Origin: Mycolicibacterium hodleri
GTDB taxonomy: Bacteria > Actinomycetota > Actinomycetes > Mycobacteriales > Mycobacteriaceae
Reading direction: 5' to 3'
DNA: 64,000 nt
Assembly (NCBI RefSeq): GCF_006439015.1
Contig: NZ_RCZG01000002.1
Location: 124,001 to 188,000 of the forward strand
A program made the position numbers and the translations under genes. Positions 1 through 64,000 of this stretch are shown piece after piece. The notes beneath the pieces are model-generated. The model was not told the DNA's origin and ran no database searches. It was given only the letters and a program-made list of their open reading frames with translations. Numbering within the stretch: position 1 is the stretch's first letter; every line of letters begins with the position of its first letter.

Positions 1-381
1 TCCGAACAGTCGCCCGCCGACGGTGTGCAGCCCCACGCTGCCCACCACCAGCAGGTCCGCGTCGACCTCCTTCGCGAGGTCGACCAGCGCCTCGATCGGT
101 GCCCCGCGAACCGCGCGCTCCTTGACGTTGGCGGCACCGGCCGCCTTGGCCCGTTCGCGCGCGTCGCGCAGCCGTGCATAGATGGGCGCACTGCCCGTGA
201 TCTGGTAGACGTCGTCCTTCAGCGCGTTTGCACCGTGGCGATCCTCGCGCGACGGCAGATAGGCGGTCGCCACGATCAAATTCGCGTTCGACGTGGCCGC
301 GATGTTCCCGGCCCGGTCCACCGCGCGTAGGGACGAATCGCTTCCGTCCGTGCCGACTACGACGTTTCGATAGGTCTTCAC
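1..381 (-). CDS. Universal stress protein (3' end outside window)
   Basis: This is a UspA-family nucleotide-binding stress protein; 127 codons are visible and the C-terminus runs off the left edge. The N-terminus reads KTYRNVVVGTDGSDSS, the usual first beta strand and ATP-contacting Asp of the family. Near the edge the sequence reads LLVVGSVGLHTVGGRLFG, matching the ATP-binding G-2x-G-9x-G region. The GTG start at 381 is chosen because an AGGAG box lies 8 bases upstream. Family members bind ATP and act in cytoplasmic stress and dormancy responses; the specific role here is unknown. The gene is divergent from the LuxR-type regulator at 653. Confidence 0.85.
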   Translation of the reverse strand, partial: MKTYRNVVVGTDGSDSSLRAVDRAGNIAATSNANLIVATAYLPSREDRHGANALKDDVYQITGSAPIYARLRDARERAKAAGAANVKERAVRGAPIEALVDLAKEVDADLLVVGSVGLHTVGGRLFG

Positions 382-652
382 AACGATCTCCTGGTCCTCT
401 GGCTGGACACCACCCGGTAGCGGATGTGTTCAGCTCAGCCGTCGGGATCCGCTCATGCAATGGGGTGCGCAGAGGTGGGGTAGTCCACTACTCGACGGGC
501 GAAGTCCATGATTGCGTCAGCGTTGAGGTGATCGCCGCTCGTCAGGAGTCGCCCGCACCGAATCCTCGGTGTTTACCCATCCTCGATGCAGCCCGGGGAC
601 TGGGGGCACCTGAAGCCGCCCAAACGCAATTTGCGAGCGGTATGGTTTTCAG
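382..652. promoter_or_regulatory. Divergent intergenic region with leaderless-type promoter for the LuxR gene
   Basis: This 271-base gap separates the stress protein (minus) from the LuxR-family gene (plus). A TANNNT -10 box (TATGGT, 641-646) lies 6 bases before the GTG at 653, the geometry of mycobacterial leaderless transcripts. No convincing DosR box was found. Nothing else was recognised. Confidence 0.45.
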
Positions 653-3274
653 GTGTTCGGCAACGACCCCCTGACCGGACGTGGCGCCGAGTTGACCGAC
701 ATCGGTAGGGCACTGGGTGGGGATGGCAAATTCTCGGGTGCGGTCATCGCAGGCCCGGCCGGGGTGGGCAAGACCCGACTCGCTCGAGAAGTGCTGGCCC
801 GTGCGGACGCCGCCGGTACGCGGACGAAATGGGTGGTGGGCACCGAATCCGCGCGACCCCTGCCGCTCGGGGCGTTCACGGGGTTGATCGGCGACACCGG
901 GCCAAACCCGATGGCAAGCGTACGGAACATCGTCAACTCCCTTGTGGCGCAACAACAGAAGGATCGCGTACTGGTCGGAGTCGACGATGCACATCTTCTC
1001 GACGGGTTGTCCGCGCACGTCGTTCACCTCCTTGCGCAGTCGCGTGGGGTGCGCCTCGTCGTGACGGTGCGAACGGGCTCGAGCGAGCCCGACGCCGTGA
1101 CCGCGCTGTGGAGGGACGGTCTGTTGACCCGCCTCGATCTGGGGCCGCTGTCCCCGAGCGCGACCCACGACCTGATCGAGAAGTCACTCGATGGCCCAGT
1201 GGATACGCGTAGCGCTCAAAGGTTTTGGAAGTTGACGGGCGGAAATGCCTTGTTCCTGCGGCAACTGCTCAAGGATCAGGTGGCCGCCGAGAGGATCCGC
1301 CAGGTAGCCGGAGTGTGGATGTGGGACGAGAACGTCGCCGTCTCCTCAAGCATCGGCGACGTGGTCGGCCAGCAGCTCGGACGGTTGACACCAGAGCTGG
1401 CCCTGGTGGTCGACACTCTGTCGCTGTGCGAGCCGCTTCAGGTGGACGTCTTGGGCGAACTGGTCAACCGCGCCGACGTGGCGGTCGCCGAGCAGATGCA
1501 CCTCATCACCGTCGAGCGGACGGATGCCGGGCTCTTCGCGCGGCTGGCACACCCGCTGTTCGGCGAGCTCAGGCGGGCGACCGCGGGCGAGATGTACCTC
1601 TCCACCATTCGGGGTCGCTTGTCTAGACGACTGGCACACGATGACAGGGACATGCACCGAACGGTGCGGCGGGCACTCCTTCTGCTCGAATCGGACCTCG
1701 AACCCGATCCGGAGCTGTATCTACGATCAGCACGGTTCGCGATGACACTGCTGGATCTCGAGTTGGCCGAGCGCTTCTCAGCGGCCGCAGCGGGGTGTGG
1801 GGTTGGCGAGGCATCGTCGGTCCAGGCCATGAACATGGTCCTGCTCGGTCGCGGTGAGCAGGCCGAGGTCGTCCTGCGGCAGCTGAGCGAGGCGGGGGGC
1901 GGCGACCAACACCAGTGGGCGACCGTTCGCGCCGCGAATCTGATCTGGATGCTGGGCAACCCGACCGAGGCATGGGCCATCCTCGAGGGGTTGGCCGCCT
2001 CCGACGAAACTCCGGCGGAGCTCGCCACCCGGCACGCCATCGAGGCATGCGTCGACGCGGTATCCGCCCGGTGCAGCGTCGCCGCCGAGAAGGCCCGTGC
2101 GGCACTGGCCTCTGAGGACCTCCCCGACTTTCACGCGATGATGGCATCGGTGGCCTTGGTGATGGCGCTCGGTGCAATGGGCGAAGTCGACGACATCGGC
2201 GGCGTCGCCGACCGGGCACTCGCCAGGGCCGCCACGTCGTTTCAGGCGTCGCACATGCGGTTCTGGTTCGGCAGCGTGCACGCTCGCGCATGCCGGTTGA
2301 CGGGCCGGATCGACGACTGCGTCACGTCGGCCAATCTGTTGGCTGACTCGGCGCGAGAGGTCCCGGGGCTGGCCTACGCCAACCTCGCCTTCCTACTGGG
2401 GCACGCCGCTCTGGTCAGCGGTGATCTCCCCAGGGCAGCCAAACTGCTGCACGAGGCTCTCGCGGGAGTCGAGAAGCACGGCGTCACAACGGGTCTGCGG
2501 CCGGCGAGCTGCTTCGCGCTCGCTGAGACACATGCCAAGCTCGGGGAACCGGAAGCCTCGATGGCAGCGCTGAGCGAGGCGCGCCAATGCGTCCCCGTCG
2601 ACTACTCGTTCATGCACACCGGGCTAAGCGTGGCGACCGGGTGGGCGCTGGCGGCCGGCGGAGCCTTGGCCGAGGCCGTCGCGGCCGTGCAGGCGGGCGC
2701 AGTCGCCGCAGCCGAGCGCGGTCAACCGACGCACGAACTGGCCTGTCTGCAAGCAGCGGTCCAGTGGGGTGATGCCTCCGGTGCGCCCCGAGCGCGGCAG
2801 CTCGCCAATTCACTCGACCTTCCACTTGCGAATACGATTGCGCGGCATGCGGAGTCGTTGTCCGCAGGCGACGGTAGAGGTCTGCTCGCCGTGGCGGGTG
2901 AATACCGTGAGAGCGGGGACCGCGCGACCGCCGCCGATGCAGCAGCCCAGGCGGCCGTCGCGTTCTCCGCGGGACAGGAAGGCAAGCGCGGCCTCTATGC
3001 CGCGGCCCTGGCGCAGGAACTGGCCGACGAGTGTGGCGGGTTGTGCACACCGGCGCTGCGAAGTCCCGTCGTGCCCGTTCCGTTCACCGGCCGTCAGCGT
3101 GAGATCGCCGAATTGGTCGCGGCCGGGTTGTCCAACCGTGACATCGCCGACCGGCTCGTCACCTCTGTCCGCACGGTGGAGGGGCACGTATATCGGGCCT
3201 GTCGGCAGGTCGGCGCTGCCTCGCGCGCAGATCTCGCCGCCATCATGCGCGCCGGGCCAGGCCGGCGTCCGTGA
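653..3274 (+). CDS. Large LuxR-family ATPase transcriptional regulator (LAL/MalT-like)
   Basis: This 873-aa protein has the LAL layout. An N-terminal AAA/NB-ARC-type ATPase carries a Walker A motif GPAGVGKT near residues 34-41 and a Walker B-like LVGVDDAH near 100. A long alanine-rich helical (TPR-like) middle follows. The C-terminal LuxR helix-turn-helix begins at TGRQREIAELVAAGLSNRDI (about residue 805). It should be a cytoplasmic ATP-dependent regulator, with an unknown inducer. Unlike several M. tuberculosis relatives it has no adenylate cyclase domain. The GTG start fits a -10 box 6 bases upstream. It stands alone, 36 bases before a dehydrogenase gene. Confidence 0.85.
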   Translation: MFGNDPLTGRGAELTDIGRALGGDGKFSGAVIAGPAGVGKTRLAREVLARADAAGTRTKWVVGTESARPLPLGAFTGLIGDTGPNPMASVRNIVNSLVAQQQKDRVLVGVDDAHLLDGLSAHVVHLLAQSRGVRLVVTVRTGSSEPDAVTALWRDGLLTRLDLGPLSPSATHDLIEKSLDGPVDTRSAQRFWKLTGGNALFLRQLLKDQVAAERIRQVAGVWMWDENVAVSSSIGDVVGQQLGRLTPELALVVDTLSLCEPLQVDVLGELVNRADVAVAEQMHLITVERTDAGLFARLAHPLFGELRRATAGEMYLSTIRGRLSRRLAHDDRDMHRTVRRALLLLESDLEPDPELYLRSARFAMTLLDLELAERFSAAAAGCGVGEASSVQAMNMVLLGRGEQAEVVLRQLSEAGGGDQHQWATVRAANLIWMLGNPTEAWAILEGLAASDETPAELATRHAIEACVDAVSARCSVAAEKARAALASEDLPDFHAMMASVALVMALGAMGEVDDIGGVADRALARAATSFQASHMRFWFGSVHARACRLTGRIDDCVTSANLLADSAREVPGLAYANLAFLLGHAALVSGDLPRAAKLLHEALAGVEKHGVTTGLRPASCFALAETHAKLGEPEASMAALSEARQCVPVDYSFMHTGLSVATGWALAAGGALAEAVAAVQAGAVAAAERGQPTHELACLQAAVQWGDASGAPRARQLANSLDLPLANTIARHAESLSAGDGRGLLAVAGEYRESGDRATAADAAAQAAVAFSAGQEGKRGLYAAALAQELADECGGLCTPALRSPVVPVPFTGRQREIAELVAAGLSNRDIADRLVTSVRTVEGHVYRACRQVGAASRADLAAIMRAGPGRRP

Positions 3275-3298
3275 GCGCCCGCCGCCCCGCCGGATGGT

Positions 3299-3304
3299 TA
3301 GGCT
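3299..3304 (+). promoter_or_regulatory. -10 box of a leaderless promoter (TAGGCT)
   Basis: TAGGCT matches the mycobacterial TANNNT -10 consensus and ends 6 bases before the ATG at 3311. No Shine-Dalgarno sequence is present, so the mRNA probably starts at or next to the start codon. Confidence 0.5.
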
Positions 3305-3310
3305 GCCCGG

Positions 3311-4060
3311 ATGACTCGCCAGAAGATCCTCATCACCGGCGCCAGCTCGGGGCTGGGCGCAGGCATGGCCCGCCAGTTTGCCTCCAAGGGGCGTGACCTT
3401 GCGCTGTGTGCGCGCCGCACCGACAACCTCGAGGAGCTGAAGGCTGAGCTGACCACGCGACATCCCGACATCGCGGTGGTCGTCGCCGCGCTTGACGTGA
3501 ACGATCACGAAGCCGTGCCGAAGGTGTTCGCCGAGCTGAGCGACGAGTTGGGTGGCATCGACTGCGTCATCGTCAATGCGGGGATCGGCAAGGGCTACCA
3601 GCTCGGCGGCGGCAAGCCGTGGGCCAACAAGGCCACCATCGAGACCAATCTGGTGTCGGCCCTGGTGCAGATCGAGACGGCATTGGAGATGTTCACGAAG
3701 GCGGGCGGGGGACACCTGGTGCTGGTGTCGTCGGTGCTCGGCAACAAGGGTGTGCCTGGCGTCAAGGCCGCCTACGCCGCCAGCAAGGCGGGAGTCACCT
3801 CACTCGGCGAGTCGCTCCGCGCGGAGTATTCGTCGGGACCCATCAAGATCACGGTGCTCGAGCCCGGCTACATCGAATCGGAGATGACGGCGAAGTCGGC
3901 TACCACCACGTTGATGGTCGACAACGAGACCGGCGTCAAGGCGATGGTCGACGCAATCGAGAAGGAGAAGGGCCGCGCCGTCGTGCCTGCGTGGCCGTGG
4001 TGGCCGCTGGTCGAGTTGATGAAGGTGCTGCCGCCACGGTTCACCAAGATCTTCGCCTGA
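3311..4060 (+). CDS. Short-chain dehydrogenase/reductase (Rv0945-like)
   Basis: This 249-aa classical SDR has an N-terminal cofactor loop ITGASSGLGAGMA (TGxxxGxG). The structural NAG motif follows in IVNAGIG, then the catalytic Ser in LVSSVLG, and the active-site pair in YAASK (YxxxK) near residues 156-160. ARR after the second strand suggests NADP(H) preference, an inference. It corresponds by position to M. tuberculosis Rv0945, upstream of pgi. The substrate is unknown. A palindromic repeat begins 18 bases after the stop codon. Confidence 0.9.
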   Translation: MTRQKILITGASSGLGAGMARQFASKGRDLALCARRTDNLEELKAELTTRHPDIAVVVAALDVNDHEAVPKVFAELSDELGGIDCVIVNAGIGKGYQLGGGKPWANKATIETNLVSALVQIETALEMFTKAGGGHLVLVSSVLGNKGVPGVKAAYAASKAGVTSLGESLRAEYSSGPIKITVLEPGYIESEMTAKSATTTLMVDNETGVKAMVDAIEKEKGRAVVPAWPWWPLVELMKVLPPRFTKIFA

Positions 4061-4077
4061 AGCCTCCCCAACGGGCG

Positions 4078-4130
4078 GCGATTTGTGGAGTGTTTTCGGC
4101 GCTCACCACCGAAAACACTCCACAAAACAC
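4078..4130. repeat. Palindromic repeat element, copy 1 (CGCTCACC loop)
   Basis: A perfect 17-bp inverted repeat (4083-4099 with 4109-4125) encloses a 9-base loop CGCTCACCA, and the left flank reads GCGATTTGTG. Related palindromes occur at 5027-5079 and 34149-34201. It separates the dehydrogenase from the AbiEi/DUF559 gene and could end transcription of the former. It has no T-run. Confidence 0.75.
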
Positions 4131-4171
4131 AGGGGTGGAACCCCGCCGGGGTGGCGGCCGTCTACTTCGAT

Positions 4172-5044
4172 ATGTCTCTGGCACTCGACGACTACCTGCG
4201 GGAGCACGATGGTGTCATCACCCTGGACCATGCGCGCGACGCGGGAATGTCGAACGATGCGGTCAATCGCGTTGTCCGAGCCGGCCGATGGCGGCGTTGC
4301 ACTCCGGGCGTTTTCTTCGCCGAGGACCATCGATTCACGGATGCCGCCAGAGTTCGGGTAAGCGTATGGAGCTATGGCATCGAGGCAACCGCCAGCGGTT
4401 TGGCGGCCGCATGGTGGCTCGACATGACCAAGTTTGCGCCCGAGATCGTCGAGGTCACCGTGCCGCGCGACCGGAGGCTCACTCATCGTGCGGGCACCAG
4501 ACTTCGCCGCCGCGACCTCGCGAGCGTCGACGTCGTCGAGCGTCGAGGACTGCGGATCACGGCACCCGACCTCACCATCATCGAGGCGGCAAGCCGTCCG
4601 GGTGGTGGTGCTCGAGTAATGGACTCGGCGCTCCAACGTCGGCATTCCGAATTGCCCCGGTTGTGGCGTGCCCAGCTGCGCAACAAGGGACGCCACGGTG
4701 CGCCCCGCAGCCGCCGATTGCTCCAGGCGGCGAGCAACGGCGCACGCTCGGAGGCCGAGCGACTGTTCGCCCGGCTGCTCGACCGCGCCGGATTCACCGG
4801 GTGGAAGGCGAACTACGCCGTCGCCGGCTACGACGTCGACTTCGCGTTCGTCGGGCCGATGGTCGCCGTTGAGATCGACGGGTTGGCCTTTCACTCCGAC
4901 GCCGACGACTTTCATCGAGATCGTAAGCGACAGAACGCGATATCACTGGCAGGCTGGCAGGTGCTCAGGTTCACGTGGCTGGACCTCACCGAGTATCCCG
5001 AACGCGTCATCGCGCAGGTCCGCCTTGCGATCTGTGGAGTTTGA
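4172..5044 (+). CDS. AbiEi-type antitoxin domain plus DUF559 (Vsr-like nuclease fold) protein
   Basis: The protein is about 290 aa. The N-terminal part (LDDYLREHDGVITLDHARDA, then VVRAGRWRRCTPGVFF) is the winged-helix domain of AbiEi-family antitoxins. The C-terminal part has the DUF559 endonuclease-like core: EAERLFARLLDRAGF, a strand with VDFAFVGPMVAVEIDG, then FHRDRKRQNAI and QVLRFTW. Such proteins are common and multicopy in mycobacteria. Nuclease activity is inferred from fold only, and no AbiEii toxin lies next to it. ATG 4172 is preferred because earlier in-frame starts (4085, 4151) lie in or beside a palindromic repeat. The stop codon lies inside a second related palindrome. Confidence 0.75.
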   Translation: MSLALDDYLREHDGVITLDHARDAGMSNDAVNRVVRAGRWRRCTPGVFFAEDHRFTDAARVRVSVWSYGIEATASGLAAAWWLDMTKFAPEIVEVTVPRDRRLTHRAGTRLRRRDLASVDVVERRGLRITAPDLTIIEAASRPGGGARVMDSALQRRHSELPRLWRAQLRNKGRHGAPRSRRLLQAASNGARSEAERLFARLLDRAGFTGWKANYAVAGYDVDFAFVGPMVAVEIDGLAFHSDADDFHRDRKRQNAISLAGWQVLRFTWLDLTEYPERVIAQVRLAICGV

Positions 5045-5079
5045 CAGCCACTCACCGCCGAAAAGTCTCCACAAATCGC
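5027..5079. repeat. Palindromic repeat element, copy 2 (CTCACC loop)
   Basis: Arms 5027-5039 and 5067-5079 pair at 12 of 13 positions. The loop contains CTCACC and the right arm ends CACAAATCGC, as in the copy at 34149. It contains the stop codon of the AbiEi/DUF559 gene and lies between that gene and the convergent pgi, where it could act as a two-way terminator. Confidence 0.7.
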
Positions 5080-5087
5080 GAGGGGAG

Positions 5088-6749
5088 TCAGGCGGAGCGG
5101 CCACGCTCCTCGCGGTAGTGGCGGACCAGAGCGTCGGTCGAACTGTCGGACTGCTCGGCGGGCGCCGCGTCGTCGGTGAGTACCGGCAACAGCGAATTCG
5201 CCTGTGTCTTACCGAGTTCCACGCCCCACTGATCAAACGAGTCAATGCCCCAGATGATGCCCTCGGTAAACACCTGGTGCTCATAGAGTGCGATCAACTG
5301 ACCGACCACCGACGGTGTCAGCTTGGTCGCCAGGATGGACGTCGTAGGCCGGTTGCCCGGCATCACCTTGTGCGGAACCACCTCGGCCTTTGTGCCCTCT
5401 GCCGCGATCTCCTCGGCGGTCTTGCCGAACGCCAGGACCTTCGTCTGGGCGAAGAAGTTGCTCATCAACAGGTCGTGCATGCTGCCGGTGCCGTCGCGCG
5501 TAGGTAGGTCGTCGGTGGGTTGGGAGAACCCGATGAAGTCGGCGGGGATCAGTCGGGTGCCTTGATGCAGTAGCTGATAGAACGCATGCTGACCGTTGGT
5601 TCCCGGCTCGCCCCAATAGATTTCACCCGTCTTGGTAGTGACGGCGGTCCCATCCGATTGCACCGACTTGCCGTTGGACTCCATGGTCAGCTGTTGCAGG
5701 TAGGCCGCGAAGCGGGCCATGTCGTTGGAGTACGGCAGCACCGCGCGCGCCTGGGCGTCGAAGAATTCGTTGTACCAGAGACCGATGAGCCCAAGCAGCA
5801 CAGGCGCATTGGACTCCAGTGGGGTGGTGCGGAAGTGCTCGTCGACGATGTGGAAGCCGGCCAGGAACTCGGCGAACCGCTCCTTGCCGATCACCGCCAT
5901 GACCGACAACCCGATCGCCGAGTCCACCGAGTAGCGGCCGCCGACCCAGTCCCAGAAGCCGAACATGTTGTCGGTATCGATGCCGAAGCCGTCGACCAGC
6001 TCCTCGTTGGTGGACACCGCGACGAAGTGCTTGGACACCGCGTCCTGTCCGAGGGCATCGGTGAGCCAGCGGCGGGCCGCCGTCGCGTTGGTCAACGTCT
6101 CCAAGGTCGAGAACGTCTTCGAGGCGACGATGAACAGCGTCGTGGCGGGGTCGAGTCCGTCGAGCTTGGCCACCAGGTCGGCGGGGTCGACGTTGGACAC
6201 GAACCGTGCCGAGATGCCGGCGTCGGCGTAGTGGCGCACTGCCTGGTAGACCATCACCGGCCCCAGGTCGGAGCCACCGATGCCGATGTTGACGACGGTC
6301 CTGATGCGCTCACCCGTGGCGCCCGTCCACTCACCGCTGCGGAGCTTGTCGGTGAACGCGCCCATCGCGTCCAGTACCTCGTGCACGTCGGCGACGACGT
6401 CCTGCCCGTCGACGGTCAACTCGGCGCTCCTCGGCAGGCGCAGCGCCGTGTGAAGCACGGCGCGGTCCTCGGAGGTGTTGATGTGAACGCCTGCGAACAT
6501 CGCGTCGCGCTTGCCCTCGAGATCGGCGGCCTTGGCGAGGTCGACGAGCAGCTTCAGCGTCTCGCGCGTCACCCTGTGCTTGCTGTAGTCGACGTACAGA
6601 TCGCCGACGGCCAGCGTCAGCTCCCGACCGCGCGCGGGGTCCTCGGCGAAGAACTCGCGGAGGTGCTTGCCGCCGATCTCGTCGCGGTGACGGATCAAGG
6701 CGTTCCACGCCGGAGTCGCGGTGATGTCGGGAATCTGAACGGGTGCCAT
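5088..6749 (-). CDS. pgi: Glucose-6-phosphate isomerase
   Basis: Interconverts glucose 6-phosphate and fructose 6-phosphate in glycolysis and gluconeogenesis, in the cytoplasm. The protein is 553 aa, the usual mycobacterial length. Family signatures are present: [12 protein letters not shown] (sugar-phosphate binding), [26 protein letters not shown] and [13 protein letters not shown] near the C-terminus. The ATG at 6749 is chosen because GAGGAG lies about 9 bases upstream and the protein then begins close to other Pgi proteins; an ATG 39 bases further upstream is less likely. It is convergent with the AbiEi/DUF559 gene and divergent from the aldehyde dehydrogenase gene. Synteny matches Rv0946c. 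Confidence 0.97.
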
Positions 6750-6837
6750 GGTGATCGGCTCCTCGCGCGAGCGCTCGTCGGAAGACATATGTCGACCCTA
6801 GTGCGGCGGCGCTTTCGAGGGTGTAAATGATGGACGT

Positions 6838-8286
6838 ATGGACATCGAGAAGCTGCTGTCATCCGTACCAACCGGTCTGTGGATCGGCGGTGAGGAGCGC
6901 GCCGCGTCGTCGACCTTCGACGTGCTCAACCCGGCGACCGACGAGGTGTTGATCGCCATCGGCGACGCGACACCTGCCGATGGCATCGCGGCGCTCGACG
7001 CCGCCGCTGCCGTGCAGGGCGAGTGGGCTGCCACCCCGCCCCGCGAGCGCGGCGAGATCCTGCGCTCGGTGTTCGAGGCGATCACTGCTCGCGCCGAGGA
7101 ATTCGCGACGTTGATGACCCTGGAGATGGGCAAGGTCCTCGCGGAGAGCATGGGCGAGGTCAAGTACGGCTCGGAGTTCTTCCGGTGGTTCGCCGAGGAA
7201 GCGGTCCGCATCGGCGGTCGCTATACCAAGAGTCCTGCGGGCACCGGCCGCATCATCGTGACCAAGTCGGCGGTGGGACCGTGTCTCGCCATCACGCCGT
7301 GGAACTTCCCACTGGCGATGGGGACGCGCAAGATCGGTCCCGCGATGGCGGCCGGCTGCACGATGGTCATCAAGCCCGCGCAGGAGACGCCGTTGACGAT
7401 GCTGTTGCTGGCCAAGTTGATGGACGAGGCCGGCCTGCCCAAGGGCGTGCTCTCGATTTTGCCGACGAGCAAGCCAGGCGATTTGACGACGGCGCTCATC
7501 GACGACGGCCGCCTGCGCAAGCTGACGTTCACCGGGTCGACGGGCGTTGGCAAGGCACTGGCGAAGCAGAGCGCCGACAAGCTGCTGCGCCTGTCACTCG
7601 AGTTGGGTGGCAATGCGCCGTTCATCGTGTTCGACGACGCCGACATCGATGCGGCCGTCGATGGCGCGCTGTTGGCCAAGATGCGCAACGGTGGCGAGGC
7701 CTGCACGGCGTCCAACCGCTTCCACGTGGCCAACGCGGTGCGCGCCGAGTTCACCGAGAAGCTCGTCAAGCGGATGAGCGAGTTCACGTTGGGCAACGGG
7801 CTGGACGAATCATCGACGCTGGGACCGCTGGTCAACGCCAAGCAGGTCGCCACCGTCGAGGATCTGGTGTCCGACGCGGTGGCCAAGGGCGCGACGGTCG
7901 CCGTCGGCGGCGTCGCTCCCGACGGGCCTGGTCACTTCTACCCGGCGACGGTGCTCGCCGACGTTCCTGCGGAGGCGCGCATCTTCAAGGAGGAGGTGTT
8001 CGGGCCGGTCGCCCCCGTCATCGGGTTCGACACCGAGGAGGAGGGCATCGCCGCGGCCAACGACACCGAGTACGGGCTGGCCGCCTACATCTACACCCAG
8101 GGGCTGGACCGTGCGCTGCGGGTGGCCGAGGCGATCGAGGCGGGCATGGTCGGCGTCAATCGCGGCGTCATCTCCGATCCCGCCGCGCCGTTCGGGGGGG
8201 TCAAGGAATCCGGGTTCGGTCGCGAAGGCGGATCCGAGGGAATCGAGGAGTACCTCGACACCAAGTACATCGCGCTGACGAACTGA
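6838..8286 (+). CDS. NAD(P)-dependent aldehyde dehydrogenase, succinate-semialdehyde type
   Basis: This 482-aa ALDH-superfamily enzyme oxidises an aldehyde to an acid. Visible motifs are ITPWNFPLAMGTRKIGPAMA (cofactor and active-site Asn), FTGSTGVGK (Rossmann glycines), ELGGNAPFIVF with the general-base Glu, and GGEACTASNRF with the catalytic Cys near residue 286. The C-terminal FGGVKESGFGREGG matches succinate-semialdehyde and related dehydrogenases. It probably acts in GABA or succinate-semialdehyde catabolism, but the exact substrate cannot be set from sequence. Its start lies 88 bases from the divergent pgi. A strong hairpin follows the gene. Confidence 0.9.
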   Translation: MDIEKLLSSVPTGLWIGGEERAASSTFDVLNPATDEVLIAIGDATPADGIAALDAAAAVQGEWAATPPRERGEILRSVFEAITARAEEFATLMTLEMGKVLAESMGEVKYGSEFFRWFAEEAVRIGGRYTKSPAGTGRIIVTKSAVGPCLAITPWNFPLAMGTRKIGPAMAAGCTMVIKPAQETPLTMLLLAKLMDEAGLPKGVLSILPTSKPGDLTTALIDDGRLRKLTFTGSTGVGKALAKQSADKLLRLSLELGGNAPFIVFDDADIDAAVDGALLAKMRNGGEACTASNRFHVANAVRAEFTEKLVKRMSEFTLGNGLDESSTLGPLVNAKQVATVEDLVSDAVAKGATVAVGGVAPDGPGHFYPATVLADVPAEARIFKEEVFGPVAPVIGFDTEEEGIAAANDTEYGLAAYIYTQGLDRALRVAEAIEAGMVGVNRGVISDPAAPFGGVKESGFGREGGSEGIEEYLDTKYIALTN

Positions 8287-8292
8287 GCCCGA

Positions 8293-8350
8293 CGAGTGTG
8301 TGGGTTGTGGATGCAAAGCCCAGGTGAAGCGTCCATAACCCGCACGCTCG
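8293..8350. terminator. Long two-way stem-loop between convergent genes
   Basis: Arms 8293-8314 and 8329-8350 form a 22-bp stem. Read as plus-strand RNA, all four mismatched positions become G-U pairs. The 14-base loop contains GGTGA, the complement of the TCACC core seen in the other palindromes of this window. It lies exactly between the convergent aldehyde dehydrogenase and chorismate mutase genes. There is no long T-run, as is common in mycobacteria. Confidence 0.65.
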
Positions 8351-8359
8351 GCGAAAGGG

Positions 8360-8623
8360 CTAGTGTCCCAAGCGACCGCGACCGAGGCGCAGCAGGATCA
8401 TCGCGAGATCCTTGCCTTCGGGACCGAGCGCGCTGTAGCGCTCGATGACCTTCATTTCGCGGCTGTGCACCAGGCGGGTGCCGCCGGAGGCCATCCTGGC
8501 CTTGCCGATCATCTGTGACACTTCGGCGCGGCGCTGGACGGCGGCCAGGATCTCGGCGTCGAGCCTGTCGATCTCCAGGCGCAGATCGTCGATGTCGATC
8601 GTTGGTTCGGTTTCGATACTCAC
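8360..8623 (-). CDS. Chorismate mutase, AroQ type
   Basis: Converts chorismate to prephenate, the first committed step to Phe and Tyr. This small AroQ-delta helical enzyme (87 aa) is homologous to Rv0948c: LRLEIDRLDAEILAAVQRRAEV holds the first active-site helix, followed by IGKARMASGG, VHSREMKVI and the C-terminal LLRLGRGRLGH that contacts DAHP synthase in M. tuberculosis. The GTG at 8623 is chosen because GGAGG lies 8 bases upstream; an ATG at 8668 would add 15 residues with no such signal. In M. tuberculosis the enzyme is weak alone and is activated by AroG; the conserved tail suggests the same here. Confidence 0.92.
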   Translation of the reverse strand: MSIETEPTIDIDDLRLEIDRLDAEILAAVQRRAEVSQMIGKARMASGGTRLVHSREMKVIERYSALGPEGKDLAMILLRLGRGRLGH

Positions 8624-8644
8624 GGGTGGTTCCTCCGAATTCTG

Positions 8645-8726
8645 GTCTCTTGTGGGTTCTGGTCTCATCCGTATTCGGGCCTCACAAGAGACGAGCCCCG
8701 GATCGCAGATGCGGACCGCGGGGCTC
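8645..8726 (-). promoter_or_regulatory. Two stacked inverted repeats in the chorismate mutase leader
   Basis: A 10-bp inverted repeat (8645-8654 with 8683-8692) and an abutting 8-bp repeat GAGCCCCG/CGGGGCTC (8693-8700 with 8719-8726) lie just upstream of the gene. In the minus-strand transcript they form two consecutive hairpins before the ribosome-binding site. This could be an attenuator or a processing site. The function is inferred only. Confidence 0.35.
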
Positions 8727-8892
8727 TGGGGAAGCAGCTAGACCACGGGCACCGCAGGCCGGTACCCGTAAAAAAATCGTCCATGCTGGTTGAGCACGGG
8801 ATCGAGTGTGCCACCAAGGGCCGCGTCCGCGCAAAGCCCAATATGGCGGCTGCGCCGCGGTGTCTGCGGTCAGCGGTAAGTTTGATCCCGAT

Positions 8893-11211
8893 ATGACGAT
8901 CGCGACCGAGACGGATCAGCTCCTGGATGGACTCAACCCTCAGCAGCGCAAGGCGGTACTCCACCAGGGTTCCCCGCTGCTGATCGTTGCCGGCGCCGGG
9001 TCTGGCAAGACGGCGGTGCTGACCCGTCGCATCGCGTACCTTTTGGCTGCCCGCGACGTCGGTGTCGGCCAGGTGCTGGCCATCACGTTCACCAACAAGG
9101 CCGCCGCAGAGATGCGCGAGCGGGTGGTCGGCTTGGTGGGCTCGTCTGCCCGTTCCATGTGGGTGTCGACGTTCCACTCCACGTGTGTGCGAATCCTGCG
9201 CAATCAGGCGTCGCTGCTGCCCGGCCTCAACTCGAACTTCTCGATCTACGACTCCGACGACTCGCGTCGTCTTCTGATGATGATCGCCAAGGACATGGGG
9301 CTCGACACGAAGCGGTACTCGCCGCGGCTGCTGGCCAACTCGATCTCCAATCTCAAGAACGAGCTCATCGATCCCGACAAGGCGGCGTTCGAGGCGTCCG
9401 AAGGTGACGATGACTTGGCTCGCATCGTGGCCGAGGCCTACGGCGAGTACCAGCGTCGGCTCCGGGCCGCCAACGCGTTGGACTTCGACGACCTGATCGG
9501 TGAGACGGTCGCTGTCCTGCAAGCCTTTCCGCAGATCGCGCAGTACTACCGGCGCCGGTTCCGGCACATCCTGGTCGACGAGTACCAGGACACCAACCAC
9601 GCGCAGTACGCCCTGGTGCGTGAGCTGGTGGGCCACGATCTAGAGGAAGGCGCCGACGGGGTGCCGCCCGCCGAACTGTGCGTCGTCGGCGACGCCGATC
9701 AGTCGATCTATGCCTTCCGTGGCGCCACCATCCGCAACATCGAGGACTTCGAGCGCGACTACCCGAACGCGACGACGATTCTGCTGGAACAGAATTACCG
9801 CTCGACGCAGAACATCCTGTCGGCGGCGAACTCGGTCATCTCCCGCAACGGGGGCCGTCGCGAGAAGCGACTGTGGACCGACGCCGGGGAAGGCGAACTG
9901 ATCGTCGGCTACGTCGCCGACAACGAACACGACGAGGCCAGATTCATCGCCGAGGAGATCGACGCGCTCGCCGATCGCGGCGACATCAATTACTCAGACG
10001 TCGCGGTCTTCTACCGCACCAACAACTCGTCGCGCGCAGTCGAGGACGTGTTCATCCGCGCGGGGATTCCGTACAAGGTGGTCGGTGGCGTCAGGTTTTA
10101 CGAGCGCAAGGAGATTCGCGACATCGTCGCGTACCTACGCGTGCTCGACAACCCGGGTGACGCGGTGAGCATGCGTCGCATCCTGAATACGCCGCGCCGG
10201 GGAATCGGCGACCGGGCGGAGGCATGCGTCGCGGTGCATGCCGAGAACACCGGCGGATCGTTCAACGACAGCCTGCAGGCTGCCGCCGAAGGCAGGGTGC
10301 CGATGTTGAACACACGCTCTGAGAAGGCGATCGCCGGCTTCGTCGCATTGCTCGACGAGCTGCGTGGCCTGCTTGGCGATGAGCTCGGCGTGCTGGTCGA
10401 GGCCGTGCTCGATCGCACGGGGTATCGGAATGAACTCGAATCATCAAGCGATCCACAGGATTTGGCACGCCTGGACAATCTCAACGAACTCGTCAGCGTC
10501 GCACACGAATTCAGCATCGATCTGGCGAATGCCACCGCTCTGCGGGAACAGGAAGGCGAGCCGGTCGACGAGGACATCCCCGATACCGGGGTCCTCGCCC
10601 AGTTCCTCGAACGCGTGTCGCTGGTGGCCGATGCCGACGGGATACCCGAACACGGTTCGGGCGTCGTGACCATGATGACGCTGCACACCGCCAAGGGGCT
10701 CGAGTTCCCGATGGTCTTCGTCACGGGGTGGGAAGACGGCATGTTCCCGCACATGCGCGCCCTCGGTGACCCTCTCGAGCTCTCCGAGGAACGACGGCTC
10801 GCCTACGTTGGCATCACCCGCGCCAGGCAGCGGCTGTATCTGAGCCGTGCGAAGGTGCGGTCGTCGTGGGGACAGCCGATGCTCAATCCCGAATCCCGGT
10901 TTCTGCGTGAGATCCCGCAGGAGCTCATCGACTGGCGTCGCGTCGAGGCGCCGCAGTCGTCGTTCGGCGTACCCGTCAGCGGGGCAGGGCGGTTCGGCAC
11001 GCCGCGTCAGTCACCGGCCCGCACGGCAGGTGCCCGCAACCGCCCGGCGATCACGTTGGAGCCGGGCGACCGCGTCACCCACGACAAGTACGGGCTCGGA
11101 CGCGTGGAGGAGGTCTCGGGCATGGGTGAATCCGCGATGTCGCTCATCGACTTCGGCAGCGCAGGTCGGGTCAAGCTGATGCACAACCACGCGCCGATCC
11201 AGAAGCTGTGA
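8893..11211 (+). CDS. uvrD1: ATP-dependent DNA helicase UvrD1 (PcrA-like)
   Basis: This 772-aa superfamily 1A 3'-5' helicase serves nucleotide excision and other repair. Helicase motifs appear in order: Q-motif LNPQQRKAV, Walker A GAGSGKT (34-40), Ia ITFTNKAA, II VDEYQDTN, III GDADQSIYAFRGA, IV EQNYRS, V TLHTAKGLEF and VI VGITRARQRLYLS. The C-terminal GDRVTHDKYGLGRVEEV is the Tudor-like domain used for protein contacts; in M. tuberculosis UvrD1 works with Ku and RNA polymerase. ATG 8893 aligns with known UvrD1 N-termini. Synteny matches Rv0949. It is convergent with the next gene, 5 bases away. Confidence 0.96.
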   Translation: MTIATETDQLLDGLNPQQRKAVLHQGSPLLIVAGAGSGKTAVLTRRIAYLLAARDVGVGQVLAITFTNKAAAEMRERVVGLVGSSARSMWVSTFHSTCVRILRNQASLLPGLNSNFSIYDSDDSRRLLMMIAKDMGLDTKRYSPRLLANSISNLKNELIDPDKAAFEASEGDDDLARIVAEAYGEYQRRLRAANALDFDDLIGETVAVLQAFPQIAQYYRRRFRHILVDEYQDTNHAQYALVRELVGHDLEEGADGVPPAELCVVGDADQSIYAFRGATIRNIEDFERDYPNATTILLEQNYRSTQNILSAANSVISRNGGRREKRLWTDAGEGELIVGYVADNEHDEARFIAEEIDALADRGDINYSDVAVFYRTNNSSRAVEDVFIRAGIPYKVVGGVRFYERKEIRDIVAYLRVLDNPGDAVSMRRILNTPRRGIGDRAEACVAVHAENTGGSFNDSLQAAAEGRVPMLNTRSEKAIAGFVALLDELRGLLGDELGVLVEAVLDRTGYRNELESSSDPQDLARLDNLNELVSVAHEFSIDLANATALREQEGEPVDEDIPDTGVLAQFLERVSLVADADGIPEHGSGVVTMMTLHTAKGLEFPMVFVTGWEDGMFPHMRALGDPLELSEERRLAYVGITRARQRLYLSRAKVRSSWGQPMLNPESRFLREIPQELIDWRRVEAPQSSFGVPVSGAGRFGTPRQSPARTAGARNRPAITLEPGDRVTHDKYGLGRVEEVSGMGESAMSLIDFGSAGRVKLMHNHAPIQKL

Positions 11212-11216
11212 CGGTA

Positions 11217-11795
11217 CTAGCGACACCAACGACCGGCGGCGGGCAGCAGGGCGAGCACGATGCTCGCGGCGGGTAGCACCGGGGTGGCGTAGACGATCCT
11301 CGGCAGGTCTGCGCCGGCGACGAACAGCCCGGCGAAGATCATCAGCGCAACGATGGCGCCCACGACGATCAGCAGTCGCCCAATGCGACGACGCAGTAGC
11401 AGCGAGATGAGTCCGCCGATGGTCGCTGCCGCCGACACCGCGGCGAGAAAACCGATGGCGACGCAGAACAATTCGTCGGTGTCCCACCACCCGGTGATCA
11501 GGGACGTGGCGATCACCGCGGTGGCCCAGCCGCTGACGATGCTGACGGCGGCGGCTGCGGACGGCACGGCAGGAGAGGGGGTACGCGCAGGGCCCGACGA
11601 GCTGGCGGCCGGGCGAGCGCCACGCGGGATGAAGCTGGTCTGCGGGTCAGCGGATGCCGCCGGAAACGATCCGGTGGGGTGTCTGCGGATGATGCCGGTC
11701 TGCTGTGTGGATGAATCAGGGGGAGTTGGTGGGGCGGCCTCTGGCTGCCGCCGGATGATGCGGGTCTCCTCCGACGGAGGTCCGCCGGAGGTCAC
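11217..11795 (-). CDS. Membrane protein with repeated IIRR-P motifs in its N-terminal tail
   Basis: The protein is 192 aa and its family is not recognised. The first ~80 residues are Pro/Ser/Ala-rich and disordered, and carry a repeated short motif (TRIIRRQP, TGIIRRHP, then a degenerate TSFIPRG). The rest forms about four hydrophobic segments (AVSIVSGWATAVIATSL, FCVAIGFLAAVSAAATIGGL, LLIVVGAIVALMIFAGLFVAG, VLPAASIVLALLPAAG). It begins with GTG 3 bases after the M23 peptidase stop, so the two are probably cotranscribed. A cytoplasmic peptide-like docking tail on a membrane protein is plausible. Confidence 0.7.
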   Translation of the reverse strand: MTSGGPPSEETRIIRRQPEAAPPTPPDSSTQQTGIIRRHPTGSFPAASADPQTSFIPRGARPAASSSGPARTPSPAVPSAAAAVSIVSGWATAVIATSLITGWWDTDELFCVAIGFLAAVSAAATIGGLISLLLRRRIGRLLIVVGAIVALMIFAGLFVAGADLPRIVYATPVLPAASIVLALLPAAGRWCR

Positions 11796-11798
11796 CGG

Positions 11799-12848
11799 TC
11801 AGCCGACGTAGTTGCCGGGGCTCAGTCCCTTGGCGGCGAGCCACGGCACCGGATCGACGAAGTCCTTGCCGTTCTTCAGCACCGAGAAGTGCAGGTGCGG
11901 GCCGGTTGATTGGCCTCGGTTGCCGATGGTGGCGATCTGGTCACCCGCCATGACCCGCTGGCCGACGCTGACCAGCCAGGTATTGACGTGGCCGTACAGG
12001 GTCACGGTGCCGTCGGCGTGGCGGATCTTGACCCAGGCGCCGTAACCGGCGGTCGGTCCGGCATCGGTGACCACACCGTCGGCGGCGGCCAAGATGGGGG
12101 TACCGATGGAGTTCGCGATGTCGATACCGGCGTGCAGAACGCCCCACCGGTAGCCGAAGCCGGAGGTCCAGACGCCGCGTGCGGGCATGACGTACATCGG
12201 CCGGGCAAGGCGCGCTTCACGTTCGGCACGTTCGGCGGCGAACGCCGCTCCATTCGCGAGCTCCTGGCTGTGCACCGACTCCATGGCCACGGGGGCGACG
12301 GTGACGATCTGCATGCCATCGGCGGAACCGGTGATCGCGCCGCCGTCGACGAAGGCATTGGGGCCCGCGGCGATCATCTGGTCGGCGGGTGCCTTATCGC
12401 TGGAGTTGACCACCGTGTAGGCGGCTGCCGCCGTGGCCCCTACGGCCATGGCCACCGCGACCAGGCGGGCCTTGACGGTGCCGTCGCCGACCTTGCGGTG
12501 CACACCGCGCCGCGCCGACATGTCAATGACGTCGGTGTCGTCCATGCCGTCGCTGACGTCGGTATGGCTGTCGCGGTACGCCCGGGCGGGACGCTGGTCC
12601 TCGCCTGCACGTGGGCGGAACTGCGAGGGAACGGCCAATCGCATGGGGATCAGGTCGTCGGTGTCATGCAAGTCGTCGAGCTCGGGGGCGCGAATCACGA
12701 GCGACTCGCGTTCGAACGCGGAAGAGTTGCTGAACTCGACATCATCGAGATCGCCGAATTCGTTGAACGGGATGATGTCGGTGGTGGTGGCGTCGAACTG
12801 GGTCGGTGGCACTGCTCGAGAGCGTCGAGTCGTACCTTGCTCAGCCAA
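11799..12848 (-). CDS. M23-family (LytM) endopeptidase, membrane anchored
   Basis: This 349-aa homologue of Rv0950c is a putative peptidoglycan cross-link hydrolase or amidase activator. It has an acidic cytoplasmic N-terminal region (about 1-125), one transmembrane segment (ARLVAVAMAVGATAAAAYTVV), an extracytoplasmic linker, and a C-terminal LytM domain. The zinc ligands are in HAGIDIAN (HxxxD) and HLHF (HxH), and GYGAWVKIRH and GDQIATIGNRGQSTGPHLHF are typical. All catalytic residues are present, so it is probably active. The start appears to be TTG at 12848 with AAGGG upstream. It is divergent from sucC, with a Crp-type site between them. Confidence 0.88.
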   Translation of the reverse strand: MAEQGTTRRSRAVPPTQFDATTTDIIPFNEFGDLDDVEFSNSSAFERESLVIRAPELDDLHDTDDLIPMRLAVPSQFRPRAGEDQRPARAYRDSHTDVSDGMDDTDVIDMSARRGVHRKVGDGTVKARLVAVAMAVGATAAAAYTVVNSSDKAPADQMIAAGPNAFVDGGAITGSADGMQIVTVAPVAMESVHSQELANGAAFAAERAEREARLARPMYVMPARGVWTSGFGYRWGVLHAGIDIANSIGTPILAAADGVVTDAGPTAGYGAWVKIRHADGTVTLYGHVNTWLVSVGQRVMAGDQIATIGNRGQSTGPHLHFSVLKNGKDFVDPVPWLAAKGLSPGNYVG

Positions 12849-12951
12849 CCGAAATGCCCTTCGCGCCGTGACCGTACCGTTACTTAGACCAGAGGCACGT
12901 TAACCAAAATCCAATGTTGGTGGCAACCCGTGAGCATGTTCCGCCAGATAT

Positions 12952-12967
12952 TGTGACTTGTATCACT
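12952..12967. promoter_or_regulatory. Crp-type site TGTGA-N6-TCACT
   Basis: TGTGACTTGTATCACT carries the full GTGA-N6-TCAC core bound by mycobacterial cAMP receptor proteins. It lies in the 269-base divergent region between the M23 peptidase (start 12848) and sucC (start 13118). It could link cAMP to cell-wall hydrolysis and the TCA cycle. Confidence 0.55.
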
Positions 12968-13117
12968 TCACGCAGCGGTGACATGGACCACACGAACGGT
13001 AGGCGGTGTGGGTCACATCGGCGGGTGTGGATAAGGTTCCCCCGAGCCATTATGGCCGAAACGTAGGTAATCAACCAAACAGTCAAAGCAGACAGACTAG
13101 GGAGATCCGGAACGCGC

Positions 13118-14281
13118 ATGGATCTATTCGAATACCAGGCGAAGGAGCTGTTCGCCAAGCACAACGTACCCACCACGCCGGGCCGGGTGACCGATTCGGC
13201 GGAGGGCGCCAAGGCGATCGCCGAGGAAATCGGCAAGCCGGTCATGGTCAAGGCGCAGGTGAAGGTCGGCGGACGCGGCAAGGCAGGCGGCGTGAAGTAC
13301 GCAGCCACTCCCGAGGACGCCTTCACCCACGCCCAGAACATCCTTGGTCTCGACATCAAGGGCCACGTCGTCAAGAAACTCCTCGTCGCCGAGGCCAGTG
13401 ACATCGCGGAGGAGTACTACATCTCCTTCCTGCTCGACCGCTCCAATCGCACGTATCTCGCGATGTGCTCGGTCGAGGGTGGCGTGGAGATCGAAGAGGT
13501 CGCCGCCACGAAGCCCGAACGGCTCGCCAGGGTCTCAGTCGACGCCGTCAAGGGTGTCGACGAAGCCTTTGCCCGATCGATCGCCGAGCAGGGCCACCTG
13601 CCCGCCGAGGTGCTCGACGCGGCAGCCGTGACGATCGCCAAGCTGTGGGACGTATTCGTCGGTGAGGATGCCACGCTGGTCGAGGTCAACCCGCTGGTGC
13701 GCACGCCGGACGATCAGATCCTGGCGCTCGACGGCAAGGTCACCCTGGATGCCAACGCCGACTTCCGGCAGCCCGGGCACGAGGAGTTCGAGGACAAGGA
13801 CGCCACCGACCCCCTCGAGCAGAAGGCGAAGGAGAACGACCTCAACTACGTCAAGCTCGACGGTGCGGTCGGCATCATCGGCAACGGCGCGGGCCTGGTC
13901 ATGTCCACCCTTGACGTGGTGGCATACGCCGGCGAGAAACACGGCGGCGTCAAGCCCGCCAACTTCCTCGACATCGGTGGTGGCGCCTCGGCTGAGGTCA
14001 TGGCCAACGGTCTCGACGTCATCCTCGGCGACAGCCAGGTCAAAAGCGTGTTCGTCAACGTGTTCGGCGGCATCACGGCGTGCGACGCGGTGGCCAACGG
14101 CATCGTCGGCGCGCTCAAGAAGCTTGGCGACGACGCGAACAAGCCGCTCGTCGTCCGTCTCGACGGCAACAACGTCGAAGAGGGCCGTCGCATCCTGGCC
14201 GAAGCCAACCATCCGCTGGTGATCCAGGCCGACACGATGGACGCCGGCGCCGACAAGGCCGCCGAGCTGGCGAACAAGTAA
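13118..14281 (+). CDS. sucC: Succinyl-CoA synthetase beta subunit
   Basis: This 387-aa ATP-grasp subunit works with SucD in succinyl-CoA + NDP + Pi = succinate + CoA + NTP, a TCA-cycle step. The N-terminus [12 protein letters not shown] is diagnostic. The nucleotide loop [20 protein letters not shown] (metal-binding region) and FLDIGGGAS with [16 protein letters not shown] (CoA-ligase domain) follow. The start has AGGGAGA upstream. sucD follows after 12 bases, giving an operon equal to Rv0951-Rv0952. Confidence 0.97.
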
Positions 14282-14293
14282 GGGACCCAACAG

Positions 14294-15208
14294 ATGTCTA
14301 TCTTTCTGAACAAGGATTCCAAGGTCATCGTCCAGGGCATCACCGGCGGCGAGGGCACCAAGCACACCGCGCTGATGCTGAAGGCGGGTACTCAGGTCGT
14401 CGGCGGCGTGAATGCGCGCAAGGCGGGCACTGAGGTGTCCCACGTCGACAAGGATGGCAAAGAAGTCAGCCTCCCGGTATTCGGCAGTGTTGCCGAGGCG
14501 ATGAAGGAGACCGGCGCCGACGTGTCGATCGCCTTCGTGCCGCCGGCGTTCTCCAAGGACGCGATCATCGAGGCCATCGACGCCGAGATCCCGCTGCTGG
14601 TGGTCATCACCGAGGGAATCCCGGTGCAGGACAGCGCGTATGCGTGGGCTTATAACTTGGAAAAAGGGGGAGCGAAGGGGCCTCGTACTCGCATCATCGG
14701 GCCGAACTGTCCCGGCATCATCACCCCCGGTGAGTCGCTGGTCGGCATCACGCCGAACAACATCACCGGCAAGGGCCCGATCGGCCTGGTGTCGAAGTCC
14801 GGCACGTTGACCTACCAGATGATGTACGAGCTGCGCGATCTTGGCTTCTCGACCGCCATCGGCATCGGCGGCGATCCGGTCATCGGGACCACCCACATCG
14901 ACGCCATCGAGGCCTTCGAGAAGGACCCCGAGACGAAGATCATCGTGATGATCGGTGAGATCGGTGGCGACGCCGAGGAGAAGGCCGCGGACTACATCAA
15001 GGCGAACGTGAGCAAGCCGGTCATCGGATACGTGGCGGGCTTCACCGCGCCGGAGGGCAAGACGATGGGTCACGCCGGCGCCATCGTCTCCGATGGAGCG
15101 GGCACCGCTGAGGGCAAGAAGGAAGCGCTGGAGGCCGCTGGTGTGAAGGTCGGCAAGACGCCGTCCGCCACGGCTGCGCTGGCCCGCGAGATCCTCGAGA
15201 GCCTGTAG
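14294..15208 (+). CDS. sucD: Succinyl-CoA synthetase alpha subunit
   Basis: This 304-aa CoA-binding and phosphohistidine subunit pairs with SucC. The CoA-binding Rossmann region begins [38 protein letters not shown] and the active-site His in [16 protein letters not shown] (about residue 256) are all intact. AAGGGA precedes the ATG by 10 bases. A palindrome just downstream probably ends the operon. Confidence 0.97.
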
Positions 15209-15221
15209 GACCACACCGAGG

Positions 15222-15267
15222 CTGCGGTCAGCTCGCGAATCCGTCGAGATTCACCAGCTGGCCGCAG
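15222..15267. terminator. Stem-loop after sucD
   Basis: Outer arms 15222-15233 and 15256-15267 pair at 11 of 12 positions (CTGCGGTCAGCT). Inside them lies a second small stem, GAATC/GATTC. It sits between sucD and a convergent small membrane gene, so it may serve both directions. Confidence 0.5.
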
Positions 15268-15285
15268 TTTCGCGTGGGGTGGCGC

Positions 15286-15468
15286 TCAGACGGAGTCCTG
15301 CAGCGCCATCAACCCTCCGATGACGCCGATGACGGCAGCCGCGACGTAGATGATCGCCGAGAGCCAGACGACGTGGATCGACGCGGCCAACCAGCACGAC
15401 AGGAACGCCGCCGCCGTCAGACAGACACCGATGAACACCGTGCGCCTGGGATGGTCCCTGCGAGCCAT
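15286..15468 (-). CDS. Small two-helix membrane protein
   Basis: The protein is 60 aa from ATG 15468 (MARRDHPRRTVF); a further upstream TTG is unlikely. After a basic N-terminus there are two hydrophobic segments (IGVCLTAAAFLSCWLAASI and AIIYVAAAVIGVIGGLMAL). No family was recognised. It lies between convergent sucD and the upstream region of the thiolase-like gene. The coding call rests on length, the basic-then-hydrophobic pattern and codon use. Confidence 0.5.
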   Translation of the reverse strand: MARRDHPRRTVFIGVCLTAAAFLSCWLAASIHVVWLSAIIYVAAAVIGVIGGLMALQDSV

Positions 15469-15514
15469 TCCGGGTGAGTACCCGCATGGCTGAAGACTAG
15501 TCAAGTGGCGAAAT

Positions 15515-15528
15515 GAGAACGTGTTCTA
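15515..15528. promoter_or_regulatory. KstR-like operator upstream of the thiolase-fold gene
   Basis: GAGAACGTGTTCTA matches the KstR consensus TNNAACNNGTTNNA at all fixed positions except the first (G for T). It lies 37 bases before the ATG at 15566. KstR represses cholesterol and steroid catabolism genes in actinobacteria. A perfect match occurs at 18259-18272. Confidence 0.55.
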
Positions 15529-15565
15529 TTAGCGTGACAAACTAACACTCGCCAGGAGGTCTGTA

Positions 15566-17113
15566 ATGCAGGTCGATCCGCGGACGCCCGTCGTCGTCGG
15601 CGTCGGACAGTTCACCGAGCGCATCGACGACGCCGACTACCGCGGCATGTCCGCAGTCGAGCTGGCGACCGAGGCCGTCCGAGCAGCGCTGGCCGACACG
15701 GGTGCCGACGTCACCGCCGTGGCCCAGGCGATCGAGGTGTTCGCCGGATTGCGACAGTTCGAGATCTGCACCCCGTTCGGCAAACCGCCGCTCGGGTGCT
15801 CGGACAACTACGTGCGCTCGGTGGCGCACCGGGTCGGCGCCGACCCGGCGCACGCAGTGCTCGAGCCGATCGGCGGCAATGGCCCGCAGAAGCTGATGAC
15901 GGAGTTCGCGGGAGCGATCGCCGCGGGTGACCGCGAGGTCGTGTTGATCCTCGGCTCGGAGCCTGGCTCGACGGCGAAGTACTGGGACCGGCCCGCCGAG
16001 GACGGAGCGACCAAGCCCGACTTCACCGAGCACGTCGGCGGCCAACTCGAGGATCGCGGCTACGGCTTCGAGCAGTACATGAGCGAGTACACCGCGAAGC
16101 ATGGGTTGACCGGGGCGCCCGTGCAGTACGGCCTACTCGACAACGCGCGACGGGCTCGGTTGGGACTCGGTGTCGAGGAGTACCGGCGCCGGATGGCCGA
16201 GCTCTTCGCGCCGTTCTCCAAAATCGCTGCCAAGAACCCGTTCTCGTCGTCGCCGGTAGAGCGTTCCGTGGAGGAGATCCAAACCATCACCGACGGAAAC
16301 CGGATGATCTGCGACCCCTACCCACGGCTGCTGGTGGCGCGCGACACCGTCAATCAGGGCGCCGCCGCTCTGGTGATGTCGGTGGCGGCGGCCCGCAGGC
16401 TCGGCGTGGCCGAGGAGAAGTGGGTGTACCTGCGCGGCCACGCCAGTCAGACCGAGCAGGACCTGTTGGACCGCGTCGACGTCGGTGTGAGCTACTCGGC
16501 GAAACAGGCTGTGGCAGAAGCGCTCCGAGTCGCAGGCATCGGTATCGACGACGTATCGACGTTCGACCTCTACAGCTGCTTTCCCTTCCCGGTCTTCGCG
16601 GTGTGTGACGAGTTCGGGCTCGCCGCGGATGACCCGCGGGGGCTCACTCTCACCGGCGGTCTGCCGTACTTCGGTGGCCCCGGCAACAGCTACTCGCTTC
16701 ACGGCATCGCCGAGACAGTCGCCGAGATGCGCGACAAGCCAGGATCATTCGGTCTGGTCGGTGCCAACGGCGGTGTGATGAGCAAGTACTCCGTCGGTGT
16801 GTACTCCACGTCCTACGCAGAGTGGGAGGCCGACCACAGCCAGGCGCTGCAGGACGACATCGCGGCCTTGCCGAAGGTGGCGGTCACCCGCAATGCGGAC
16901 GGTCCAGGAACCATCGAGACGTACTCGGTGCGCTACGACTGGCCGGTGACGACGGGCGTCATCATCGGACGACTCGACACCGACGGCAGCCGCTTCATGG
17001 CCCTCACCGAAGACGATGACCTGGTGGCACTGATGTGCAACGGTGACCCGGTGGGCGCCCGCATCGTGGTGACCGCAGGCGACGACGGCACGAATCTAGC
17101 CGCGCTGGTCTGA
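15566..17113 (+). CDS. Thiolase-superfamily protein (acetyl-CoA acetyltransferase/SCP-x-like)
   Basis: The protein is 515 aa. The N-terminus RTPVVVGVGQFTER is the start of the thiolase fold, and later parts (FDLYSCFPFPVF with the N-terminal-type Cys, GGLPYFGGPGNSYSLHGIAE, VGANGGVMSKYSVGVYST) match mycobacterial lipid-transfer or acetyl-CoA acetyltransferase relatives. Typical biosynthetic thiolases are near 390 aa; the extra C-terminal ~120 residues resemble an OB-like DUF. It probably cleaves or carries acyl-CoA in steroid or lipid breakdown, inferred partly from the KstR-like site upstream. AGGAGG lies 6 bases before the ATG. Confidence 0.82.
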   Translation: MQVDPRTPVVVGVGQFTERIDDADYRGMSAVELATEAVRAALADTGADVTAVAQAIEVFAGLRQFEICTPFGKPPLGCSDNYVRSVAHRVGADPAHAVLEPIGGNGPQKLMTEFAGAIAAGDREVVLILGSEPGSTAKYWDRPAEDGATKPDFTEHVGGQLEDRGYGFEQYMSEYTAKHGLTGAPVQYGLLDNARRARLGLGVEEYRRRMAELFAPFSKIAAKNPFSSSPVERSVEEIQTITDGNRMICDPYPRLLVARDTVNQGAAALVMSVAAARRLGVAEEKWVYLRGHASQTEQDLLDRVDVGVSYSAKQAVAEALRVAGIGIDDVSTFDLYSCFPFPVFAVCDEFGLAADDPRGLTLTGGLPYFGGPGNSYSLHGIAETVAEMRDKPGSFGLVGANGGVMSKYSVGVYSTSYAEWEADHSQALQDDIAALPKVAVTRNADGPGTIETYSVRYDWPVTTGVIIGRLDTDGSRFMALTEDDDLVALMCNGDPVGARIVVTAGDDGTNLAALV

Positions 17114-17245
17114 ATCCCTCCGTCGCGCCACGCGCCCCTTCGATTCGAAGCGGGTGCGGTTTCCCTCCTCGTCGCGCTTGGCGTTGCGGCGGTTGGTCCG
17201 CGGATCGTCGAATATTCGGATGACCAGTGGGCTGATGCTAGGCAT
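17096..17245 (-). CDS. Small basic protein (49 aa), probable
   Basis: The frame runs MPSISPLVIRIFDDPRTN followed by an Arg/Lys/Asp-rich tail, with a GGA-type ribosome site (AAAGGA) 6 bases before the ATG. Its 3' end overlaps the end of the thiolase-like gene on the other strand by 18 bases. The translated sequence looks like a real short mycobacterial protein rather than a shadow, but no family was recognised. Confidence 0.4.
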   Translation of the reverse strand: MPSISPLVIRIFDDPRTNRRNAKRDEEGNRTRFESKGRVARRRDSDQRG

Positions 17246-17400
17246 GGCATGTCCTTTGAGTCATTCAGGCTGCAGTTCAGCCCGGTGCCCCATGAACTTT
17301 GCTCGCCCGCGGTCGCTTGGCCACGAGTATCCGACTACCCGATTCGCGCCCGAACGGCGAGCGTCCGTGTTGCGGGAGACACTCACGCTCGCGAGAGGGG

Positions 17401-18249
17401 TCAGACCAACGCAGCGAGCTTGCCTGCCAGTCTCTCCACGTAGCCGCCGACCTCGGCCTCGGACTTGTCGGGCAGCCCGAACAGCACCTCGGTGACGCCG
17501 AGTTCGGCCCAGCGGGCCAGCTTGTCGGGGTCCGGCTTGAAGTCGAGTGCCACGATCTGCGGTGCGCCGTCGCGTCCTGCGGCGGCCCAGGTGTCCTGCA
17601 GAAGTTTCACGGGTGCGTCGATGTCGAAGTCACGCGGTGTGGTGATCCAGCCGTCGGCCGACTTCGAGATCCACGTGAAGTTCTTCTCGGTGCCCGCGGC
17701 GCCGACGAGGATAGGGATGTGGGACTGGATTGGCTTCGGCCACGCCCAACTCGGGCCGAACTTGACGAACTCGCCGTCGTAGGAGGCCTCCTCCTGCGTC
17801 CACAGCGCGCGCATCGCCTCCAGGTACTCGCGCAGCATGGTGCGGCGGCGGGCGGGTGGGACGTTGTGATCGATGAGTTCGTCTGTGTTCCAGCCGAATC
17901 CGACGCCGAGGCTAACCCGGCCGCCGGAGAGATGATCGAGTGTGGCGATGGACTTGGCGAGGGTGATGCAGTCGTGCTCGACGGGCAGTGCGACAGCCGT
18001 CGAGAGCCGCACCGTCGACGTCACCGCGGCCGCGGTGCCCAGGCTGACCCACGGGTCGAGGGTGCGCATGTAGCGGTCGTCGGGAAGTGACTCGTCTCCC
18101 GTGGTGGGGTGCGCCGCCTCCCGCTTGATCGGGATGTGGGTGTGCTCGGGTACGTAGAACGTGTGGAAGCCGTGGTCATCGGCGAGTTTGGCCGCTGCCG
18201 CCGGGGCGATGCCGCGATCGCTGGTGAAAAGTACGAGCCCGTAGTCCAT
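17401..18249 (-). CDS. LLM-class F420-dependent oxidoreductase (Rv0953c-like)
   Basis: This 282-aa luciferase-like (TIM-barrel) oxidoreductase corresponds to Rv0953c. Features are MDYGLVLFTSDRG at the start, FYVPEHTHIP, LDPWVSLGTAAAVT, LSTAVALPVEHD, LDHLSGGRVSLGVGFGWN and ILVGAAGTEKN. Family members transfer hydride to or from coenzyme F420; the substrate here is not known. The ATG at 18249 matches the usual N-terminus; upstream in-frame codons would cross the operator. A perfect KstR-type palindrome lies 9 bases upstream of the start, so a role in sterol metabolism is likely. Confidence 0.88.
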   Translation of the reverse strand: MDYGLVLFTSDRGIAPAAAAKLADDHGFHTFYVPEHTHIPIKREAAHPTTGDESLPDDRYMRTLDPWVSLGTAAAVTSTVRLSTAVALPVEHDCITLAKSIATLDHLSGGRVSLGVGFGWNTDELIDHNVPPARRRTMLREYLEAMRALWTQEEASYDGEFVKFGPSWAWPKPIQSHIPILVGAAGTEKNFTWISKSADGWITTPRDFDIDAPVKLLQDTWAAAGRDGAPQIVALDFKPDPDKLARWAELGVTEVLFGLPDKSEAEVGGYVERLAGKLAALV

Positions 18250-18258
18250 GACCAGAAT

Positions 18259-18272
18259 TAGAACGTGTTCTA
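18259..18272. promoter_or_regulatory. KstR-type operator, perfect consensus
   Basis: TAGAACGTGTTCTA fits TNNAACNNGTTNNA exactly. It sits 9 bases upstream of the start codon of the F420-type oxidoreductase, where a bound repressor would cover the promoter or the start of transcription. Confidence 0.65.
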
Positions 18273-18386
18273 GTCCTTGTGCGCAAGGTGGCCCCCTGCG
18301 CGGGCACGTCGTCACGTAGTGCGGATGGAATTTCGGGTAGTGCTCTACGCAAGCCGCGGGTGTTCTTCGGCAGGACAGTTCGATGC

Positions 18387-18911
18387 ATGAATTCCGATCG
18401 CTCGACAGGTAAGAAGCTCCGGGAGTGGGTGCGTCGCTATCTTCCGTGTGAGGTTGCGGGCACGACGTGCGAGATGAGTGGCGCTGCGATCGCCTACTCG
18501 GTCACCGGATCCGCTGCGATGGCAGCCGTCGTCGCGACCATCGGCGCCTCGGTGGGTTACTACGCCGCCGCCTACGTCGCCGCAGTGCGCAACGCCCTTC
18601 GCGCCGATCCCTCGTCGCACCGAATGTCTCGCGCGCTGAACGCGAACGGTCGGGCTCTGCGCAGCGTGGCGATCGAGTTCGGCCCCGCCGAAGTCATCGA
18701 CAGCCTGATCATCCGGCCGCTGGCCTTCTACGTCGGGCCGATCCTCTTCGGCGGCATGGTCGCCGGCTGGATCTTCGCCAAGCTGGTGGCCGACGTCGGC
18801 TTCTACCTGCTGGCGATCTTCTCCTACGAGCGGTTCAGCGGGCTGCTGGTGGTTCGCCCGAGATCCCTGGAGGTGAGTCATGAACCTGCAGCGTCGGTCG
18901 CAGCTGCGTAG
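18387..18911 (+). CDS. Membrane protein coupled to a PLP decarboxylase gene
   Basis: The protein is 174 aa with no family recognised. After a basic N-terminus (STGKKLREWVRRYLP) comes a small-residue-rich hydrophobic stretch with GAAIAYSVTGSAAMAAVVATIG and ASVGYYAAAYVAAV. A second hydrophobic part follows (FYVGPILFGGMVAGWIFAKLVADVGFYLLAIFSYERF). Its last 32 bases overlap the start of the downstream decarboxylase, so the two are translationally coupled. It may anchor or transport substrate or product for that enzyme (inference). The start is chosen at ATG 18387; a GTG 9 bases upstream is possible. Confidence 0.7.
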   Translation: MNSDRSTGKKLREWVRRYLPCEVAGTTCEMSGAAIAYSVTGSAAMAAVVATIGASVGYYAAAYVAAVRNALRADPSSHRMSRALNANGRALRSVAIEFGPAEVIDSLIIRPLAFYVGPILFGGMVAGWIFAKLVADVGFYLLAIFSYERFSGLLVVRPRSLEVSHEPAASVAAA

Positions 18912-20064
18912 GGAACTCCGGGCGCACGCCGGGCACTGGCGCGAGTTGGTCGCGGCGCACGGCACCCCTCTGCTGGTCCTCGATCCGTACCGGGTGGCCG
19001 CGCAGTACTCGCTACTCACGGAGCATCTCCGCGGCTTCCGTCTCCACTACGCGGTGAAGGCGCTTCCGCATCGCGCTGTGCTGACCGTGTTGGCCGCCAG
19101 CGGCAGCGGCTTCGACGTCGCCACCAGCGCCGAGGTGGATCTCGTCAGGCGGCTCGGCGTGCCGATGGAGCGCTGCATCTACACCCATCCCGTGAAGAAG
19201 CCAGCGGACATCGACCACGCCTACGCCAGCGGTATTCGCACATTCGTCGTCGACAACCCGGTCGAGGCGCAGAAGTTCGCCGGCCGAGACTCCGACATCG
19301 AGATCCTGGTGCGACTGGCGTTCCCGAATCCCGCGGCCAAATCGGACTTGTCGACCAAGTTCGGCACCGACCTCACCGAGGCGGAACTGCTCGTCAAACA
19401 CGTCGTCGCTGCGGGCGTCCGGTTCGCCGGATTCAGTTTCCACGTCGGCAGCCAGGGCTCGTCGGTGACGCCCTACCGCGACGCCCTCCGTGCGACGCTC
19501 GAGCTGACCAGACACGTCGAGCGGACGCTTGGGTTGCACGTGTCGACCATCGACGTCGGTGGCGGGTTCCCGGTGTCCTACCGAGACGACATGCCGTACA
19601 TCGGCGCGATCGGCGACGTCGTCGACGAGGTACTCGGACGTCACCGCGAGTACACGATGCTCGCCGAGCCGGGCCGATTCGTCGTCGCGGACTGCATGAC
19701 GTTGCTGACCAGTGTGGTTGGCAGTGCCACCAGGGCGGGGCGTACCTGGCACTACCTCGACGACGGCCTATACGGCAGCTACTCCAACGTCATGACCGAG
19801 GACGTACACCCGCCGATCCTCGCACTGAGTGAACTCGATGGCGACGGTGATGACGAGGACCTGGCACCCCCGCTGGAGCCCGTCACGTTGGCCGGACCCA
19901 CGTGCGACAGCGTCGACGTGGTCGCCGCCGACTACCCGATGCCGAGGCTGGCGGTCGGCGACGTCGTGGTGAGCCCGACGATGGGGGCGTACACGTCGGT
20001 GACGGCATCGCGGTTCAACGGAATCGCCGAGACGCCCATCGTCGTCGCGACGGACCGGGTGTGA
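18880..20064 (+). CDS. Fold-III PLP-dependent decarboxylase (ornithine/lysine/arginine type)
   Basis: This 394-aa alanine-racemase-fold decarboxylase resembles eukaryotic-type ornithine decarboxylase. The PLP lysine is in HYAVKALPH (about residue 58). The His-containing strand reads FSFHVGSQG, the phosphate-binding glycine loop is IDVGGGFPVSY, EPGR contacts the phosphate, and GPTCDSVDVV has the Cys supplied from the partner subunit of the dimer. The specificity-helix region cannot fix the amino acid. It probably makes a diamine such as putrescine or cadaverine. GGAGG lies 6 bases before the ATG, inside the upstream membrane gene. Confidence 0.87.
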   Translation: MNLQRRSQLRRELRAHAGHWRELVAAHGTPLLVLDPYRVAAQYSLLTEHLRGFRLHYAVKALPHRAVLTVLAASGSGFDVATSAEVDLVRRLGVPMERCIYTHPVKKPADIDHAYASGIRTFVVDNPVEAQKFAGRDSDIEILVRLAFPNPAAKSDLSTKFGTDLTEAELLVKHVVAAGVRFAGFSFHVGSQGSSVTPYRDALRATLELTRHVERTLGLHVSTIDVGGGFPVSYRDDMPYIGAIGDVVDEVLGRHREYTMLAEPGRFVVADCMTLLTSVVGSATRAGRTWHYLDDGLYGSYSNVMTEDVHPPILALSELDGDGDDEDLAPPLEPVTLAGPTCDSVDVVAADYPMPRLAVGDVVVSPTMGAYTSVTASRFNGIAETPIVVATDRV

Positions 20065-20132
20065 CGCCGTGGTTGAAATCTGACGGATCGTTACCCGTGA
20101 CGCCGGCCTCCGCGGTTGTTGAGATGACGCTC

Positions 20133-21263
20133 ATGACGACCGAACGCATCGCCGACCACGTCAAGTTCGCCTACTGGGTGCCCAATGTCAGCGGCGGGCT
20201 GGTAACCAGCGACATCGAGCAGCGAACCGACTGGAACTACGAATACAACAAGAAGCTCGCACAGACCGCCGAGAACAACGGCTTCGAGTACGCGCTGTCC
20301 CAGGTCCGCTATGAAGCCAGTTACGGCGCCGAGTACCAGCACGAGTCGACGAGCTTCAGCCTCGCCCTGTTACTGGCTACCGAGCGACTGAAGGTGATCG
20401 CCGCCGTCCACCCGGGGCTGTGGCAGCCCGCCGTGCTCGCGAAACTCGGCGCGACGGCGGATCACCTGAGCAACGGTCGGTTCGCCGTCAACGTGGTCTC
20501 CGGCTGGTTCAAGGACGAGTTCACCCACCTCGGCGAGCCGTGGCTCGAACACGACGAGCGGTACCGCCGCAGTGCCGAGTTCCTCCAGGTGCTGCGCAAG
20601 ATCTGGACTGAGGACGACGTTGACTTCCGCGGCGACTTCTACCGCATCCACGACTTCACGCTGAAGCCCAAGCCACTCAACACGCCCGAGCGGCCCAACC
20701 CCGAGATCTTCCAGGGGGGTAACTCGACGGCCGCGCGCCGCAACGGCGGTCTGTATTCCGACTGGTACTTCTCCAACGGCAAGGACTTCGAGGGCATCAC
20801 CGAGCAGGTCGTGGACGTGCGCGAACACGCCCGCACCGTCGGCCGCGAGGTCAAGGTCGGCCTGAACGGCTTCATCATCGCGAGGGACACCGAGAAGGAA
20901 GCGAAGGACACCCTCCGCGAGATCATCGAGAAGGCCAACAAGCCCGCCGTCGAAGGCTTCCGGGGCGCCGTCCAGCAGGCGGGCAACTCCACGGGTGACA
21001 AGAAGGGCATGTGGGCGGACTCGAGCTTCGAGGACCTCGTGCAGTACAACGACGGCTTCCGCACGCAGCTGATCGGCACGCCCGAGCAGATCGCGGAACG
21101 CATCGCCAACTACCGCAAGCGGGGCGTGGATCTCATCCTCGGTGGCTTCCTCCACTTCCAGGAGGAGATCGAGTACTTCGGTGCGAACGTACTGCCCCTG
21201 GTGCGCGAAATCGAGCAGTCCGAAGCGGATTCGCGCGAGCGGCCGGTGTTGGTTTCGGCCTGA
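20133..21263 (+). CDS. sfnG: FMNH2-dependent dimethylsulfone monooxygenase-like (SfnG)
   Basis: This luciferase-like two-component monooxygenase is 376 aa. The sequence from MTTERIADHVKFAYWVP through NVSGGLVTSDIEQRTDW, YALSQVRYEASYGAEYQHES, VIAAVHPGLWQPAVLAKLGA and FAVNVVSGWFKDEF follows SfnG closely. SfnG cleaves dimethylsulfone to methanesulfinate using reduced FMN, for sulfur scavenging. No flavin reductase or sulfonate operon lies beside it, so the substrate is inferred from similarity. Two in-frame ATGs (20124, 20133) are possible; the second gives the usual N-terminus. It begins 68 bases after the decarboxylase. Confidence 0.85.
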   Translation: MTTERIADHVKFAYWVPNVSGGLVTSDIEQRTDWNYEYNKKLAQTAENNGFEYALSQVRYEASYGAEYQHESTSFSLALLLATERLKVIAAVHPGLWQPAVLAKLGATADHLSNGRFAVNVVSGWFKDEFTHLGEPWLEHDERYRRSAEFLQVLRKIWTEDDVDFRGDFYRIHDFTLKPKPLNTPERPNPEIFQGGNSTAARRNGGLYSDWYFSNGKDFEGITEQVVDVREHARTVGREVKVGLNGFIIARDTEKEAKDTLREIIEKANKPAVEGFRGAVQQAGNSTGDKKGMWADSSFEDLVQYNDGFRTQLIGTPEQIAERIANYRKRGVDLILGGFLHFQEEIEYFGANVLPLVREIEQSEADSRERPVLVSA

Positions 21264-21377
21264 GCGTGGCATGTTTGCTCGACGGCGGACTGAGGGCCGG
21301 TGCCTCGCGCACGCGGATCGACTCCACGGGTCAGTGCGCTAGCGTGGGTGATCGAATCGCCCATCACAGGAGGGGAC

Positions 21378-22190
21378 ATGTCGTATCCATCCGGTCCATC
21401 CGGTCAGTCCGGTAACTCCGGATACCCGTCCGGACCGCCGGCGACGCAGTACAGCGCGCCCACCCAGCAGTTCGGCCCGTCGTCGGAGGCTGCCCCGGCA
21501 GGACCCAGCAAGATTCCGCAATATCTGGACATTGCGGTCGCGGCGCTCGGGTTGCTCGCCTACCTGACCACGTTCGCGCTGGACAGCGGAACCACCATCG
21601 GCCCGATCGCCGCCATTCTGGCCGGCCTCCTGGCGGGCGTCGGCCTGGTGCCCAAGCAGAAGAGCCACTTCGGCGTAGTGGCCGTTCTGGCCGCTCTCGG
21701 GTTCCTGCTGATCCTGTCCGACGTGATCACCGTAGGTGCAGGCAATGCAGATTGGCCCTGGTACCTGCTGATCGTCCTCGCATTGCTGCAGGTGATCGCC
21801 GCGGTCGCCGGGTTGCTCATGGACGCCGGTGTCATCACCGCGCCGGTGCCGAAGCCGAAGTACGAGCAGCCGAACCCCTACGGCCAGTACGGTGCGCCGG
21901 GGCCCTATTACGGTCAGCCGCAGCACGGCGGACCGACGCATCAGCAGGGTCCGCCGCAACGCACCGGCTACCCGCCGCAGCAGTACGGCGGTTACCAGGG
22001 TGGTCCGTCGACCGGTGGGTTCGGTCCCCAGCCTGGGCCGCAGCCGGAGAGCGGTCCGCCGACGCCTCCGACGGGCTTCCCGGCCTTCGGGTCGCCGCAG
22101 AGTTCCAGCGGGTCGCAGCCGACGCAGTCGTTCGAAACGCAGCAACCCCAGCCGCAGGCTGCGCCGCAATCGGCCCCGCCCCCGTCATAA
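21378..22190 (+). CDS. DUF5336-type membrane protein (Rv0954-like)
   Basis: The protein is 270 aa. A Pro/Ser/Gly-rich N-terminal tail (MSYPSGPSGQSG) leads into four hydrophobic segments (YLDIAVAALGLLAYLTTFAL, IAAILAGLLAGVGLVP, FGVVAVLAALGFLLILSDVI, LLIVLALLQVIAAVAGLLM). A long Pro/Gln/Tyr-rich C-terminal tail (PNPYGQYGAPGPYYGQ and similar repeats) follows. Rv0954 has been linked to the mycobacterial division complex. AGGAGG precedes the ATG by 5 bases. It is followed by perM, as in M. tuberculosis. Confidence 0.88.
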   Translation: MSYPSGPSGQSGNSGYPSGPPATQYSAPTQQFGPSSEAAPAGPSKIPQYLDIAVAALGLLAYLTTFALDSGTTIGPIAAILAGLLAGVGLVPKQKSHFGVVAVLAALGFLLILSDVITVGAGNADWPWYLLIVLALLQVIAAVAGLLMDAGVITAPVPKPKYEQPNPYGQYGAPGPYYGQPQHGGPTHQQGPPQRTGYPPQQYGGYQGGPSTGGFGPQPGPQPESGPPTPPTGFPAFGSPQSSSGSQPTQSFETQQPQPQAAPQSAPPPS

Positions 22191-22251
22191 TCTCTAGCGG
22201 CGCGCACGCATTCCTGGCACGCCCGAGATTGTGCGAGGAGCGACCCAGCTA

Positions 22252-23724
22252 GTGGACAACCGGCCAGTCGGCACACGCCAGGCGCGCGACCTGCTCAGGG
22301 TTGCGTTCGGGCCGTCGGTCATCGCGTTGGTCGTCATCGCGGCAGTGGTGTTGGTGCAGCTGGTGATCGCCAACAGCGACATGACTGGCGCGTTCGGCGC
22401 AATTGCGAGCATGTGGCTGGGCGTGCACCAGGTACCGGTGTCCATCGGTGGTGCCGAACTTGGCGCCTTGCCGCTGTTGCCGATGCTCCTGATGGTGTTT
22501 GGGACTGCCCGCACCACCGCGGCCGCCACCAAGGCGGGTACGTCGTGGTTCGTCATCCGGTGGATCGTGGCATCGGCGCTCGGTGGCCCCCTGCTGATCG
22601 CCGCGATCGCGCTGGCCGTGATCCACGATGCGTCGTCGGTCCTGAAGGAACTGCAGACGCCGAGCGCGACGCTCGCGTTCGGCTCCGTACTGGCGGTGCA
22701 CTTCGCCGGAGCCGTCATCGGGGTCGGCATCCGGGTGGCCCGACGGCTGCGAACGATTCCTCAGGTGCCCGCATGGCTGCCCGACGCCTTCCGGGCGGCA
22801 TCGACCGGGGTGCTGGCGCTGTTCGGGCTATCCGGCGTGATCGCCGCAGGGTCGATGGTCGTGCACTGGGGCACCATGGACACCCTGTTCGGGATCACCG
22901 ATTCGGCGTTCGGGCAACTGAGCCTGACGCTGTTGTCGATGCTCTACATTCCCAACGTGATCGTCGGCACCGCCGCGGTCGCCGTCGGGTCGAGTGCCCA
23001 CATCGGGCTTGCCACATTCAGTTCGTTCACCGTGCTGGGTGGCGATGTGCCCGCCCTGCCCGTCCTCGCCGCGGTGCCCAGCCCTCCGTTGGGGCCGATC
23101 TGGGTGGCCCTGCTGATCGCAGCGGCCGCGTCGGCCGTTGCCGTCGGTCAGCAGTGTGCGAGACGGGCGGTGCCACTGCCGGAGGCGGCAGGCAAGTTGT
23201 TCGTCGCCTCGGTGATCGCCGCCGTGGTGATGGCATTGCTCGGCCACGCCGGCGGCGGGCGGCTCGGAAACTTCGGTGACGTCGGCGTCGACCAGACCAC
23301 CTTCGGTCCTGCGGTGTTCCTGTGGTTCGTGATGATCGGCGGCCTGACGGTCGTGATGAGCGGCGGCATCGCCCGCCGACCCAAGGCCCGCTCCGCCCCC
23401 GCAGCAGCGCCGGAACGGGCACCGGAGCCCGAGCCCGAGCCGGTGCCTGCCGCCGAGGAATCCGCGCCGGACGCGGAAGGAGTCGAGTATGGCGCCGACG
23501 TGGACGACGAGATCGCCGACGAGATCGTCGCCGAGATCGTCGACGACGAACCCGAGGAGCCCCAGCTCACCGTCCAGCCCGCGGCGCGCCCCGCCCCCGT
23601 CCGGATGCCGCCGCGGGACGTGTTCGACTTAGACGACGACCCCGAGGCGCACTTCTTCACCGACGATGACCAATTGATCGAGGAAGACCACACCAGCGAC
23701 GAGCCGCGGCGTTCCTCCGATTAG
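22252..23724 (+). CDS. perM: PerM-like integral membrane protein (Rv0955, DUF6350)
   Basis: The protein is about 490 aa, with roughly ten transmembrane segments between residues 20 and 375 (for example [18 protein letters not shown] and [16 protein letters not shown]). A long acidic, Pro-rich cytoplasmic tail rich in EP, DDE and ADE follows. It is homologous to Rv0955/PerM, which in M. tuberculosis supports division (FtsB stability) and chronic-phase persistence. The GTG at 22252 is preferred because AGGAG lies upstream; a GTG at 22231 has no such signal. Its stop codon overlaps the purN promoter. Confidence 0.88.
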
Positions 23725-23727
23725 GCT
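23722..23727 (+). promoter_or_regulatory. -10 box of a leaderless purN promoter (TAGGCT)
   Basis: TAGGCT ends 7 bases before the GTG of purN and includes the TAG stop codon of perM. No ribosome-binding site is visible before purN, so leaderless initiation is likely. Confidence 0.45.
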
Positions 23728-23734
23728 GCATCGC

Positions 23735-24364
23735 GTGCAGCCCCCGCTTCATGTCCCCGCCAGCACGCCGGCACGGCTGGTCGTTCTCGCATCGGGGACG
23801 GGTTCACTGCTCGAATCGGTACTGGAGGCCGCCGTCGGCGACTACCCGGCGCGCGTGGTGGCGGTAGGGACCGATCGTGACTGCCGGGCACTGGAGATCG
23901 CCGAGGCCGCCTCACTTCCCGTGTACACGGTCCGACTCGGTGAGCATCCCGACCGGCAGGCCTGGGACACGGCGATCACCGAGGCGACGGCGGCGCACCA
24001 GCCCGACCTCGTCGTGTCCGCAGGCTTCATGAAGATCCTTGGACCGCAATTCCTTTCGCGCTTTCTCGGGCGGGTGGTCAATACGCATCCGGCGCTGCTG
24101 CCGGCCTTCCCCGGGCCGCACGCGGTGCCCGATTCGCTGGCCTACGGCGTCCGGGTGACCGGATGTACGGTGCACCTGGTCGACGCGGGGATGGACACCG
24201 GCCCGATCCTGGCGCAGGAGGCAGTTCCGGTGCTCGACGACGACGACGAGGTCGCCCTGCACGAGCGGATCAAGGTCGTCGAGCGGCGACTGCTGGTGGA
24301 AGTACTTGCCGCGATGGCAACTCGCGGTGTGACGTGGACGGGACGAAAGGCAGCAATCGGATGA
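23735..24364 (+). CDS. purN: Phosphoribosylglycinamide formyltransferase
   Basis: Transfers a formyl group from 10-formyl-THF to GAR in purine synthesis; cytoplasmic, 209 aa. Motifs are [18 protein letters not shown] (phosphoribosyl loop), [10 protein letters not shown], the catalytic Asn and His in [12 protein letters not shown], and the Asp in [12 protein letters not shown]. The GTG start aligns with M. tuberculosis PurN. The stop codon overlaps the purH ATG (ATGA). Confidence 0.96.
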
Positions 24365-25932
24365 GTACGGACGACGGCAGGCGGGCGATCCGGCGCGCGT
24401 TGATCAGCGTGTACGACAAGACGGGGCTCGCCGACCTGGCGCGGGGTCTGCACGAGGCCGGCGTAGCGATCGTGTCCACCGGGTCCACTGCGAAAACGAT
24501 TGCTGCCAGCGGTGTTCCGGTGACGCCGGTCGAGGACGTCACGGGTTTCCCCGAGGTGCTCGACGGTCGTGTGAAGACCCTGCACCCGCGGGTTCACGCC
24601 GGACTGCTGGCCGACACCCGCAAGGCCGAACACCTCGCCGCACTGGACGAGCTCGGCGTCGCGGCCTTCGAGCTGGTGGTGGTCAACCTGTACCCGTTCA
24701 CCGAGACCGTCGAGTCGGGTGCCAGCGAGGACGAGTGCGTCGAGCAGATCGACATCGGTGGTCCATCGATGGTACGGGCGGCCGCAAAGAATCACCCCAG
24801 CGTCGCCGTGGTCGTCGAGCCGCTCGGTTACGACGGCGTTCTCGCCGCGGTGAGGGCAGGCGGGTTCACTCTCGCGGAGCGGAAGCGGCTGGCGTCCTTG
24901 GCGTTTCGGCACACCGCCGAGTACGACGTAGCCGTCGCCGGGTGGATGGGTTCGACCTTGGCGCCCGAGGCCGGCGATCCGTCCGCACCCGAGTGGTTCG
25001 GCGGGACGTGGAAGCGGGCCGCGGTGCTGCGTTACGGCGAGAACCCCCATCAGCGGGCGGCGCTTTATCGCGACGACTCGTCGTGGCCGGGGCTGGCGCA
25101 GGCGGAGCAACTGCACGGCAAGGAGATGTCGTACAACAACTACACCGACGCCGATGCCGCCTGGCGCGCCGCGTTCGACTACGAGCAGACGTGCGTGGCG
25201 ATCATCAAGCACGCCAACCCGTGTGGCATCGCGGTGTCGTCGGTGTCGGTGGCCGAGGCCCACCGCAAGGCGCACGAGTGCGATCCGCTCAGCGCGTTCG
25301 GCGGCGTCATCGCGGCCAACACGGCAGTGAGCGTCGAGATGGCCGAGACGGTTGCAGACATCTTCACCGAAGTGATCATCGCGCCTGCCTACGACCCGGG
25401 AGCGGTAGAGATCCTGGCCCGCAAGAAGAACGTGCGTGTGCTGGTGGCGTCGGAGCCGACGATCGGCGGCACCGAATTCCGTCAGGTCAGCGGCGGCCTG
25501 CTCGTGCAGCAGCGCGACGCGCTCGATGCCACGGGCGACGATCCCGCCACCTGGACGCTGGCCACCGGCACGCCCGCTGACCCCGACACCCTCGCGGATC
25601 TGGTGTTCGCCTGGCGTGCGGTTCGCGCCGTGAAGTCGAACGCGATCGTCGTCGCCAAGGACGGGGCGACCGTCGGTGTGGGAATGGGCCAGGTCAACCG
25701 GGTCGACGCGGCCAAGCTGGCCGTCGAGCGCGCGGGCGATCGGGTCAAGGGTGCCGTCGCGTCGTCGGATGCGTTCTTCCCGTTCCCCGATGGGCTCGAG
25801 GTGCTCACCGCCGCGGGCGTGAAGGCCATCGTCCATCCCGGCGGGTCGATGCGCGACGACCTGGTGACTCAGGCCGCCGAGGCGGCCGGCATCGCGCTGT
25901 ATCTGACTGGCGCGCGGCATTTCGCGCACTGA
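24361..25932 (+). CDS. purH: AICAR formyltransferase / IMP cyclohydrolase
   Basis: This bifunctional 523-aa enzyme performs the last two steps of IMP synthesis. The N-terminal MGS-like cyclohydrolase domain carries [20 protein letters not shown] and [16 protein letters not shown]. The C-terminal transformylase carries [17 protein letters not shown] with the catalytic Lys-His, and [10 protein letters not shown]. The ATG overlaps the purN stop by 4 bases, as in Rv0956-Rv0957. A palindrome follows the gene. Confidence 0.97.
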
Positions 25933-25944
25933 CCCGTCCGCGAC

Positions 25945-25993
25945 TGGCCAGTTGTCCTACGCGAAACGCTCGCAAACGTATGACAGCTGGCCA
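25945..25993. terminator. Palindrome after purH
   Basis: Arms 25945-25961 and 25977-25993 pair at 15 of 17 positions with a 15-base loop, followed by CTCACC. It lies 12 bases after the purH stop and before the next promoter on the same strand, so it probably acts as a terminator. There is no T-run. Confidence 0.5.
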
Positions 25994-26066
25994 CTCACCG
26001 CGCCGCGTCACGACGTCGTAATTTCGCTCTAAGCAGGTAGCGGCTGCCTGTCGACGCGAACAGTCG

Positions 26067-26072
26067 TAGCGT
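26067..26072 (+). promoter_or_regulatory. -10 box of a leaderless promoter (TAGCGT)
   Basis: TAGCGT ends 6 bases before the GTG at 26079. The nearby GGAG is only 2 bases from the start, too close for ribosome binding, so leaderless initiation fits better. Confidence 0.45.
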
Positions 26073-26078
26073 GGAGTA

Positions 26079-27461
26079 GTGACATCACCTAACGATCTGC
26101 CCCGTACCCTCGGCGAGCTGCGCGCCTCCGGGCACCGCGAGCGGGGCGTGAAGGCTGAAATCCGGGAGAACCTGCTGGCCGCGCTCGGCGAGGGCCGTGA
26201 CGTGTGGACCGGCATCCTCGGCTTCGAGGACACCGTCATCCCGCAGCTGGAGCGGGCCCTGATCGCCGAACACGACGTCGTGCTCCTCGGCGAACGTGGT
26301 CAGGGCAAGACTCGGCTGCTGCGGTCGCTGACGAATCTGCTCGATGAGTGGACGCCCGTGATCGAAGGATCCGAGCTGCACGAGCACCCGTACACGCCGA
26401 TCACGCCCGAGTCGATCCGACGTGCGGCCGCCTCCGGTGACGACCTGCCCATCACCTGGCTGCACCGCAGCGAGCGGTACACCGAGAAGCTCGCCACTCC
26501 CGACACCAGCGTCGCCGACCTCGTGGGTGACATCGACCCGATCAAGGTGGCAGAGGGCCGCAGCCTCGGTGATCCCGAGACCATCGCTTTCGGCCTGATT
26601 CCACGGGCGCACCGCGGCATCGTCGCGATCAACGAGCTGCCCGACCTCGCCGAGCGCATCCAGGTGTCGATGCTCAACGTGATGGAGGAGCGCGACATCC
26701 AGGTGCGCGGCTACACGCTGCGGCTCCCGCTCGACGTCCTCGTCGTGGCCAGCGCCAACCCCGAGGACTACACCAACCGCGGCCGCATCATCACGCCGCT
26801 CAAGGACCGGTTCGGCGCCGAGATCCGCACGCACTACCCGCTGGCGCTCGAGGCCGAGGTGGGCGTCATCAAGCAGGAGTCCCACCTGCCTGCGGCGGTA
26901 CCCGACTACCTGCTGCAGATCCTGGCACGCTTCGCCCGCGCGCTGCGTGAGTCGCAGTCGGTCGACCAGCGCTCCGGGGTATCGGCGCGGTTCGCGATCG
27001 CCGCGGCCGAAACCGTCGCCGCCGCCGCCACCCACCGCTCCGCCATCCTCGGCGAGCAGGATCCCGTCGCGCGGGTGGTCGATCTGGGCACCATCATCGA
27101 CGTGCTGCGGGGCAAGCTCGAGTTCGAGTCCGGTGAGGAGGGACGCGAACAGGCGGTGCTCGAACACCTGTTGCGACGCGCGACGGCCGATACGGCGCAA
27201 CGGCTGCTCGGCGGTCTCGACGTAGGGCCGCTGGTGACCGCGGTCGAGGGGGGCGCCCCGGTGACGACGGGTGAGCGCGTCTCGGCAAAGGACGTGCTGG
27301 CCGCGTTGCCGGATCTGCCGGTGGTCGACGCCGTCGCGGAACGACTCGGCGCGCAGACCGACGGCGAGCGCGCCGCGGCTCTGGAGTTGGCGCTTGAGGC
27401 GCTGTATCTGGCCAAGCGCATCGACAAGGTGTCCGGCGAAGGTGAAACGATCTATGGCTGA
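26079..27461 (+). CDS. MoxR/magnesium-chelatase-type AAA+ ATPase (Rv0958-like)
   Basis: The protein is 460 aa. Walker A GERGQGKTRLL is near residues 71-80, Walker B is IVAINELPDL (family ELPD), sensor 1 is VVASANPEDYTNRGRI and the arginine-finger region is TPLKDRFGAEIRTHYP. Such ATPases pair with VWA-domain proteins, and here the VWA gene follows directly. The pair resembles a ChlI/ChlD or MoxR/VWA chaperone-like remodelling machine. The client is unknown; true Mg-chelatase function is unlikely in a mycobacterium. Confidence 0.88.
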   Translation: MTSPNDLPRTLGELRASGHRERGVKAEIRENLLAALGEGRDVWTGILGFEDTVIPQLERALIAEHDVVLLGERGQGKTRLLRSLTNLLDEWTPVIEGSELHEHPYTPITPESIRRAAASGDDLPITWLHRSERYTEKLATPDTSVADLVGDIDPIKVAEGRSLGDPETIAFGLIPRAHRGIVAINELPDLAERIQVSMLNVMEERDIQVRGYTLRLPLDVLVVASANPEDYTNRGRIITPLKDRFGAEIRTHYPLALEAEVGVIKQESHLPAAVPDYLLQILARFARALRESQSVDQRSGVSARFAIAAAETVAAAATHRSAILGEQDPVARVVDLGTIIDVLRGKLEFESGEEGREQAVLEHLLRRATADTAQRLLGGLDVGPLVTAVEGGAPVTTGERVSAKDVLAALPDLPVVDAVAERLGAQTDGERAAALELALEALYLAKRIDKVSGEGETIYG

Positions 27462-27463
27462 CC

Positions 27464-27578
27464 GCCGTACGACGATCAAGCAGCGAGGAACGAGTTGCGT
27501 TGAGGAGTGCGGCCATGATTGAGAGCCGTACGACGATCAAGCAGCGAGGGACGAGTTGCGTTGAGGAGTGCGGCCATG
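27464..27578 (+). repeat. Tandem duplication of a 54-base segment including RBS and start codon
   Basis: Copies 27464-27517 and 27525-27578 differ at one base and are offset by 61 bases. Each contains GCGAGGRACGAG, TTGAGGAGTGC and a terminal ATG. The second ATG (27576) starts the VWA gene. The first (27515) opens a 22-codon frame ending at 27583, overlapping the VWA start. The duplication lies in the gap between two coupled genes. Confidence 0.9.
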
Positions 27579-29588
27579 GCTAAGCGCACGTCGCGGTATT
27601 CGCGCTACTCCGGCGGGCCCGACCCACTGGCACCACCGGTCGACCTGCGCGAGGCGCTGGAACAGATCGGCCAGGACGTCATGGAGGGTAGTTCGCCGCG
27701 ACGTGCGCTGGCCGAGTTGATGCGACGCGGCACCGAGAACATGCGAGGCGCCGACCGGCTCGCCGCCGAGGCCAATAGCAAGCGGCGAAAGCTGTTGCAG
27801 GAGAACAATCTCGACGGCACACTGCAGGAGATCAAGAAGCTCCTTGACGAGGCGGTGCTCGCCGAGCGCAAGGAACTGGCCCGCGCGCTCGACGACGACG
27901 CTCGTTTCAACGAGCTGCAGTTGGAGGCGCTCCCACCGTCGCCAGCGAAGGCCGTACAGGAGCTGTCGGAATACGACTGGCGCAGCGACGAGGCGCGGCA
28001 GAAGTACGAGCAGATCAAGGACCTCATGGGCCGCGAGATGCTCGACCAGCGTTTCGCGGGCATGAAGGAAGCGTTGGAGAACGCCACCGCCGAAGACCGT
28101 CAGCGCGTCAACGACATGCTCGACGACCTGAACGAGTTGCTGGACAAGCACGCTCAGGGTCAGGACTCGCCCGAGGACTTCAACGAGTTCATGGCCAAGC
28201 ACGGCGAGTTCTTCCCCGAGAACCCGAAGAACATCGACGAGCTGCTGGACTCGTTGGCCAAGCGGGCGGCGGCCGCGCAGCGATTTCGAAACAGCCTGTC
28301 GGCTGATCAGCGTGCGGAGCTGGATGCATTGTCGCAGCAGGCCTTTGGCTCGCCCTCGCTGACCAACGCGCTCAACAAGCTGGACCAGCACCTGCAGAAT
28401 GCGCGACCCGGCGAAGACTGGCAGGGTTCGGAGCGCTTCAACGGCGACAACCCGATGGGGATGGGAGAGGGCGCCCAGGCGCTCGCCGACATCGGCGAGC
28501 TCGAGCAACTCGCCGAGCAGCTCTCGCAGAGTTACGCCGGTGCGCAGATGGACGACGTCGACCTCGACATGCTGGCCCGCCAGCTCGGCGACCAGGCCGC
28601 CATCGATGCGCGCACCCTGTCCGAACTCGAACGCGCGCTGATGAATCAGGGCTTCCTGGATCGCGACGCCGACGGTCAGTGGCGACTGTCGCCCAAGGCC
28701 ATCCGGCAGCTCGGACAGTCGATCCTTCGGGATGTGGCGCAACAACTTTCGGGACGCCATGGCGAGCGTGACACACGCCGGTCCGGGGCCGCCGGTGAGC
28801 TCACCGGGGCCACACGGCCGTGGCAGTTCGGCGACACCGAGCCGTGGAACGTGACGCGGACGCTGACGAATGCCGTTCTGCGGCAATCCGGCGGGCAGAA
28901 GCGAAGCGACCGGGGGATCGGCAGCGGTACCGGCGTCGCGGAGCTGCCGATGAAGATCACCGTCGACGACGTCGAGATCTCCGAAACCGAGAGCCGCACC
29001 CAGTCGGTGGTGGCCTTGCTCGTCGATACCTCGTTCTCGATGGTGATGGAGAACCGCTGGCTGCCGATGAAGCGGACGGCCCTCGCGCTGAACCAGCTCA
29101 TCAGCACGCGGTTCCGCTCCGACGATCTGCAGATCATCTCCTTCGGCCGGTACGCCCGCACCGTGAGTGCCGCGGAGTTGACCGGGCTGGAGGGCGTCTA
29201 CGAGCAGGGCACGAACCTGCACCATGCGCTGGCGCTGGCGTCACGGCATCTGCGTCGTCACCCCAATGCCCAACCGGTGGTCCTGATCGTCACCGATGGC
29301 GAGCCCACCGCGCACCTGGAGGACTATGGCGACGATGTTGGCGGTACTTCTGTGTTCTTTGACTACCCGCCGCACCCCCGGACCATCGCGCACACCGTGA
29401 AGGGCTTCGACGAGATCGCGCGGCTCGGTGCGCAGGTGACGATCTTCCGCCTCGGCAGTGATCCGGGGCTGGCGCGCTTCATCGACCAGGTGGCCCGGCG
29501 GGTGGAGGGACGGGTCGTCGTGCCCGATCTGGACGGGCTCGGCGCTGCCGTCGTCGGCGACTACCTACGCTCGCGTCGCAGGCGCTGA
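27576..29588 (+). CDS. VWA-domain protein partner of the MoxR ATPase (Rv0959-like)
   Basis: The protein is 670 aa. An N-terminal helical, charged region (about 1-390) carries long acidic helices. A linker follows, then a C-terminal von Willebrand A domain with MIDAS motif DTSFSM (about residue 487), Thr in EQGTNLHHAL and Asp in VTDGEP. Metal-dependent protein binding is expected, working with the AAA+ protein encoded upstream. ATG 27576 is chosen because GAGGAG lies 8 bases before it and length then matches M. tuberculosis (about 670). It is convergent with the next gene, 2 bases away. Confidence 0.88.
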   Translation: MAKRTSRYSRYSGGPDPLAPPVDLREALEQIGQDVMEGSSPRRALAELMRRGTENMRGADRLAAEANSKRRKLLQENNLDGTLQEIKKLLDEAVLAERKELARALDDDARFNELQLEALPPSPAKAVQELSEYDWRSDEARQKYEQIKDLMGREMLDQRFAGMKEALENATAEDRQRVNDMLDDLNELLDKHAQGQDSPEDFNEFMAKHGEFFPENPKNIDELLDSLAKRAAAAQRFRNSLSADQRAELDALSQQAFGSPSLTNALNKLDQHLQNARPGEDWQGSERFNGDNPMGMGEGAQALADIGELEQLAEQLSQSYAGAQMDDVDLDMLARQLGDQAAIDARTLSELERALMNQGFLDRDADGQWRLSPKAIRQLGQSILRDVAQQLSGRHGERDTRRSGAAGELTGATRPWQFGDTEPWNVTRTLTNAVLRQSGGQKRSDRGIGSGTGVAELPMKITVDDVEISETESRTQSVVALLVDTSFSMVMENRWLPMKRTALALNQLISTRFRSDDLQIISFGRYARTVSAAELTGLEGVYEQGTNLHHALALASRHLRRHPNAQPVVLIVTDGEPTAHLEDYGDDVGGTSVFFDYPPHPRTIAHTVKGFDEIARLGAQVTIFRLGSDPGLARFIDQVARRVEGRVVVPDLDGLGAAVVGDYLRSRRRR

Positions 29589-29590
29589 CG

Positions 29591-30178
29591 CTACTGCTGG
29601 GCCTTGCGCTTCTTGCGCTTGATGCCGACGCTGCCCAATAGCGAGAACCCGCGGATCGTGACGTGCGGTGCGCCTGGGCAGCCTTCCCCGCCGACGTGGT
29701 CGAAGGCACCCATGACGCCAACGCCCCTGACGGCGACGTTCAATTCAGGAGGCAGCAGGATGGTTTGTCCGCCGAAGATCGAGTACGAGTGGATCTCGAC
29801 GTCGGCTGCAGTGAAGTCGGCGTAGCGGAGGTCGATCACACCACCTCCGAACAGGGCCACGGAAGTCAACCGCTTCGGCACGTTCCACCGTCCGCGTCGC
29901 TCGAATCCACTCATGATCGCCAGCAGCAGCGTCGAGGGAGCAGGTTGGCCGGGGGCAATCGAGGGCGCCGTCGTGGCGATGCCGGGGAGGTCGGAGCTGA
30001 GGCGATCCAGCTCGTCGAACGTTTGTGCCGCGTACGCCTTCTTGAGGCGGTCTTCGAATTCCCTCATCTCGAGGCGACCCTGAGCGGCGGCATCGGTGAG
30101 CAACTGCACCACCGCAATGCGATCGGTGTCAGCAGCTCGCATCGATCCGGATCGCGACGCTCCATTGCTCATCGCCAT
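29591..30178 (-). CDS. DUF1707/LiaF-like domain protein (Rv0966c-like)
   Basis: The protein is 195 aa. The N-terminal DUF1707 (SHOCT-like) helical hairpin reads MRAADTDRIAVVQLLTDAAAQGRL through FEDRLKKAYAAQTFDELDRLSSDL. The C-terminal beta-helical cell-wall-active-antibiotic response region (LiaF/DUF2154) reads SVALFGGGVIDLRYADFTAADVEIHSYSIFGGQTILLP. A basic tail KRKKRKAQQ ends it. LiaF-like proteins sense envelope stress; the role in mycobacteria is unproven. It lies 51 bases after echA7 on the same strand. Confidence 0.82.
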   Translation of the reverse strand: MAMSNGASRSGSMRAADTDRIAVVQLLTDAAAQGRLEMREFEDRLKKAYAAQTFDELDRLSSDLPGIATTAPSIAPGQPAPSTLLLAIMSGFERRGRWNVPKRLTSVALFGGGVIDLRYADFTAADVEIHSYSIFGGQTILLPPELNVAVRGVGVMGAFDHVGGEGCPGAPHVTIRGFSLLGSVGIKRKKRKAQQ

Positions 30179-30229
30179 CGAGCCTACGGCGAACGCTCAG
30201 ACATGCAAGGTGCCGTGCGCAGAAGTTGC

Positions 30230-31012
30230 CTAATCGGTGTTTGGGTCGCTTCCGGTGACCCATCGTGGTGGGCGTTTCTCCAGGAAGGCCATCATGCCCT
30301 CGCGGGCCTCCTCGGAGACGAACAACCGTGCGGACTGGGCGGTCCGTGCCTCGGCGTGCGCGTCGAACCCCGCCCGCAGTGCAGCCGTAGTCAGCGCCTT
30401 GGACGACGCCAGTCCCTGCGGTGACCCCTTCGCGATCTCGGCCGCGAGCGTTGCCACCGTGGCGTCGACGGCATCCGCGGCGACCGTGATCAGGCCGATC
30501 CTCTCGGCCTCCGCGGGACCGAACTTCTCGCCGGTGACGAAGTAGCGGCCGGCGGCGCGCGCGGAGATCTTCGGCAGCAACGTCAGCGAGATGATCGACG
30601 GAGCCACGCCGATACGCGCCTCGGTCAGCGCGAAGGTGCTCGAGGGCCCTGCGACCACGATGTCGCACGCTCCGATCAGGCCCAGGCCACCCGCGCGGGC
30701 GTGGCCGTCCACCGCGCCGATGACGGGGACGGGTAGTTCGAGGATGGCCCGCAGCAGCTTGGTCATCTCCTGAGCCCTGTCGAGCGCGAGCTCGCTGGGA
30801 TCGCGTCCGGCCGCCTCGCCGAGGTCGGCGCCGGCACAGAAGGTGCCGCCGGTATGACCGAGTACGACGCACCGGACGTTCGGATCGGCCGTGACCGCCG
30901 CCAGGCCCTGGTGCAACTGCTGAACCAGCGCCGTCGACAGCGCGTTGCGGTTGAGCGGTGAGTCGAGCGTCAGTCGTGCGACGGCGCCGTCGACTCCGTA
31001 CGAGACGAGCAT
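30230..31012 (-). CDS. echA7: Enoyl-CoA hydratase/isomerase family protein
   Basis: This 260-aa crotonase-fold enzyme is the last gene of an acyl-CoA operon, equal to Rv0971c. RNALSTALVQQL, the oxyanion-hole strand GTFCAGADLGEAAG and AVDGHARAGGLGLIGACDIVVA are typical. In atu/liu pathways the equivalent hydrates the carboxylated enoyl-CoA (isohexenylglutaconyl- or methylglutaconyl-CoA), which is the inferred role. The ATG overlaps the fadE12 stop (TGATG). Confidence 0.9.
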   Translation of the reverse strand: MLVSYGVDGAVARLTLDSPLNRNALSTALVQQLHQGLAAVTADPNVRCVVLGHTGGTFCAGADLGEAAGRDPSELALDRAQEMTKLLRAILELPVPVIGAVDGHARAGGLGLIGACDIVVAGPSSTFALTEARIGVAPSIISLTLLPKISARAAGRYFVTGEKFGPAEAERIGLITVAADAVDATVATLAAEIAKGSPQGLASSKALTTAALRAGFDAHAEARTAQSARLFVSEEAREGMMAFLEKRPPRWVTGSDPNTD

Positions 31013-32169
31013 CAGTAGGACCGGGGGAGGCCCAGCGACGTCTGCGCGATGAAGTTGAGGATCATCTCGCGGCTGACCGGTGCGATGCGGGCCAGGCGCG
31101 ACGCCGTCAGCACCGATGCAATGCCGTACTCCTTGGTCAGCCCGTTGCCGCCGAGAGACTGCACGGCCTGGTCGACGGCGCGCACCGACGCCTCGCCCGC
31201 CGCGTACTTGGCCATGTTCGCGGCCTCCGCGGCACCGAAGTCGTCGCCGTCGTCGTACAGCGTGGCGGCCTTCTGCATCATCAGCCTGGCCAGCTCGATC
31301 TCGATGTAGTTCTGCGCCAACGGGTGCGAGATGCCCTGGTGCGCGCCGATCGGCGTCTTCCACACCTGGCGGGTCTTGACGTAGTCCGTCGCCTTGTTGA
31401 TCGCGAAGCGGCCCATGCCGACGGCGCTCGCGGCACCCATGATGCGCTCCGGATTGAGGCCGGCGAAGAGCTGCGCGATCGCCGCGTCCTCGGCGCCGAC
31501 GAGAGCATCAGCGGGCAGGCGCACCTCGTCGAAGAACAGCTGGAACTGGTTCTCGGGGCTGACGATCTCCATGTCGATCTTCGTCCAGGACACCCCCGGC
31601 GTATCGGTCGGCACCACGAACAGGGCCGGCTTCAGGTTGCCGGTCTTGGCCTCGGCCATTCGACTCACGACGAGGATCGCCTGCGCCTGATCGACACCCG
31701 AGATGTACACCTTCTGCCCGGAGAGAATCCAGTCGTCGCCGTCACGGCGGGCCGTCGTGGTGATCTTGTGTGAGTTCGAGCCGGCGTCGGGTTCGGTGAT
31801 GGCGAACGCCATCGTGATCGAGCCGTCGGCGATGCCGGGGATCCAGCGCTGCTTCTGTTGGTCGGTGCCGAACTTGCCGATGATGGTGCCGTTGATGGCG
31901 GGGGAGACGACCATCATCAGTAGGGCGCATCCGTGCGCGGACATCTCCTCCATGACGAGCGACAGCTCGTACATGCCCGCGCCGCCGCCGCCATACTCCT
32001 CCGGCAGGTTCACCCCGATGAAGCCGAGTTTGCCTGCTTCGCTCCATAACTCGGTCGTGTGCTCGCCGGCGCGCGCCTTCTCCAGGTAGTACTCCGGCCC
32101 GTAGCTGGCGGCCATGGCGGCGACGGCCTTGCGGAGTTCCTGCTGTTCGTCGGTTTCGGTGAAGCTCAT
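31012..32169 (-). CDS. fadE12: Acyl-CoA dehydrogenase
   Basis: This 385-aa FAD-dependent dehydrogenase introduces the alpha,beta double bond into an acyl-CoA. It has AFAITEPDAGSNSHKI (FAD/substrate loop), ILSGQKVYISG, FQLFFDEVRLP and the C-terminal VQSLGGNGLTKEY. The gene matches Rv0972c by position. Its ATG overlaps the accA2 stop (ATGA), so the two are translationally coupled. Branched or isoprenoid substrates are inferred from the neighbouring carboxylase. Confidence 0.93.
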   Translation of the reverse strand: MSFTETDEQQELRKAVAAMAASYGPEYYLEKARAGEHTTELWSEAGKLGFIGVNLPEEYGGGGAGMYELSLVMEEMSAHGCALLMMVVSPAINGTIIGKFGTDQQKQRWIPGIADGSITMAFAITEPDAGSNSHKITTTARRDGDDWILSGQKVYISGVDQAQAILVVSRMAEAKTGNLKPALFVVPTDTPGVSWTKIDMEIVSPENQFQLFFDEVRLPADALVGAEDAAIAQLFAGLNPERIMGAASAVGMGRFAINKATDYVKTRQVWKTPIGAHQGISHPLAQNYIEIELARLMMQKAATLYDDGDDFGAAEAANMAKYAAGEASVRAVDQAVQSLGGNGLTKEYGIASVLTASRLARIAPVSREMILNFIAQTSLGLPRSY

Positions 32170-34136
32170 TGAGATTCTCCTTCTGGGTTCTCGATACGGG
32201 CCATGACGAAGCCGACGTCGACCTGTTGGCCGGCGGTCACGTTGAGTTCTGCGAGCACGCCCCCGGTCGGGGCGGTGATGGTGTGCTCCATCTTCATCGC
32301 CTCCAGCCAGATCAGGGCCTGGCCGGCCTTGACGCGGTCGCCTACGGACGCGGCGACCTTGGTGACCGCACCCGGCATGGGCGCGAGCAACGAGCCGTGC
32401 GCGACATCGGAGTCCGGATCGGGAAAGCGCGGCTGCGCGGTCAGCCGGACCGGTCCGAGCGCAGAGTCGACGAAGATCTCAGCCGCGTACTGCGCAACGT
32501 CGAAGGGGATCTCCGCGCCCGCGGTCGTGAGCACGACCCGAGTCGGCGTCGACGACACCAGGGTCACCGTGGTGTCGCCGTCGAGTTCGAGGCCGCAGCG
32601 GCCCAGCCGATACCGCACCTCGTGCCCTTCTCCTGCGCCGTCCGCGTAGCGCTTGGTCTGGAAACCAGAGGCCAGGTTGCGCCAGCCGCTCGGTAGCCCG
32701 GGGAGTGCGGTTGCGGCGCTTCGGTTTTCGGCGGCATCGGCGAGGGCGGCTGCCACTGCAGACAGTCCGGGTGCCGATGGACCGGCCAAGGGCGCGGCCA
32801 ACACGGCCAGCCCGTGGGTGTCGAAGAACGCGGTGTCGGTGGCACCGTCGAGGAATGCGGGATGGCGCAGGACGTTCACCAGCAGATCACGGTTGGTGCG
32901 GATGCCGTGCAGCCGGGTGCGGGCCAGTGCGTCGGCGAGGATCGCGGCGGCCTGCCTGCGAGTCGGTGCGTAGGAGATGACCTTGGCCAGCATGGGATCG
33001 TAGAACACCGATACCGAAGATCCGCTCACCACTCCGGAGTCGACGCGCACGCCGGTGCGGCCGATGAGTCCGAACTCTATGGCCGTAGGCGGAACCTCGA
33101 AGCGGTGAATGGGCCCGGCCTGCGGCTGCCAACCCTTCGCCGGATCCTCCGCGTAAACACGAGCCTCGATCGAATGCCCCTGAGTGGCAGGCGGTTCGGG
33201 ATCGAGCCGTCCGCCGTCGGCAACCAAGAATTGCAGCTCGACGAGATCGAGGCCAGTGGTCTCCTCGGTGACGGGGTGCTCGACCTGCAGTCGGGTGTTC
33301 ATCTCCAGGAAGAAGAAGTCACCGAACTCGTCCGCCATGAACTCGACGGTGCCCGCACCGGTGTACCCGATGGCCTCGGCGGCCAGTCGGGCTGCGGCGA
33401 ACAGCTTGGCGCGCATGCCGGGGGTGCGCTCGACGAGGGGCGACGGGGCCTCCTCGATGATCTTCTGGTGGCGGCGCTGGATCGAGCACTCCCGCTCGCC
33501 GACCGCCCACACCGTGCCGTGTGCGTCGGCCATCACCTGCACTTCGACGTGGTGGCCGGTGGCCAGGTACTTTTCGCAGAACACCGTCGGATCGCCGAAG
33601 GCGGACTGCGCTTCCCGTCGTGCGGCCTCGGCCTGCCTGGGCAGCTCGGCGAGATCACGCACGACACGCATGCCACGTCCACCGCCGCCGGCCGACGCCT
33701 TCATCAGCACCGGTAGCTGATCGACGGTCACCGCCTCGGGGTCGAGCTCGTCGAGCACCGGCACGCCTGCCGCGGCCATCATCTTCTTGGCCTCGATCTT
33801 GCTGCCCATGGCCTGCACCGCCGCGACCGGCGGGCCGATCCACGTCAAGCCGACATCCTGCACTGCCGCGGCGAATTCAGCGTTCTCCGAGAGGAATCCG
33901 TAACCGGGATGGATGGCATCGGCACCCGCGGCACGGGCTGCGGCGATCAGTTGCGTGGCATCGAGATAGCCGTTGCGGCCGTCCAGGCGCACCCGGACGT
34001 CGGCCTCGGCGACGTGGGGGGACTGTGCGTCGGGGTCGGTGTAGACGGCGGCCGTGCCGATGCCGAGGCGACGGCACGTCGCGAAGACGCGGCGGGCGAT
34101 CTCCCCACGGTTGGCGACCAAAACTCGCGTGATCAT
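32166..34136 (-). CDS. accA2: Acyl-CoA carboxylase alpha subunit (biotin carboxylase + BCCP)
   Basis: The protein is 656 aa. The N-terminal biotin carboxylase starts RVLVANRGEIARRVF; the ATP-grasp loop is KASAGGGGRGMRVV and the active-site region includes ECSIQRRHQKIIEEAPS and FLEMNTRLQVEHPVTE. The C-terminal biotinyl domain carries the biotinylated Lys in EAMKMEH. With AccD2 it should carboxylate a branched enoyl-CoA such as geranyl- or methylcrotonyl-CoA (inference). ATG 34136 is chosen for the AAGGAAGG box just upstream, directly beside a palindromic repeat. Confidence 0.95.
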   Translation of the reverse strand: MITRVLVANRGEIARRVFATCRRLGIGTAAVYTDPDAQSPHVAEADVRVRLDGRNGYLDATQLIAAARAAGADAIHPGYGFLSENAEFAAAVQDVGLTWIGPPVAAVQAMGSKIEAKKMMAAAGVPVLDELDPEAVTVDQLPVLMKASAGGGGRGMRVVRDLAELPRQAEAARREAQSAFGDPTVFCEKYLATGHHVEVQVMADAHGTVWAVGERECSIQRRHQKIIEEAPSPLVERTPGMRAKLFAAARLAAEAIGYTGAGTVEFMADEFGDFFFLEMNTRLQVEHPVTEETTGLDLVELQFLVADGGRLDPEPPATQGHSIEARVYAEDPAKGWQPQAGPIHRFEVPPTAIEFGLIGRTGVRVDSGVVSGSSVSVFYDPMLAKVISYAPTRRQAAAILADALARTRLHGIRTNRDLLVNVLRHPAFLDGATDTAFFDTHGLAVLAAPLAGPSAPGLSAVAAALADAAENRSAATALPGLPSGWRNLASGFQTKRYADGAGEGHEVRYRLGRCGLELDGDTTVTLVSSTPTRVVLTTAGAEIPFDVAQYAAEIFVDSALGPVRLTAQPRFPDPDSDVAHGSLLAPMPGAVTKVAASVGDRVKAGQALIWLEAMKMEHTITAPTGGVLAELNVTAGQQVDVGFVMARIENPEGESQ

Positions 34137-34148
34137 GCTGCCTTCCTT

Positions 34149-34201
34149 GCGATTTGTGCACGCGCACCCGCGCTCACCGCGGCCAACCGTGCACAAATCG
34201 C
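34149..34201. repeat. Palindromic repeat element, copy 3, inside an operon
   Basis: A perfect 14-bp inverted repeat (34149-34162 with 34188-34201) starts GCGATTTGTG and ends CACAAATCGC, with CGCTCACC in the loop. It shares its outer arms and loop with copies at 4078 and 5027 but has a different inner stem that still pairs. It lies between accD2 and the ribosome-binding site of accA2. Confidence 0.75.
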
Positions 34202-34215
34202 GGGGGTATGGGGCG

Positions 34216-35811
34216 TCACATCCGGAAGACGCCGAAGTTCGACGTCCCCTCGATCGGGCCGCTCGCGATCGCGGACAGGCACATGCCGAGCACCGTCCGG
34301 GTGTCGCGAGGGTCGATGACACCGTCGTCGAACATCCTGCCGGACAGGAACATCGGCAGTGATTCGGCCTCGATCTGGGCCTCGATTGCGGCGCGGAGTG
34401 CTGCGTCGGCGTCGTCGTCGACCTGCTGGCCGCGAGCCTCGGCGGCGGCACGGCTGACGATGGAGATGACCCCGGCCAGCTGGGTACCGCCCATCACCGC
34501 CGACTTCGCGCTGGGCCAGGCGAACAGGAACCGCGGGTCATATGCCCTCCCGCACATGCCATAGTGACCCGCGCCGTAGGACGATCCCATCAGCAGCGAG
34601 ATGTGCGGCACCGTCGAGTTGGACACTGCGTTGATCATCATCGAACCGTGCTTGATCATCCCGCCTTCCTCGTACGCCTTACCGACCATGTAACCGGTCG
34701 TGTTGTGGAGGAACAACAGTGGCGTGTTCGACCTGTTGGCCAGCTGGATGAACTGGGTGGCCTTCTGGGATTCCTCGCTGAACAGCACGCCGCGCGCGTT
34801 GGCAAGGATGCCAATCTGGTAGCCGTGCAGCGTGGCCCAGCCGGTCACTAGCGATCCGCCGTAGAGGGGTTTGAACTCGTCGAAACGGGAGCCGTCGACG
34901 ACGCGGGTGATCACGTCACGTGGGTCGAACGGCACTCGCAGGTCGGCGGGCACGATGCCGATCAACTCGTTGGCGTCGAACAGCGGTTCGGTCACCGAAC
35001 GCGGTGCGGGTCCGGCCTTCTGCCAGTTGAGGCGGGCGACGATTCGACGGCCGATGCGGATGGCGTCTAGTTCGTCGACGGCGAGATAGTCGGCTAAACC
35101 CGAAGTGCGCGCGTGCATCTCGGCTCCGCCGAGTGATTCGTCGTCGGACTCCTCGCCCGTGGCCATCTTCACCAGCGGCGGGCCGGCGAGGAACACCTTG
35201 GAGCGTTCCTTGATCATCACGACGTAATCGGACATGCCGGGCACGTAGGCGCCACCGGCGGTGGAGTTGCCGAACACCAGCGCGATCGTGGGGATGCCCG
35301 CAGCCGAAAGACGGGTCAAGTCGCGGAACATCTGGCCGCCGGGAATGAAGACTTCCTTCTGCGTCGGCAGATCCGCGCCGCCCGACTCGACGAGCGATAT
35401 CACCGGCAGTCGGTTCTCGCGAGCGATTTGATTGGCGCGCAGGATTTTTCGCAGTGTCCATGGATTGCTGGTGCCACCCTTGACGGTGGGGTCGTTGGCG
35501 ACGATGAGGCACTCGACGCCCTCGACGACGCCGATCCCCGTCACGACGCTGGCACCCACGTGAAAGTCGCTGCCCCACGCGGCGAGCGGACTGAGTTCCA
35601 GGAACGGGGAATCCGGATCGACCAGGAACTCGACGCGCTCGCGGGGCGTCAGCTTTCCGCGGGCGTGATGCCGCTCCACGGACTTCGCGCTGCCGCCGGC
35701 CATCGCCTTGGCGTGCTCGACGTCGAGTTCGGCCAGCTTCGCGGTCATGGCCGCGGCGGCGTCGGTGAACGCTGGTGCCTTAGGGTCGACCAGCGACGTG
35801 AGCGGGCTCAC
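34216..35811 (-). CDS. accD2: Acyl-CoA carboxylase beta subunit (carboxyltransferase)
   Basis: This 531-aa carboxyltransferase pairs with AccA2. The N-terminal half has ARGKLTPRERVEFLVDPDSPFLEL and ANDPTVKGGTSNPWTLRKIL; the oxyanion and CoA region has GNSTAGGAYVPGMSDY. The C-terminal half has FLHNTTGYMVGKAYEEGGMIKHGS (methylcrotonyl/geranyl-CoA carboxylase type) and MGSSYGAGHYGMCGRAYDPR. The GTG at 35811 overlaps the fadE13 stop (GTGA). The sequence is nearer to MCC/GCC than to acetyl- or propionyl-CoA carboxylase. Confidence 0.94.
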   Translation of the reverse strand: MSPLTSLVDPKAPAFTDAAAAMTAKLAELDVEHAKAMAGGSAKSVERHHARGKLTPRERVEFLVDPDSPFLELSPLAAWGSDFHVGASVVTGIGVVEGVECLIVANDPTVKGGTSNPWTLRKILRANQIARENRLPVISLVESGGADLPTQKEVFIPGGQMFRDLTRLSAAGIPTIALVFGNSTAGGAYVPGMSDYVVMIKERSKVFLAGPPLVKMATGEESDDESLGGAEMHARTSGLADYLAVDELDAIRIGRRIVARLNWQKAGPAPRSVTEPLFDANELIGIVPADLRVPFDPRDVITRVVDGSRFDEFKPLYGGSLVTGWATLHGYQIGILANARGVLFSEESQKATQFIQLANRSNTPLLFLHNTTGYMVGKAYEEGGMIKHGSMMINAVSNSTVPHISLLMGSSYGAGHYGMCGRAYDPRFLFAWPSAKSAVMGGTQLAGVISIVSRAAAEARGQQVDDDADAALRAAIEAQIEAESLPMFLSGRMFDDGVIDPRDTRTVLGMCLSAIASGPIEGTSNFGVFRM

Positions 35812-36974
35812 GACTGGTATCCCAGCGTCTTGGCGGCCAAGCCGGTGAGGATCTCCGTGGTTCCGCCGCCGATGCCGAGGATGCGCATGTCGCGGTACTG
35901 CCGTTCGACCTCGGACTCGGCCATGTAGCCCATGCCGCCGAAGAGTTGAACGGCCGCGTTCGCCACCCACTCACCCGACTCGACGGCGGTGTTCTTGGCG
36001 AAGCAGACCTCGGTAATCAGGTTCGAGTCACCTGCAAGCTGCCGTTCGACCAGTGCCCGGGTGTAGACCCGCGCCACGTCAACCCGCCGCGCCATCTCGG
36101 CCAGCGTGTTCTGCACGGACTGGCGCGAGATCAGTTGCCTGCCAAAGGTTTCCCGGTTGCGACACCACTCGACGGTGAGGTCCAGGCATCGCTGCGCGCT
36201 CGAGTACGCCTGCGCGGCCAACCCGACGCGCTCGGAGACGAAGGCCCCAGCGATCTGAAGGAAGCCGCTGTTCTCGGCGCCGATCAGGTTGGCGACGGGC
36301 ACGCGGACGTCGGTGTAGGACAGTTCAGCGGTGTCCGAGGACCGCCAGCCCATCTTCTCGAGCTTGCGGCTGACTTGAAGTCCAGGTGAGCAGCCGAGTC
36401 CGTCTTTGTCGACGACGATGAGCGACACCCCGCCGGCACCGGGCCCGCCGGTGCGCGCAGCGGTCACCACGAAGTCGGCCCGCACGCCGGACGTGATGTA
36501 GGTCTTGGCGCCGTTGATGACGTAGTCGTCGCCATCCCTGACCGCCCTGGTGGTCAGATGTCCGACGTCGGACCCGCCCCCTGGTTCGGTGATCGCCAGC
36601 GAGCCGATCTTCTCCCCGCGCAACGTCGGCCGCACGTAGGTCTCGATCAGCCGCTCGTCACCCGAGGCGATCATGTGGGGTACCGCGATGCCGCACGTGA
36701 ATAGTGACGCGAACACACCGCCCGGGGCGCCGGACTGGTGCATCTCCTCGCAGATGACGACTGCGTCGGCCCCGTCACCGCCACCGCCGCCTACGGATTC
36801 GGGCATGCCCGCGCCGAGAAGCCCTGCCTCGCCTGCCTTGAGGTGAAGCTCGCGGGGGATGTCGCCGGTGCGTTCCCACTCGTCGACGTAGGGCAGGACC
36901 TCGCGCTCGGCGAAGGTTCGCACGGTCTTTCGGAGCTGCTCGCGTTCGGGGGTAGTCCAGATGTTCGTGCTCAT
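35808..36974 (-). CDS. fadE13: Acyl-CoA dehydrogenase
   Basis: This 388-aa FAD-dependent acyl-CoA dehydrogenase has SLAITEPGGGSDVGHL, VINGAKTYITSGVRADF, KMGWRSSDTAELSYTDVRVP and VQLFGGMGYMAESEVERQYRD. It would feed the AccA2/AccD2 carboxylase, as AtuD/LiuA do in Pseudomonas (inference). It is translationally coupled to accD2, and 49 bases separate it from the AtuA-like gene upstream. Confidence 0.93.
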   Translation of the reverse strand: MSTNIWTTPEREQLRKTVRTFAEREVLPYVDEWERTGDIPRELHLKAGEAGLLGAGMPESVGGGGGDGADAVVICEEMHQSGAPGGVFASLFTCGIAVPHMIASGDERLIETYVRPTLRGEKIGSLAITEPGGGSDVGHLTTRAVRDGDDYVINGAKTYITSGVRADFVVTAARTGGPGAGGVSLIVVDKDGLGCSPGLQVSRKLEKMGWRSSDTAELSYTDVRVPVANLIGAENSGFLQIAGAFVSERVGLAAQAYSSAQRCLDLTVEWCRNRETFGRQLISRQSVQNTLAEMARRVDVARVYTRALVERQLAGDSNLITEVCFAKNTAVESGEWVANAAVQLFGGMGYMAESEVERQYRDMRILGIGGGTTEILTGLAAKTLGYQS

Positions 36975-37003
36975 TACTCGGCTTCCTCTCGCTCCGGTCC
37001 TCG

Positions 37004-37015
37004 CTCGTGCCTCGC
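37004..37015 (-). repeat. GCGAGGMACGAG motif in an intra-operon gap
   Basis: On the minus strand this reads GCGAGGCACGAG within a run of GCGAGG-like units between the AtuA-like gene and fadE13. The same motif occurs in both copies of the duplication at 27464-27578. It may be a dispersed mycobacterial intergenic repeat. Confidence 0.35.
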
Positions 37016-37023
37016 TGCGATCC

Positions 37024-38763
37024 TCACTCGAGCTCGCCTTCGGGTGGTAGTAGTTCCTCCGGGATGTCGAGGTGGCGGGAGCGCAGCCATTCGCCGAGCC
37101 CCTTGGCCTGGGGGTCGAAGCGGGCCTGGTGGGCCACCCCCTTGCCGAGAATGCCCTCGATGACGAAGTTCACTGCGCGCAGGTTGGGCAGGAGATGGCG
37201 GGTGACGGGGAGCTCAGACGTCTCGGGCAGAAGCTCGCGGAGCTTGTCGCTCGTCAAGACGTGAGCCAGCCAGCGCCACGCGTCGTCTGTGCGTACCCAC
37301 ACCCCGACGTTGGCGTTGCCGCCCTTGTCGCCGCTGCGGGCGCCGGCGACGATGCCGAGTGGGACCCGTCGGGTCCGACCCGCGGGCAGGGGTTCCGGCA
37401 GTGGGCACGGGTCGACGGGTGTCAGCACTTTGGTCTCGGAGGCGATGGGTATTGCGGTGCGGGTGCCATCGGCGTGCACGGCGACGTGCGGCACCTCGGC
37501 GGCGTCGACGTAGCCGGGGGTGAACTCGCCGTACACCTGACCGTCGCCGGGCGGCGCCGTGGTGGTGAAGCCGGGATAGCTCGCCAAGGCCAATTCGACT
37601 GCGGCCGAGGAGAAGTGGCGGCCAACGTTCTTGGGATCGGGATCACGGACCACGCAGCGCAGCAGCGCGCTCGCCGCCTCTTCGGTGTCGGCGTCGGGAT
37701 GGTCGGTCCGCGCGAGCGTCCACTCCAGCTCCGCGGGTTTCACCGTCAGCCCGGCCTCCAGTTGGAGTCGGACGAGGTCGGCCTTGGCATCGATGTCCAG
37801 CCCGGTCAGGACGAACGTCATGGCGTTGCGGAAGCCGCCGATGGCGTTCAACGACACCTTGAGGGTTGGCGGTGGGGCCTCGCCTCGCGCGTCTGTGATT
37901 CGCACGCGGTCGGGTCCGTCGTCGCCCAGTGTCAGGCTGTCCACCCGCAGCGTGACGTCGGGGTTGGCGTAGCGCTCGCCGCCGATCTCGTAGAGCAGTT
38001 GAGCGGTGACGGTGTCGACGCTGACGAGGCCGCCCGTGCCGGGATGCTTGGTGATCACCGACGACCCGTCGGCCTCGATCTCGGCGATCGGAAAGCCGGG
38101 ACGGAAGCCGTCGGCACCGCGGGGTATTTCAGTGAAGAACGCGAAGTTGCCACCCGTGGCTTGGGTACCGCACTCGATGACGTGACCCGCGGCGACGGCT
38201 CCGGCGAGAGCGTCGTAGTCGGTGCGGGTCCACCCGAAGTGGGCGGCGGCGGGTCCCACGATCACCGAGGCATCAGTCACTCGGCCGGTGACTACCACGT
38301 GCGCGCCCGCGGTGAGGCAGTCTGCGATGCCCCACGCGCCGAGGTAGGCGTTGGCGGAGAGGGGAGTGCCGAACCCCAACTCGGACGCCCGGTCGATCAG
38401 GTCGTCACCTTCGACGTGAGCGACGTCGACGTCGAGTCCGAGGCGCTCGGCGAGCGCGCGCACCGCGGACGCCAGGCCGGCGGGGTTGAGGCCGCCCGCG
38501 TTGGCGACGATCTTCACGCCGCGCTCCAGCGCGGTCCCGAGGGACTCTTCGAGTTGGGTGAGGAACGTCTTGGCGTAGCCCCGGTCCGGCGACTTGGCCC
38601 GGTCGCGGGCGAGGATGAGCATGGTCAGTTCGGCCAGGTAGTCGCCGGTGACATAGTCCAATTCGCCGCCGGTCACCATCTCGCGCATCGCGGCGTGACG
38701 GTCCCCATAGAAGCCCGAGCAGTTGCCTATCCGAACTGGACCCACTGCGCTCCCATCACCCAT
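37024..38763 (-). CDS. AtuA-family protein (DUF1446; Rv0976c-like)
   Basis: This 579-aa protein has both parts of the family: an N-terminal DUF1446 region (VRIGNCSGFYGDR, LDYVTGDYLAELTM, IVANAGGLNPAG, VVTGRVTDASVIVGPAAAHFGW) and a C-terminal extension (VPLGIVAGARSGDKGGNANVGVWVRT). AtuA is required for acyclic terpene (citronellol/geraniol) use in Pseudomonas, but its reaction is unclear. Here it is the first gene of the acyl-CoA operon, under a palindromic operator 8 bases upstream of its ATG. Confidence 0.85.
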   Translation of the reverse strand: MGDGSAVGPVRIGNCSGFYGDRHAAMREMVTGGELDYVTGDYLAELTMLILARDRAKSPDRGYAKTFLTQLEESLGTALERGVKIVANAGGLNPAGLASAVRALAERLGLDVDVAHVEGDDLIDRASELGFGTPLSANAYLGAWGIADCLTAGAHVVVTGRVTDASVIVGPAAAHFGWTRTDYDALAGAVAAGHVIECGTQATGGNFAFFTEIPRGADGFRPGFPIAEIEADGSSVITKHPGTGGLVSVDTVTAQLLYEIGGERYANPDVTLRVDSLTLGDDGPDRVRITDARGEAPPPTLKVSLNAIGGFRNAMTFVLTGLDIDAKADLVRLQLEAGLTVKPAELEWTLARTDHPDADTEEAASALLRCVVRDPDPKNVGRHFSSAAVELALASYPGFTTTAPPGDGQVYGEFTPGYVDAAEVPHVAVHADGTRTAIPIASETKVLTPVDPCPLPEPLPAGRTRRVPLGIVAGARSGDKGGNANVGVWVRTDDAWRWLAHVLTSDKLRELLPETSELPVTRHLLPNLRAVNFVIEGILGKGVAHQARFDPQAKGLGEWLRSRHLDIPEELLPPEGELE

Positions 38764-38771
38764 GACGGCTC

Positions 38772-38806
38772 AACCAACCGGTAGGTTAGTCGGTACCACC
38801 GGTACC
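38772..38806. promoter_or_regulatory. TetR-like palindromic operator plus GGTACC pair
   Basis: AACCAACCGGTAGGTT (38772-38787) is a 16-bp palindrome with one mismatched pair, of the ACCNACCGGTNGGT type seen at TetR-regulated acyl-CoA genes. Beside it is GGTACC-ACC-GGTACC (38792-38806). Both lie in the divergent region between the AtuA-like operon and the secreted-protein gene. No regulator gene is adjacent. Confidence 0.55.
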
Positions 38807-38873
38807 ACGTCAAGGGGGCGGATGCAGCGGTGGAACTGCAGCGGAAAAGCCCCAGGCCAGCGGGATTGCGACC

Positions 38874-38879
38874 TATAGT
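38874..38879 (+). promoter_or_regulatory. -10 box of a leaderless promoter (TATAGT)
   Basis: TATAGT is a near-ideal mycobacterial -10 box, 7 bases before the ATG at 38887. Confidence 0.5.
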
Positions 38880-38886
38880 TCGCAGG

Positions 38887-39234
38887 ATGATCGCGCTGAC
38901 CGACGTTCGTGCCGGACTCGCCGTTGGAGCGGTTGCGACTGCACTTGCCATCGGTGGCGCGGCACCCGCCCTCGCATCGTCGTCGGGAATGGCGGCCGAG
39001 TTCCCGGTCGGTACCTGCATGGACTATCCGAACGACCACTTGGTCCTGGACGACAAGGACCTGACGCAGGTCACCGCCGTCTCGTGCGCCGACCCCGCGC
39101 GCGACTACCGGGTGGTCGCGCAGGTGGCCCACGCTCCGCAGTGCGGCACGGCGGTGGAATGGGTCTACACCACCCGTGACATGGTCGTCCTGTGCGTCGT
39201 GCAGGACGGCGTCGTCCCCGTTTTTGGAGGCTGA
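38887..39234 (+). CDS. Small secreted protein
   Basis: The protein is 115 aa. A signal peptide (about 1-31, AGLAVGAVATALAIGGAAPALA) is probably cut after ALA by signal peptidase I. The mature ~85 residues contain four Cys, suggesting two disulfides outside the membrane, and the C-terminus ends VPVFGG. No lipobox is present. No function was recognised; similar small exported proteins are common in mycobacteria. The start is supported by the -10 box 7 bases upstream. Confidence 0.75.
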   Translation: MIALTDVRAGLAVGAVATALAIGGAAPALASSSGMAAEFPVGTCMDYPNDHLVLDDKDLTQVTAVSCADPARDYRVVAQVAHAPQCGTAVEWVYTTRDMVVLCVVQDGVVPVFGG

Positions 39235-39336
39235 GCAGCACAGCGGCTATCCTCATGGGTAATTGCCGTCGCCCCGGAAGACCCGGGTGTGCGCGGCTGC
39301 CTGAAATGCAAGAATCTCACGAGGAGAAGCTCCACC

Positions 39337-39510
39337 ATGGCTGTGCCCAAGCGGAGAATGTCGCGCTCGAACACCCGTAGCCGCCGCGCGCAGTGGAAGA
39401 CGGAAGCCGTCGGCCTGGTCAACGTCAACGTCGCAGGTCAGCAGCATAAAGTGCCGCGTCGTCTGCTCAAGGCCGCCCGCCTCGGCCTGATCGACCTCGA
39501 CCGCCGCTGA
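39337..39510 (+). CDS. rpmF: 50S ribosomal protein L32
   Basis: The protein is 57 aa. [21 protein letters not shown] is the typical L32 N-terminus. The zinc-binding Cys pairs found in many L32 proteins are absent, so this is the Cys-minus form, as in M. tuberculosis Rv0979A. GAGGAG lies about 9 bases upstream of the ATG. Confidence 0.95.
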
Positions 39511-39552
39511 CCCATCTGGCCGCCGGGGAAATCCACCCGGTGGCGGCGCGCC

Positions 39553-39569
39553 TCTCAGGCTTGTCTCAG
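39553..39569 (+). promoter_or_regulatory. Direct repeat TCTCAG-N5-TCTCAG, candidate MprA box
   Basis: Two TCTCAG copies (39553-39558 and 39564-39569) have an 11-base period, one helical turn, as bound by OmpR-type regulators. They lie just upstream of mprA, which autoregulates in M. tuberculosis. The exact spacing differs from the published box, so this is a candidate only. Confidence 0.45.
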
Positions 39570-39585
39570 ACACTGGGTTGAAACT

Positions 39586-40278
39586 GTGGCTGTGCGCATA
39601 CTCGTGGTTGACGATGATCGCGCTGTGCGCGAATCCCTGCGCCGGTCACTCGCCTTCAACGGCTACACGGTCGATCTGGCTCAGGACGGCCTCGAAGCCC
39701 TTGAGATGATCACCAAGGACCGGCCCGACGCCCTGGTGCTCGACGTGATGATGCCAAGGCTCGACGGACTCGAGGTGTGCCGTCAGCTTCGCAGCACGGG
39801 TGACGATCTGCCGATCCTCGTCCTGACCGCCCGCGACTCGGTGTCCGAACGAGTCGCCGGCCTCGACGCGGGCGCCGACGACTACCTGCCCAAACCCTTC
39901 GCGCTCGAAGAGCTGTTGGCGCGGATGCGGGCCCTGCTTCGGCGCCGCGTCCTGCCCGACGATCGCGACTCGGCGGCCATGACGTTCTCCGATCTGAGCC
40001 TCGACCCGGTAACCCGCGAGGTCACCCGCGGCGAACGCCAGATCAGCCTGACCCGTACCGAGTTCTCCCTGCTGGAGATGTTGATCGCCAACCCGCGTCG
40101 CGTCCTGACCCGCAGCCGCATCCTCGAAGAGGTATGGGGATTCGACTTCCCGACGTCCGGCAACGCCCTCGAGGTGTACGTCGGCTACCTCCGCCGCAAG
40201 ACCGAGGCGGAAGGGGAGCAAAGACTCATCCACACCGTGCGTGGCGTCGGGTACGTGCTGCGTGAGACTCCGCCCTGA
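39586..40278 (+). CDS. mprA: Response regulator MprA
   Basis: This 230-aa OmpR/PhoB-type response regulator handles the envelope-stress response. The receiver domain has acidic pocket VVDDD, phospho-acceptor Asp in [12 protein letters not shown] (about residue 48), Thr in LTARD and Lys in LPKPF. The C-terminal winged helix has [22 protein letters not shown] and [15 protein letters not shown] start. It is partner of the kinase gene that follows after 10 bases; in M. tuberculosis the system controls sigE, sigB and pepD. Confidence 0.97.
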
Positions 40279-40288
40279 TGGAGCCCTG

Positions 40289-41809
40289 ATGGGGTCGTCC
40301 ACATCGCCGTTCTGGTGGCGCTCGCGTGAGAACCGAACCGTCGACGTGCACGCCCACGTCACGCACGATGCCAGTTCGGTCTCACTGCGCTGGCGGGTGA
40401 TGCTCCTCGCGATGTCCATGGTGGCGATGGTCGTGATCCTGATGGGGCTGGCCGTCTACGCGGTGGTGTCCCGAGCCCTCTACGACGACATCGACAACCA
40501 GTTGCAGATCCGCGCACGCCTGCTCATCGAAAGTGGTCTGCTGGCGGTCGACCCCGGCAAGGCGATCGAAGGTACGGCGTACTCCGACGTCAACGCCATG
40601 TTCGTCATGCCGGGCCGGTCCATTTACACGGCCAACCAGGAGGATCAGACGCTGCCGCTGGGCGCGCCGGAGAAGGGCGTCATCGAGGGCACGCTTCGAA
40701 TGTCATTGCGCACCGTGAACTTTCAGCGCGTGTTGGCAGTTCACCTGCCGAGCGGAGATTCACTGCTGATCTCGAAGAGCCTCGATCCCACCGGCAAGGT
40801 CATCAAACGGCTGGGCACCATCCTCTTGATCGTCGGTGGACTCGGCATGGCGGTCGCTGCCATCGCAGGTGGCACCGTCGCCAGGACGGGGTTGCGACCC
40901 GTGGCGCGGTTGACCGACGCCGCGGAGCGCGTCGCAAGAACCGACGACCTGCGACCCATACCCGTACACGGCAGTGACGAACTCGCGCGTCTCACCGAGG
41001 CGTTCAACATGATGCTGCGAGCTCTCACCGAGTCGCGGGAACGTCAGGCCCGTCTCGTCACCGATGCGGGCCACGAGCTGCGTACGCCGTTGACGTCGTT
41101 GCGCACCAATGTCGAACTACTCATGGCGTCGATGGCGCCGGGTGCGCCCAGCATCCCCGATGAGGAGATGGCCGGGCTGCGCACCGACGTGATCGCGCAG
41201 ATCGAAGAACTGTCCACCCTGGTCGGCGATCTGGTTGACCTCACCAGGGACGACGCCGGTGTGACGATTCACGAGCCTGTCGACCTGTCGGACGTCGTGT
41301 ATCGCAGCCTCGAACGAGTTCGCCGCCGCCGCAACGACATCGAGTTCGACGTCCAGGCCATCCGGTGGCAGGTGTACGGAGACGAAGCGGGGTTGTCGCG
41401 GGCGGTGCTCAACCTTCTGGACAACGCCGCGAAGTGGAGCCCTCCCAATGGCCGGGTGGCGGTGAGGATGGCGCAGGTCGATCCGATGCAGGCCGAACTG
41501 GTGGTGTCGGACTTCGGTCAAGGTATTCCGCCCGACGAGCGCGAGTTGGTGTTCGAGAGGTTCTACCGGTCGACGGCGGCGCGGGCGATGACCGGCTCCG
41601 GTCTTGGCCTGGCGATCGTCAAGCAGGTCGTCGTGAAACATGGTGGTGCGCTTCGAATCGACGACACGGTACCCGGAGGCGACCCGCCGGGGACGTCGAT
41701 TCATCTGGTACTGCCAGGCCGGTTGCTGCCCGAGAACGGTGACCGCATGGCCGCGACACGCGCAGGCGGTGCGGTGGACGGGCTGCCGGCCGGCGCGGAC
41801 AATGGGTGA
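40289..41809 (+). CDS. mprB: Sensor histidine kinase MprB
   Basis: The protein is 506 aa. The first transmembrane segment is WRVMLLAMSMVAMVVILMGLAVY, an extracytoplasmic sensor loop of about 120 residues follows, and the second segment is LGTILLIVGGLGMAVAAIAGG. Then come HAMP, the H-box DAGHELRTPLTSLR, the N-box LNLLDNAAKWSP, G1 DFGQGIP and G2 GSGLGLAIVKQ. It senses envelope stress and is kept off by DnaK in M. tuberculosis. ATG 40289 is used; a short GATGGAGCCCT duplication lies between the mprA stop and this start. Confidence 0.96.
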   Translation: MGSSTSPFWWRSRENRTVDVHAHVTHDASSVSLRWRVMLLAMSMVAMVVILMGLAVYAVVSRALYDDIDNQLQIRARLLIESGLLAVDPGKAIEGTAYSDVNAMFVMPGRSIYTANQEDQTLPLGAPEKGVIEGTLRMSLRTVNFQRVLAVHLPSGDSLLISKSLDPTGKVIKRLGTILLIVGGLGMAVAAIAGGTVARTGLRPVARLTDAAERVARTDDLRPIPVHGSDELARLTEAFNMMLRALTESRERQARLVTDAGHELRTPLTSLRTNVELLMASMAPGAPSIPDEEMAGLRTDVIAQIEELSTLVGDLVDLTRDDAGVTIHEPVDLSDVVYRSLERVRRRRNDIEFDVQAIRWQVYGDEAGLSRAVLNLLDNAAKWSPPNGRVAVRMAQVDPMQAELVVSDFGQGIPPDERELVFERFYRSTAARAMTGSGLGLAIVKQVVVKHGGALRIDDTVPGGDPPGTSIHLVLPGRLLPENGDRMAATRAGGAVDGLPAGADNG

Positions 41810-41853
41810 GCTGCGGAATTGGTCGCGAGAAAGTCTGGGCAAGCCCCGAACGA

Positions 41854-41874
41854 TCTCTAAGTGGATTCTCAGCC
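41854..41874 (+). promoter_or_regulatory. Candidate MprA box upstream of pepD
   Basis: TCTCTAAG and TCTCAGCC are two 8-base half-sites separated by 5 bases, the published layout for MprA boxes. They lie about 80 bases before the pepD start. Regulation by MprA fits known M. tuberculosis behaviour. Confidence 0.45.
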
Positions 41875-41956
41875 CAGGGGGGCACTGTCGAGGGACTGCC
41901 TTCGTTGTTCATGACAGATTGCCGCCTACGACTCGAAAGAAGAGCAAAAAGTCGCA

Positions 41957-43291
41957 ATGACGAACCATCCGAGGTACTCCCCGCCACCGCCGCCCGGGCA
42001 TCGGCCCGGCGCGCAAGAAGGCTCGGTTCCGGGCTACCCCGGCCAGCACTCGATGGGCGCCCATCAGCAGCAGCAATCCTTCGACTGGCGATACGCGACC
42101 CAACCTCCGCAGTCCTACCGTGGCCCGCAGGATCCCTATCACACCGGTGATCCCACGCGGATGATGCCGATCCCGCCCGCGGCTTCCCAGAAGCGCTCCC
42201 GCGCAGGCCGGTTGACGGTCGGAGCCTTGGCGATCGCCGTCGTATCCGCGGGAATTGGCGGTGGTGTCGCCACACTGGTGCAGCCTGGCAGGCCCTCGCT
42301 GACGTCGTCGATCAACGGCGCCGCCCCCAGCGTGCCTGCGGCCAGCCTTCCCGCGGGTTCGGTCGAGCAGGTGGCGGCCAAGGTGGTCCCGAGCGTGGTA
42401 AAGCTCGAAACCGACCTCGGCAGGCAGTCCGAGGAGGGATCGGGCATCATCCTGTCCACTGACGGCCTCATCCTCACCAACAACCATGTCGTGGCGGCCG
42501 CCAACGGGGGACCAGGGGCTCCCGCGGGTGTTCAGACCAAGCTCACGTTTGCGAACGGCGCGACGACGAGCTTCAAGGTGGTCGGCACCGATCCCAGCAG
42601 TGACATCGCCGTGGTTCAAGCCGAGGGAGCCTCCGGGCTGACCCCGATCACGCTCGGGTCGTCCGGCAATCTCCGCGTCGGCCAGGACGTCGTGGCCATC
42701 GGTTCGCCACTCGGGCTGGAAGGTACGGTGACCACCGGCATCGTCAGCGCGTTGAACCGGCCGGTCGCCGCCGGGGGTGACGCACGGAACCAGAACACCG
42801 TTCTCGACGCCATCCAGACCGACGCCGCGATCAACCCAGGCAACTCGGGTGGCGCGCTGGTGAACATGAACGGCGAACTCGTCGGCGTCAACTCCGCCAT
42901 CGCCACGCTGGGCGGCGACTCGGCGCAGTCCCAAAGCGGCTCCATTGGACTCGGCTTCGCGATCCCCGTCGACCAGGCCAAGCGGATCGCCGACGAACTG
43001 ATCCAGAGCGGCACCGCATCGCATGCGTCGCTAGGCGTCCAGGTCGGCAATGACGCGAGTGTCGACGGTGCCAAGATCGTTGACGTCACCGCTGGCGGCG
43101 CGGCCTCGGGGGCGGGGTTGCCCAGCGGCGTCGTGGTCACAAAGGTCGACGACAGGGTGATAAGTAGTGCCGATGCTCTCGTCGCGGCCGTGCGGTCCAA
43201 GGCCCCCGGTGAGAAGGTCACGCTGACCTACCTCGATTCGACGGGGAAGCCGCAGACGGTGGACGTCACCCTCGGGAAGGCGCAGCAGTGA
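41957..43291 (+). CDS. pepD: HtrA-like serine protease PepD
   Basis: This 444-aa membrane-anchored extracytoplasmic protease has a Pro/Gln-rich cytoplasmic N-terminus (1-75), one transmembrane helix (LTVGALAIAVVSAGIGGGVATL) and a trypsin-like domain. The catalytic triad is His in TNNHVVAA, Asp in SSDIAVV and Ser in NPGNSGGAL. A PDZ domain follows (SLGVQVGNDASVDGAKIVDVTAGGAA and GVVVTKVDDRVI). It degrades or refolds damaged envelope proteins and, in M. tuberculosis, feeds back on MprAB signalling. It follows mprB. Confidence 0.96.
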   Translation: MTNHPRYSPPPPPGHRPGAQEGSVPGYPGQHSMGAHQQQQSFDWRYATQPPQSYRGPQDPYHTGDPTRMMPIPPAASQKRSRAGRLTVGALAIAVVSAGIGGGVATLVQPGRPSLTSSINGAAPSVPAASLPAGSVEQVAAKVVPSVVKLETDLGRQSEEGSGIILSTDGLILTNNHVVAAANGGPGAPAGVQTKLTFANGATTSFKVVGTDPSSDIAVVQAEGASGLTPITLGSSGNLRVGQDVVAIGSPLGLEGTVTTGIVSALNRPVAAGGDARNQNTVLDAIQTDAAINPGNSGGALVNMNGELVGVNSAIATLGGDSAQSQSGSIGLGFAIPVDQAKRIADELIQSGTASHASLGVQVGNDASVDGAKIVDVTAGGAASGAGLPSGVVVTKVDDRVISSADALVAAVRSKAPGEKVTLTYLDSTGKPQTVDVTLGKAQQ

Positions 43292-43349
43292 CCGTCGCGC
43301 CCGGGCGCCCGGACCTCAGGACGGCTGCGCTGCCGTCGGCGGTGGGATA

Positions 43350-43355
43350 TACGGT
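43350..43355 (+). promoter_or_regulatory. -10 box of a leaderless moaB2 promoter (TACGGT)
   Basis: TACGGT (TANNNT) ends 7 bases before the ATG at 43363 and supports that start over the upstream GTG at 43288. Confidence 0.45.
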
Positions 43356-43362
43356 TGAGATC

Positions 43363-43860
43363 ATGGAGCAACCAGGTGAATTGGTGGGTCGCGCGCTGGT
43401 AGTCGTCGTCGACGATCGGACGGCACACGGAGACGAAGTGGATCACAGTGGTCCGCTGGTCAACGAATTGCTAGGTGAGGCGGGGTTCGTCGTCGACGGC
43501 GTGGTGGTCGTCTCGGCCGACGAGATCGAGATCCGCAACGCGCTGAACACGGCTGTCATCGGCGGCGTGGACCTGGTGGTCTCGGTGGGCGGCACCGGTG
43601 TGACGCCGCGTGACGTCACACCCGAGGCCACTACGACGATCCTCGACCGCGAGCTCCTGGGCATTTCAGAGGCTCTTCGTGCGTCCGGCCTGTCGGCGGG
43701 CATCGTCGATGCGGGAGTCTCTCGCGGGCTGGCTGGCATTTCGGGCAGCACTTTGGTCGTGAACATCGCCGGTTCCCGTGGAGCGGTTCGCGACGGCATG
43801 GCCACGCTGGGTCCGCTCGCTGTCCAGATCATCGGCCAGCTATCCAGCTTGGACATCTAA
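43363..43860 (+). CDS. moaB2: Molybdopterin adenylyltransferase-like protein MoaB2
   Basis: This 165-aa MogA/MoaB-fold protein corresponds to Rv0984. It has ALVVVVDDRTAHGDEVDHSGP, VVSADEIEIRNAL, and the molybdopterin-binding loops DLVVSVGGTGVTPRDVTPEAT and NIAGSRGAVRDGM. The family adenylylates molybdopterin before Mo insertion, although MoaB2-type paralogues may have other roles. A GTG at 43288 overlapping the pepD stop could add 25 residues, but ATG 43363 has its own -10 box. Confidence 0.9.
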   Translation: MEQPGELVGRALVVVVDDRTAHGDEVDHSGPLVNELLGEAGFVVDGVVVVSADEIEIRNALNTAVIGGVDLVVSVGGTGVTPRDVTPEATTTILDRELLGISEALRASGLSAGIVDAGVSRGLAGISGSTLVVNIAGSRGAVRDGMATLGPLAVQIIGQLSSLDI

Positions 43861-43989
43861 TCTCTTGGCGTCATCGGCGCATACGGCAGTGGCGTCTCGC
43901 TTCTCGCGAGGTGTTTCGTGATGCCGTCAGTTAGCGATGGAGTTCGCCAGATTGTGTTAACGCAGTGTGAACAGCAACAGGGGCCTAGG

Positions 43990-44005
43990 TGTGATCTTCG
44001 TCACA
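43990..44005. promoter_or_regulatory. Crp-type site, perfect TGTGA-N6-TCACA
   Basis: TGTGATCTTCGTCACA is a perfect Crp palindrome, 13 bases before the ATG of the small protein at 44019. This position suits a repressor site or control of a closely spaced or leaderless promoter. Confidence 0.6.
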
Positions 44006-44018
44006 CAGGGTGGCGGCC

Positions 44019-44177
44019 ATGAGGGATCAGGCGCTGCCGGACGAGCGTTCAGTTAACGCGATTTTCGGTGATTCACTTCCCGAAACCACCAAGGACGAGC
44101 GGGACTATTCCCCGTTCGGTGGCGAGGCCGATCGCGACGAGTGGCTGCGGGAAAACGTGCCGCCACACCACGGCTGA
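44019..44177 (+). CDS. Small acidic conserved-type protein (52 aa)
   Basis: The protein begins MRDQALPDERSVNAIFGDSL and ends WLRENVPPHHG. It is charged (many Asp/Glu/Arg), has no signal peptide or membrane segment, and uses normal high-GC codons throughout. It lies between moaB2 and the porin gene, where M. smegmatis also has a small hypothetical gene. Function unknown. A Crp-type site sits directly upstream. Confidence 0.65.
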   Translation: MRDQALPDERSVNAIFGDSLPETTKDERDYSPFGGEADRDEWLRENVPPHHG

Positions 44178-44552
44178 GCTGTCATTTCGCATCACGCGCG
44201 GGAAATGCCAACCGGCTGAACAACACTGCAGACATGCCCTGATGTATAGGCGTGCACGCGATCGCTAGCGTGGACGAGGGGTTCGCGGACCCGGCGCGTT
44301 CCAAGCCGAACCGATCGGGCAAACTTCGTCGGGCGCGGGAGACAGCTCGCCGGTGAGATTTGTACGCGTTGCCCGGTGGATGCCTCACCGTTATGTTTCT
44401 GCTGTCAACGATGAGCATTACGTAAGAACAACATGTGAGGTTTCTAATTCCACTCACATGGAGGCCTTGCGAGGTGTCAGGTTTAGCGGTAGAGCCGGGC
44501 ACTCACAGGAAACGGCGGACTCGCGGGTCCGTCACGACAAGCTAGGGAGAAC
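44178..44552. promoter_or_regulatory. Long upstream region of the porin gene with an inverted repeat
   Basis: No protein gene was seen in these 375 bases. CATGTGAG (44432-44439) and CTCACATG (44453-44460) form an inverted repeat with a 13-base spacer, about 95 bases before the porin start. MspA-type porin genes are known for long leaders. AGGGAGA lies just before the ATG at 44553. Confidence 0.45.
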
Positions 44553-45176
44553 ATGAAGGCAATCAGTCGGGTGCTGGTCGCACTGGTAGCAGCGTTCGCG
44601 GCGCTTCTCACCAGCACGGGCACCTCTCACGCAGGTTTGGACAACGAGCTGAGCCTGGTCGATGGCCAGGACCGAACCCTGACGGTCCAGCAGTGGGACA
44701 CTTTCCTCAACGGTGTGTTCCCGCTCGACCGCAACCGCCTCACCCGTGAGTGGTTCCACTCGGGTCGGGCCAAGTTCCAGGTTGCAGGCCCCGGTGCCGA
44801 CGAGTTCTCGGGAACGCTGGAGCTGGGCTACCAGATCGGCTTCCCTTGGTCGCTGGGTGTGGGCATCAATTTCAGCTACACCACGCCGAACTTCCTGTTC
44901 GACGACGCGACGGTCGCCACCCCCATCCAGATCATCACGCCGAACATCCTCCCGGGTGTGTCGATCAGCGCTGACCTGGGCAACGGCCCCGGCATCCAGG
45001 AAGTCGCGACCTTCTCGGTCGACGTCTCCGGAGCCTCGGGCGGGGTTGCGGTCTCGAACGCCCACGGAACGGTCACCGGCGCTGCCGGCGGCGTGCTCCT
45101 GCGTCCGTTCGCACGGCTCATCGCCTCCACCGGTGACAGCGTCACCACGTACGGCGAACCGTGGAACATGAACTAA
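44553..45176 (+). CDS. mspC: MspA-family outer-membrane porin
   Basis: The precursor is 207 aa. A signal peptide (1-27, ending SHA) is followed by GLDNELSLVDGQDRTLTVQQ, nearly identical to mature MspA. It forms an octameric hydrophilic channel across the mycolate layer. Compared with MspA as I remember it, the constriction segment after NFLFDD is changed and four residues shorter; the DD pair is kept but the third constriction Asp (D93 in MspA) is lost. The name mspC is given from position between moaB2 and mscL. A strong terminator follows. Confidence 0.93.
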   Translation: MKAISRVLVALVAAFAALLTSTGTSHAGLDNELSLVDGQDRTLTVQQWDTFLNGVFPLDRNRLTREWFHSGRAKFQVAGPGADEFSGTLELGYQIGFPWSLGVGINFSYTTPNFLFDDATVATPIQIITPNILPGVSISADLGNGPGIQEVATFSVDVSGASGGVAVSNAHGTVTGAAGGVLLRPFARLIASTGDSVTTYGEPWNMN

Positions 45177-45193
45177 CTCCCTAGTTCAACGAG

Positions 45194-45227
45194 AACAGCC
45201 CCCGGCTTCCAGCCGGGGGCTGTTTTC
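45194..45227 (+). terminator. Intrinsic terminator after the porin gene
   Basis: A perfect 14-bp stem (45194-45207 with 45211-45224) contains CAGCCCCCGGCT, has a 3-base loop, and runs into a short T-run (TGTTTT). It is the clearest factor-independent terminator in the window. Confidence 0.9.
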
Positions 45228-45247
45228 GTCGGTGGTGAAAGCGGGCG

Positions 45248-45697
45248 TTACCTGTCGCCGCTGGTGGTCTCGGCCGTGTCGGGGCTGGGCCCCGTGCCGG
45301 GGCCGGTGACGGTCTCGGCGCTGGTTCCGTCCTTGAGCAGGTTGCGGATCTCGGTGAGCAGACTCAACTCGGTGTCCTGGGCCTGCTCGACCTCGCCCTT
45401 CTTCCTGAGGCGGTTATAGGGGACGACCACCAAGAAGTAGACGACCGCAGCGACCAGAATGAAGTTGATGGCCGCGGACAGCAGAACGTTCAGGTCGATG
45501 CTCTGGCCGCCGTATATCCTGATCCGCAGGATGCCGTAGTCCGCGTCCTTGCCGACTCCGATACCGTCGATCAGAGGCTGGACGACGCTTTTGGTGAAGT
45601 TGGTGACCAGCCCAGTGAACGCCGTGCCGATGACCACCGCGATGGATAGATCGACGATGTTTCCGCGGGCGAGAAACTCCTTGAACCCCTTCAGCAC
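45248..45697 (-). CDS. mscL: Large-conductance mechanosensitive channel MscL
   Basis: This 149-aa inner-membrane emergency channel releases solutes on hypo-osmotic shock. N-terminal [31 protein letters not shown] contains the amphipathic helix and pore-lining helix 1. The periplasmic loop and helix 2 ([21 protein letters not shown]) follow, then a cytoplasmic helical bundle EIRNLLKDG. It is convergent with the porin gene. Synteny matches Rv0985c. Confidence 0.96.
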
Positions 45698-45800
45698 CTA
45701 CGGGCTCCTTCCTGTGTGTGCGGTTCGGCCCTGCGCCTCACCTCAGGTGCACAACGCTAGCCGTGGAGACCAGGCGTGGCGGATCGCCCTCTCGATGGCC

Positions 45801-46457
45801 TCAGTGGAACGTCAGCGTGATCGCTTGCGACAACGAGGCGCCTGCCACCTCGGTCGCCGCTAGTACCGGGAGCGCAACCAGCACGACCCCATTGCGGCCT
45901 ACGTCCTTCGTCTTGGCGGACACCAGGACCACCACGGCGTTCGTGGCCACCACCCGCGGACGGTTCTCGGCGGTGCCGCCGGCCGTCTCCGACAGGGCGA
46001 CCACGTCGACGACGTCGCCCGGACGCACCAGATCGAGCAGCGCAGCGTCCGTAGGGTGCACGGGCACGATGCGCGAATCCGGCCCGATGGTTGCGGCGGC
46101 GAGCCGCGAGCTGAGCACCCGCACGTCGGTGATCACCTCGCCGCGGCGAGCAGGTCCAGTGAGGGTGGCACCGACCAGATCGTCGGTAGCCGTCTGGAAT
46201 CCGTCGGGAATCGTTGTCGCCAAACGAGATTCGGTGCGTAAGTCCGCGGCTACCAGCTCGACGCCCGGGGACAGGTCGTGCGCTGCGACGACGACGTCAG
46301 CTCGGCCGTCGGACGGATCTGGGCGCAATGCGGCCACGGCGGCCAGCACAACCAGTCCGCCGGCGGCCGCGCGCCGGAAGGCGACCGTTCGCGTCCAGTC
46401 CGGCCGCAACCCATGGGCGATGCGCGACGTCACCGACGGATTGAGTGATTCCCCCAT
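45801..46457 (-). CDS. SAF-domain membrane protein (CpaB/FlgA-like; Rv0990c-like)
   Basis: The protein is 218 aa. A single hydrophobic segment (AAAGGLVVLAAVAAL) precedes an extracytoplasmic SAF domain (VVVAAHDLSPGVELVAADLRTES and ARRGEVITDVRVLSSRL). A C-terminal part resembles CpaB (VRPGDVVDVVALSE). CpaB proteins help assemble Flp pili, but no pilus genes are nearby, so the role is unknown. Confidence 0.78.
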   Translation of the reverse strand: MGESLNPSVTSRIAHGLRPDWTRTVAFRRAAAGGLVVLAAVAALRPDPSDGRADVVVAAHDLSPGVELVAADLRTESRLATTIPDGFQTATDDLVGATLTGPARRGEVITDVRVLSSRLAAATIGPDSRIVPVHPTDAALLDLVRPGDVVDVVALSETAGGTAENRPRVVATNAVVVLVSAKTKDVGRNGVVLVALPVLAATEVAGASLSQAITLTFH

Positions 46458-46522
46458 ACGACCACGCTAGGCAGCGGACGTCCTCCGCGGCAGGGGGCGC
46501 GCAGTGACCTGTGGATAACTTC

Positions 46523-46930
46523 TCAGGTGGATGCGGCGGTGGCAGAACTCGACTTGCCCGACGAGCTCGAGCTGGAACCCGACTTGTCCGAGGTGGACGA
46601 GGAGCTCGACGCCTTCTCCGTCGACTTCGCCTTGTCCGAAGGCTTGTCGGAGGACTTGTCCGACGTCTTTTCGGAAGACTTCTCGGAAGACTTCTCGGAA
46701 GACGAGGAGGGCTCGCTGCTACCACTGGAGCCATTGATGGTGCTCTTGGAGGATTCGCGGCTGTCGTTGCGATAGAAACCGCTGCCCTTGAACACCACGC
46801 CGACGGAGCCGAAGAGCTTGCGCAACCGCCCCGAGCACTGGGGGCAGGTCGTCAGAGCATCGTCGGTAAAGGCCTGCACCGCGTCGAATCGGTTGTCGCA
46901 CTCGGTACATGCGTAGGAATAAGTCGGCAC
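46523..46930 (-). CDS. ruc: FmdB-type zinc-ribbon protein with Ser-rich tail (Ruc-like chaperone)
   Basis: The protein is 135 aa. The N-terminal zinc ribbon is VPTYSYACTECDNRFDAVQ with CPQCSGRLRKLFG (two CxxC pairs). A long disordered tail of Ser/Lys/Glu/Asp repeats (SSEKSSEKTSDKSSDK) follows. It is homologous to Rv0991c, described as a redox-regulated chaperone of M. tuberculosis. The GTG at 46930 is chosen because GGAGG lies 5 bases upstream. A CIRCE-like operator lies about 29 bases upstream, fitting heat-shock control by HrcA. Confidence 0.88.
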   Translation of the reverse strand: MPTYSYACTECDNRFDAVQAFTDDALTTCPQCSGRLRKLFGSVGVVFKGSGFYRNDSRESSKSTINGSSGSSEPSSSSEKSSEKSSEKTSDKSSDKPSDKAKSTEKASSSSSTSDKSGSSSSSSGKSSSATAAST

Positions 46931-46958
46931 CAAAACCTCCGAGAGATGACGAAACTTG

Positions 46959-46985
46959 TTAGCACTCTAACGGCTCAAGTGCTAG
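46959..46985. promoter_or_regulatory. CIRCE-like HrcA operator
   Basis: TTAGCACTC-N9-AAGTGCTAG matches the CIRCE consensus TTAGCACTC-N9-GAGTGCTAA at 16 of 18 arm positions, with the exact 9-base spacer. It lies just upstream of ruc on the minus strand. Confidence 0.8.
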
Positions 46986-47112
46986 AACCGCCACGTGGGT
47001 CGTGCCATTCCCGCGGCGCCGGCTCCGGTTGCAGTCGTCCAGCCGTCGTGGTGGCCACGTGACGGCGTCTCGGCGAAGCAGGAACGAGGCGATTGAGAAG
47101 GCTCGCCAGCTT

Positions 47113-47697
47113 TTAGTGCCGGCCCAGCGGGACCAGGCCGCGGCCAGGAGTCAGCGCGTGCGTCATCGGCACGTCGTGCGGTTCGCCGGGCAGGTGGTCG
47201 ACTACCTCGTCGTCACGGACCATCGCGACGAGCAGCGCCTCGGGGTCCGCCAGGCCCAGCGAACGGTCGTAGAAGCCCGCGCCCCTTCCGAGCCGGACAC
47301 CGTCGCGGGCGACTGCCAGAGCGGGGACCACGACCATCGCTGCGGTCCCGATCGCCGCAGCCGGTAGCCAGGGTTCGGGTGGCTCGAGCAAGCCGAACCG
47401 GGCGGCAACCAGCTCGCCTCGGTACTCACCCCAGTTCAGCGGCAGAGGGGCGCCGGCATCGTCGTCGCGCGCGACGGGCAACAAGACCCTCACGCCACCG
47501 GCGATCAGCGCATCCAGCATGGCGGGCGAACCGGGTTCGGAGCCGACGGGAGCGTAGGCGCAGACCGTGTGCTCTGGTCGTGCCAGCTCGGCCAGGTGTT
47601 TGCGAAGGGCATCGCCCTCGGCGCTGCGCATGTCGGCGGTGACTGCGCGGCGGGCGGACAGGATGGAGGCGCGCAGTTCAGCCTTCGACGGTGGCAC
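47113..47697 (-). CDS. 5-formyltetrahydrofolate cyclo-ligase (Rv0992c-like)
   Basis: Converts 5-formyl-THF to 5,10-methenyl-THF with ATP; 194 aa. The family signature is LGRGAGFYDRSL, preceded by ALAVARDGVRLGRG. The N-terminal basic helix begins SKAELRASILSARR, and ALTPGRGLVPLG closes the protein. GTG start. It is divergent from galU. The 182-base gap between this gene and ruc contains the CIRCE-like site. Confidence 0.9.
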   Translation of the reverse strand: MPPSKAELRASILSARRAVTADMRSAEGDALRKHLAELARPEHTVCAYAPVGSEPGSPAMLDALIAGGVRVLLPVARDDDAGAPLPLNWGEYRGELVAARFGLLEPPEPWLPAAAIGTAAMVVVPALAVARDGVRLGRGAGFYDRSLGLADPEALLVAMVRDDEVVDHLPGEPHDVPMTHALTPGRGLVPLGRH

Positions 47698-47757
47698 GGC
47701 TCCACGATCTCATGTAAGACATGCAGGGCTTACCCGGTTGGACGCTGCCGATGCCGT

Positions 47758-47763
47758 TATGGT
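47758..47763 (+). promoter_or_regulatory. -10 box of a leaderless galU promoter (TATGGT)
   Basis: TATGGT lies 7 bases before the ATG at 47771. No ribosome-binding site is present. Confidence 0.5.
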
Positions 47764-47770
47764 GTGAACG

Positions 47771-48685
47771 ATGACGACACGGGCATTGGTGCCGATCCCA
47801 CGTACCGCGATCGTTCCGGCCGCCGGTTTGGGAACACGATTTCTACCTGCGACGAAGACTGTGCCGAAGGAGTTGCTGCCGGTCGTCGACACGCCTGGCA
47901 TCGAGCTCGTCGCCGCAGAGGCGGCGGAGGCCGGCGCTGAGCGGCTCATCATCGTCACCTCGTCGGGCAAGGACGGCGTCGTCGCGCATTTCGTCGAAGA
48001 TCTGATCCTCGAGGGCACGCTGGAGGCCCGCGGTAAGCACCTGATGTTGGAGAAGGTGCGTCGCGCGCCCGCACTGATCAAGGTCGAGTCGGTGGTGCAG
48101 GCCGAACCCCTTGGTCTCGGACATGCCGTGAGTTGCGTCGAGCCGAGCCTGTTACCCGAAGAGGATGCCGTCGCGGTGTTGCTGCCCGACGATCTGGTGT
48201 TGCCGACGGGCGTGCTGGAGACCATGTCGAAGGTGCGCGCCAAACGCGGGGGGTCGGTGCTGTGCGCCATCGAGGTGCCCGCCGACGAGATCAGTGCCTA
48301 CGGCGTGTTCGACGTAGAGGTGGTGCCCGACGCCGTCAATCCAAATGTGTTGCGCGTCAAGGGCATGGTGGAGAAGCCGAAGGCGGAGGACGCCCCGTCG
48401 CTGTACGCCGCCGCGGGTCGCTACGTTCTGGACCGCGCGATCTTCGATGCGCTGCGTCGGGTGCAGAAGGGAGTCGGCGGTGAGATCCAGCTGACCGACG
48501 CCATCGCTCTGCTGATCGAGGAGGGTCATCCCGTTCACGTAGTGGTGCACCGAGGTTCCCGACACGACCTGGGAAATCCCGGCGGGTACCTCAAGGCTGC
48601 GGTTGACTTTGCATTGGAACGTGACGACTACGGTCCGGAATTGCGGCGCTGGTTGGTCGAGCGATTGGGCGTGGGCACCAACTGA
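47771..48685 (+). CDS. galU: UTP-glucose-1-phosphate uridylyltransferase
   Basis: Makes UDP-glucose for envelope glycans, trehalose and glycogen. The protein is 304 aa. The nucleotide-binding N-terminus is AIVPAAGLGTRFLPATKTVPKE. QAEPLGLGHAV, LLPDDLVL and the metal/sugar region VEKPKAEDAPS are standard. It leads the galU-glp-rimJ-glpR cluster, as in Rv0993-Rv0996. Confidence 0.96.
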   Translation: MTTRALVPIPRTAIVPAAGLGTRFLPATKTVPKELLPVVDTPGIELVAAEAAEAGAERLIIVTSSGKDGVVAHFVEDLILEGTLEARGKHLMLEKVRRAPALIKVESVVQAEPLGLGHAVSCVEPSLLPEEDAVAVLLPDDLVLPTGVLETMSKVRAKRGGSVLCAIEVPADEISAYGVFDVEVVPDAVNPNVLRVKGMVEKPKAEDAPSLYAAAGRYVLDRAIFDALRRVQKGVGGEIQLTDAIALLIEEGHPVHVVVHRGSRHDLGNPGGYLKAAVDFALERDDYGPELRRWLVERLGVGTN

Positions 48686-48723
48686 CTACGGTGGGGGCTC
48701 CGCGACTGAAGAGAGGCACCTGA

Positions 48724-49983
48724 GTGCGTTCGGTGGAGGAGCAGCAGGCAAGGGTGGCTGCCGCCGCGGTGGCGCCGAGGCCCGTGCGGGTGGCCATTGC
48801 CGAAGCGCAGGGACTGATGTGCGCCGAGGAGGTCGTCACCGAACGCCCGCTGCCGGGCTTTGACCAAGCGGCGATCGACGGGTACGCGGTACGCAGCGTC
48901 GACGTCCTTGGCATCGAGTCCGGTGATGACGGTGAGAGCGAACGTGCCGCCGACGTCAGCCTGCCCGTCATGGGTCTGATCGAAGCCGGTGCAAAGACGC
49001 CAAGCAGACTGCAACCCCGCCAGGCGGCGCGAGTGCAGACGGGCGCACCCATGCCCACATTGGCCGACGCGGTGCTTCCGTTGCGCTGGACCGACGGTGG
49101 TGACTCCCGCGTGCGCGTGTTGCGCGGTGTGCGGTCGGGTGCCTACGTGCGTCGGACGGGTGACGACGTTCAGCCGGGTGACGTGGCCGTCCGGTCGGGA
49201 ACCATCATCGGCGCGGCGCAGGTGGGCCTGCTCGCTGCGGTGGGGCGGGAGCGGGTGCTGGTGCATCCGCGCCCCCGGCTGTCGGTGATGAGCGTCGGCG
49301 GTGAATTGGTCGACGTCGCGCGGACTCCTGGCAATGGGCAGGTCTACGACGTCAATTCCTATGCGCTGGCAGCGGCGGGCCGAGACGCCGGAGCCGAGGT
49401 GAACCGCGTCGGCATCGTAGACACCGAGTCGAAGACTCTGCGCGACGTGGTCGAGGGGCAGATCAACCGCGCCGAGGTGTTGGTGATCGCAGGCGCGGTG
49501 GGTGGTACGGCCGCCGAGAGTGTGCGGGCCGTCCTCTCGGATCTCGGCGACATGGAGGTGGCGCGAATCGCCATGCACCCCGGGTCAGTGCAGGGCTTCG
49601 GCCAACTGGGCCGCGACGGGGTGCCCGTCTTCCTGTTGCCTGCCAATCCGGTGAGCGCGCTGGTGGTGTTCGAGGTGATGGTGCGTCCTCTCATCCGCAT
49701 GTCGCTGGGCAAGAGGCAGCCGCTTCGGCGCGTCGTCCAGGCCCGCACGTTGTCGCCCATCTCGTCGGTGGCGGGGCGCAAGGGCTACCTCCGCGGTCAG
49801 CTGATGCGTGACCAGGACACGGGTGAGTACCTAGTGCAGGCTCTCGGCGGGGCGCCCGGGGCGTCGTCGCACCTGCTGGCGACGCTCGCCGAGGCGAACT
49901 GCCTGGTCGTGATTCCCAGCGACGCCGAGCAGGTCCGCACCGGTGAGATTGTCGACGTGGCCTTCCTGGCCCAACGCGGCTGA
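48724..49983 (+). CDS. moeA1: MoeA/gephyrin-like protein (Rv0994; Glp-like)
   Basis: This 419-aa protein has the MoeA fold: GFDQAAIDGYAVRS, VQTGAPMPTLADAVLP, the MPT-binding domain (VMSVGGELVDV, NGQVYDVNSYALAA, AGAVGGTA), HPGSVQGFGQ and LPANPVSALVVFEV. MoeA inserts molybdate into molybdopterin. In Corynebacterium the orthologue next to a glpR gene (Glp) binds FtsZ and works in division, and here the glpR-like gene is two genes downstream. Either role is possible. GTG start with GAGAGG upstream. Confidence 0.93.
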   Translation: MRSVEEQQARVAAAAVAPRPVRVAIAEAQGLMCAEEVVTERPLPGFDQAAIDGYAVRSVDVLGIESGDDGESERAADVSLPVMGLIEAGAKTPSRLQPRQAARVQTGAPMPTLADAVLPLRWTDGGDSRVRVLRGVRSGAYVRRTGDDVQPGDVAVRSGTIIGAAQVGLLAAVGRERVLVHPRPRLSVMSVGGELVDVARTPGNGQVYDVNSYALAAAGRDAGAEVNRVGIVDTESKTLRDVVEGQINRAEVLVIAGAVGGTAAESVRAVLSDLGDMEVARIAMHPGSVQGFGQLGRDGVPVFLLPANPVSALVVFEVMVRPLIRMSLGKRQPLRRVVQARTLSPISSVAGRKGYLRGQLMRDQDTGEYLVQALGGAPGASSHLLATLAEANCLVVIPSDAEQVRTGEIVDVAFLAQRG

Positions 49984-49995
49984 CGAAGTCCGGAC

Positions 49996-50649
49996 ATGAA
50001 CTTGTGGCGCTCGACGTCGATGCATCCCGGTTGGCCACAGTCGGTTGGTCCGTTGCGGGTGCCCGCGGGTCTCGTTCGGCTGCGGCCGGTGCGGCTGCGC
50101 GATGGCGCGGTGTGGAGCCGCATCCGGCTGGCCGATCAGGCCCATCTAGAACCCTGGGAGCCCGTCGCCGAACTGAATTGGGAAGCGCGCCACACCCTTT
50201 CGGCATGGCCGTCGATCTGTTCCGGGCTTCGCGCTGAGGCTCGAAGGGGTCGGATGCTGCCCTACGCGATCGAACTCGATGGCGAATTCTGCGGGCAACT
50301 GACGATCGGCAACGTGACGCACGGGGCGTTGCGGTCGGCCTGGATCGGATACTGGGTGGCCAAGGAGCGCAACGGTGGCGGGGTGGCGACGGCCGCGCTG
50401 GCGCTTGGCCTCGATCACGGCTTTGGGCCGGTGGGTCTGCACCGCATCGAAGCGACCGTCCGCCCCGAGAATGCCCCAAGTCGGGCCGTGCTGGCCAAGG
50501 CCCGGTTTCGTGAGGAGGGTCTTCTCAAGCGCTATCTAGAGGTCGAGGGGGCTTGGCGCGATCACCTTCTGGTGGCGATCACGATCGAAGAGTTGGCGGG
50601 CTCGGCAACCTCGGCGCTGGTCCGCGATGGCCGCGCGAGTTGGGCATAG
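49996..50649 (+). CDS. rimJ: GNAT acetyltransferase, RimJ-like
   Basis: This 217-aa GNAT-fold N-acetyltransferase resembles RimJ/RimL, which acetylate ribosomal protein N-termini. GLVRLRPVRLRDGAVW begins the fold, and SAWIGYWVAKERNGGGVATAALAL contains the acetyl-CoA-binding V and glycine loop. LHRIEATVRPENAPSRAVLAKARFREEG completes it. It corresponds to Rv0995. The true substrate is not fixed by sequence. It starts 12 bases after moeA1. Confidence 0.9.
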   Translation: MNLWRSTSMHPGWPQSVGPLRVPAGLVRLRPVRLRDGAVWSRIRLADQAHLEPWEPVAELNWEARHTLSAWPSICSGLRAEARRGRMLPYAIELDGEFCGQLTIGNVTHGALRSAWIGYWVAKERNGGGVATAALALGLDHGFGPVGLHRIEATVRPENAPSRAVLAKARFREEGLLKRYLEVEGAWRDHLLVAITIEELAGSATSALVRDGRASWA

Positions 50650-50696
50650 GCGTGTGGCAGTTGTGACATAAGGGACAGATGTGCTTGTAAGAGTCG

Positions 50697-50714
50697 AATT
50701 ACAGGTGTGTAATT
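50697..50714. promoter_or_regulatory. Palindrome upstream of the GlpR-like gene
   Basis: AATTACAGGTGTGTAATT has perfect 7-bp arms around GGTG, 68 bases before the start at 50783. It is AT-rich against the local background and looks like an operator. The regulator is unknown. Confidence 0.4.
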
Positions 50715-50782
50715 GACCTCGGCGCGTCGCCCCCGGACGCGCTGGTCACGGACCTAGTCTTACGGGGAAAGGAGCCGGCGAC

Positions 50783-51856
50783 ATGCCAAGCATTCCCCAA
50801 TCCCTTCTGTGGATATCTCTCGTGGTGCTCTGGTTGTTCGTGCTCGTGCCCATGCTGGTCAGCAAGCGAGACACCGTTCGTCGTACTAGCGACGTAGCGC
50901 TCGCGACGCGCGTGCTGAACACCGCGAGTGGCGCGCGACTGCTGCGCCGCCGCAAGCCGGCTGCCGGCCATCACAGCGATCCGGACTGGCGTCCGACCTA
51001 CGATGACCTCGACGAGTACGACGAGCAAGAGGACGCCGAGCCCGTCGCGACGCCGCGCAAGTCAGTCGTGGTGATGGCCGCCGCGAAGGTACAGGCCGAA
51101 TCCGAGTACCTCGACGTCGACGTCGTCGAGGAGGATTCCGGGGCCCTGCCGCTCGGCGCGTCCGCGCAGTTGGCCTTCGATCAAGAGCCCGAGTTGCCAT
51201 TGGAGTTCGACGACAGCACTGCGACGTTCACGTTCGACGATCTGCAGGAGCTCGACGACGTCGAGAAGGAAGAAGTCGAAGTCGACGCGAGCGAAGAAGC
51301 GATGACCGACGAATTCGCCGCCGTCTCGCAAGACGACACGGACTACGACTACGAGTACGTCGACGACACCTCCGGGGTCGAAGAGTCGTCGGAACCCGAC
51401 ATTCATGTCGCAGGGACGAAGTCTCAGAAGCGGCGCCTTGGCCACGAATCCACGACCGCTACCAGGGTGGCTGCCCGCAAGTTCGCGTTCCGCAAGCGGA
51501 TGCTGATGGCGGCGGCCGTGCTGCTGCTGGTCACCGCGATCGCGGCCTACTTCATGTCGTCGACGTTCTGGTGGGTGTGCGGCACCGTGGGTGCCTTCAC
51601 CATCCTCTACCTCGGTTACCTACGCCGCCAGACGCGCATCGAGGAGCAGGTGCGGCGCAGGCGCGCGCAGCGAATCAGGCGGTCGCACCTCGGCGTCGAG
51701 AACACCAACGACATGGAGTTCGACGTCGTGCCAGCGCGGCTTCGTCGGCCCGGATCGGTGGTCCTGGAGATCGACGACGAGGATCCAATCTTCGAGCACC
51801 TGGACTACGCGCCGTTCGCGAGCGAGTACGACCTGCCCCACGCTGCCGGTCAGTAG
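50783..51856 (+). CDS. GlpR/SepX-like membrane protein (Rv0996-like)
   Basis: The protein is 357 aa. An N-terminal transmembrane helix (LLWISLVVLWLFVLVPMLVSK) leads to a long, very acidic cytoplasmic region (about 65-215, rich in DD and EE). A helical hairpin in the membrane follows (MLMAAAVLLLVTAIAAYFM and WVCGTVGAFTILYLGYL), then a basic segment RRQTRIEEQVRRRRAQRIRR and an acidic tail. This matches Rv0996 and the corynebacterial GlpR, the membrane receptor for Glp in the divisome. AAGGAG lies 8 bases before the ATG. Confidence 0.85.
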   Translation: MPSIPQSLLWISLVVLWLFVLVPMLVSKRDTVRRTSDVALATRVLNTASGARLLRRRKPAAGHHSDPDWRPTYDDLDEYDEQEDAEPVATPRKSVVVMAAAKVQAESEYLDVDVVEEDSGALPLGASAQLAFDQEPELPLEFDDSTATFTFDDLQELDDVEKEEVEVDASEEAMTDEFAAVSQDDTDYDYEYVDDTSGVEESSEPDIHVAGTKSQKRRLGHESTTATRVAARKFAFRKRMLMAAAVLLLVTAIAAYFMSSTFWWVCGTVGAFTILYLGYLRRQTRIEEQVRRRRAQRIRRSHLGVENTNDMEFDVVPARLRRPGSVVLEIDDEDPIFEHLDYAPFASEYDLPHAAGQ

Positions 51857-51908
51857 CTCGGATTTTCTGGGGGGACACCGGCACTGGTAGCCTGTGCTAC
51901 CGGTACAA

Positions 51909-51981
51909 GGGGCTATAGCGCAGTTGGTAGCGCGTCTCGTTCGCATCGAGAAGGTCAGGGGTTCGATTCCCCTTAGCTCCA
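51909..51981 (+). tRNA. tRNA-Ala (anticodon CGC)
   Basis: A complete 73-nt cloverleaf: acceptor stem GGGGCTA paired with TAGCTCC plus discriminator A, D-arm GCGC-AGTTGGTA-GCGC, anticodon stem TCTCG/CGAGA with loop TTCGCAT (anticodon CGC reads GCG, Ala), and T-arm GGGG-TTCGATT-CCCC. CCA is not encoded. It marks the end of the conserved gene order. Confidence 0.97.
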
Positions 51982-51988
51982 CTTTTCG

Positions 51989-52005
51989 GACACTTCGGTG
52001 TCTTT
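51989..52005 (+). terminator. Terminator after tRNA-Ala
   Basis: GACAC-TTCG-GTGTC forms a UUCG tetraloop hairpin followed by TTT, directly after the tRNA. Confidence 0.7.
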
Positions 52006-52319
52006 ACTCGAACCCTGTTCTTCGTTCGCGCCCGATGCGATTTGAACTACCCCGGGTTAGTTCAGACAACTGGGCGCGGATTTTGGCGAGCGGCGTCCTA
52101 CACGGTGCCGGCTTCGCGAGAAGATCCCTCTTCCGCGCCCCCGTGTAGTACCGCTAGGTTTTGAGGGCTGGCCTTGCTGCCCGGGCTGTGCGGAACGCAC
52201 TGACGGCTCGCGGCAGCTGGACTGCAAATGGGCATGACGCGTGGGAGTTGAACATTTCCCAACGTCAGCGCGTTGTCTTCTATGGCCGGTAGTTCGTTCG
52301 TAAAGGCGGGGGAGACGCG
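52006..52319. promoter_or_regulatory. TRNA-proximal intergenic region with palindromes
   Basis: No gene was recognised between the tRNA terminator and the methyltransferase. GAACTACCCCGGGTTAGTTC (52044-52063) is a 20-bp near-perfect palindrome. CTACACGG (52098-52105) and CCGTGTAG (52141-52148) form another inverted repeat. These may be operators for the methyltransferase or traces of an integration event. GGGGGAG precedes the ATG at 52320. Confidence 0.45.
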
Positions 52320-53411
52320 ATGCCAAGAGATATCAAGATTCCACCCGCCAAAGTGGCGCGTATTGGCGAGCGTCTTCGCGACTACCTCTATCTACTTCAT
52401 CGACGATCGGCGCCCGCGCCGGTGGCGATGCTGGAGATGATCATGGCTGCATGGGTATCGCAGGCAATTCAAGCGGCCGCCGAACTTGGCATCGCCGACA
52501 CCCTCGCCGAACGTCCATTGCCCTTGGATGAATTGGCAAACCGCGTCGGTGCGGACCCCGACGCCCTCAGGCGACTGATGCGGGCATTGATCAGCCGTGG
52601 CATCTTCCGCCAGCGTCGCGGCGGAAGATATGAGCTGACCGCTCTCGGTGAAACCCTTCGCTCGGACACCCGGTTCTCGATGAACGCGTATGCGCGCTTT
52701 GTCGGTTCGCCGCAACACCGGGAGCATTGGAGTTATCTGGTCGAATCGGTCAGGACGGGCAAGCCGATCATTCCGCAACTGCGCGGAAAGGACGGATTCG
52801 ATTATCTCCGGGATGAACCCGAGCTCGCGAAGGGTTTCAACGACGCGATGACCGACCTCGCCGGCCTGGCGGCGCATGCCTTCGTTCCCGGATACAACTT
52901 CGGTCCGTACCGCACGATCGTTGATGTCGGCGGTGGGCACGGGGCGCTGCTGTCCACCATCTTGGCCGCAACACCGAACGCGCGGGGCGTACTCTATGAC
53001 CTGCCCGAGGTCGTCGCGGGTGCGCCCCCGCTACTCTCTGCGCCGGGAATCAAAGACCGGGTGCGCGTCGAAGGTGGGTCGTTCTTTGACAGCGTTCCCT
53101 CCGGCGGCGACGCCTATGTCCTCAAGAACGTTATCCACGACTGGCCTGATGAGCAGGCCGTTGCGATCCTGCGTAACGTGCGTGCGGCCGCCGGTGCGGA
53201 TTCGACAGTACTGCTAGTGGAGATGGTGCTCCCCGAGCACGACCGTGACTTCGCGGGTAAGTGGAGTGACGTGGAGATGCTGCTGGATGCGAACGGCCGC
53301 GAACGCGACGCCGCGGAATACCGAGATCTGCTTAGGCAAGGCGGATTTCGGATGAACCGGATAGTGCAAACAGCCTCACCGTACAGCGTTGTCGAAGCAA
53401 CGCCCGCGTGA
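52320..53411 (+). CDS. SAM-dependent O-methyltransferase (hydroxyneurosporene/COMT type)
   Basis: This 363-aa class I methyltransferase has an N-terminal winged-helix dimerisation domain (about 35-115: AAELGIADTLAERPLPLDELANRVGA, RGGRYELTALGETLR) and a C-terminal Rossmann domain. Motif I is IVDVGGGHGALL, the catalytic His is in KNVIHDWPDEQA and VLLVEMVLPEHD follows. The general-base His of phenolic O-methyltransferases is present. Beside a dialkylresorcinol-type cluster it probably methylates a phenolic OH of the product (inference). It is convergent with the acyl-AMP ligase gene, 105 bases apart, and separately transcribed. Confidence 0.88.
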   Translation: MPRDIKIPPAKVARIGERLRDYLYLLHRRSAPAPVAMLEMIMAAWVSQAIQAAAELGIADTLAERPLPLDELANRVGADPDALRRLMRALISRGIFRQRRGGRYELTALGETLRSDTRFSMNAYARFVGSPQHREHWSYLVESVRTGKPIIPQLRGKDGFDYLRDEPELAKGFNDAMTDLAGLAAHAFVPGYNFGPYRTIVDVGGGHGALLSTILAATPNARGVLYDLPEVVAGAPPLLSAPGIKDRVRVEGGSFFDSVPSGGDAYVLKNVIHDWPDEQAVAILRNVRAAAGADSTVLLVEMVLPEHDRDFAGKWSDVEMLLDANGRERDAAEYRDLLRQGGFRMNRIVQTASPYSVVEATPA

Positions 53412-53516
53412 CTGAAATAATCTCCGACCGACCGACGGGGTGTGATTTGCGCGAGCCCACGTGGCGGGCCGTCGACGGCAACGAGCAGGGTCGTCAGCCT
53501 TGTCTCTCGGAATCGA

Positions 53517-55151
53517 TCAGAGCAGCGCTCTAGCGCTGCTCCGGCGCAGCTTGCCCGACGATGTCTTCGGCAGCGTTCCGGCGGGAAACAACCGTACCTC
53601 GCGCGGCGGGTGCCCAACGTGGTGATTCAACCGGGCTACGATGTCGCGGCTGATCCGCAAGCGCACGTCCTCCTCGTCCGCGTTACGCACTTCGGCCATC
53701 ACAACGAAGCCCTCAGGCTCGGTGTCAACCCGGAGCGCGATCACGCAACCCTCGCGCACACCGTTGACGCTGGCGACCGCTCGTTCGATATCGTGCGGAT
53801 ACAGGTTCTTCCCGGCCACAATGATGAGATCCTTCGTCCGGCCGCACACGTGGACCCGCCCCTCCTCGTCGAGGTAACCGAGATCGCCGCTGTCGAACCA
53901 TCCGTCATGGCGGGGGAGTGGAACGATGCCGTCGGCTGTGAGATAGCGGTCAGCAACCGCAGGACCGCGAAGTTCGATGGTGCCAATATCTCTGGGCCCC
54001 TGCGCTATTCCGTCCCGGGTGATGCGCACATCCATGCCCGTCAATGGGAGTCCCAAGCACACGATGTGCTGCACGTCCGCAGCGTCGTCAGCGCCGTAGG
54101 GAGCCGGCCGCGCGCGGCGGGATTCCGAGACGGCCTGCCGGGAAACCGTGTCGAAGATCGGCGGGTCTTCGTGCGCGCCGAAGGATACCGCCAGCGTGGC
54201 TTCGGCGAGCCCGTAGCACGGCATCGGCGCGCTCGGCCGTAGCCCGAAACGCCCACCCGCCGTCGCGAAACTCTTTACGTCGCGATGATCGATGGGCTCG
54301 GCTCCATTGATCGCCACCCGCAGCGACGAAAGGTCAATGGCGGCCGGGTCGGCCCGCTCCAGAACGCGGGCCAATATGGAGTAGGCAAAATTGGGTCCCG
54401 CGGTGAGGGTGGCCCGATGCCTGCTGATCAACTCGGCCCATACGAGCGGCCGCCGCAGGAACTGATCAGACGTAAGCACGACGGCTTCGAGCGCCAATTG
54501 CATGGGGACACAGATAAACCCGATCATGCCCATATCGTGGGACAACGGGAGCCAACTCACACTTACGTCCCGATCGACGTCGACGTTCAGGCCCGCGCTG
54601 ATCGCCACGGTGGTCGCCGCCAGATTCCCGTGGCTGATCTCCACCGCCTTTGGTGTGCCGGTCGACCCCGAGGTGAGCTGCCGCAGTGCGATATCCGCCT
54701 CATTGGCGTCCTCCGGCTCGATCGACCCAGCGCCGCGCATGGACTCCACGGTGCACACGGCCACAGCGCGGGCGGCAAGGTGATCCAGCGCCATCAGGAA
54801 CGGCTCTCCGACGACAACCACGTCGGCGCGAATCATTCGGATCGCCCGCACCGTGTCGTCAAGCCAGACCGCCAGATCCGTGCGTGGTGTCGGTTGCTGC
54901 AGCATCGTCAGCGCGGCGCGCCGCATCCAGATCGCCTGCGCTAGTGGCGCGACGTCCGCCGCCTCGGCGGCTAGCACCGCGATCGAGCCGTGGCAGCCAA
55001 TTCCCTTGGCGGCCAGGGCTCCGGCCATCCGCTTCGCCTGTTCGTGGACCTCGCGCCAGGTCAACCTGACGGGATCGGCGAGCGTGCCGACATTCAAACC
55101 GTGCGGTGACGAAGCCGCAGCGGCGAAAACGTCGCGGGTGAAGATGCTCAT
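53517..55151 (-). CDS. Acyl-AMP ligase (FAAL-type adenylating enzyme, Rv1013/Pks16-like)
   Basis: This 544-aa ANL-superfamily enzyme matches the length and sequence of M. tuberculosis Rv1013. Core motifs are A3 LTSGSTGTPKAVEISHGNL, A4 SWLPLSHDMGMIGF, A5 MPCYGLAEATLAVSF, A7 WFDSGDLGYLDEEG, A8 VCGRTKDLIIVAGKNLYPHDIE and A10 TLPKTSSGKLRR with the adenylation Lys. It should activate a fatty acid as acyl-AMP and load it on a carrier protein. ATG 55151 gives the usual N-terminus MSIFTRDVF. It is the last gene of the operon, 63 bases after the polyketide synthase. Confidence 0.9.
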   Translation of the reverse strand: MSIFTRDVFAAAASSPHGLNVGTLADPVRLTWREVHEQAKRMAGALAAKGIGCHGSIAVLAAEAADVAPLAQAIWMRRAALTMLQQPTPRTDLAVWLDDTVRAIRMIRADVVVVGEPFLMALDHLAARAVAVCTVESMRGAGSIEPEDANEADIALRQLTSGSTGTPKAVEISHGNLAATTVAISAGLNVDVDRDVSVSWLPLSHDMGMIGFICVPMQLALEAVVLTSDQFLRRPLVWAELISRHRATLTAGPNFAYSILARVLERADPAAIDLSSLRVAINGAEPIDHRDVKSFATAGGRFGLRPSAPMPCYGLAEATLAVSFGAHEDPPIFDTVSRQAVSESRRARPAPYGADDAADVQHIVCLGLPLTGMDVRITRDGIAQGPRDIGTIELRGPAVADRYLTADGIVPLPRHDGWFDSGDLGYLDEEGRVHVCGRTKDLIIVAGKNLYPHDIERAVASVNGVREGCVIALRVDTEPEGFVVMAEVRNADEEDVRLRISRDIVARLNHHVGHPPREVRLFPAGTLPKTSSGKLRRSSARALL

Positions 55152-55214
55152 CGCATCAGACCCTGTCCCGCGCCGCACTGTCCAGAATGCGTGCAACTTC
55201 GACTACCGAGAGAG

Positions 55215-58187
55215 TCACTGGATCACGCCAGTGTCCGAACCGAGCCGTTCCACCACGAAGTCGACGACGTCTCCGACGCTATGGATCTTCGGCAGCACTT
55301 CGACGATGGAGATGTGCCCCAGATGTGGATAGTCAGCCCGTAGCCGGTCGAGAAGGCGAAATTGCAGCAGCGAGTCGTAGCCCAGATCATCACTGAGCCG
55401 GCTGGTCCGGGCGAGCTGGCCGACCGAATAGCCACCGACATCGGCAATCAACGCCAGGATCGCACCCTCCGATGCGGTCGGCACCTGCGCAGGCTGTTGG
55501 CGCTCGGCGACGGGCGTTACCGCCGCGGGCTGTGCCGTCTGTTCGCGCAGGTGGCTCGTCACGGCCTTCGGTACGGCGGCGGCAGCCTCGCCGTCGAACC
55601 AGAACCGACTAGAGGTGCCGAACACGTACGGCGGTATCCGGTGCAGCTGGCCGACCGGCCGGCCGTACAACGGCGACAGGTCGGGCGAGTACCCGTCGCG
55701 CAGCAATGTCGCAGCTACGCCCAGGAGCTCCATTCCAGTGGAATCCGGTCCGCTGCACAATGCCAGCGACCGGGTCTGCGGCGGCAGTCCGCACTGTCGG
55801 GCCAGCGCGAGCAGCGTGGATCGTGGACCCGCCTCGGCGACATAGTCGGTACTTGCCGCGCTGACTGCGGCCTGGACGGCGTCGAAGAGCCGCACCGGCG
55901 AACAGATCTGGTTGGCCCAGTAGTCGGTGTCCATTTCGTGGCCCTCGACTTCCCTGCCGAGAACGGTGGAGAAGAGCCGAAACTCCGCCGGACTCGGCGC
56001 CAGCCCCGACATCTCGTGCCTGAACTCCGCCACCATGGGCTCCATCAGCGGCGAGTGAAAGGCATGCGAGACCGTCAGGTTCACCGCTCGGCCACCCTGC
56101 GCGAGAACGGCGTCATGGGCCAGGCTGACCTCGTCTGCGGCACCAGACACGACCACCGAGCGTGGCCCGTTGACGGCGGCGATCACGCACCCGGGCTTGT
56201 CGGCGATCAGTGCCGCGGCCTGCTCGACGGTGAGATCGATCGCGAGCATCGCCCCACCGGCGGGCAACGCGCCCATCAGCTGTCCCCTGACTGCGACGAG
56301 CCTGGCCGCATCTTCGACTGACAGCACACCCGCCAGGCAGGCGGCGGCGACCTCGCCGACGCTGTGGCCGATGCCGAATACGGGACGGATCCCGCTCTGC
56401 AGCAATGTCTTTCCCAACGCGTAGGACACCGCGAACAAAGCCGGCTGCGCGAGGCTGGTGTGAGCGGAGTCGGGATCGTCGCCGAAGACCGCCGCGTACA
56501 GACCCGAAGCCAGGTACGGATCAAGGGCGGCCGCTGCGACGTCCAGATGGTTCCGGTACACGGGGTTGGCGTCGCGGAGCGACCGGGTCATGCCCGAATA
56601 CTGAGTCCCTTGCCCTGAGCACATGAGCCCAACTCCGGCGGCGACCTTGCGCATCGGAGCGGACGACGCCAGATCGGGCCGGTTACCGGCGAGAAACTCC
56701 TGCAGCCCATCGACAAGCAGGCCGCGGCTGCCTTCGAGCACGAGGCGATGACGCTGCGATCGCTTGACGACGTTGGTGGTGCGGCAAAACGAGGCCAGTT
56801 CCTGATCGTCGAGGCTTTCCAGCGCGGTGGCGATCGAAGCGGTGTTGCGCCGCAGCGCCTGCTCAGAGGGCGCCGATAGCATCAGGACACCTGTCGCGCC
56901 GGGGTCGGCCACCGCTGTGGCCGGCGCCGACTCCAGCACCGCGTGCACGTTGCTGCCGCCCAGCCCAAACGAACTCACCCCGGCGAACACCCCGTGCACA
57001 GGCAATTGCTGCGCACTGTCGGCAAGGCGCAGCCCATGTGCGTCGAGCCGCAATCCCGCATTGGCGCTGTCGCCGAACACGGTCGGGGGCAGCACGCCGT
57101 GGTGCAGCGCCAGACAAGCCTTGATGAACGCCGCAATCCCGGCGCTGCCCTCGGTGTGGCCGATGTTCCCCTTCACTGAACCGAGCAGACAGGGCTTGCC
57201 GCCGCGCACCTCGTGGATATCGCCCAGCGCGTTGGCCTCGATCAAGTCGCCGAGAAAAGTGCCGGTGCCGTGTGCTTCGACGAAGCTGATCTGTTCTGCC
57301 TCGACCTCCGCAAGCGCGAGTGCGCGGCGCATCAGCTCCACCTGCGACCTGCGATTCGGGGCGGTGATTCCGTTGCTGCGGCCATCGTGGTTGGTGACTG
57401 AACTTTTCACCACAGCGTAGATCGGCTGGCCGTCGGCAATGGCGTCGTCGAGTCGGCGCAGCACCACTGCGGCCACGCCCTCGCCACGGCCGATGCCATC
57501 GGCGCTCTGTCCGAACGGCTTGCAGCGACCATCTGGCGCGGACAGCCCGGCCTGAGTGTAAAAGATCGAAAGCGCCGGTGTGAGAAGCAGATTCGCACCG
57601 GCGGCGATGACCGTGTCGGTGTCCCCAGCGCGAAGCGCCGCACAGCCCTGGTGCACGGCCATCAACGATGACGAGCAGGCGGAATCGATGGCCATGCTCG
57701 GCCCGGTGAGGTTCAGGTGGTATGAGATGCGATTGGCCGTCATGAAGTAGCCACTGCCCGCACCACGAAATGCAGTGACCTCGGGGTAGTCGAGCAGCTG
57801 GAGGCTGGTCCACTCGCTGGACATCATTCCGACGAATACCCCCGTTGGGGTGCCGGCCAGCGATCGGGGATCGATTCCGCCGTCTTCCAGTGCGCGCCAA
57901 GCTGTCTGCAAGAGCAGTCTTTGCTGCGGGTCGAGTGCTGCCGCCTCAATCGGTGCGATGCCGAAATGGTCGTTGTCGAATGCATCGACGTTGTCGATGA
58001 AGTGGGCGCGTCGGGTGTTCATCGATCCGGCCGCGCCGTCGGGGCGGTAGTAGGCGTCGACATCCCAACGCTGCGAGGGCACTTCGGTGTCGGTGACGAC
58101 GCCGTCCATCAGCAATCGCCAGAACGCGTCCTTATCCGGCGCGCCCGGGAAGCGGCAGTCGATGCCGACCACGGCGAACGCCGTCAC
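55215..58187 (-). CDS. Non-reducing type I polyketide synthase module, KS-AT-ACP
   Basis: The protein is 990 aa. The ketosynthase starts FAVVGIDCRFPGAPDKDAFW, with catalytic Cys in DSACSSSL (about 170) and His in VEAHGTGT and NIGHTEG. The acyltransferase has active Ser in GHSVGEVAAA (about 609) and SHAFHSPLM, suggesting malonyl rather than methylmalonyl (HAFH). The C-terminal ACP has the phosphopantetheine Ser in DDLGYDSLLQF (about 939). No KR, DH, ER or TE is present, so one round gives an unreduced beta-ketoacyl-ACP. The GTG overlaps the upstream carrier-protein stop (GTGA). Confidence 0.93.
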   Translation of the reverse strand: MTAFAVVGIDCRFPGAPDKDAFWRLLMDGVVTDTEVPSQRWDVDAYYRPDGAAGSMNTRRAHFIDNVDAFDNDHFGIAPIEAAALDPQQRLLLQTAWRALEDGGIDPRSLAGTPTGVFVGMMSSEWTSLQLLDYPEVTAFRGAGSGYFMTANRISYHLNLTGPSMAIDSACSSSLMAVHQGCAALRAGDTDTVIAAGANLLLTPALSIFYTQAGLSAPDGRCKPFGQSADGIGRGEGVAAVVLRRLDDAIADGQPIYAVVKSSVTNHDGRSNGITAPNRRSQVELMRRALALAEVEAEQISFVEAHGTGTFLGDLIEANALGDIHEVRGGKPCLLGSVKGNIGHTEGSAGIAAFIKACLALHHGVLPPTVFGDSANAGLRLDAHGLRLADSAQQLPVHGVFAGVSSFGLGGSNVHAVLESAPATAVADPGATGVLMLSAPSEQALRRNTASIATALESLDDQELASFCRTTNVVKRSQRHRLVLEGSRGLLVDGLQEFLAGNRPDLASSAPMRKVAAGVGLMCSGQGTQYSGMTRSLRDANPVYRNHLDVAAAALDPYLASGLYAAVFGDDPDSAHTSLAQPALFAVSYALGKTLLQSGIRPVFGIGHSVGEVAAACLAGVLSVEDAARLVAVRGQLMGALPAGGAMLAIDLTVEQAAALIADKPGCVIAAVNGPRSVVVSGAADEVSLAHDAVLAQGGRAVNLTVSHAFHSPLMEPMVAEFRHEMSGLAPSPAEFRLFSTVLGREVEGHEMDTDYWANQICSPVRLFDAVQAAVSAASTDYVAEAGPRSTLLALARQCGLPPQTRSLALCSGPDSTGMELLGVAATLLRDGYSPDLSPLYGRPVGQLHRIPPYVFGTSSRFWFDGEAAAAVPKAVTSHLREQTAQPAAVTPVAERQQPAQVPTASEGAILALIADVGGYSVGQLARTSRLSDDLGYDSLLQFRLLDRLRADYPHLGHISIVEVLPKIHSVGDVVDFVVERLGSDTGVIQ

Positions 58188-58444
58188 GGCGCGGCTCGCT
58201 CGGCGATCAGATGGGTCGCGATTGCTTCGATGGTCGGGTGATCCCACACAATGGTGGTATCGACGGCGAATCCCTTCTCGTGCTCGAGGTCCGTGCACAA
58301 CTTCATCGCCAAGACGGAGTCGATCCCACAATCGGCCAACGGCGTCTCGACATCGATCGTGTGCGGCGGAACATTGAGGTAAGAAGCCACCTTCATGGTC
58401 AGCCAGTGGGCAAGTTCTTGGAACTCCGAACCCTGCTCCGTCAT
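58184..58444 (-). CDS. Acyl carrier protein (second of the cluster)
   Basis: This 86-aa free-standing carrier protein has its phosphopantetheine Ser in LADCGIDSVLAMKL (about residue 43). It is more PKS-like than fatty-acid-like. The ATG overlaps the DarA-like gene stop and its stop overlaps the PKS start, placing it between the resorcinol enzymes and the PKS. It probably receives the acyl group from the acyl-AMP ligase or presents it to the PKS (inference). Confidence 0.92.
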   Translation of the reverse strand: MTEQGSEFQELAHWLTMKVASYLNVPPHTIDVETPLADCGIDSVLAMKLCTDLEHEKGFAVDTTIVWDHPTIEAIATHLIAERAAP

Positions 58445-59394
58445 CGGAGTCTCCCGGCCACTGCCTGGTCGGCGGCTGCCTCACCGAACGAGATTCGGCG
58501 ATGCACGTAAGCACCCACCCCCGCGTTGAACCGCGTACCGCCTGCGACTGCCGCGCAGGCGATCACCGGCAGGCCGACCGCGATGCCGATGGCGAGGCCA
58601 ATCACAAAGGTCACCAAGCTCGCGGCCTGCGCCACCGCGCCGAATCGCCCCGCCGACCTGACAATTGCGCCCCACCTCCGAAACGCCTTGCCCGCAAGGA
58701 TGTCCGCTGCTGCCAAGGTGGGCACGATGGGCGCCGCATCTTGCGAACAGTGCTGCGACTCGGCGATACGCCGACCCACACCCGTGACCCGTTCGAGTTC
58801 GTCGGCACCGACTCCCGCCCGTCCGAACCGCAAAAAGGGTTCACGCTTGCCGGCGAGCAGCCAGCGCAAGGTGGTCACGAATGTTATGGCCTGCGGCCGA
58901 GTGTCGGTCGCGGCGACTACCTCCACCGACCGGGCACCAGCAGATCGCAGCAGCCAGCACACCTCGATCGCTGCCGAGTACCACATGTTGCGGCACGCGA
59001 TCACCGAGACGACCCTTCGATCCCGGAAGGCTTCGGGGTGCGCTTTGAGCAGCGAGCGGATGGGCAGCGAGGGCGCCAGGTACCACACTTGGTAGGCCAG
59101 GATCGCCAATTCGTCCGGTCCGGTCTCGAAGCCTCCTGTCGGTTCGACGAGTTCCACGAGCGCCTTCGGATCTACCGATGCCGGGAACACGCCGAAGAAT
59201 CGCCGAGTCGGCCACGGAAAGGGAAACGCGAGGCGCGGTTGAGCGTCCACCCAGCGGACGTCCCAGCCGCGTTCGGCCAGCGGCGTCGTCAACGCCTCGG
59301 TGACCTCGCGTAGTTGTCCGGTCTGCGTATAGAGGTAGACCACCGCCCGAGGCGCAGGTTGCTCGGCCGGGGGAGGCCCGGAAGCCTGTGTCAT
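58441..59394 (-). CDS. darA: DarA-like dialkylresorcinol-condensing (aromatising) enzyme
   Basis: The protein is 317 aa. The N-terminal flavodoxin-like region begins VVYLYTQTGQLREVTEAL. Diagnostic DarA features follow: FPFPWPTRRFFGVFPASV, ELAILAYQVWYLAPSLPIRSLL, VVSVIACRNMWYSAAIEV and AITFVTTLRWLLAGKREPFL. In Pseudomonas and Bacteroidetes DarA converts the DarB product to a dialkylresorcinol. A C-terminal hydrophobic hairpin (ASLVTFVIGLAIGIAVGLPV and IACAAVAGG) suggests membrane association. The ATG overlaps the DarB-like stop (ATGA). Confidence 0.88.
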   Translation of the reverse strand: MTQASGPPPAEQPAPRAVVYLYTQTGQLREVTEALTTPLAERGWDVRWVDAQPRLAFPFPWPTRRFFGVFPASVDPKALVELVEPTGGFETGPDELAILAYQVWYLAPSLPIRSLLKAHPEAFRDRRVVSVIACRNMWYSAAIEVCWLLRSAGARSVEVVAATDTRPQAITFVTTLRWLLAGKREPFLRFGRAGVGADELERVTGVGRRIAESQHCSQDAAPIVPTLAAADILAGKAFRRWGAIVRSAGRFGAVAQAASLVTFVIGLAIGIAVGLPVIACAAVAGGTRFNAGVGAYVHRRISFGEAAADQAVAGRLR

Positions 59395-60542
59395 ACCGGC
59401 GATTCCGACTTGGAAGCCGCCGTCACCGCAGTGAGGTGCATGTACGACACCGCGAATCGGCCGGATTCCGGCACCATGCACAACAGCGTGTCACCCTCGT
59501 TGATCAGGCCCTCGGTCATCATCTCGTCGAGGATGACGAAGATGGCGGCGCTCCCGATGTTTCCGATTTTCGTAAGGTTGCTATACCACATTTCGGGACG
59601 GCCCATGTCGATGTTGCGCCGAGAGCACTCGCCGATCATCAGAGTCTTCATGCGTTCGCTCGAGTAGTGCGCGGGGAACCACGTCACCCTCCTCGGGTCG
59701 AATTTCCCCATGGCGCGGAGGCGTTCGTACTCGTCGATGCCAACGCGTACCAGATGCGGCAATAAGGACAGCTTCTGACGCAAAGCCATCGCACCGTCGG
59801 CCGCAGCGGCTGCCACCGTCGGGTAGTCGCCCCAGACCTTCGACGCAGCGTTGTCGTTACTGCCGAGGTACATGCACGCCTGTTCCGTGTTCGCATACGA
59901 CGTCAGCGTGATCCAGTCGATGCGAAGACTGATTCCCTCTGTCACGGGCGTGCTCTCGATCACCGCCGCGCCTGCACCGTCGGAGAGCATGTAGCGCAGG
60001 AACGCGACTTCCATCGGCAACGCCCCGTCGTCCGAGACCGCCGTCATGTCCTCGTAGCGGGTGCTCTTGAACCCGCGAGACGCGAATTCGCTGGCGACGC
60101 AGATCGCGTTGCGCTTCTCGCCGATCGCCACCTGCAGGTACGCGTTCTTGAGCGCCATCATCCCGCAACTGCAGATGCCGTGTGTGGTCGCGATCTCGAG
60201 CGGTCCGTAGCCCAACTCTCCGTGCACCATGCTGGCATGCCCGGGTCCCATCAGATCGGGCACAGTCGTTGCCGCCGTGAGCAGTTCAACGTCGTCGGGT
60301 CCGAGTCCGGCGCGCTCGGCGGCAACGCGCACCGCGCCAGCCGCCATTGCCGCGTTCGACATGACGGTTTGTTGATTCTTGTCGATCGCGTAGTGGCGCG
60401 TCTTGATTCCGCAATTCGCGAGAATCAGATCCTTCAGGTCAGAGGACGCATGCCCCGCTTTGCCGATGTAGTCTTCGATCTCGTCGTTGGGTACTGGGTA
60501 GCCGGGGAGAAAAGCGCCGGTCGCGGTGATGTATGCACTCAT
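59391..60542 (-). CDS. darB: DarB-like ketosynthase (KAS III family)
   Basis: This 383-aa FabH-fold enzyme starts MSAYITATGAFLPGYPVPND. The catalytic Cys is in THGICSCGMMAL, the His in WFPAHYSSERM and the Asn in KIGNIGSAAIF, giving a complete Cys-His-Asn triad. DarB-type enzymes join a beta-ketoacyl thioester to a second acyl (unsaturated) thioester by Michael and Claisen steps, forming a 2,5-dialkyl-cyclohexane-1,3-dione. ATG 60542 has GGAG 9 bases upstream. It sits between its partner carrier protein and the DarA-like gene. Confidence 0.88.
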   Translation of the reverse strand: MSAYITATGAFLPGYPVPNDEIEDYIGKAGHASSDLKDLILANCGIKTRHYAIDKNQQTVMSNAAMAAGAVRVAAERAGLGPDDVELLTAATTVPDLMGPGHASMVHGELGYGPLEIATTHGICSCGMMALKNAYLQVAIGEKRNAICVASEFASRGFKSTRYEDMTAVSDDGALPMEVAFLRYMLSDGAGAAVIESTPVTEGISLRIDWITLTSYANTEQACMYLGSNDNAASKVWGDYPTVAAAAADGAMALRQKLSLLPHLVRVGIDEYERLRAMGKFDPRRVTWFPAHYSSERMKTLMIGECSRRNIDMGRPEMWYSNLTKIGNIGSAAIFVILDEMMTEGLINEGDTLLCMVPESGRFAVSYMHLTAVTAASKSESPV

Positions 60543-60590
60543 CCGAGGAGGCTCCAATGATCGGGTTGTCAAGAGGGGCCGCGCTGGCCG

Positions 60591-60842
60591 TCAGGCCTTG
60601 CCGGCGATCTTCACGAGGATGAGATCCTTGAAGCCGGAGAGTGTCCGCACTCCAGCTATCCGCTCGTCGTTGAGCGAGATGGCATATTTGTTCTCGACGA
60701 TGTCCGCGATGGCGAGAAGTCCGAGCGAATCGACTCCCAGATCGTCCAACGTGGACTCATCAGTGATCTGATCTGGTTCGAGGCCGTAGTGCGCGCCTAG
60801 GTAGTCGACGATGTCGCGTTCGACTTCATATTCGATCGGCAT
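60591..60842 (-). CDS. darC: Acyl carrier protein (DarC-like)
   Basis: This 83-aa carrier protein has its phosphopantetheine Ser in LDDLGVDSLGLLAIADIVENK (about residue 39). Gene order darC-darB-darA matches the core of dialkylresorcinol clusters. GGGGGAT lies upstream of the ATG. It probably carries one of the two chains joined by the DarB-like enzyme. Confidence 0.9.
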   Translation of the reverse strand: MPIEYEVERDIVDYLGAHYGLEPDQITDESTLDDLGVDSLGLLAIADIVENKYAISLNDERIAGVRTLSGFKDLILVKIAGKA

Positions 60843-61151
60843 GACGGATCAGATCCCCCTGTTGTTCAACCGGGTCATATACCACCGCAATCCGGCCCAT
60901 GGACTGCGAGCCCACGGTGACCGTATCTGACGGTGGCGCGCACGGCACGAACTACTCACACATACCTTTCGCGCACTCCCGGCACGACTGCCGTAGCCAG
61001 GAGTCCCTCTATAGAGGGGAAACGAGTAGCAGCCCCAGTCGGTTCAAATTCGTCCTAACATCGTTTCCGCAGCGCCCGGAGTTAGGACACGCCTGCAGAT
61101 TTGAGACCGCAGTGCCGCCAGTTCAATGACGGCGAAGTAGTTGCTGCCCGC
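60843..61151. promoter_or_regulatory. Regulatory gap between mmpL and the dar operon
   Basis: These 309 bases have no gene. CCCTCTATAGAGGG (61005-61018) is a perfect 14-bp palindrome. GTCCTAAC (61052-61059) and GTTAGGAC (61081-61088) form a second inverted repeat. The first contains a possible minus-strand -10 (TATAGA). A promoter and operator for the carrier-protein operon probably lie here. Confidence 0.5.
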
Positions 61152-64000
61152 TCAAGATTGAAGACCCCATCTGGGCCACCAGGTTCTGGTACCGAGAAGT
61201 GCTGCGACGGCCGGCACGGTGAGGGTGCGTACCACGAATGTATCGATCAACAGACCTGCTCCAATCGTGAAGCCGATCTGGGCCACGGTGTAAACGGGGC
61301 TGACCAACATGGCCAACATGGTGACCGCAAAGACAACACCGGCCACGGTAATGACGCCGCCAGTCGCCGTAAATGCCTTAATGATGCCTGAACGAGTCCC
61401 TACCATCGAATTCGCATGGATTCTCGACATGAAGAGCAAGTTATAGTCGGAACCCACGGCGACAAGCGCGACCAAGGACACGAGCGGTACCGCCCAGTAG
61501 AGGTCGATTCCGAGCAGGATCTGCCAGACCAAAACGCCGATGCCCACAGCTGATAAATACGAAAGCACAATGGTGATCATGAGATACATCGGCGCGATCA
61601 GGCCGCCGAGCAGCCATGCCAGGATGATGAAAATGAAGAGCAGCGCAAATGTGGCCACAATCGCAAAGTCTCTGCCGATCATGTGTTGCAAGTCCCTAAA
61701 TCCAGCAGCGACACCGCTGACTTCCATGCGGCTGCCATTGAGCGTGGTCTCTGCCAGCGCCGAATTTGTGGAATTGATGACCGCATCAAGACGACCGAGG
61801 GCGCTCTTCTCATATGCCGTGGAATTACCGAAAACCAGCAGCCGCGCGGAGTGTCCGTCTTTGGATATGAAATAGCTCATTGCCTGCTTCAGGCGGGGAT
61901 CCTGAAATGCACCTTTAGGAACATAGAAACCCGCATCAGCACCGCTCACATTGGCGCCGACTTCGCTGAGGAAGTCGCGAGCCTGGGTCAGGCCGACGAG
62001 GAGATCTTGCATTTGCGGTGAAATCTGCTTCACACCGTCCGCGACCTGCCTCATTCCGGATCGGGCAGAGTCCGCGCCGGCAGCGATCTCACTGAGTTTG
62101 CTGGTAAGCAGCGCTTGACCGTCGGTGAGGTGGTCGGTTCCGTCCGAGGCGGCGGCCAGTCCGGTCTGGAGTTTTCGCAACCCATCCGAGACACGACGAT
62201 TACCGTCCGCCAATTGCCTGGAGCCGACCTTCAGTTGGGTGAGCAGGTAACGGACCCGCCCAACGAGCGATGTGTCCTGAGCCAAGGCCGCCATCTGGTC
62301 GACCTCCCCGCAGTTGCTGCCCTGTTCACAGGGCATGCCGTTGGGCGGAGGGGGGACGAACGTATCCAGCTGTGTGAGGATCGGAGTAACCATGGAATCG
62401 ATGGAATCCGCCATCTCCTTCGAACCATCGGCAAGCCGATCGGTTCCTCCGGAAAGATCGTTGGATCCGCCGGAGGCGGAAAACAGTCCGCTCTGGAGCT
62501 GCTTCATGCCGCTGAGGATTCGCCCGGCCCCTTGGGCCGCTAGTGCATTGCCCGCACTGAGTTGGCCAAGGCCGTCGCTGAGCCGTTGAGTTCCTTGCTC
62601 GAGCTGCTGCAGTTTGGGTTGACTTTCCGCCAGCCCTTGAATTGCCGCGCTGAGTTTGTCGGCAAGCTGCCGGTCTTGGCCGCTCAGGGTGAACTCCGGA
62701 ATCGCTTTACCCTCCGGCTGGGTGGGACTCAGCACCTCGCTCACCCCGGGGACTTTTTGAATAGTCCTGACAACCGAGTTCAGCGCGGAGAAGTCGGCGG
62801 AATTCCGGAGATCGCGGTCCGCCGCGATGAGTATGACGTCGGGCGTAAGTGCACTCGGCTCGTAGTGCCGGGCGATGGCGTCATAGCCCTGGTTGCTCGG
62901 TGTCGTCGCCGGCTGCACTTCTCGTTCGTCGTACCCGGTGACCATCCAGAGCGTCGGTGCCGCTAGCGCAAGCAGGATGGCGATGCTCGTCGCGAGCACC
63001 CGGCCTGGTCGACGGACGATCAGAACACCAACACGCCGCCAGTACCGAGACGAGCCTTCGGCCCTCGGCTCTGCGAAGCCGCGGCGTCCGAGAATTGAGA
63101 GAAGAGCCGGAACGAGCGTCAGCGCAGCGAGTACGGCGACAATCACGCCTATCGAGCACGGCAATCCGGTGGTTCGAAACAGACTGATCTGAGTCGCCGA
63201 CATCACCGCGCAACTCGCGGCCACGGTAAGGCCGGAGGCCACGATGATGCCCGATGTCTCGGTGGCGGACGCCACGATCGACTCGTGAGTCGACATCCCT
63301 CGCCGACGCCCTTGGTGGTAGCCGCTGAGGAGGAAAACTCCGTAATCCGTGCCGGCCCCGAGAAGAATCGCCGCGAGGAGCATCACCGAGAAGATGGATA
63401 CATCGAGGTTGGTGTGCAATGCCAAGAGTGCGACGATGGGGCGTGAAATGCCCAGGGCCAAGCCGACGCTGAGCAACGGTACGAGGATTGTGCTGAGTCG
63501 ACGGTATACGAATAGCAGCAACACGACGATCATTCCCACCGTCGCTGCCGTGATGAGGGCGATCGAATGCTCCTGGGCCGCGATCTCATCACCTATCGTT
63601 GGCGCCGGGCCGGTCAGATAAACCGATAGGCCATCGGGTTTTGGAGTGTGGTCGATCAATCCACGAACAAACTGCTGTCCTGCTCGTTGGGGGGTCCCGC
63701 CCAGCCCACCGTAGAACCGCACAGTCGCATATACGGCCTTGCCGTCCTGGCTGGCGGCGATGTGGATAGTCGCAGGGTCAGGCAGGAGGTCCTGAACCGA
63801 CTCGATCTCGGAATGATTGGCCCGAAGTCTGGCGACCATGTCGTCGTAGTAGGCGCGGTCCACATCGTTGAATCCGCGGTTGTCCTCAAGCACGAGGTAT
63901 CCGATTGCCGACGCTTGGGATTCGCCGAACTGAGTGCCGATCTCCTTGAGAGTGACCAACGATGGCGCCGATTCAGGGATAAGGGGGCCGGATTTCTCGA
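61152..64000 (-). CDS. MmpL-family RND lipid transporter (5' end outside window)
   Basis: About 949 residues are visible; the N-terminus lies beyond the right edge. It shows the two-repeat RND layout: a first membrane bundle with GTDYGVFLLSGYHQGRRRG, a large periplasmic domain with long heptad-like coiled coils (LSDGLGQLSAG, GGTDRLADGSKEM, VSDGLRKLQTG) and a CEQGSNC pair, then a second bundle with VAVGSDYNLLFMSRIHA. MmpL proteins use the proton gradient to export envelope lipids such as PDIM, glycopeptidolipids and trehalose esters. Beside the dar genes it probably exports the resorcinol lipid. It is transcribed toward the dar operon. Confidence 0.93.
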   Translation of the reverse strand, partial: EKSGPLIPESAPSLVTLKEIGTQFGESQASAIGYLVLEDNRGFNDVDRAYYDDMVARLRANHSEIESVQDLLPDPATIHIAASQDGKAVYATVRFYGGLGGTPQRAGQQFVRGLIDHTPKPDGLSVYLTGPAPTIGDEIAAQEHSIALITAATVGMIVVLLLFVYRRLSTILVPLLSVGLALGISRPIVALLALHTNLDVSIFSVMLLAAILLGAGTDYGVFLLSGYHQGRRRGMSTHESIVASATETSGIIVASGLTVAASCAVMSATQISLFRTTGLPCSIGVIVAVLAALTLVPALLSILGRRGFAEPRAEGSSRYWRRVGVLIVRRPGRVLATSIAILLALAAPTLWMVTGYDEREVQPATTPSNQGYDAIARHYEPSALTPDVILIAADRDLRNSADFSALNSVVRTIQKVPGVSEVLSPTQPEGKAIPEFTLSGQDRQLADKLSAAIQGLAESQPKLQQLEQGTQRLSDGLGQLSAGNALAAQGAGRILSGMKQLQSGLFSASGGSNDLSGGTDRLADGSKEMADSIDSMVTPILTQLDTFVPPPPNGMPCEQGSNCGEVDQMAALAQDTSLVGRVRYLLTQLKVGSRQLADGNRRVSDGLRKLQTGLAAASDGTDHLTDGQALLTSKLSEIAAGADSARSGMRQVADGVKQISPQMQDLLVGLTQARDFLSEVGANVSGADAGFYVPKGAFQDPRLKQAMSYFISKDGHSARLLVFGNSTAYEKSALGRLDAVINSTNSALAETTLNGSRMEVSGVAAGFRDLQHMIGRDFAIVATFALLFIFIILAWLLGGLIAPMYLMITIVLSYLSAVGIGVLVWQILLGIDLYWAVPLVSLVALVAVGSDYNLLFMSRIHANSMVGTRSGIIKAFTATGGVITVAGVVFAVTMLAMLVSPVYTVAQIGFTIGAGLLIDTFVVRTLTVPAVAALLGTRTWWPRWGLQS

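What the first reader, a model, noticed from the sequence alone, without database searches (positions are those of the whole stretch)
52320..64000. A dialkylresorcinol-type lipid pathway with its own exporter in a mycobacterium
One compact region encodes an MmpL exporter, a DarC-like ACP, a DarB-like ketosynthase, a DarA-like enzyme, a second ACP, a KS-AT-ACP polyketide synthase, an acyl-AMP ligase and a phenol-type O-methyltransferase. Seen directly: intact catalytic motifs in all enzymes and 4-base overlaps linking darB-darA-ACP-PKS. Known from family: DarA/DarB make dialkylresorcinols in Pseudomonas and flexirubin producers; MmpL proteins export envelope lipids. Inferred route: ligase loads a fatty acid on an ACP, the PKS adds one malonyl unit to give a beta-ketoacyl-ACP, DarB fuses it with a second chain to a cyclohexanedione, DarA aromatises it, the methyltransferase may cap an OH, MmpL exports it. 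I know of no described mycobacterial product of this type.
Basis: partly seen in the sequence, partly recalled or inferred. Interest (0 to 1): 0.93.

Follow-up and report, generated by a model that had tools for sequence, protein, structure and literature searches.

The report
Mycobacterial dialkylresorcinol lipid pathway, probably quinone-forming
A mycobacterium carries relatives of the DarA and DarB enzymes, which elsewhere build dialkylresorcinol lipids, in a gene block that recurs in a minority of its genus, usually with a fatty-acid loading cassette, a ring hydroxylase and a methyltransferase, so it is predicted to make a lipid-tailed methoxy-quinone that no study we could find has described.

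Summary
The window encodes intact DarB and DarA homologues, two ACPs, a KS-AT-ACP PKS, a fatty-acid-activating ligase, an O-methyltransferase and an MmpL. DarA, missed by Pfam and NCBIfam, matches proteins encoded beside StlD/DarB in Photorhabdus and Pseudomonas and is predicted as a flavodoxin fold with a hydrophobic tail.

Two changes. First, the block runs past the window: an HbpA-like aromatic hydroxylase and a glyoxalase-like gene follow. Of 15 genus loci with DarA and DarB, 14 have ACP-PKS-ligase, 12 the methyltransferase, 13 a hydroxylase; none of 80 Gram-negative loci matches that hydroxylase. Second, the MmpL is not conserved (1 of 15).

Most likely product, inferred only: a 2,5-dialkylresorcinol, ring-hydroxylated and O-methylated to a dialkyl methoxy-hydroquinone/benzoquinone, parallel to M. 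smegmatis polyketide quinones. Against: DarB lies in a clade beside the characterised enzymes and below NCBIfam cut-offs. An antiSMASH 'T1pks-Resorcinol' region in another mycobacterium is in print.

The parts
52320..53411 (+). O-methyltransferase (PF00891 with dimerisation domain); predicted to methylate a ring hydroxyl
   Evidence: Pfam 164 bits; nearest solved structure AlpH, E 1e-91; in 12 of 15 genus loci, the window's included
53517..55196 (-). fatty-acid-activating ligase, probably a fatty acyl-AMP ligase (likely start 55151, residue 16 of the ORF)
   Evidence: best solved match is a fatty acyl-adenylate ligase, 3pbk, E 2e-59; but the only NCBIfam model passed is NF005850, named CoA ligase, 700 vs 572 bits, and FAAL models stay below cut-off; 15 of 15 loci
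55215..58187 (-). KS-AT-ACP type I PKS, 990 aa, AT with HAFH
   Evidence: Pfam KS and AT; motifs incl. ACP GYDSL; 14 of 15 loci
58184..58444 (-). ACP2, resembling the N-terminal ACP of Pks13
   Evidence: PF00550 57.6 bits; NF040607 positions 4-78, E 1e-11; 14 of 15 loci
58441..59394 (-). DarA/StlC homologue, predicted flavodoxin-fold aromatase with a hydrophobic C-terminal segment
59391..60542 (-). DarB/StlD-type ketosynthase
   Evidence: StlD 5gk0, E 2e-71; Cys/His/Asn kept in 42 of 42; tree
60591..60842 (-). ACP1, best NCBIfam model AcpM (below cut-off)
   Evidence: at 60 bits or more in 5 of 15 loci, weak in 2 more
61152..64000 (-). MmpL transporter, cut by the window end (the gene runs to 64136 in window numbering; G000:C12:185152-188136); neighbour, not conserved part. 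Two further members of the block lie wholly outside the window, on the + strand: the HbpA-like FAD hydroxylase at G000:C12:188447-190246 and the glyoxalase-like protein at G000:C12:190230-190712
   Evidence: MmpL: PF03176 486 bits, orthologue in 1 of 15 loci, the window itself. Hydroxylase: PF01494 274 and PF21274 40 bits, 2-hydroxybiphenyl 3-monooxygenase E 5e-70, 13 of 15 loci at 200 bits or more. Glyoxalase-like: PF18029 17.5 bits, below its cut-off of 23.6 here, above it in relatives in L134 and L136, 10 of 15 loci

Best explanation
This is a mycobacterial gene block with intact DarA and DarB homologues that would build a 2,5-dialkylresorcinol lipid and, as predicted from the linked ring hydroxylase and O-methyltransferase, would turn it into a dialkyl methoxy-hydroquinone/benzoquinone. 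Steps, all inferred except the genes themselves: (1) the ligase activates a fatty acid and probably loads it on ACP2; (2) the KS-AT-ACP PKS adds one malonyl unit, giving a beta-ketoacyl-ACP; (3) DarB joins it to a 2-enoyl thioester, probably drawn from fatty-acid synthesis and possibly held on ACP1, to give a 2,5-dialkylcyclohexane-1,3-dione; (4) DarA, a predicted flavodoxin-fold protein with a hydrophobic tail, oxidises it to the resorcinol, probably at the membrane; (5) the HbpA-like hydroxylase adds a ring hydroxyl; (6) the methyltransferase caps one hydroxyl. The two free ring carbons of a 2,5-dialkylresorcinol are equivalent by symmetry, and each is ortho to one hydroxyl and para to the other, so hydroxylation at either gives a 1,2,4-triol, a p-hydroquinone that readily becomes a quinone.
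For: DarB: StlD match E 2e-71; Cys/His/Asn in 42 of 42 and the Glu column in 40 of 42, E in the window. DarA: matches to the protein beside DarB/StlD, 33 invariant columns across 31 sequences, flavodoxin fold, hydrophobic segment 31 of 31. Linkage: 15 of 396 genus genomes have DarA at E<=1e-70 and all 15 have DarB; 14 of the 15 also have ACP2-PKS-ligase. The cassette also accompanies a second, distant DarB lineage in 4 genomes, as expected if it feeds DarB. Hydroxylase in 13 of 15 genus loci and in 15 of 18 actinobacterial loci with both DarA and DarB, against 0 of 80 Gram-negative loci, 52 of them at least 16 kb (the 80 are the best of 587 found). OMT in 12 of 15. Hydroxylase nearest to 2-hydroxybiphenyl 3-monooxygenase. 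Precedent: passages in PMC5916927 and PMC9927152 say that in M. smegmatis an alkylresorcinol is O-methylated and oxidised to polyketide quinones. DarB chemistry: passage in PMC4578411; DarB/DarA heterologous proof: passage in PMC3992019.
Against: No product is known. The window's DarB is beside, not inside, the clade with StlD and scores 359 and 316 bits against NCBIfam cut-offs of 450 and 550. DarB can occur alone: G643 has a 75% identical DarB with no DarA match within the 20 kb fetched. No dehydratase in the block to make the enoyl partner. The ligase passes only a model named CoA ligase. Of the 15 genus loci, G060, G262 and G357 lack the OMT; G060 lacks any hydroxylase match and G262 has a weak one only (100 bits, 32%); outside the genus G632 lacks it. 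The hydroxylases differ: others are 51-53%, 34-36% or about 31% identical to the window's apart from one at 83%, so position or substrate could differ. The glyoxalase-like protein is unexplained. This block and the type III PKS quinone genes use different enzyme families, with only a weak match between the two FAD enzymes.
Confidence: 0.55

Rival explanations
1. One reading: the end product is a 2,5-dialkylresorcinol or its mono-O-methyl ether, an envelope lipid exported by the adjacent MmpL, with the hydroxylase a mere neighbour.
For: DarA/DarB and OMT present; the MmpL lies 309 bp upstream of ACP1 on the same strand. Two of 15 loci (G060, G262) have no clear hydroxylase.
Against: The hydroxylase is at least as well linked as the OMT (13 and 12 of 15) and recurs beside DarA-DarB in a same-family genome, G558, and a Streptomyces plasmid. 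The window's MmpL is in 1 of 15 loci.
Confidence: 0.2
2. DarB and DarA act on other acyl partners and give a different ring, such as a pyrone or a non-aromatised cyclohexanedione; the block makes a new scaffold.
For: The actinobacterial DarB clade is separate and the window's DarB is below family cut-offs. Four mycobacterial loci have a DarB plus the cassette but no DarA match. Other ketosynthases make pyrones (PMC4578411, passages).
Against: DarA is retained in all 15 genus loci with a close DarB, and its conserved motifs are those of the StlC/DarA family; Cys/His/Asn and the Glu column are kept in the window's DarB.
Confidence: 0.15
3. The hydroxylase and glyoxalase-like protein belong to an aromatic degradation function, and the block breaks down or detoxifies resorcinols rather than building a quinone.
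For: HbpA-type enzymes serve in catabolism (recalled); VOC folds include ring-cleaving dioxygenases (recalled).
Against: Linkage is to biosynthetic genes in 13 of 15 loci. No ring-cleavage gene was seen, but only some neighbours were annotated, so this is weak.
Confidence: 0.07

Closest known systems
2,5-dialkylresorcinol / stilbene loci (DarA-DarB, StlC-StlD: Pseudomonas, Photorhabdus, Azoarcus, flexirubin producers)
   Same: Adjacent DarA and DarB homologues with conserved catalytic residues and motifs; predicted same core reaction
   Different: Separate actinobacterial DarB clade; DarB precedes DarA; dedicated ligase-ACP-PKS cassette; the ring hydroxylase matches in 0 of 80 Gram-negative loci examined, ligase and OMT each in 1 of 80
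Mycobacterial/Streptomyces polyketide quinone operon (type III PKS, methyltransferase, hydroxylase)
   Same: Predicted logic: resorcinol lipid, O-methylation, ring oxidation to quinone (passages in PMC5916927, PMC9927152). A likely copy of this operon type sits elsewhere in the same genome, C45
   Different: Ring made by DarB/DarA, not a type III PKS; two alkyl chains; PF00891 methyltransferase instead of ICMT type; only a weak match between the FAD enzymes
FadD32-Pks13 loading and condensation in mycolic acid synthesis
   Same: Fatty-acid-activating ligase, ACP resembling the N-terminal Pks13 ACP, KS-AT-ACP
   Different: Separate ACP; no thioesterase domain found in the PKS; PKS scores higher on NF045894 than on Pks13, both below cut-off; malonyl-type HAFH motif
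Streptomyces plasmid locus in NZ_CP108315 (L042)
   Same: ACP-DarB-DarA-FAD monooxygenase in order (its DarA is annotated hypothetical); DarA 49%, DarB 65% identical
   Different: Followed by SCP2, KS II, P450, ACP and reductase genes; no match to the ligase and only a weak KS match to the PKS; no product known to me
antiSMASH 'T1pks-Resorcinol' region, Mycobacterium sp. 13 (M. moriokaense), PMC6351551
   Same: Possibly the same kind of block: DarA homologue P0063 is named Mycolicibacterium moriokaense, and its longest contig, 252,490 bases, equals the end coordinate of another region in the paper's table
   Different: Automated label only, matched to an antibiotic cluster at 7%; no DarA/DarB chemistry in the four passages I saw

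Membership tests
StlD/DarB ketosynthases | Full-length homology to a characterised member | tested here: met
   StlD 5gk0, residues 12-383, E 2e-71
StlD/DarB ketosynthases | Cys-His-Asn catalytic residues, plus a Glu recalled as important for cyclisation in StlD | tested here: met
   Cys, His, Asn in 42 of 42; Glu in 40 of 42, window included; role of Glu recalled
NCBIfam resorcinol_DarB (NF053539) and StlD/DarB subfamily (NF005293) | Curated score cut-off | tested here: not met
   316 vs 550 and 359.4 vs 450 bits; some close relatives are nonetheless named StlD/DarB by NCBI (P0197, P0214)
Gram-negative DarB clade that holds StlD | Position inside the clade | tested here: not met
   Neighbouring actinobacterial clade, 99/100 support, in a 43-row tree rooted on one very long outgroup branch
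DarA/StlC | Homology to the protein encoded beside DarB/StlD | tested here: met
   34% identity, E 1e-35 to Photorhabdus L050; 33 invariant columns of 31 sequences; the name StlC is recalled
DarA/StlC | Aromatase activity | not testable with these tools
   Flavodoxin fold predicted; flavin binding untested
Dialkylresorcinol locus | Adjacent darA and darB | tested here: met
   ATGA overlap at 59391-59394; both genes in one locus in 15 of 15
Dialkylresorcinol locus | Dialkylresorcinol product | not testable with these tools
   needs lipid analysis
Fatty acyl-AMP ligase | Closer to FAALs than to CoA ligases | tested here: inconclusive
   best solved match 3pbk, a fatty acyl-adenylate ligase, E 2e-59; FadD32, FadD23 and FadD28 rank above the first 2-succinylbenzoate--CoA ligase, among adenylation-domain and 'acyl-CoA synthase' entries; but only a model named CoA ligase is passed and FAAL models stay below cut-off
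HbpA-like phenol hydroxylases | FAD_binding_3 plus aromatic-ring hydroxylase C-terminal domain, full-length homology | tested here: met
   PF01494, PF21274; 4cy6 E 5e-70 over 4-566
Type III PKS polyketide quinone operon | Type III PKS in the block | tested here: not met
   the only genome match to PF02797 is on another contig, C45
Pathway with its own MmpL exporter | Transporter conserved with the block | tested here: not met
   window MmpL in 1 of 15 loci, other MMPL in 5 of 15, within the stretches fetched

The most novel reading that the evidence does not exclude
A second, chemically unrelated route to respiratory or redox-active polyketide quinones in mycobacteria: DarB/DarA-built dialkyl methoxy-benzoquinones with two membrane-embedded tails, in a genome that also seems to keep the type III PKS quinone operon, and with the same fatty-acid loading cassette joined to two separate DarB lineages.
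Probability: 0.35. Interest if true: 0.82.

Novelty: new variant of a known kind. Interest (0 to 1): 0.63.

Why it matters
Dialkylresorcinols are signals, pigments and antibiotics in Gram-negative bacteria. A mycobacterial version that ends in a quinone would add a new envelope or respiratory lipid class to a genus whose biology is dominated by its lipids, and would show two unrelated enzyme systems arriving at methoxylated resorcinol-derived quinones. It predicts a product pattern that a single gene deletion and high-resolution lipid mass spectrometry can test.

Tried and rejected
Pfam and NCBIfam for DarA: no hit even at E<=5, so homology was shown through named loci instead. PDB sequence search for DarA: only weak UbiX matches, E 0.007 or worse, not used. 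Pseudoalteromonas plasmid neighbour of DarB proved to be DUF6999; the Pseudoalteromonas, Prevotella and Phocaeicola plasmid stretches (L043-L045) gave no DarA match at E<=0.01.

MmpL as dedicated exporter: rejected as a conserved part. The shorter MMPL of relatives is not specific either: a 67% identical copy lies elsewhere in this genome.

Integration at the tRNA-Ala beside the block: a tRNA-Ala(CGC) also follows sepX in the 7 relatives looked at, but no second copy of the tRNA 3' end was found in the roughly 40 kb beyond, so no att site is claimed. Promoter and terminator scans gave no more than shuffles.

First comparison of the two FAD enzymes used a wrong ORF and was replaced. First script failed. 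G132's hydroxylase was missing from an ORF list but its frame is open.

Rows dropped before counts: 71 of the 86 genus genomes with a DarA match have only weak ones, E 9.7e-14 or worse, and were not studied; G162's DarB fragment at a contig end; the 4 distant-DarB genomes and G643 (DarB without DarA match) are not among the 15. Counts include the window's own locus, and the thioesterase and short-MMPL counts include G159, their query. Structure comparison left the C-terminal helices of DarA barely tested.

Paper searches: (listings; 49, 77 and 78 were longer than the rows shown). Passages seen: PMC5916927, PMC9927152, PMC3949708, PMC6351551, PMC10619280, PMC6600245, PMC4256081, PMC8406957, PMC3992019, PMC4578411. 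PMC6051517 (Anand 2015) is not held and is known only through citing passages.

Full report
WHAT IS THERE. The window is G000:C12:124001-188000 of a 6.38 Mb, 52-contig genome. On the minus strand run MmpL, ACP1, DarB, DarA, ACP2, PKS and a fatty-acid-activating ligase; an O-methyltransferase faces them. DarB, DarA, ACP2 and PKS overlap by four bases each. DarA is 58441-59394, DarB 59391-60542. The MmpL continues to 64136, and 310 bases further on two plus-strand genes follow that no reader of the window could see: a FAD-dependent aromatic hydroxylase and a small glyoxalase-like protein.

WHERE DARB SITS. In a 43-row tree the window's DarB belongs to an actinobacterial clade (15 genus rows, 2 same-family, 1 Streptomyces; 99/100) beside, not inside, a clade with Photorhabdus, Pseudomonas and Azoarcus (96/87); the four Bacteroidota rows fall outside both. 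The root rests on one very long outgroup branch, so which group is oldest is unsure. The window's DarB scores below both NCBIfam cut-offs. Four genus genomes carry a second DarB type (35-38% identical to the window's), which nests inside the Gram-negative clade.

WHAT TRAVELS TOGETHER. In 396 genomes of the genus, DarA at E<=1e-70 occurs in 15, the window's included (86 have some match at E<=0.001; the other 71 only weak ones). DarB at E<=1e-40 occurs in 20: the same 15, the 4 distant ones and a fragment at a contig end. In 401 genomes of the family, DarB at E<=1e-60 occurs in 6: three of those already named and three of one other genus. Counts among the 15 genus loci, the window's included: ligase 15; ACP2 and PKS 14 (not G357); hydroxylase at 200 bits or more 13 (G262 weak, G060 none); OMT 12 (not G060, G262, G357); glyoxalase-like 10; thioesterase 7; ACP1 5 (two more weak); other MMPL 5; window-type MmpL 1. 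Stretches fetched differ in length (13.9 to 60 kb), so absences are absences within them. None of 13 flanking genes of the window used as queries was assigned to a gene in the 14 other loci, so the block probably sits in different chromosomal places. Here it adjoins sepX and a tRNA-Ala, a pair found in the 7 relatives looked at.

THE RING HYDROXYLASE. Its nearest solved relative is 2-hydroxybiphenyl 3-monooxygenase, E 5e-70, an enzyme that hydroxylates a phenol ring. Counting the 15 genus loci, two same-family genomes (G558, G632) and a Streptomyces plasmid, it lies near DarA and DarB in 15 of 18 actinobacterial loci; G060, G262 (weak) and G632 are the exceptions. With the window's enzyme as query, 0 of 80 Gram-negative dar loci have a match, 52 of them at least 16 kb long. 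The copies compared are 83%, 51-53%, 34-36% or about 31% identical to the window's, so the association is old, or was made more than once.

LIKELY MECHANISM. From family knowledge: DarB-class ketosynthases make 2,5-dialkylcyclohexane-1,3-diones from a beta-ketoacyl and an alpha,beta-unsaturated acyl thioester (passage in PMC4578411), and DarB with DarA gives the dialkylresorcinol (passage in PMC3992019). Inferred here: ligase and ACP2 load a fatty acid, the PKS adds malonyl (HAFH; specificity recalled), DarB and DarA close and aromatise the ring. Whether the ligase hands its acyl group to an ACP or to CoA is open: its best solved match is a fatty acyl-adenylate ligase, but the one NCBIfam model it passes is named CoA ligase. 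That the ligase-ACP-PKS cassette also accompanies the distant DarB lineage, without a DarA match, in 4 genomes supports its feeding DarB. The new step is ring hydroxylation. In a 2,5-dialkylresorcinol both free ring carbons are equivalent, each ortho to one hydroxyl and para to the other, so hydroxylation there gives a 1,2,4-triol and hence a p-quinol/quinone; methylation would give a methoxy form. This parallels the polyketide quinones that M. smegmatis makes from alkylresorcinols by O-methylation and oxidation and uses as alternate electron carriers (passages in PMC5916927 and PMC9927152). The same genome carries, on contig C45, a type III PKS with an ICMT-family methyltransferase and a FAD enzyme, a likely copy of that operon type; its FAD enzyme matches the present hydroxylase only weakly.

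EXPORT. The MmpL is real and adjacent but rare: 1 of 15 loci, and 1 of 61 genomes at E<=1e-250. It may export the product in this strain; it is not part of the conserved system.

NOVELTY. New variant of a known kind. Named relatives hold the genes (M. kubicae and M. moriokaense for DarA; M. noviomagense, M. spongiae, M. xanthum, M. palauense for DarB; both lists show the best 120 only). One paper lists an antiSMASH 'T1pks-Resorcinol' region in an M. moriokaense strain without discussing DarA/DarB in the passages I saw. No mycobacterial dialkylresorcinol or derived quinone came up in my ten paper searches, which cover open-licence papers only.

Noticed in passing
L168, L169, L170, L171 (20 kb each): Four mycobacterial genomes carry a distant, Gram-negative-type DarB with the same ACP-PKS-thioesterase-ligase cassette but no DarA match; two of the four have Asp instead of the conserved Glu. 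Possibly a cyclohexanedione or other ring lipid.
   Followed up: partly
P0060 and P0091: DarA homologues that run on into an ACP domain (P0060) or carry a FAD_binding_3 domain (P0091): fusions or gene-calling artefacts that echo the gene order of the block.
   Followed up: no
G000:C45, about 173572-176156 (L187:8573-11157): Type III PKS, ICMT-family methyltransferase and FAD enzyme in a row, resembling the M. smegmatis polyketide quinone operon; so this genome may make two kinds of quinone lipid.
   Followed up: partly
L136:1880-8407 (-): In one genus locus a KS-AT-DH-ER-KR-ACP polyketide synthase of 2175 aa lies directly before DarB on the other strand; it could make the second acyl chain there.
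   Followed up: no
71 genus genomes, e.g. L027-L041: Proteins of about 225-260 aa (some in longer open frames) with roughly 25-30% identity to the flavodoxin-like part of DarA; function unknown.
   Followed up: no
L125 (Pseudomonas bananamidigenes): The only one of 80 Gram-negative dar loci with a match to the window's O-methyltransferase (188 bits).
   Followed up: no
window 51909-51982: tRNA-Ala (CGC) directly beside the block, after sepX as in 7 relatives; no repeated tRNA end found beyond the block.
   Followed up: yes
window 61152-64000: MmpL with G+C of 60.0% (whole gene) against 66.0% for the window (other block genes 56.3-67.1%) and no close orthologue in 60 other genomes: possibly acquired separately, but the G+C is no lower than that of the two ACPs.
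   Followed up: partly
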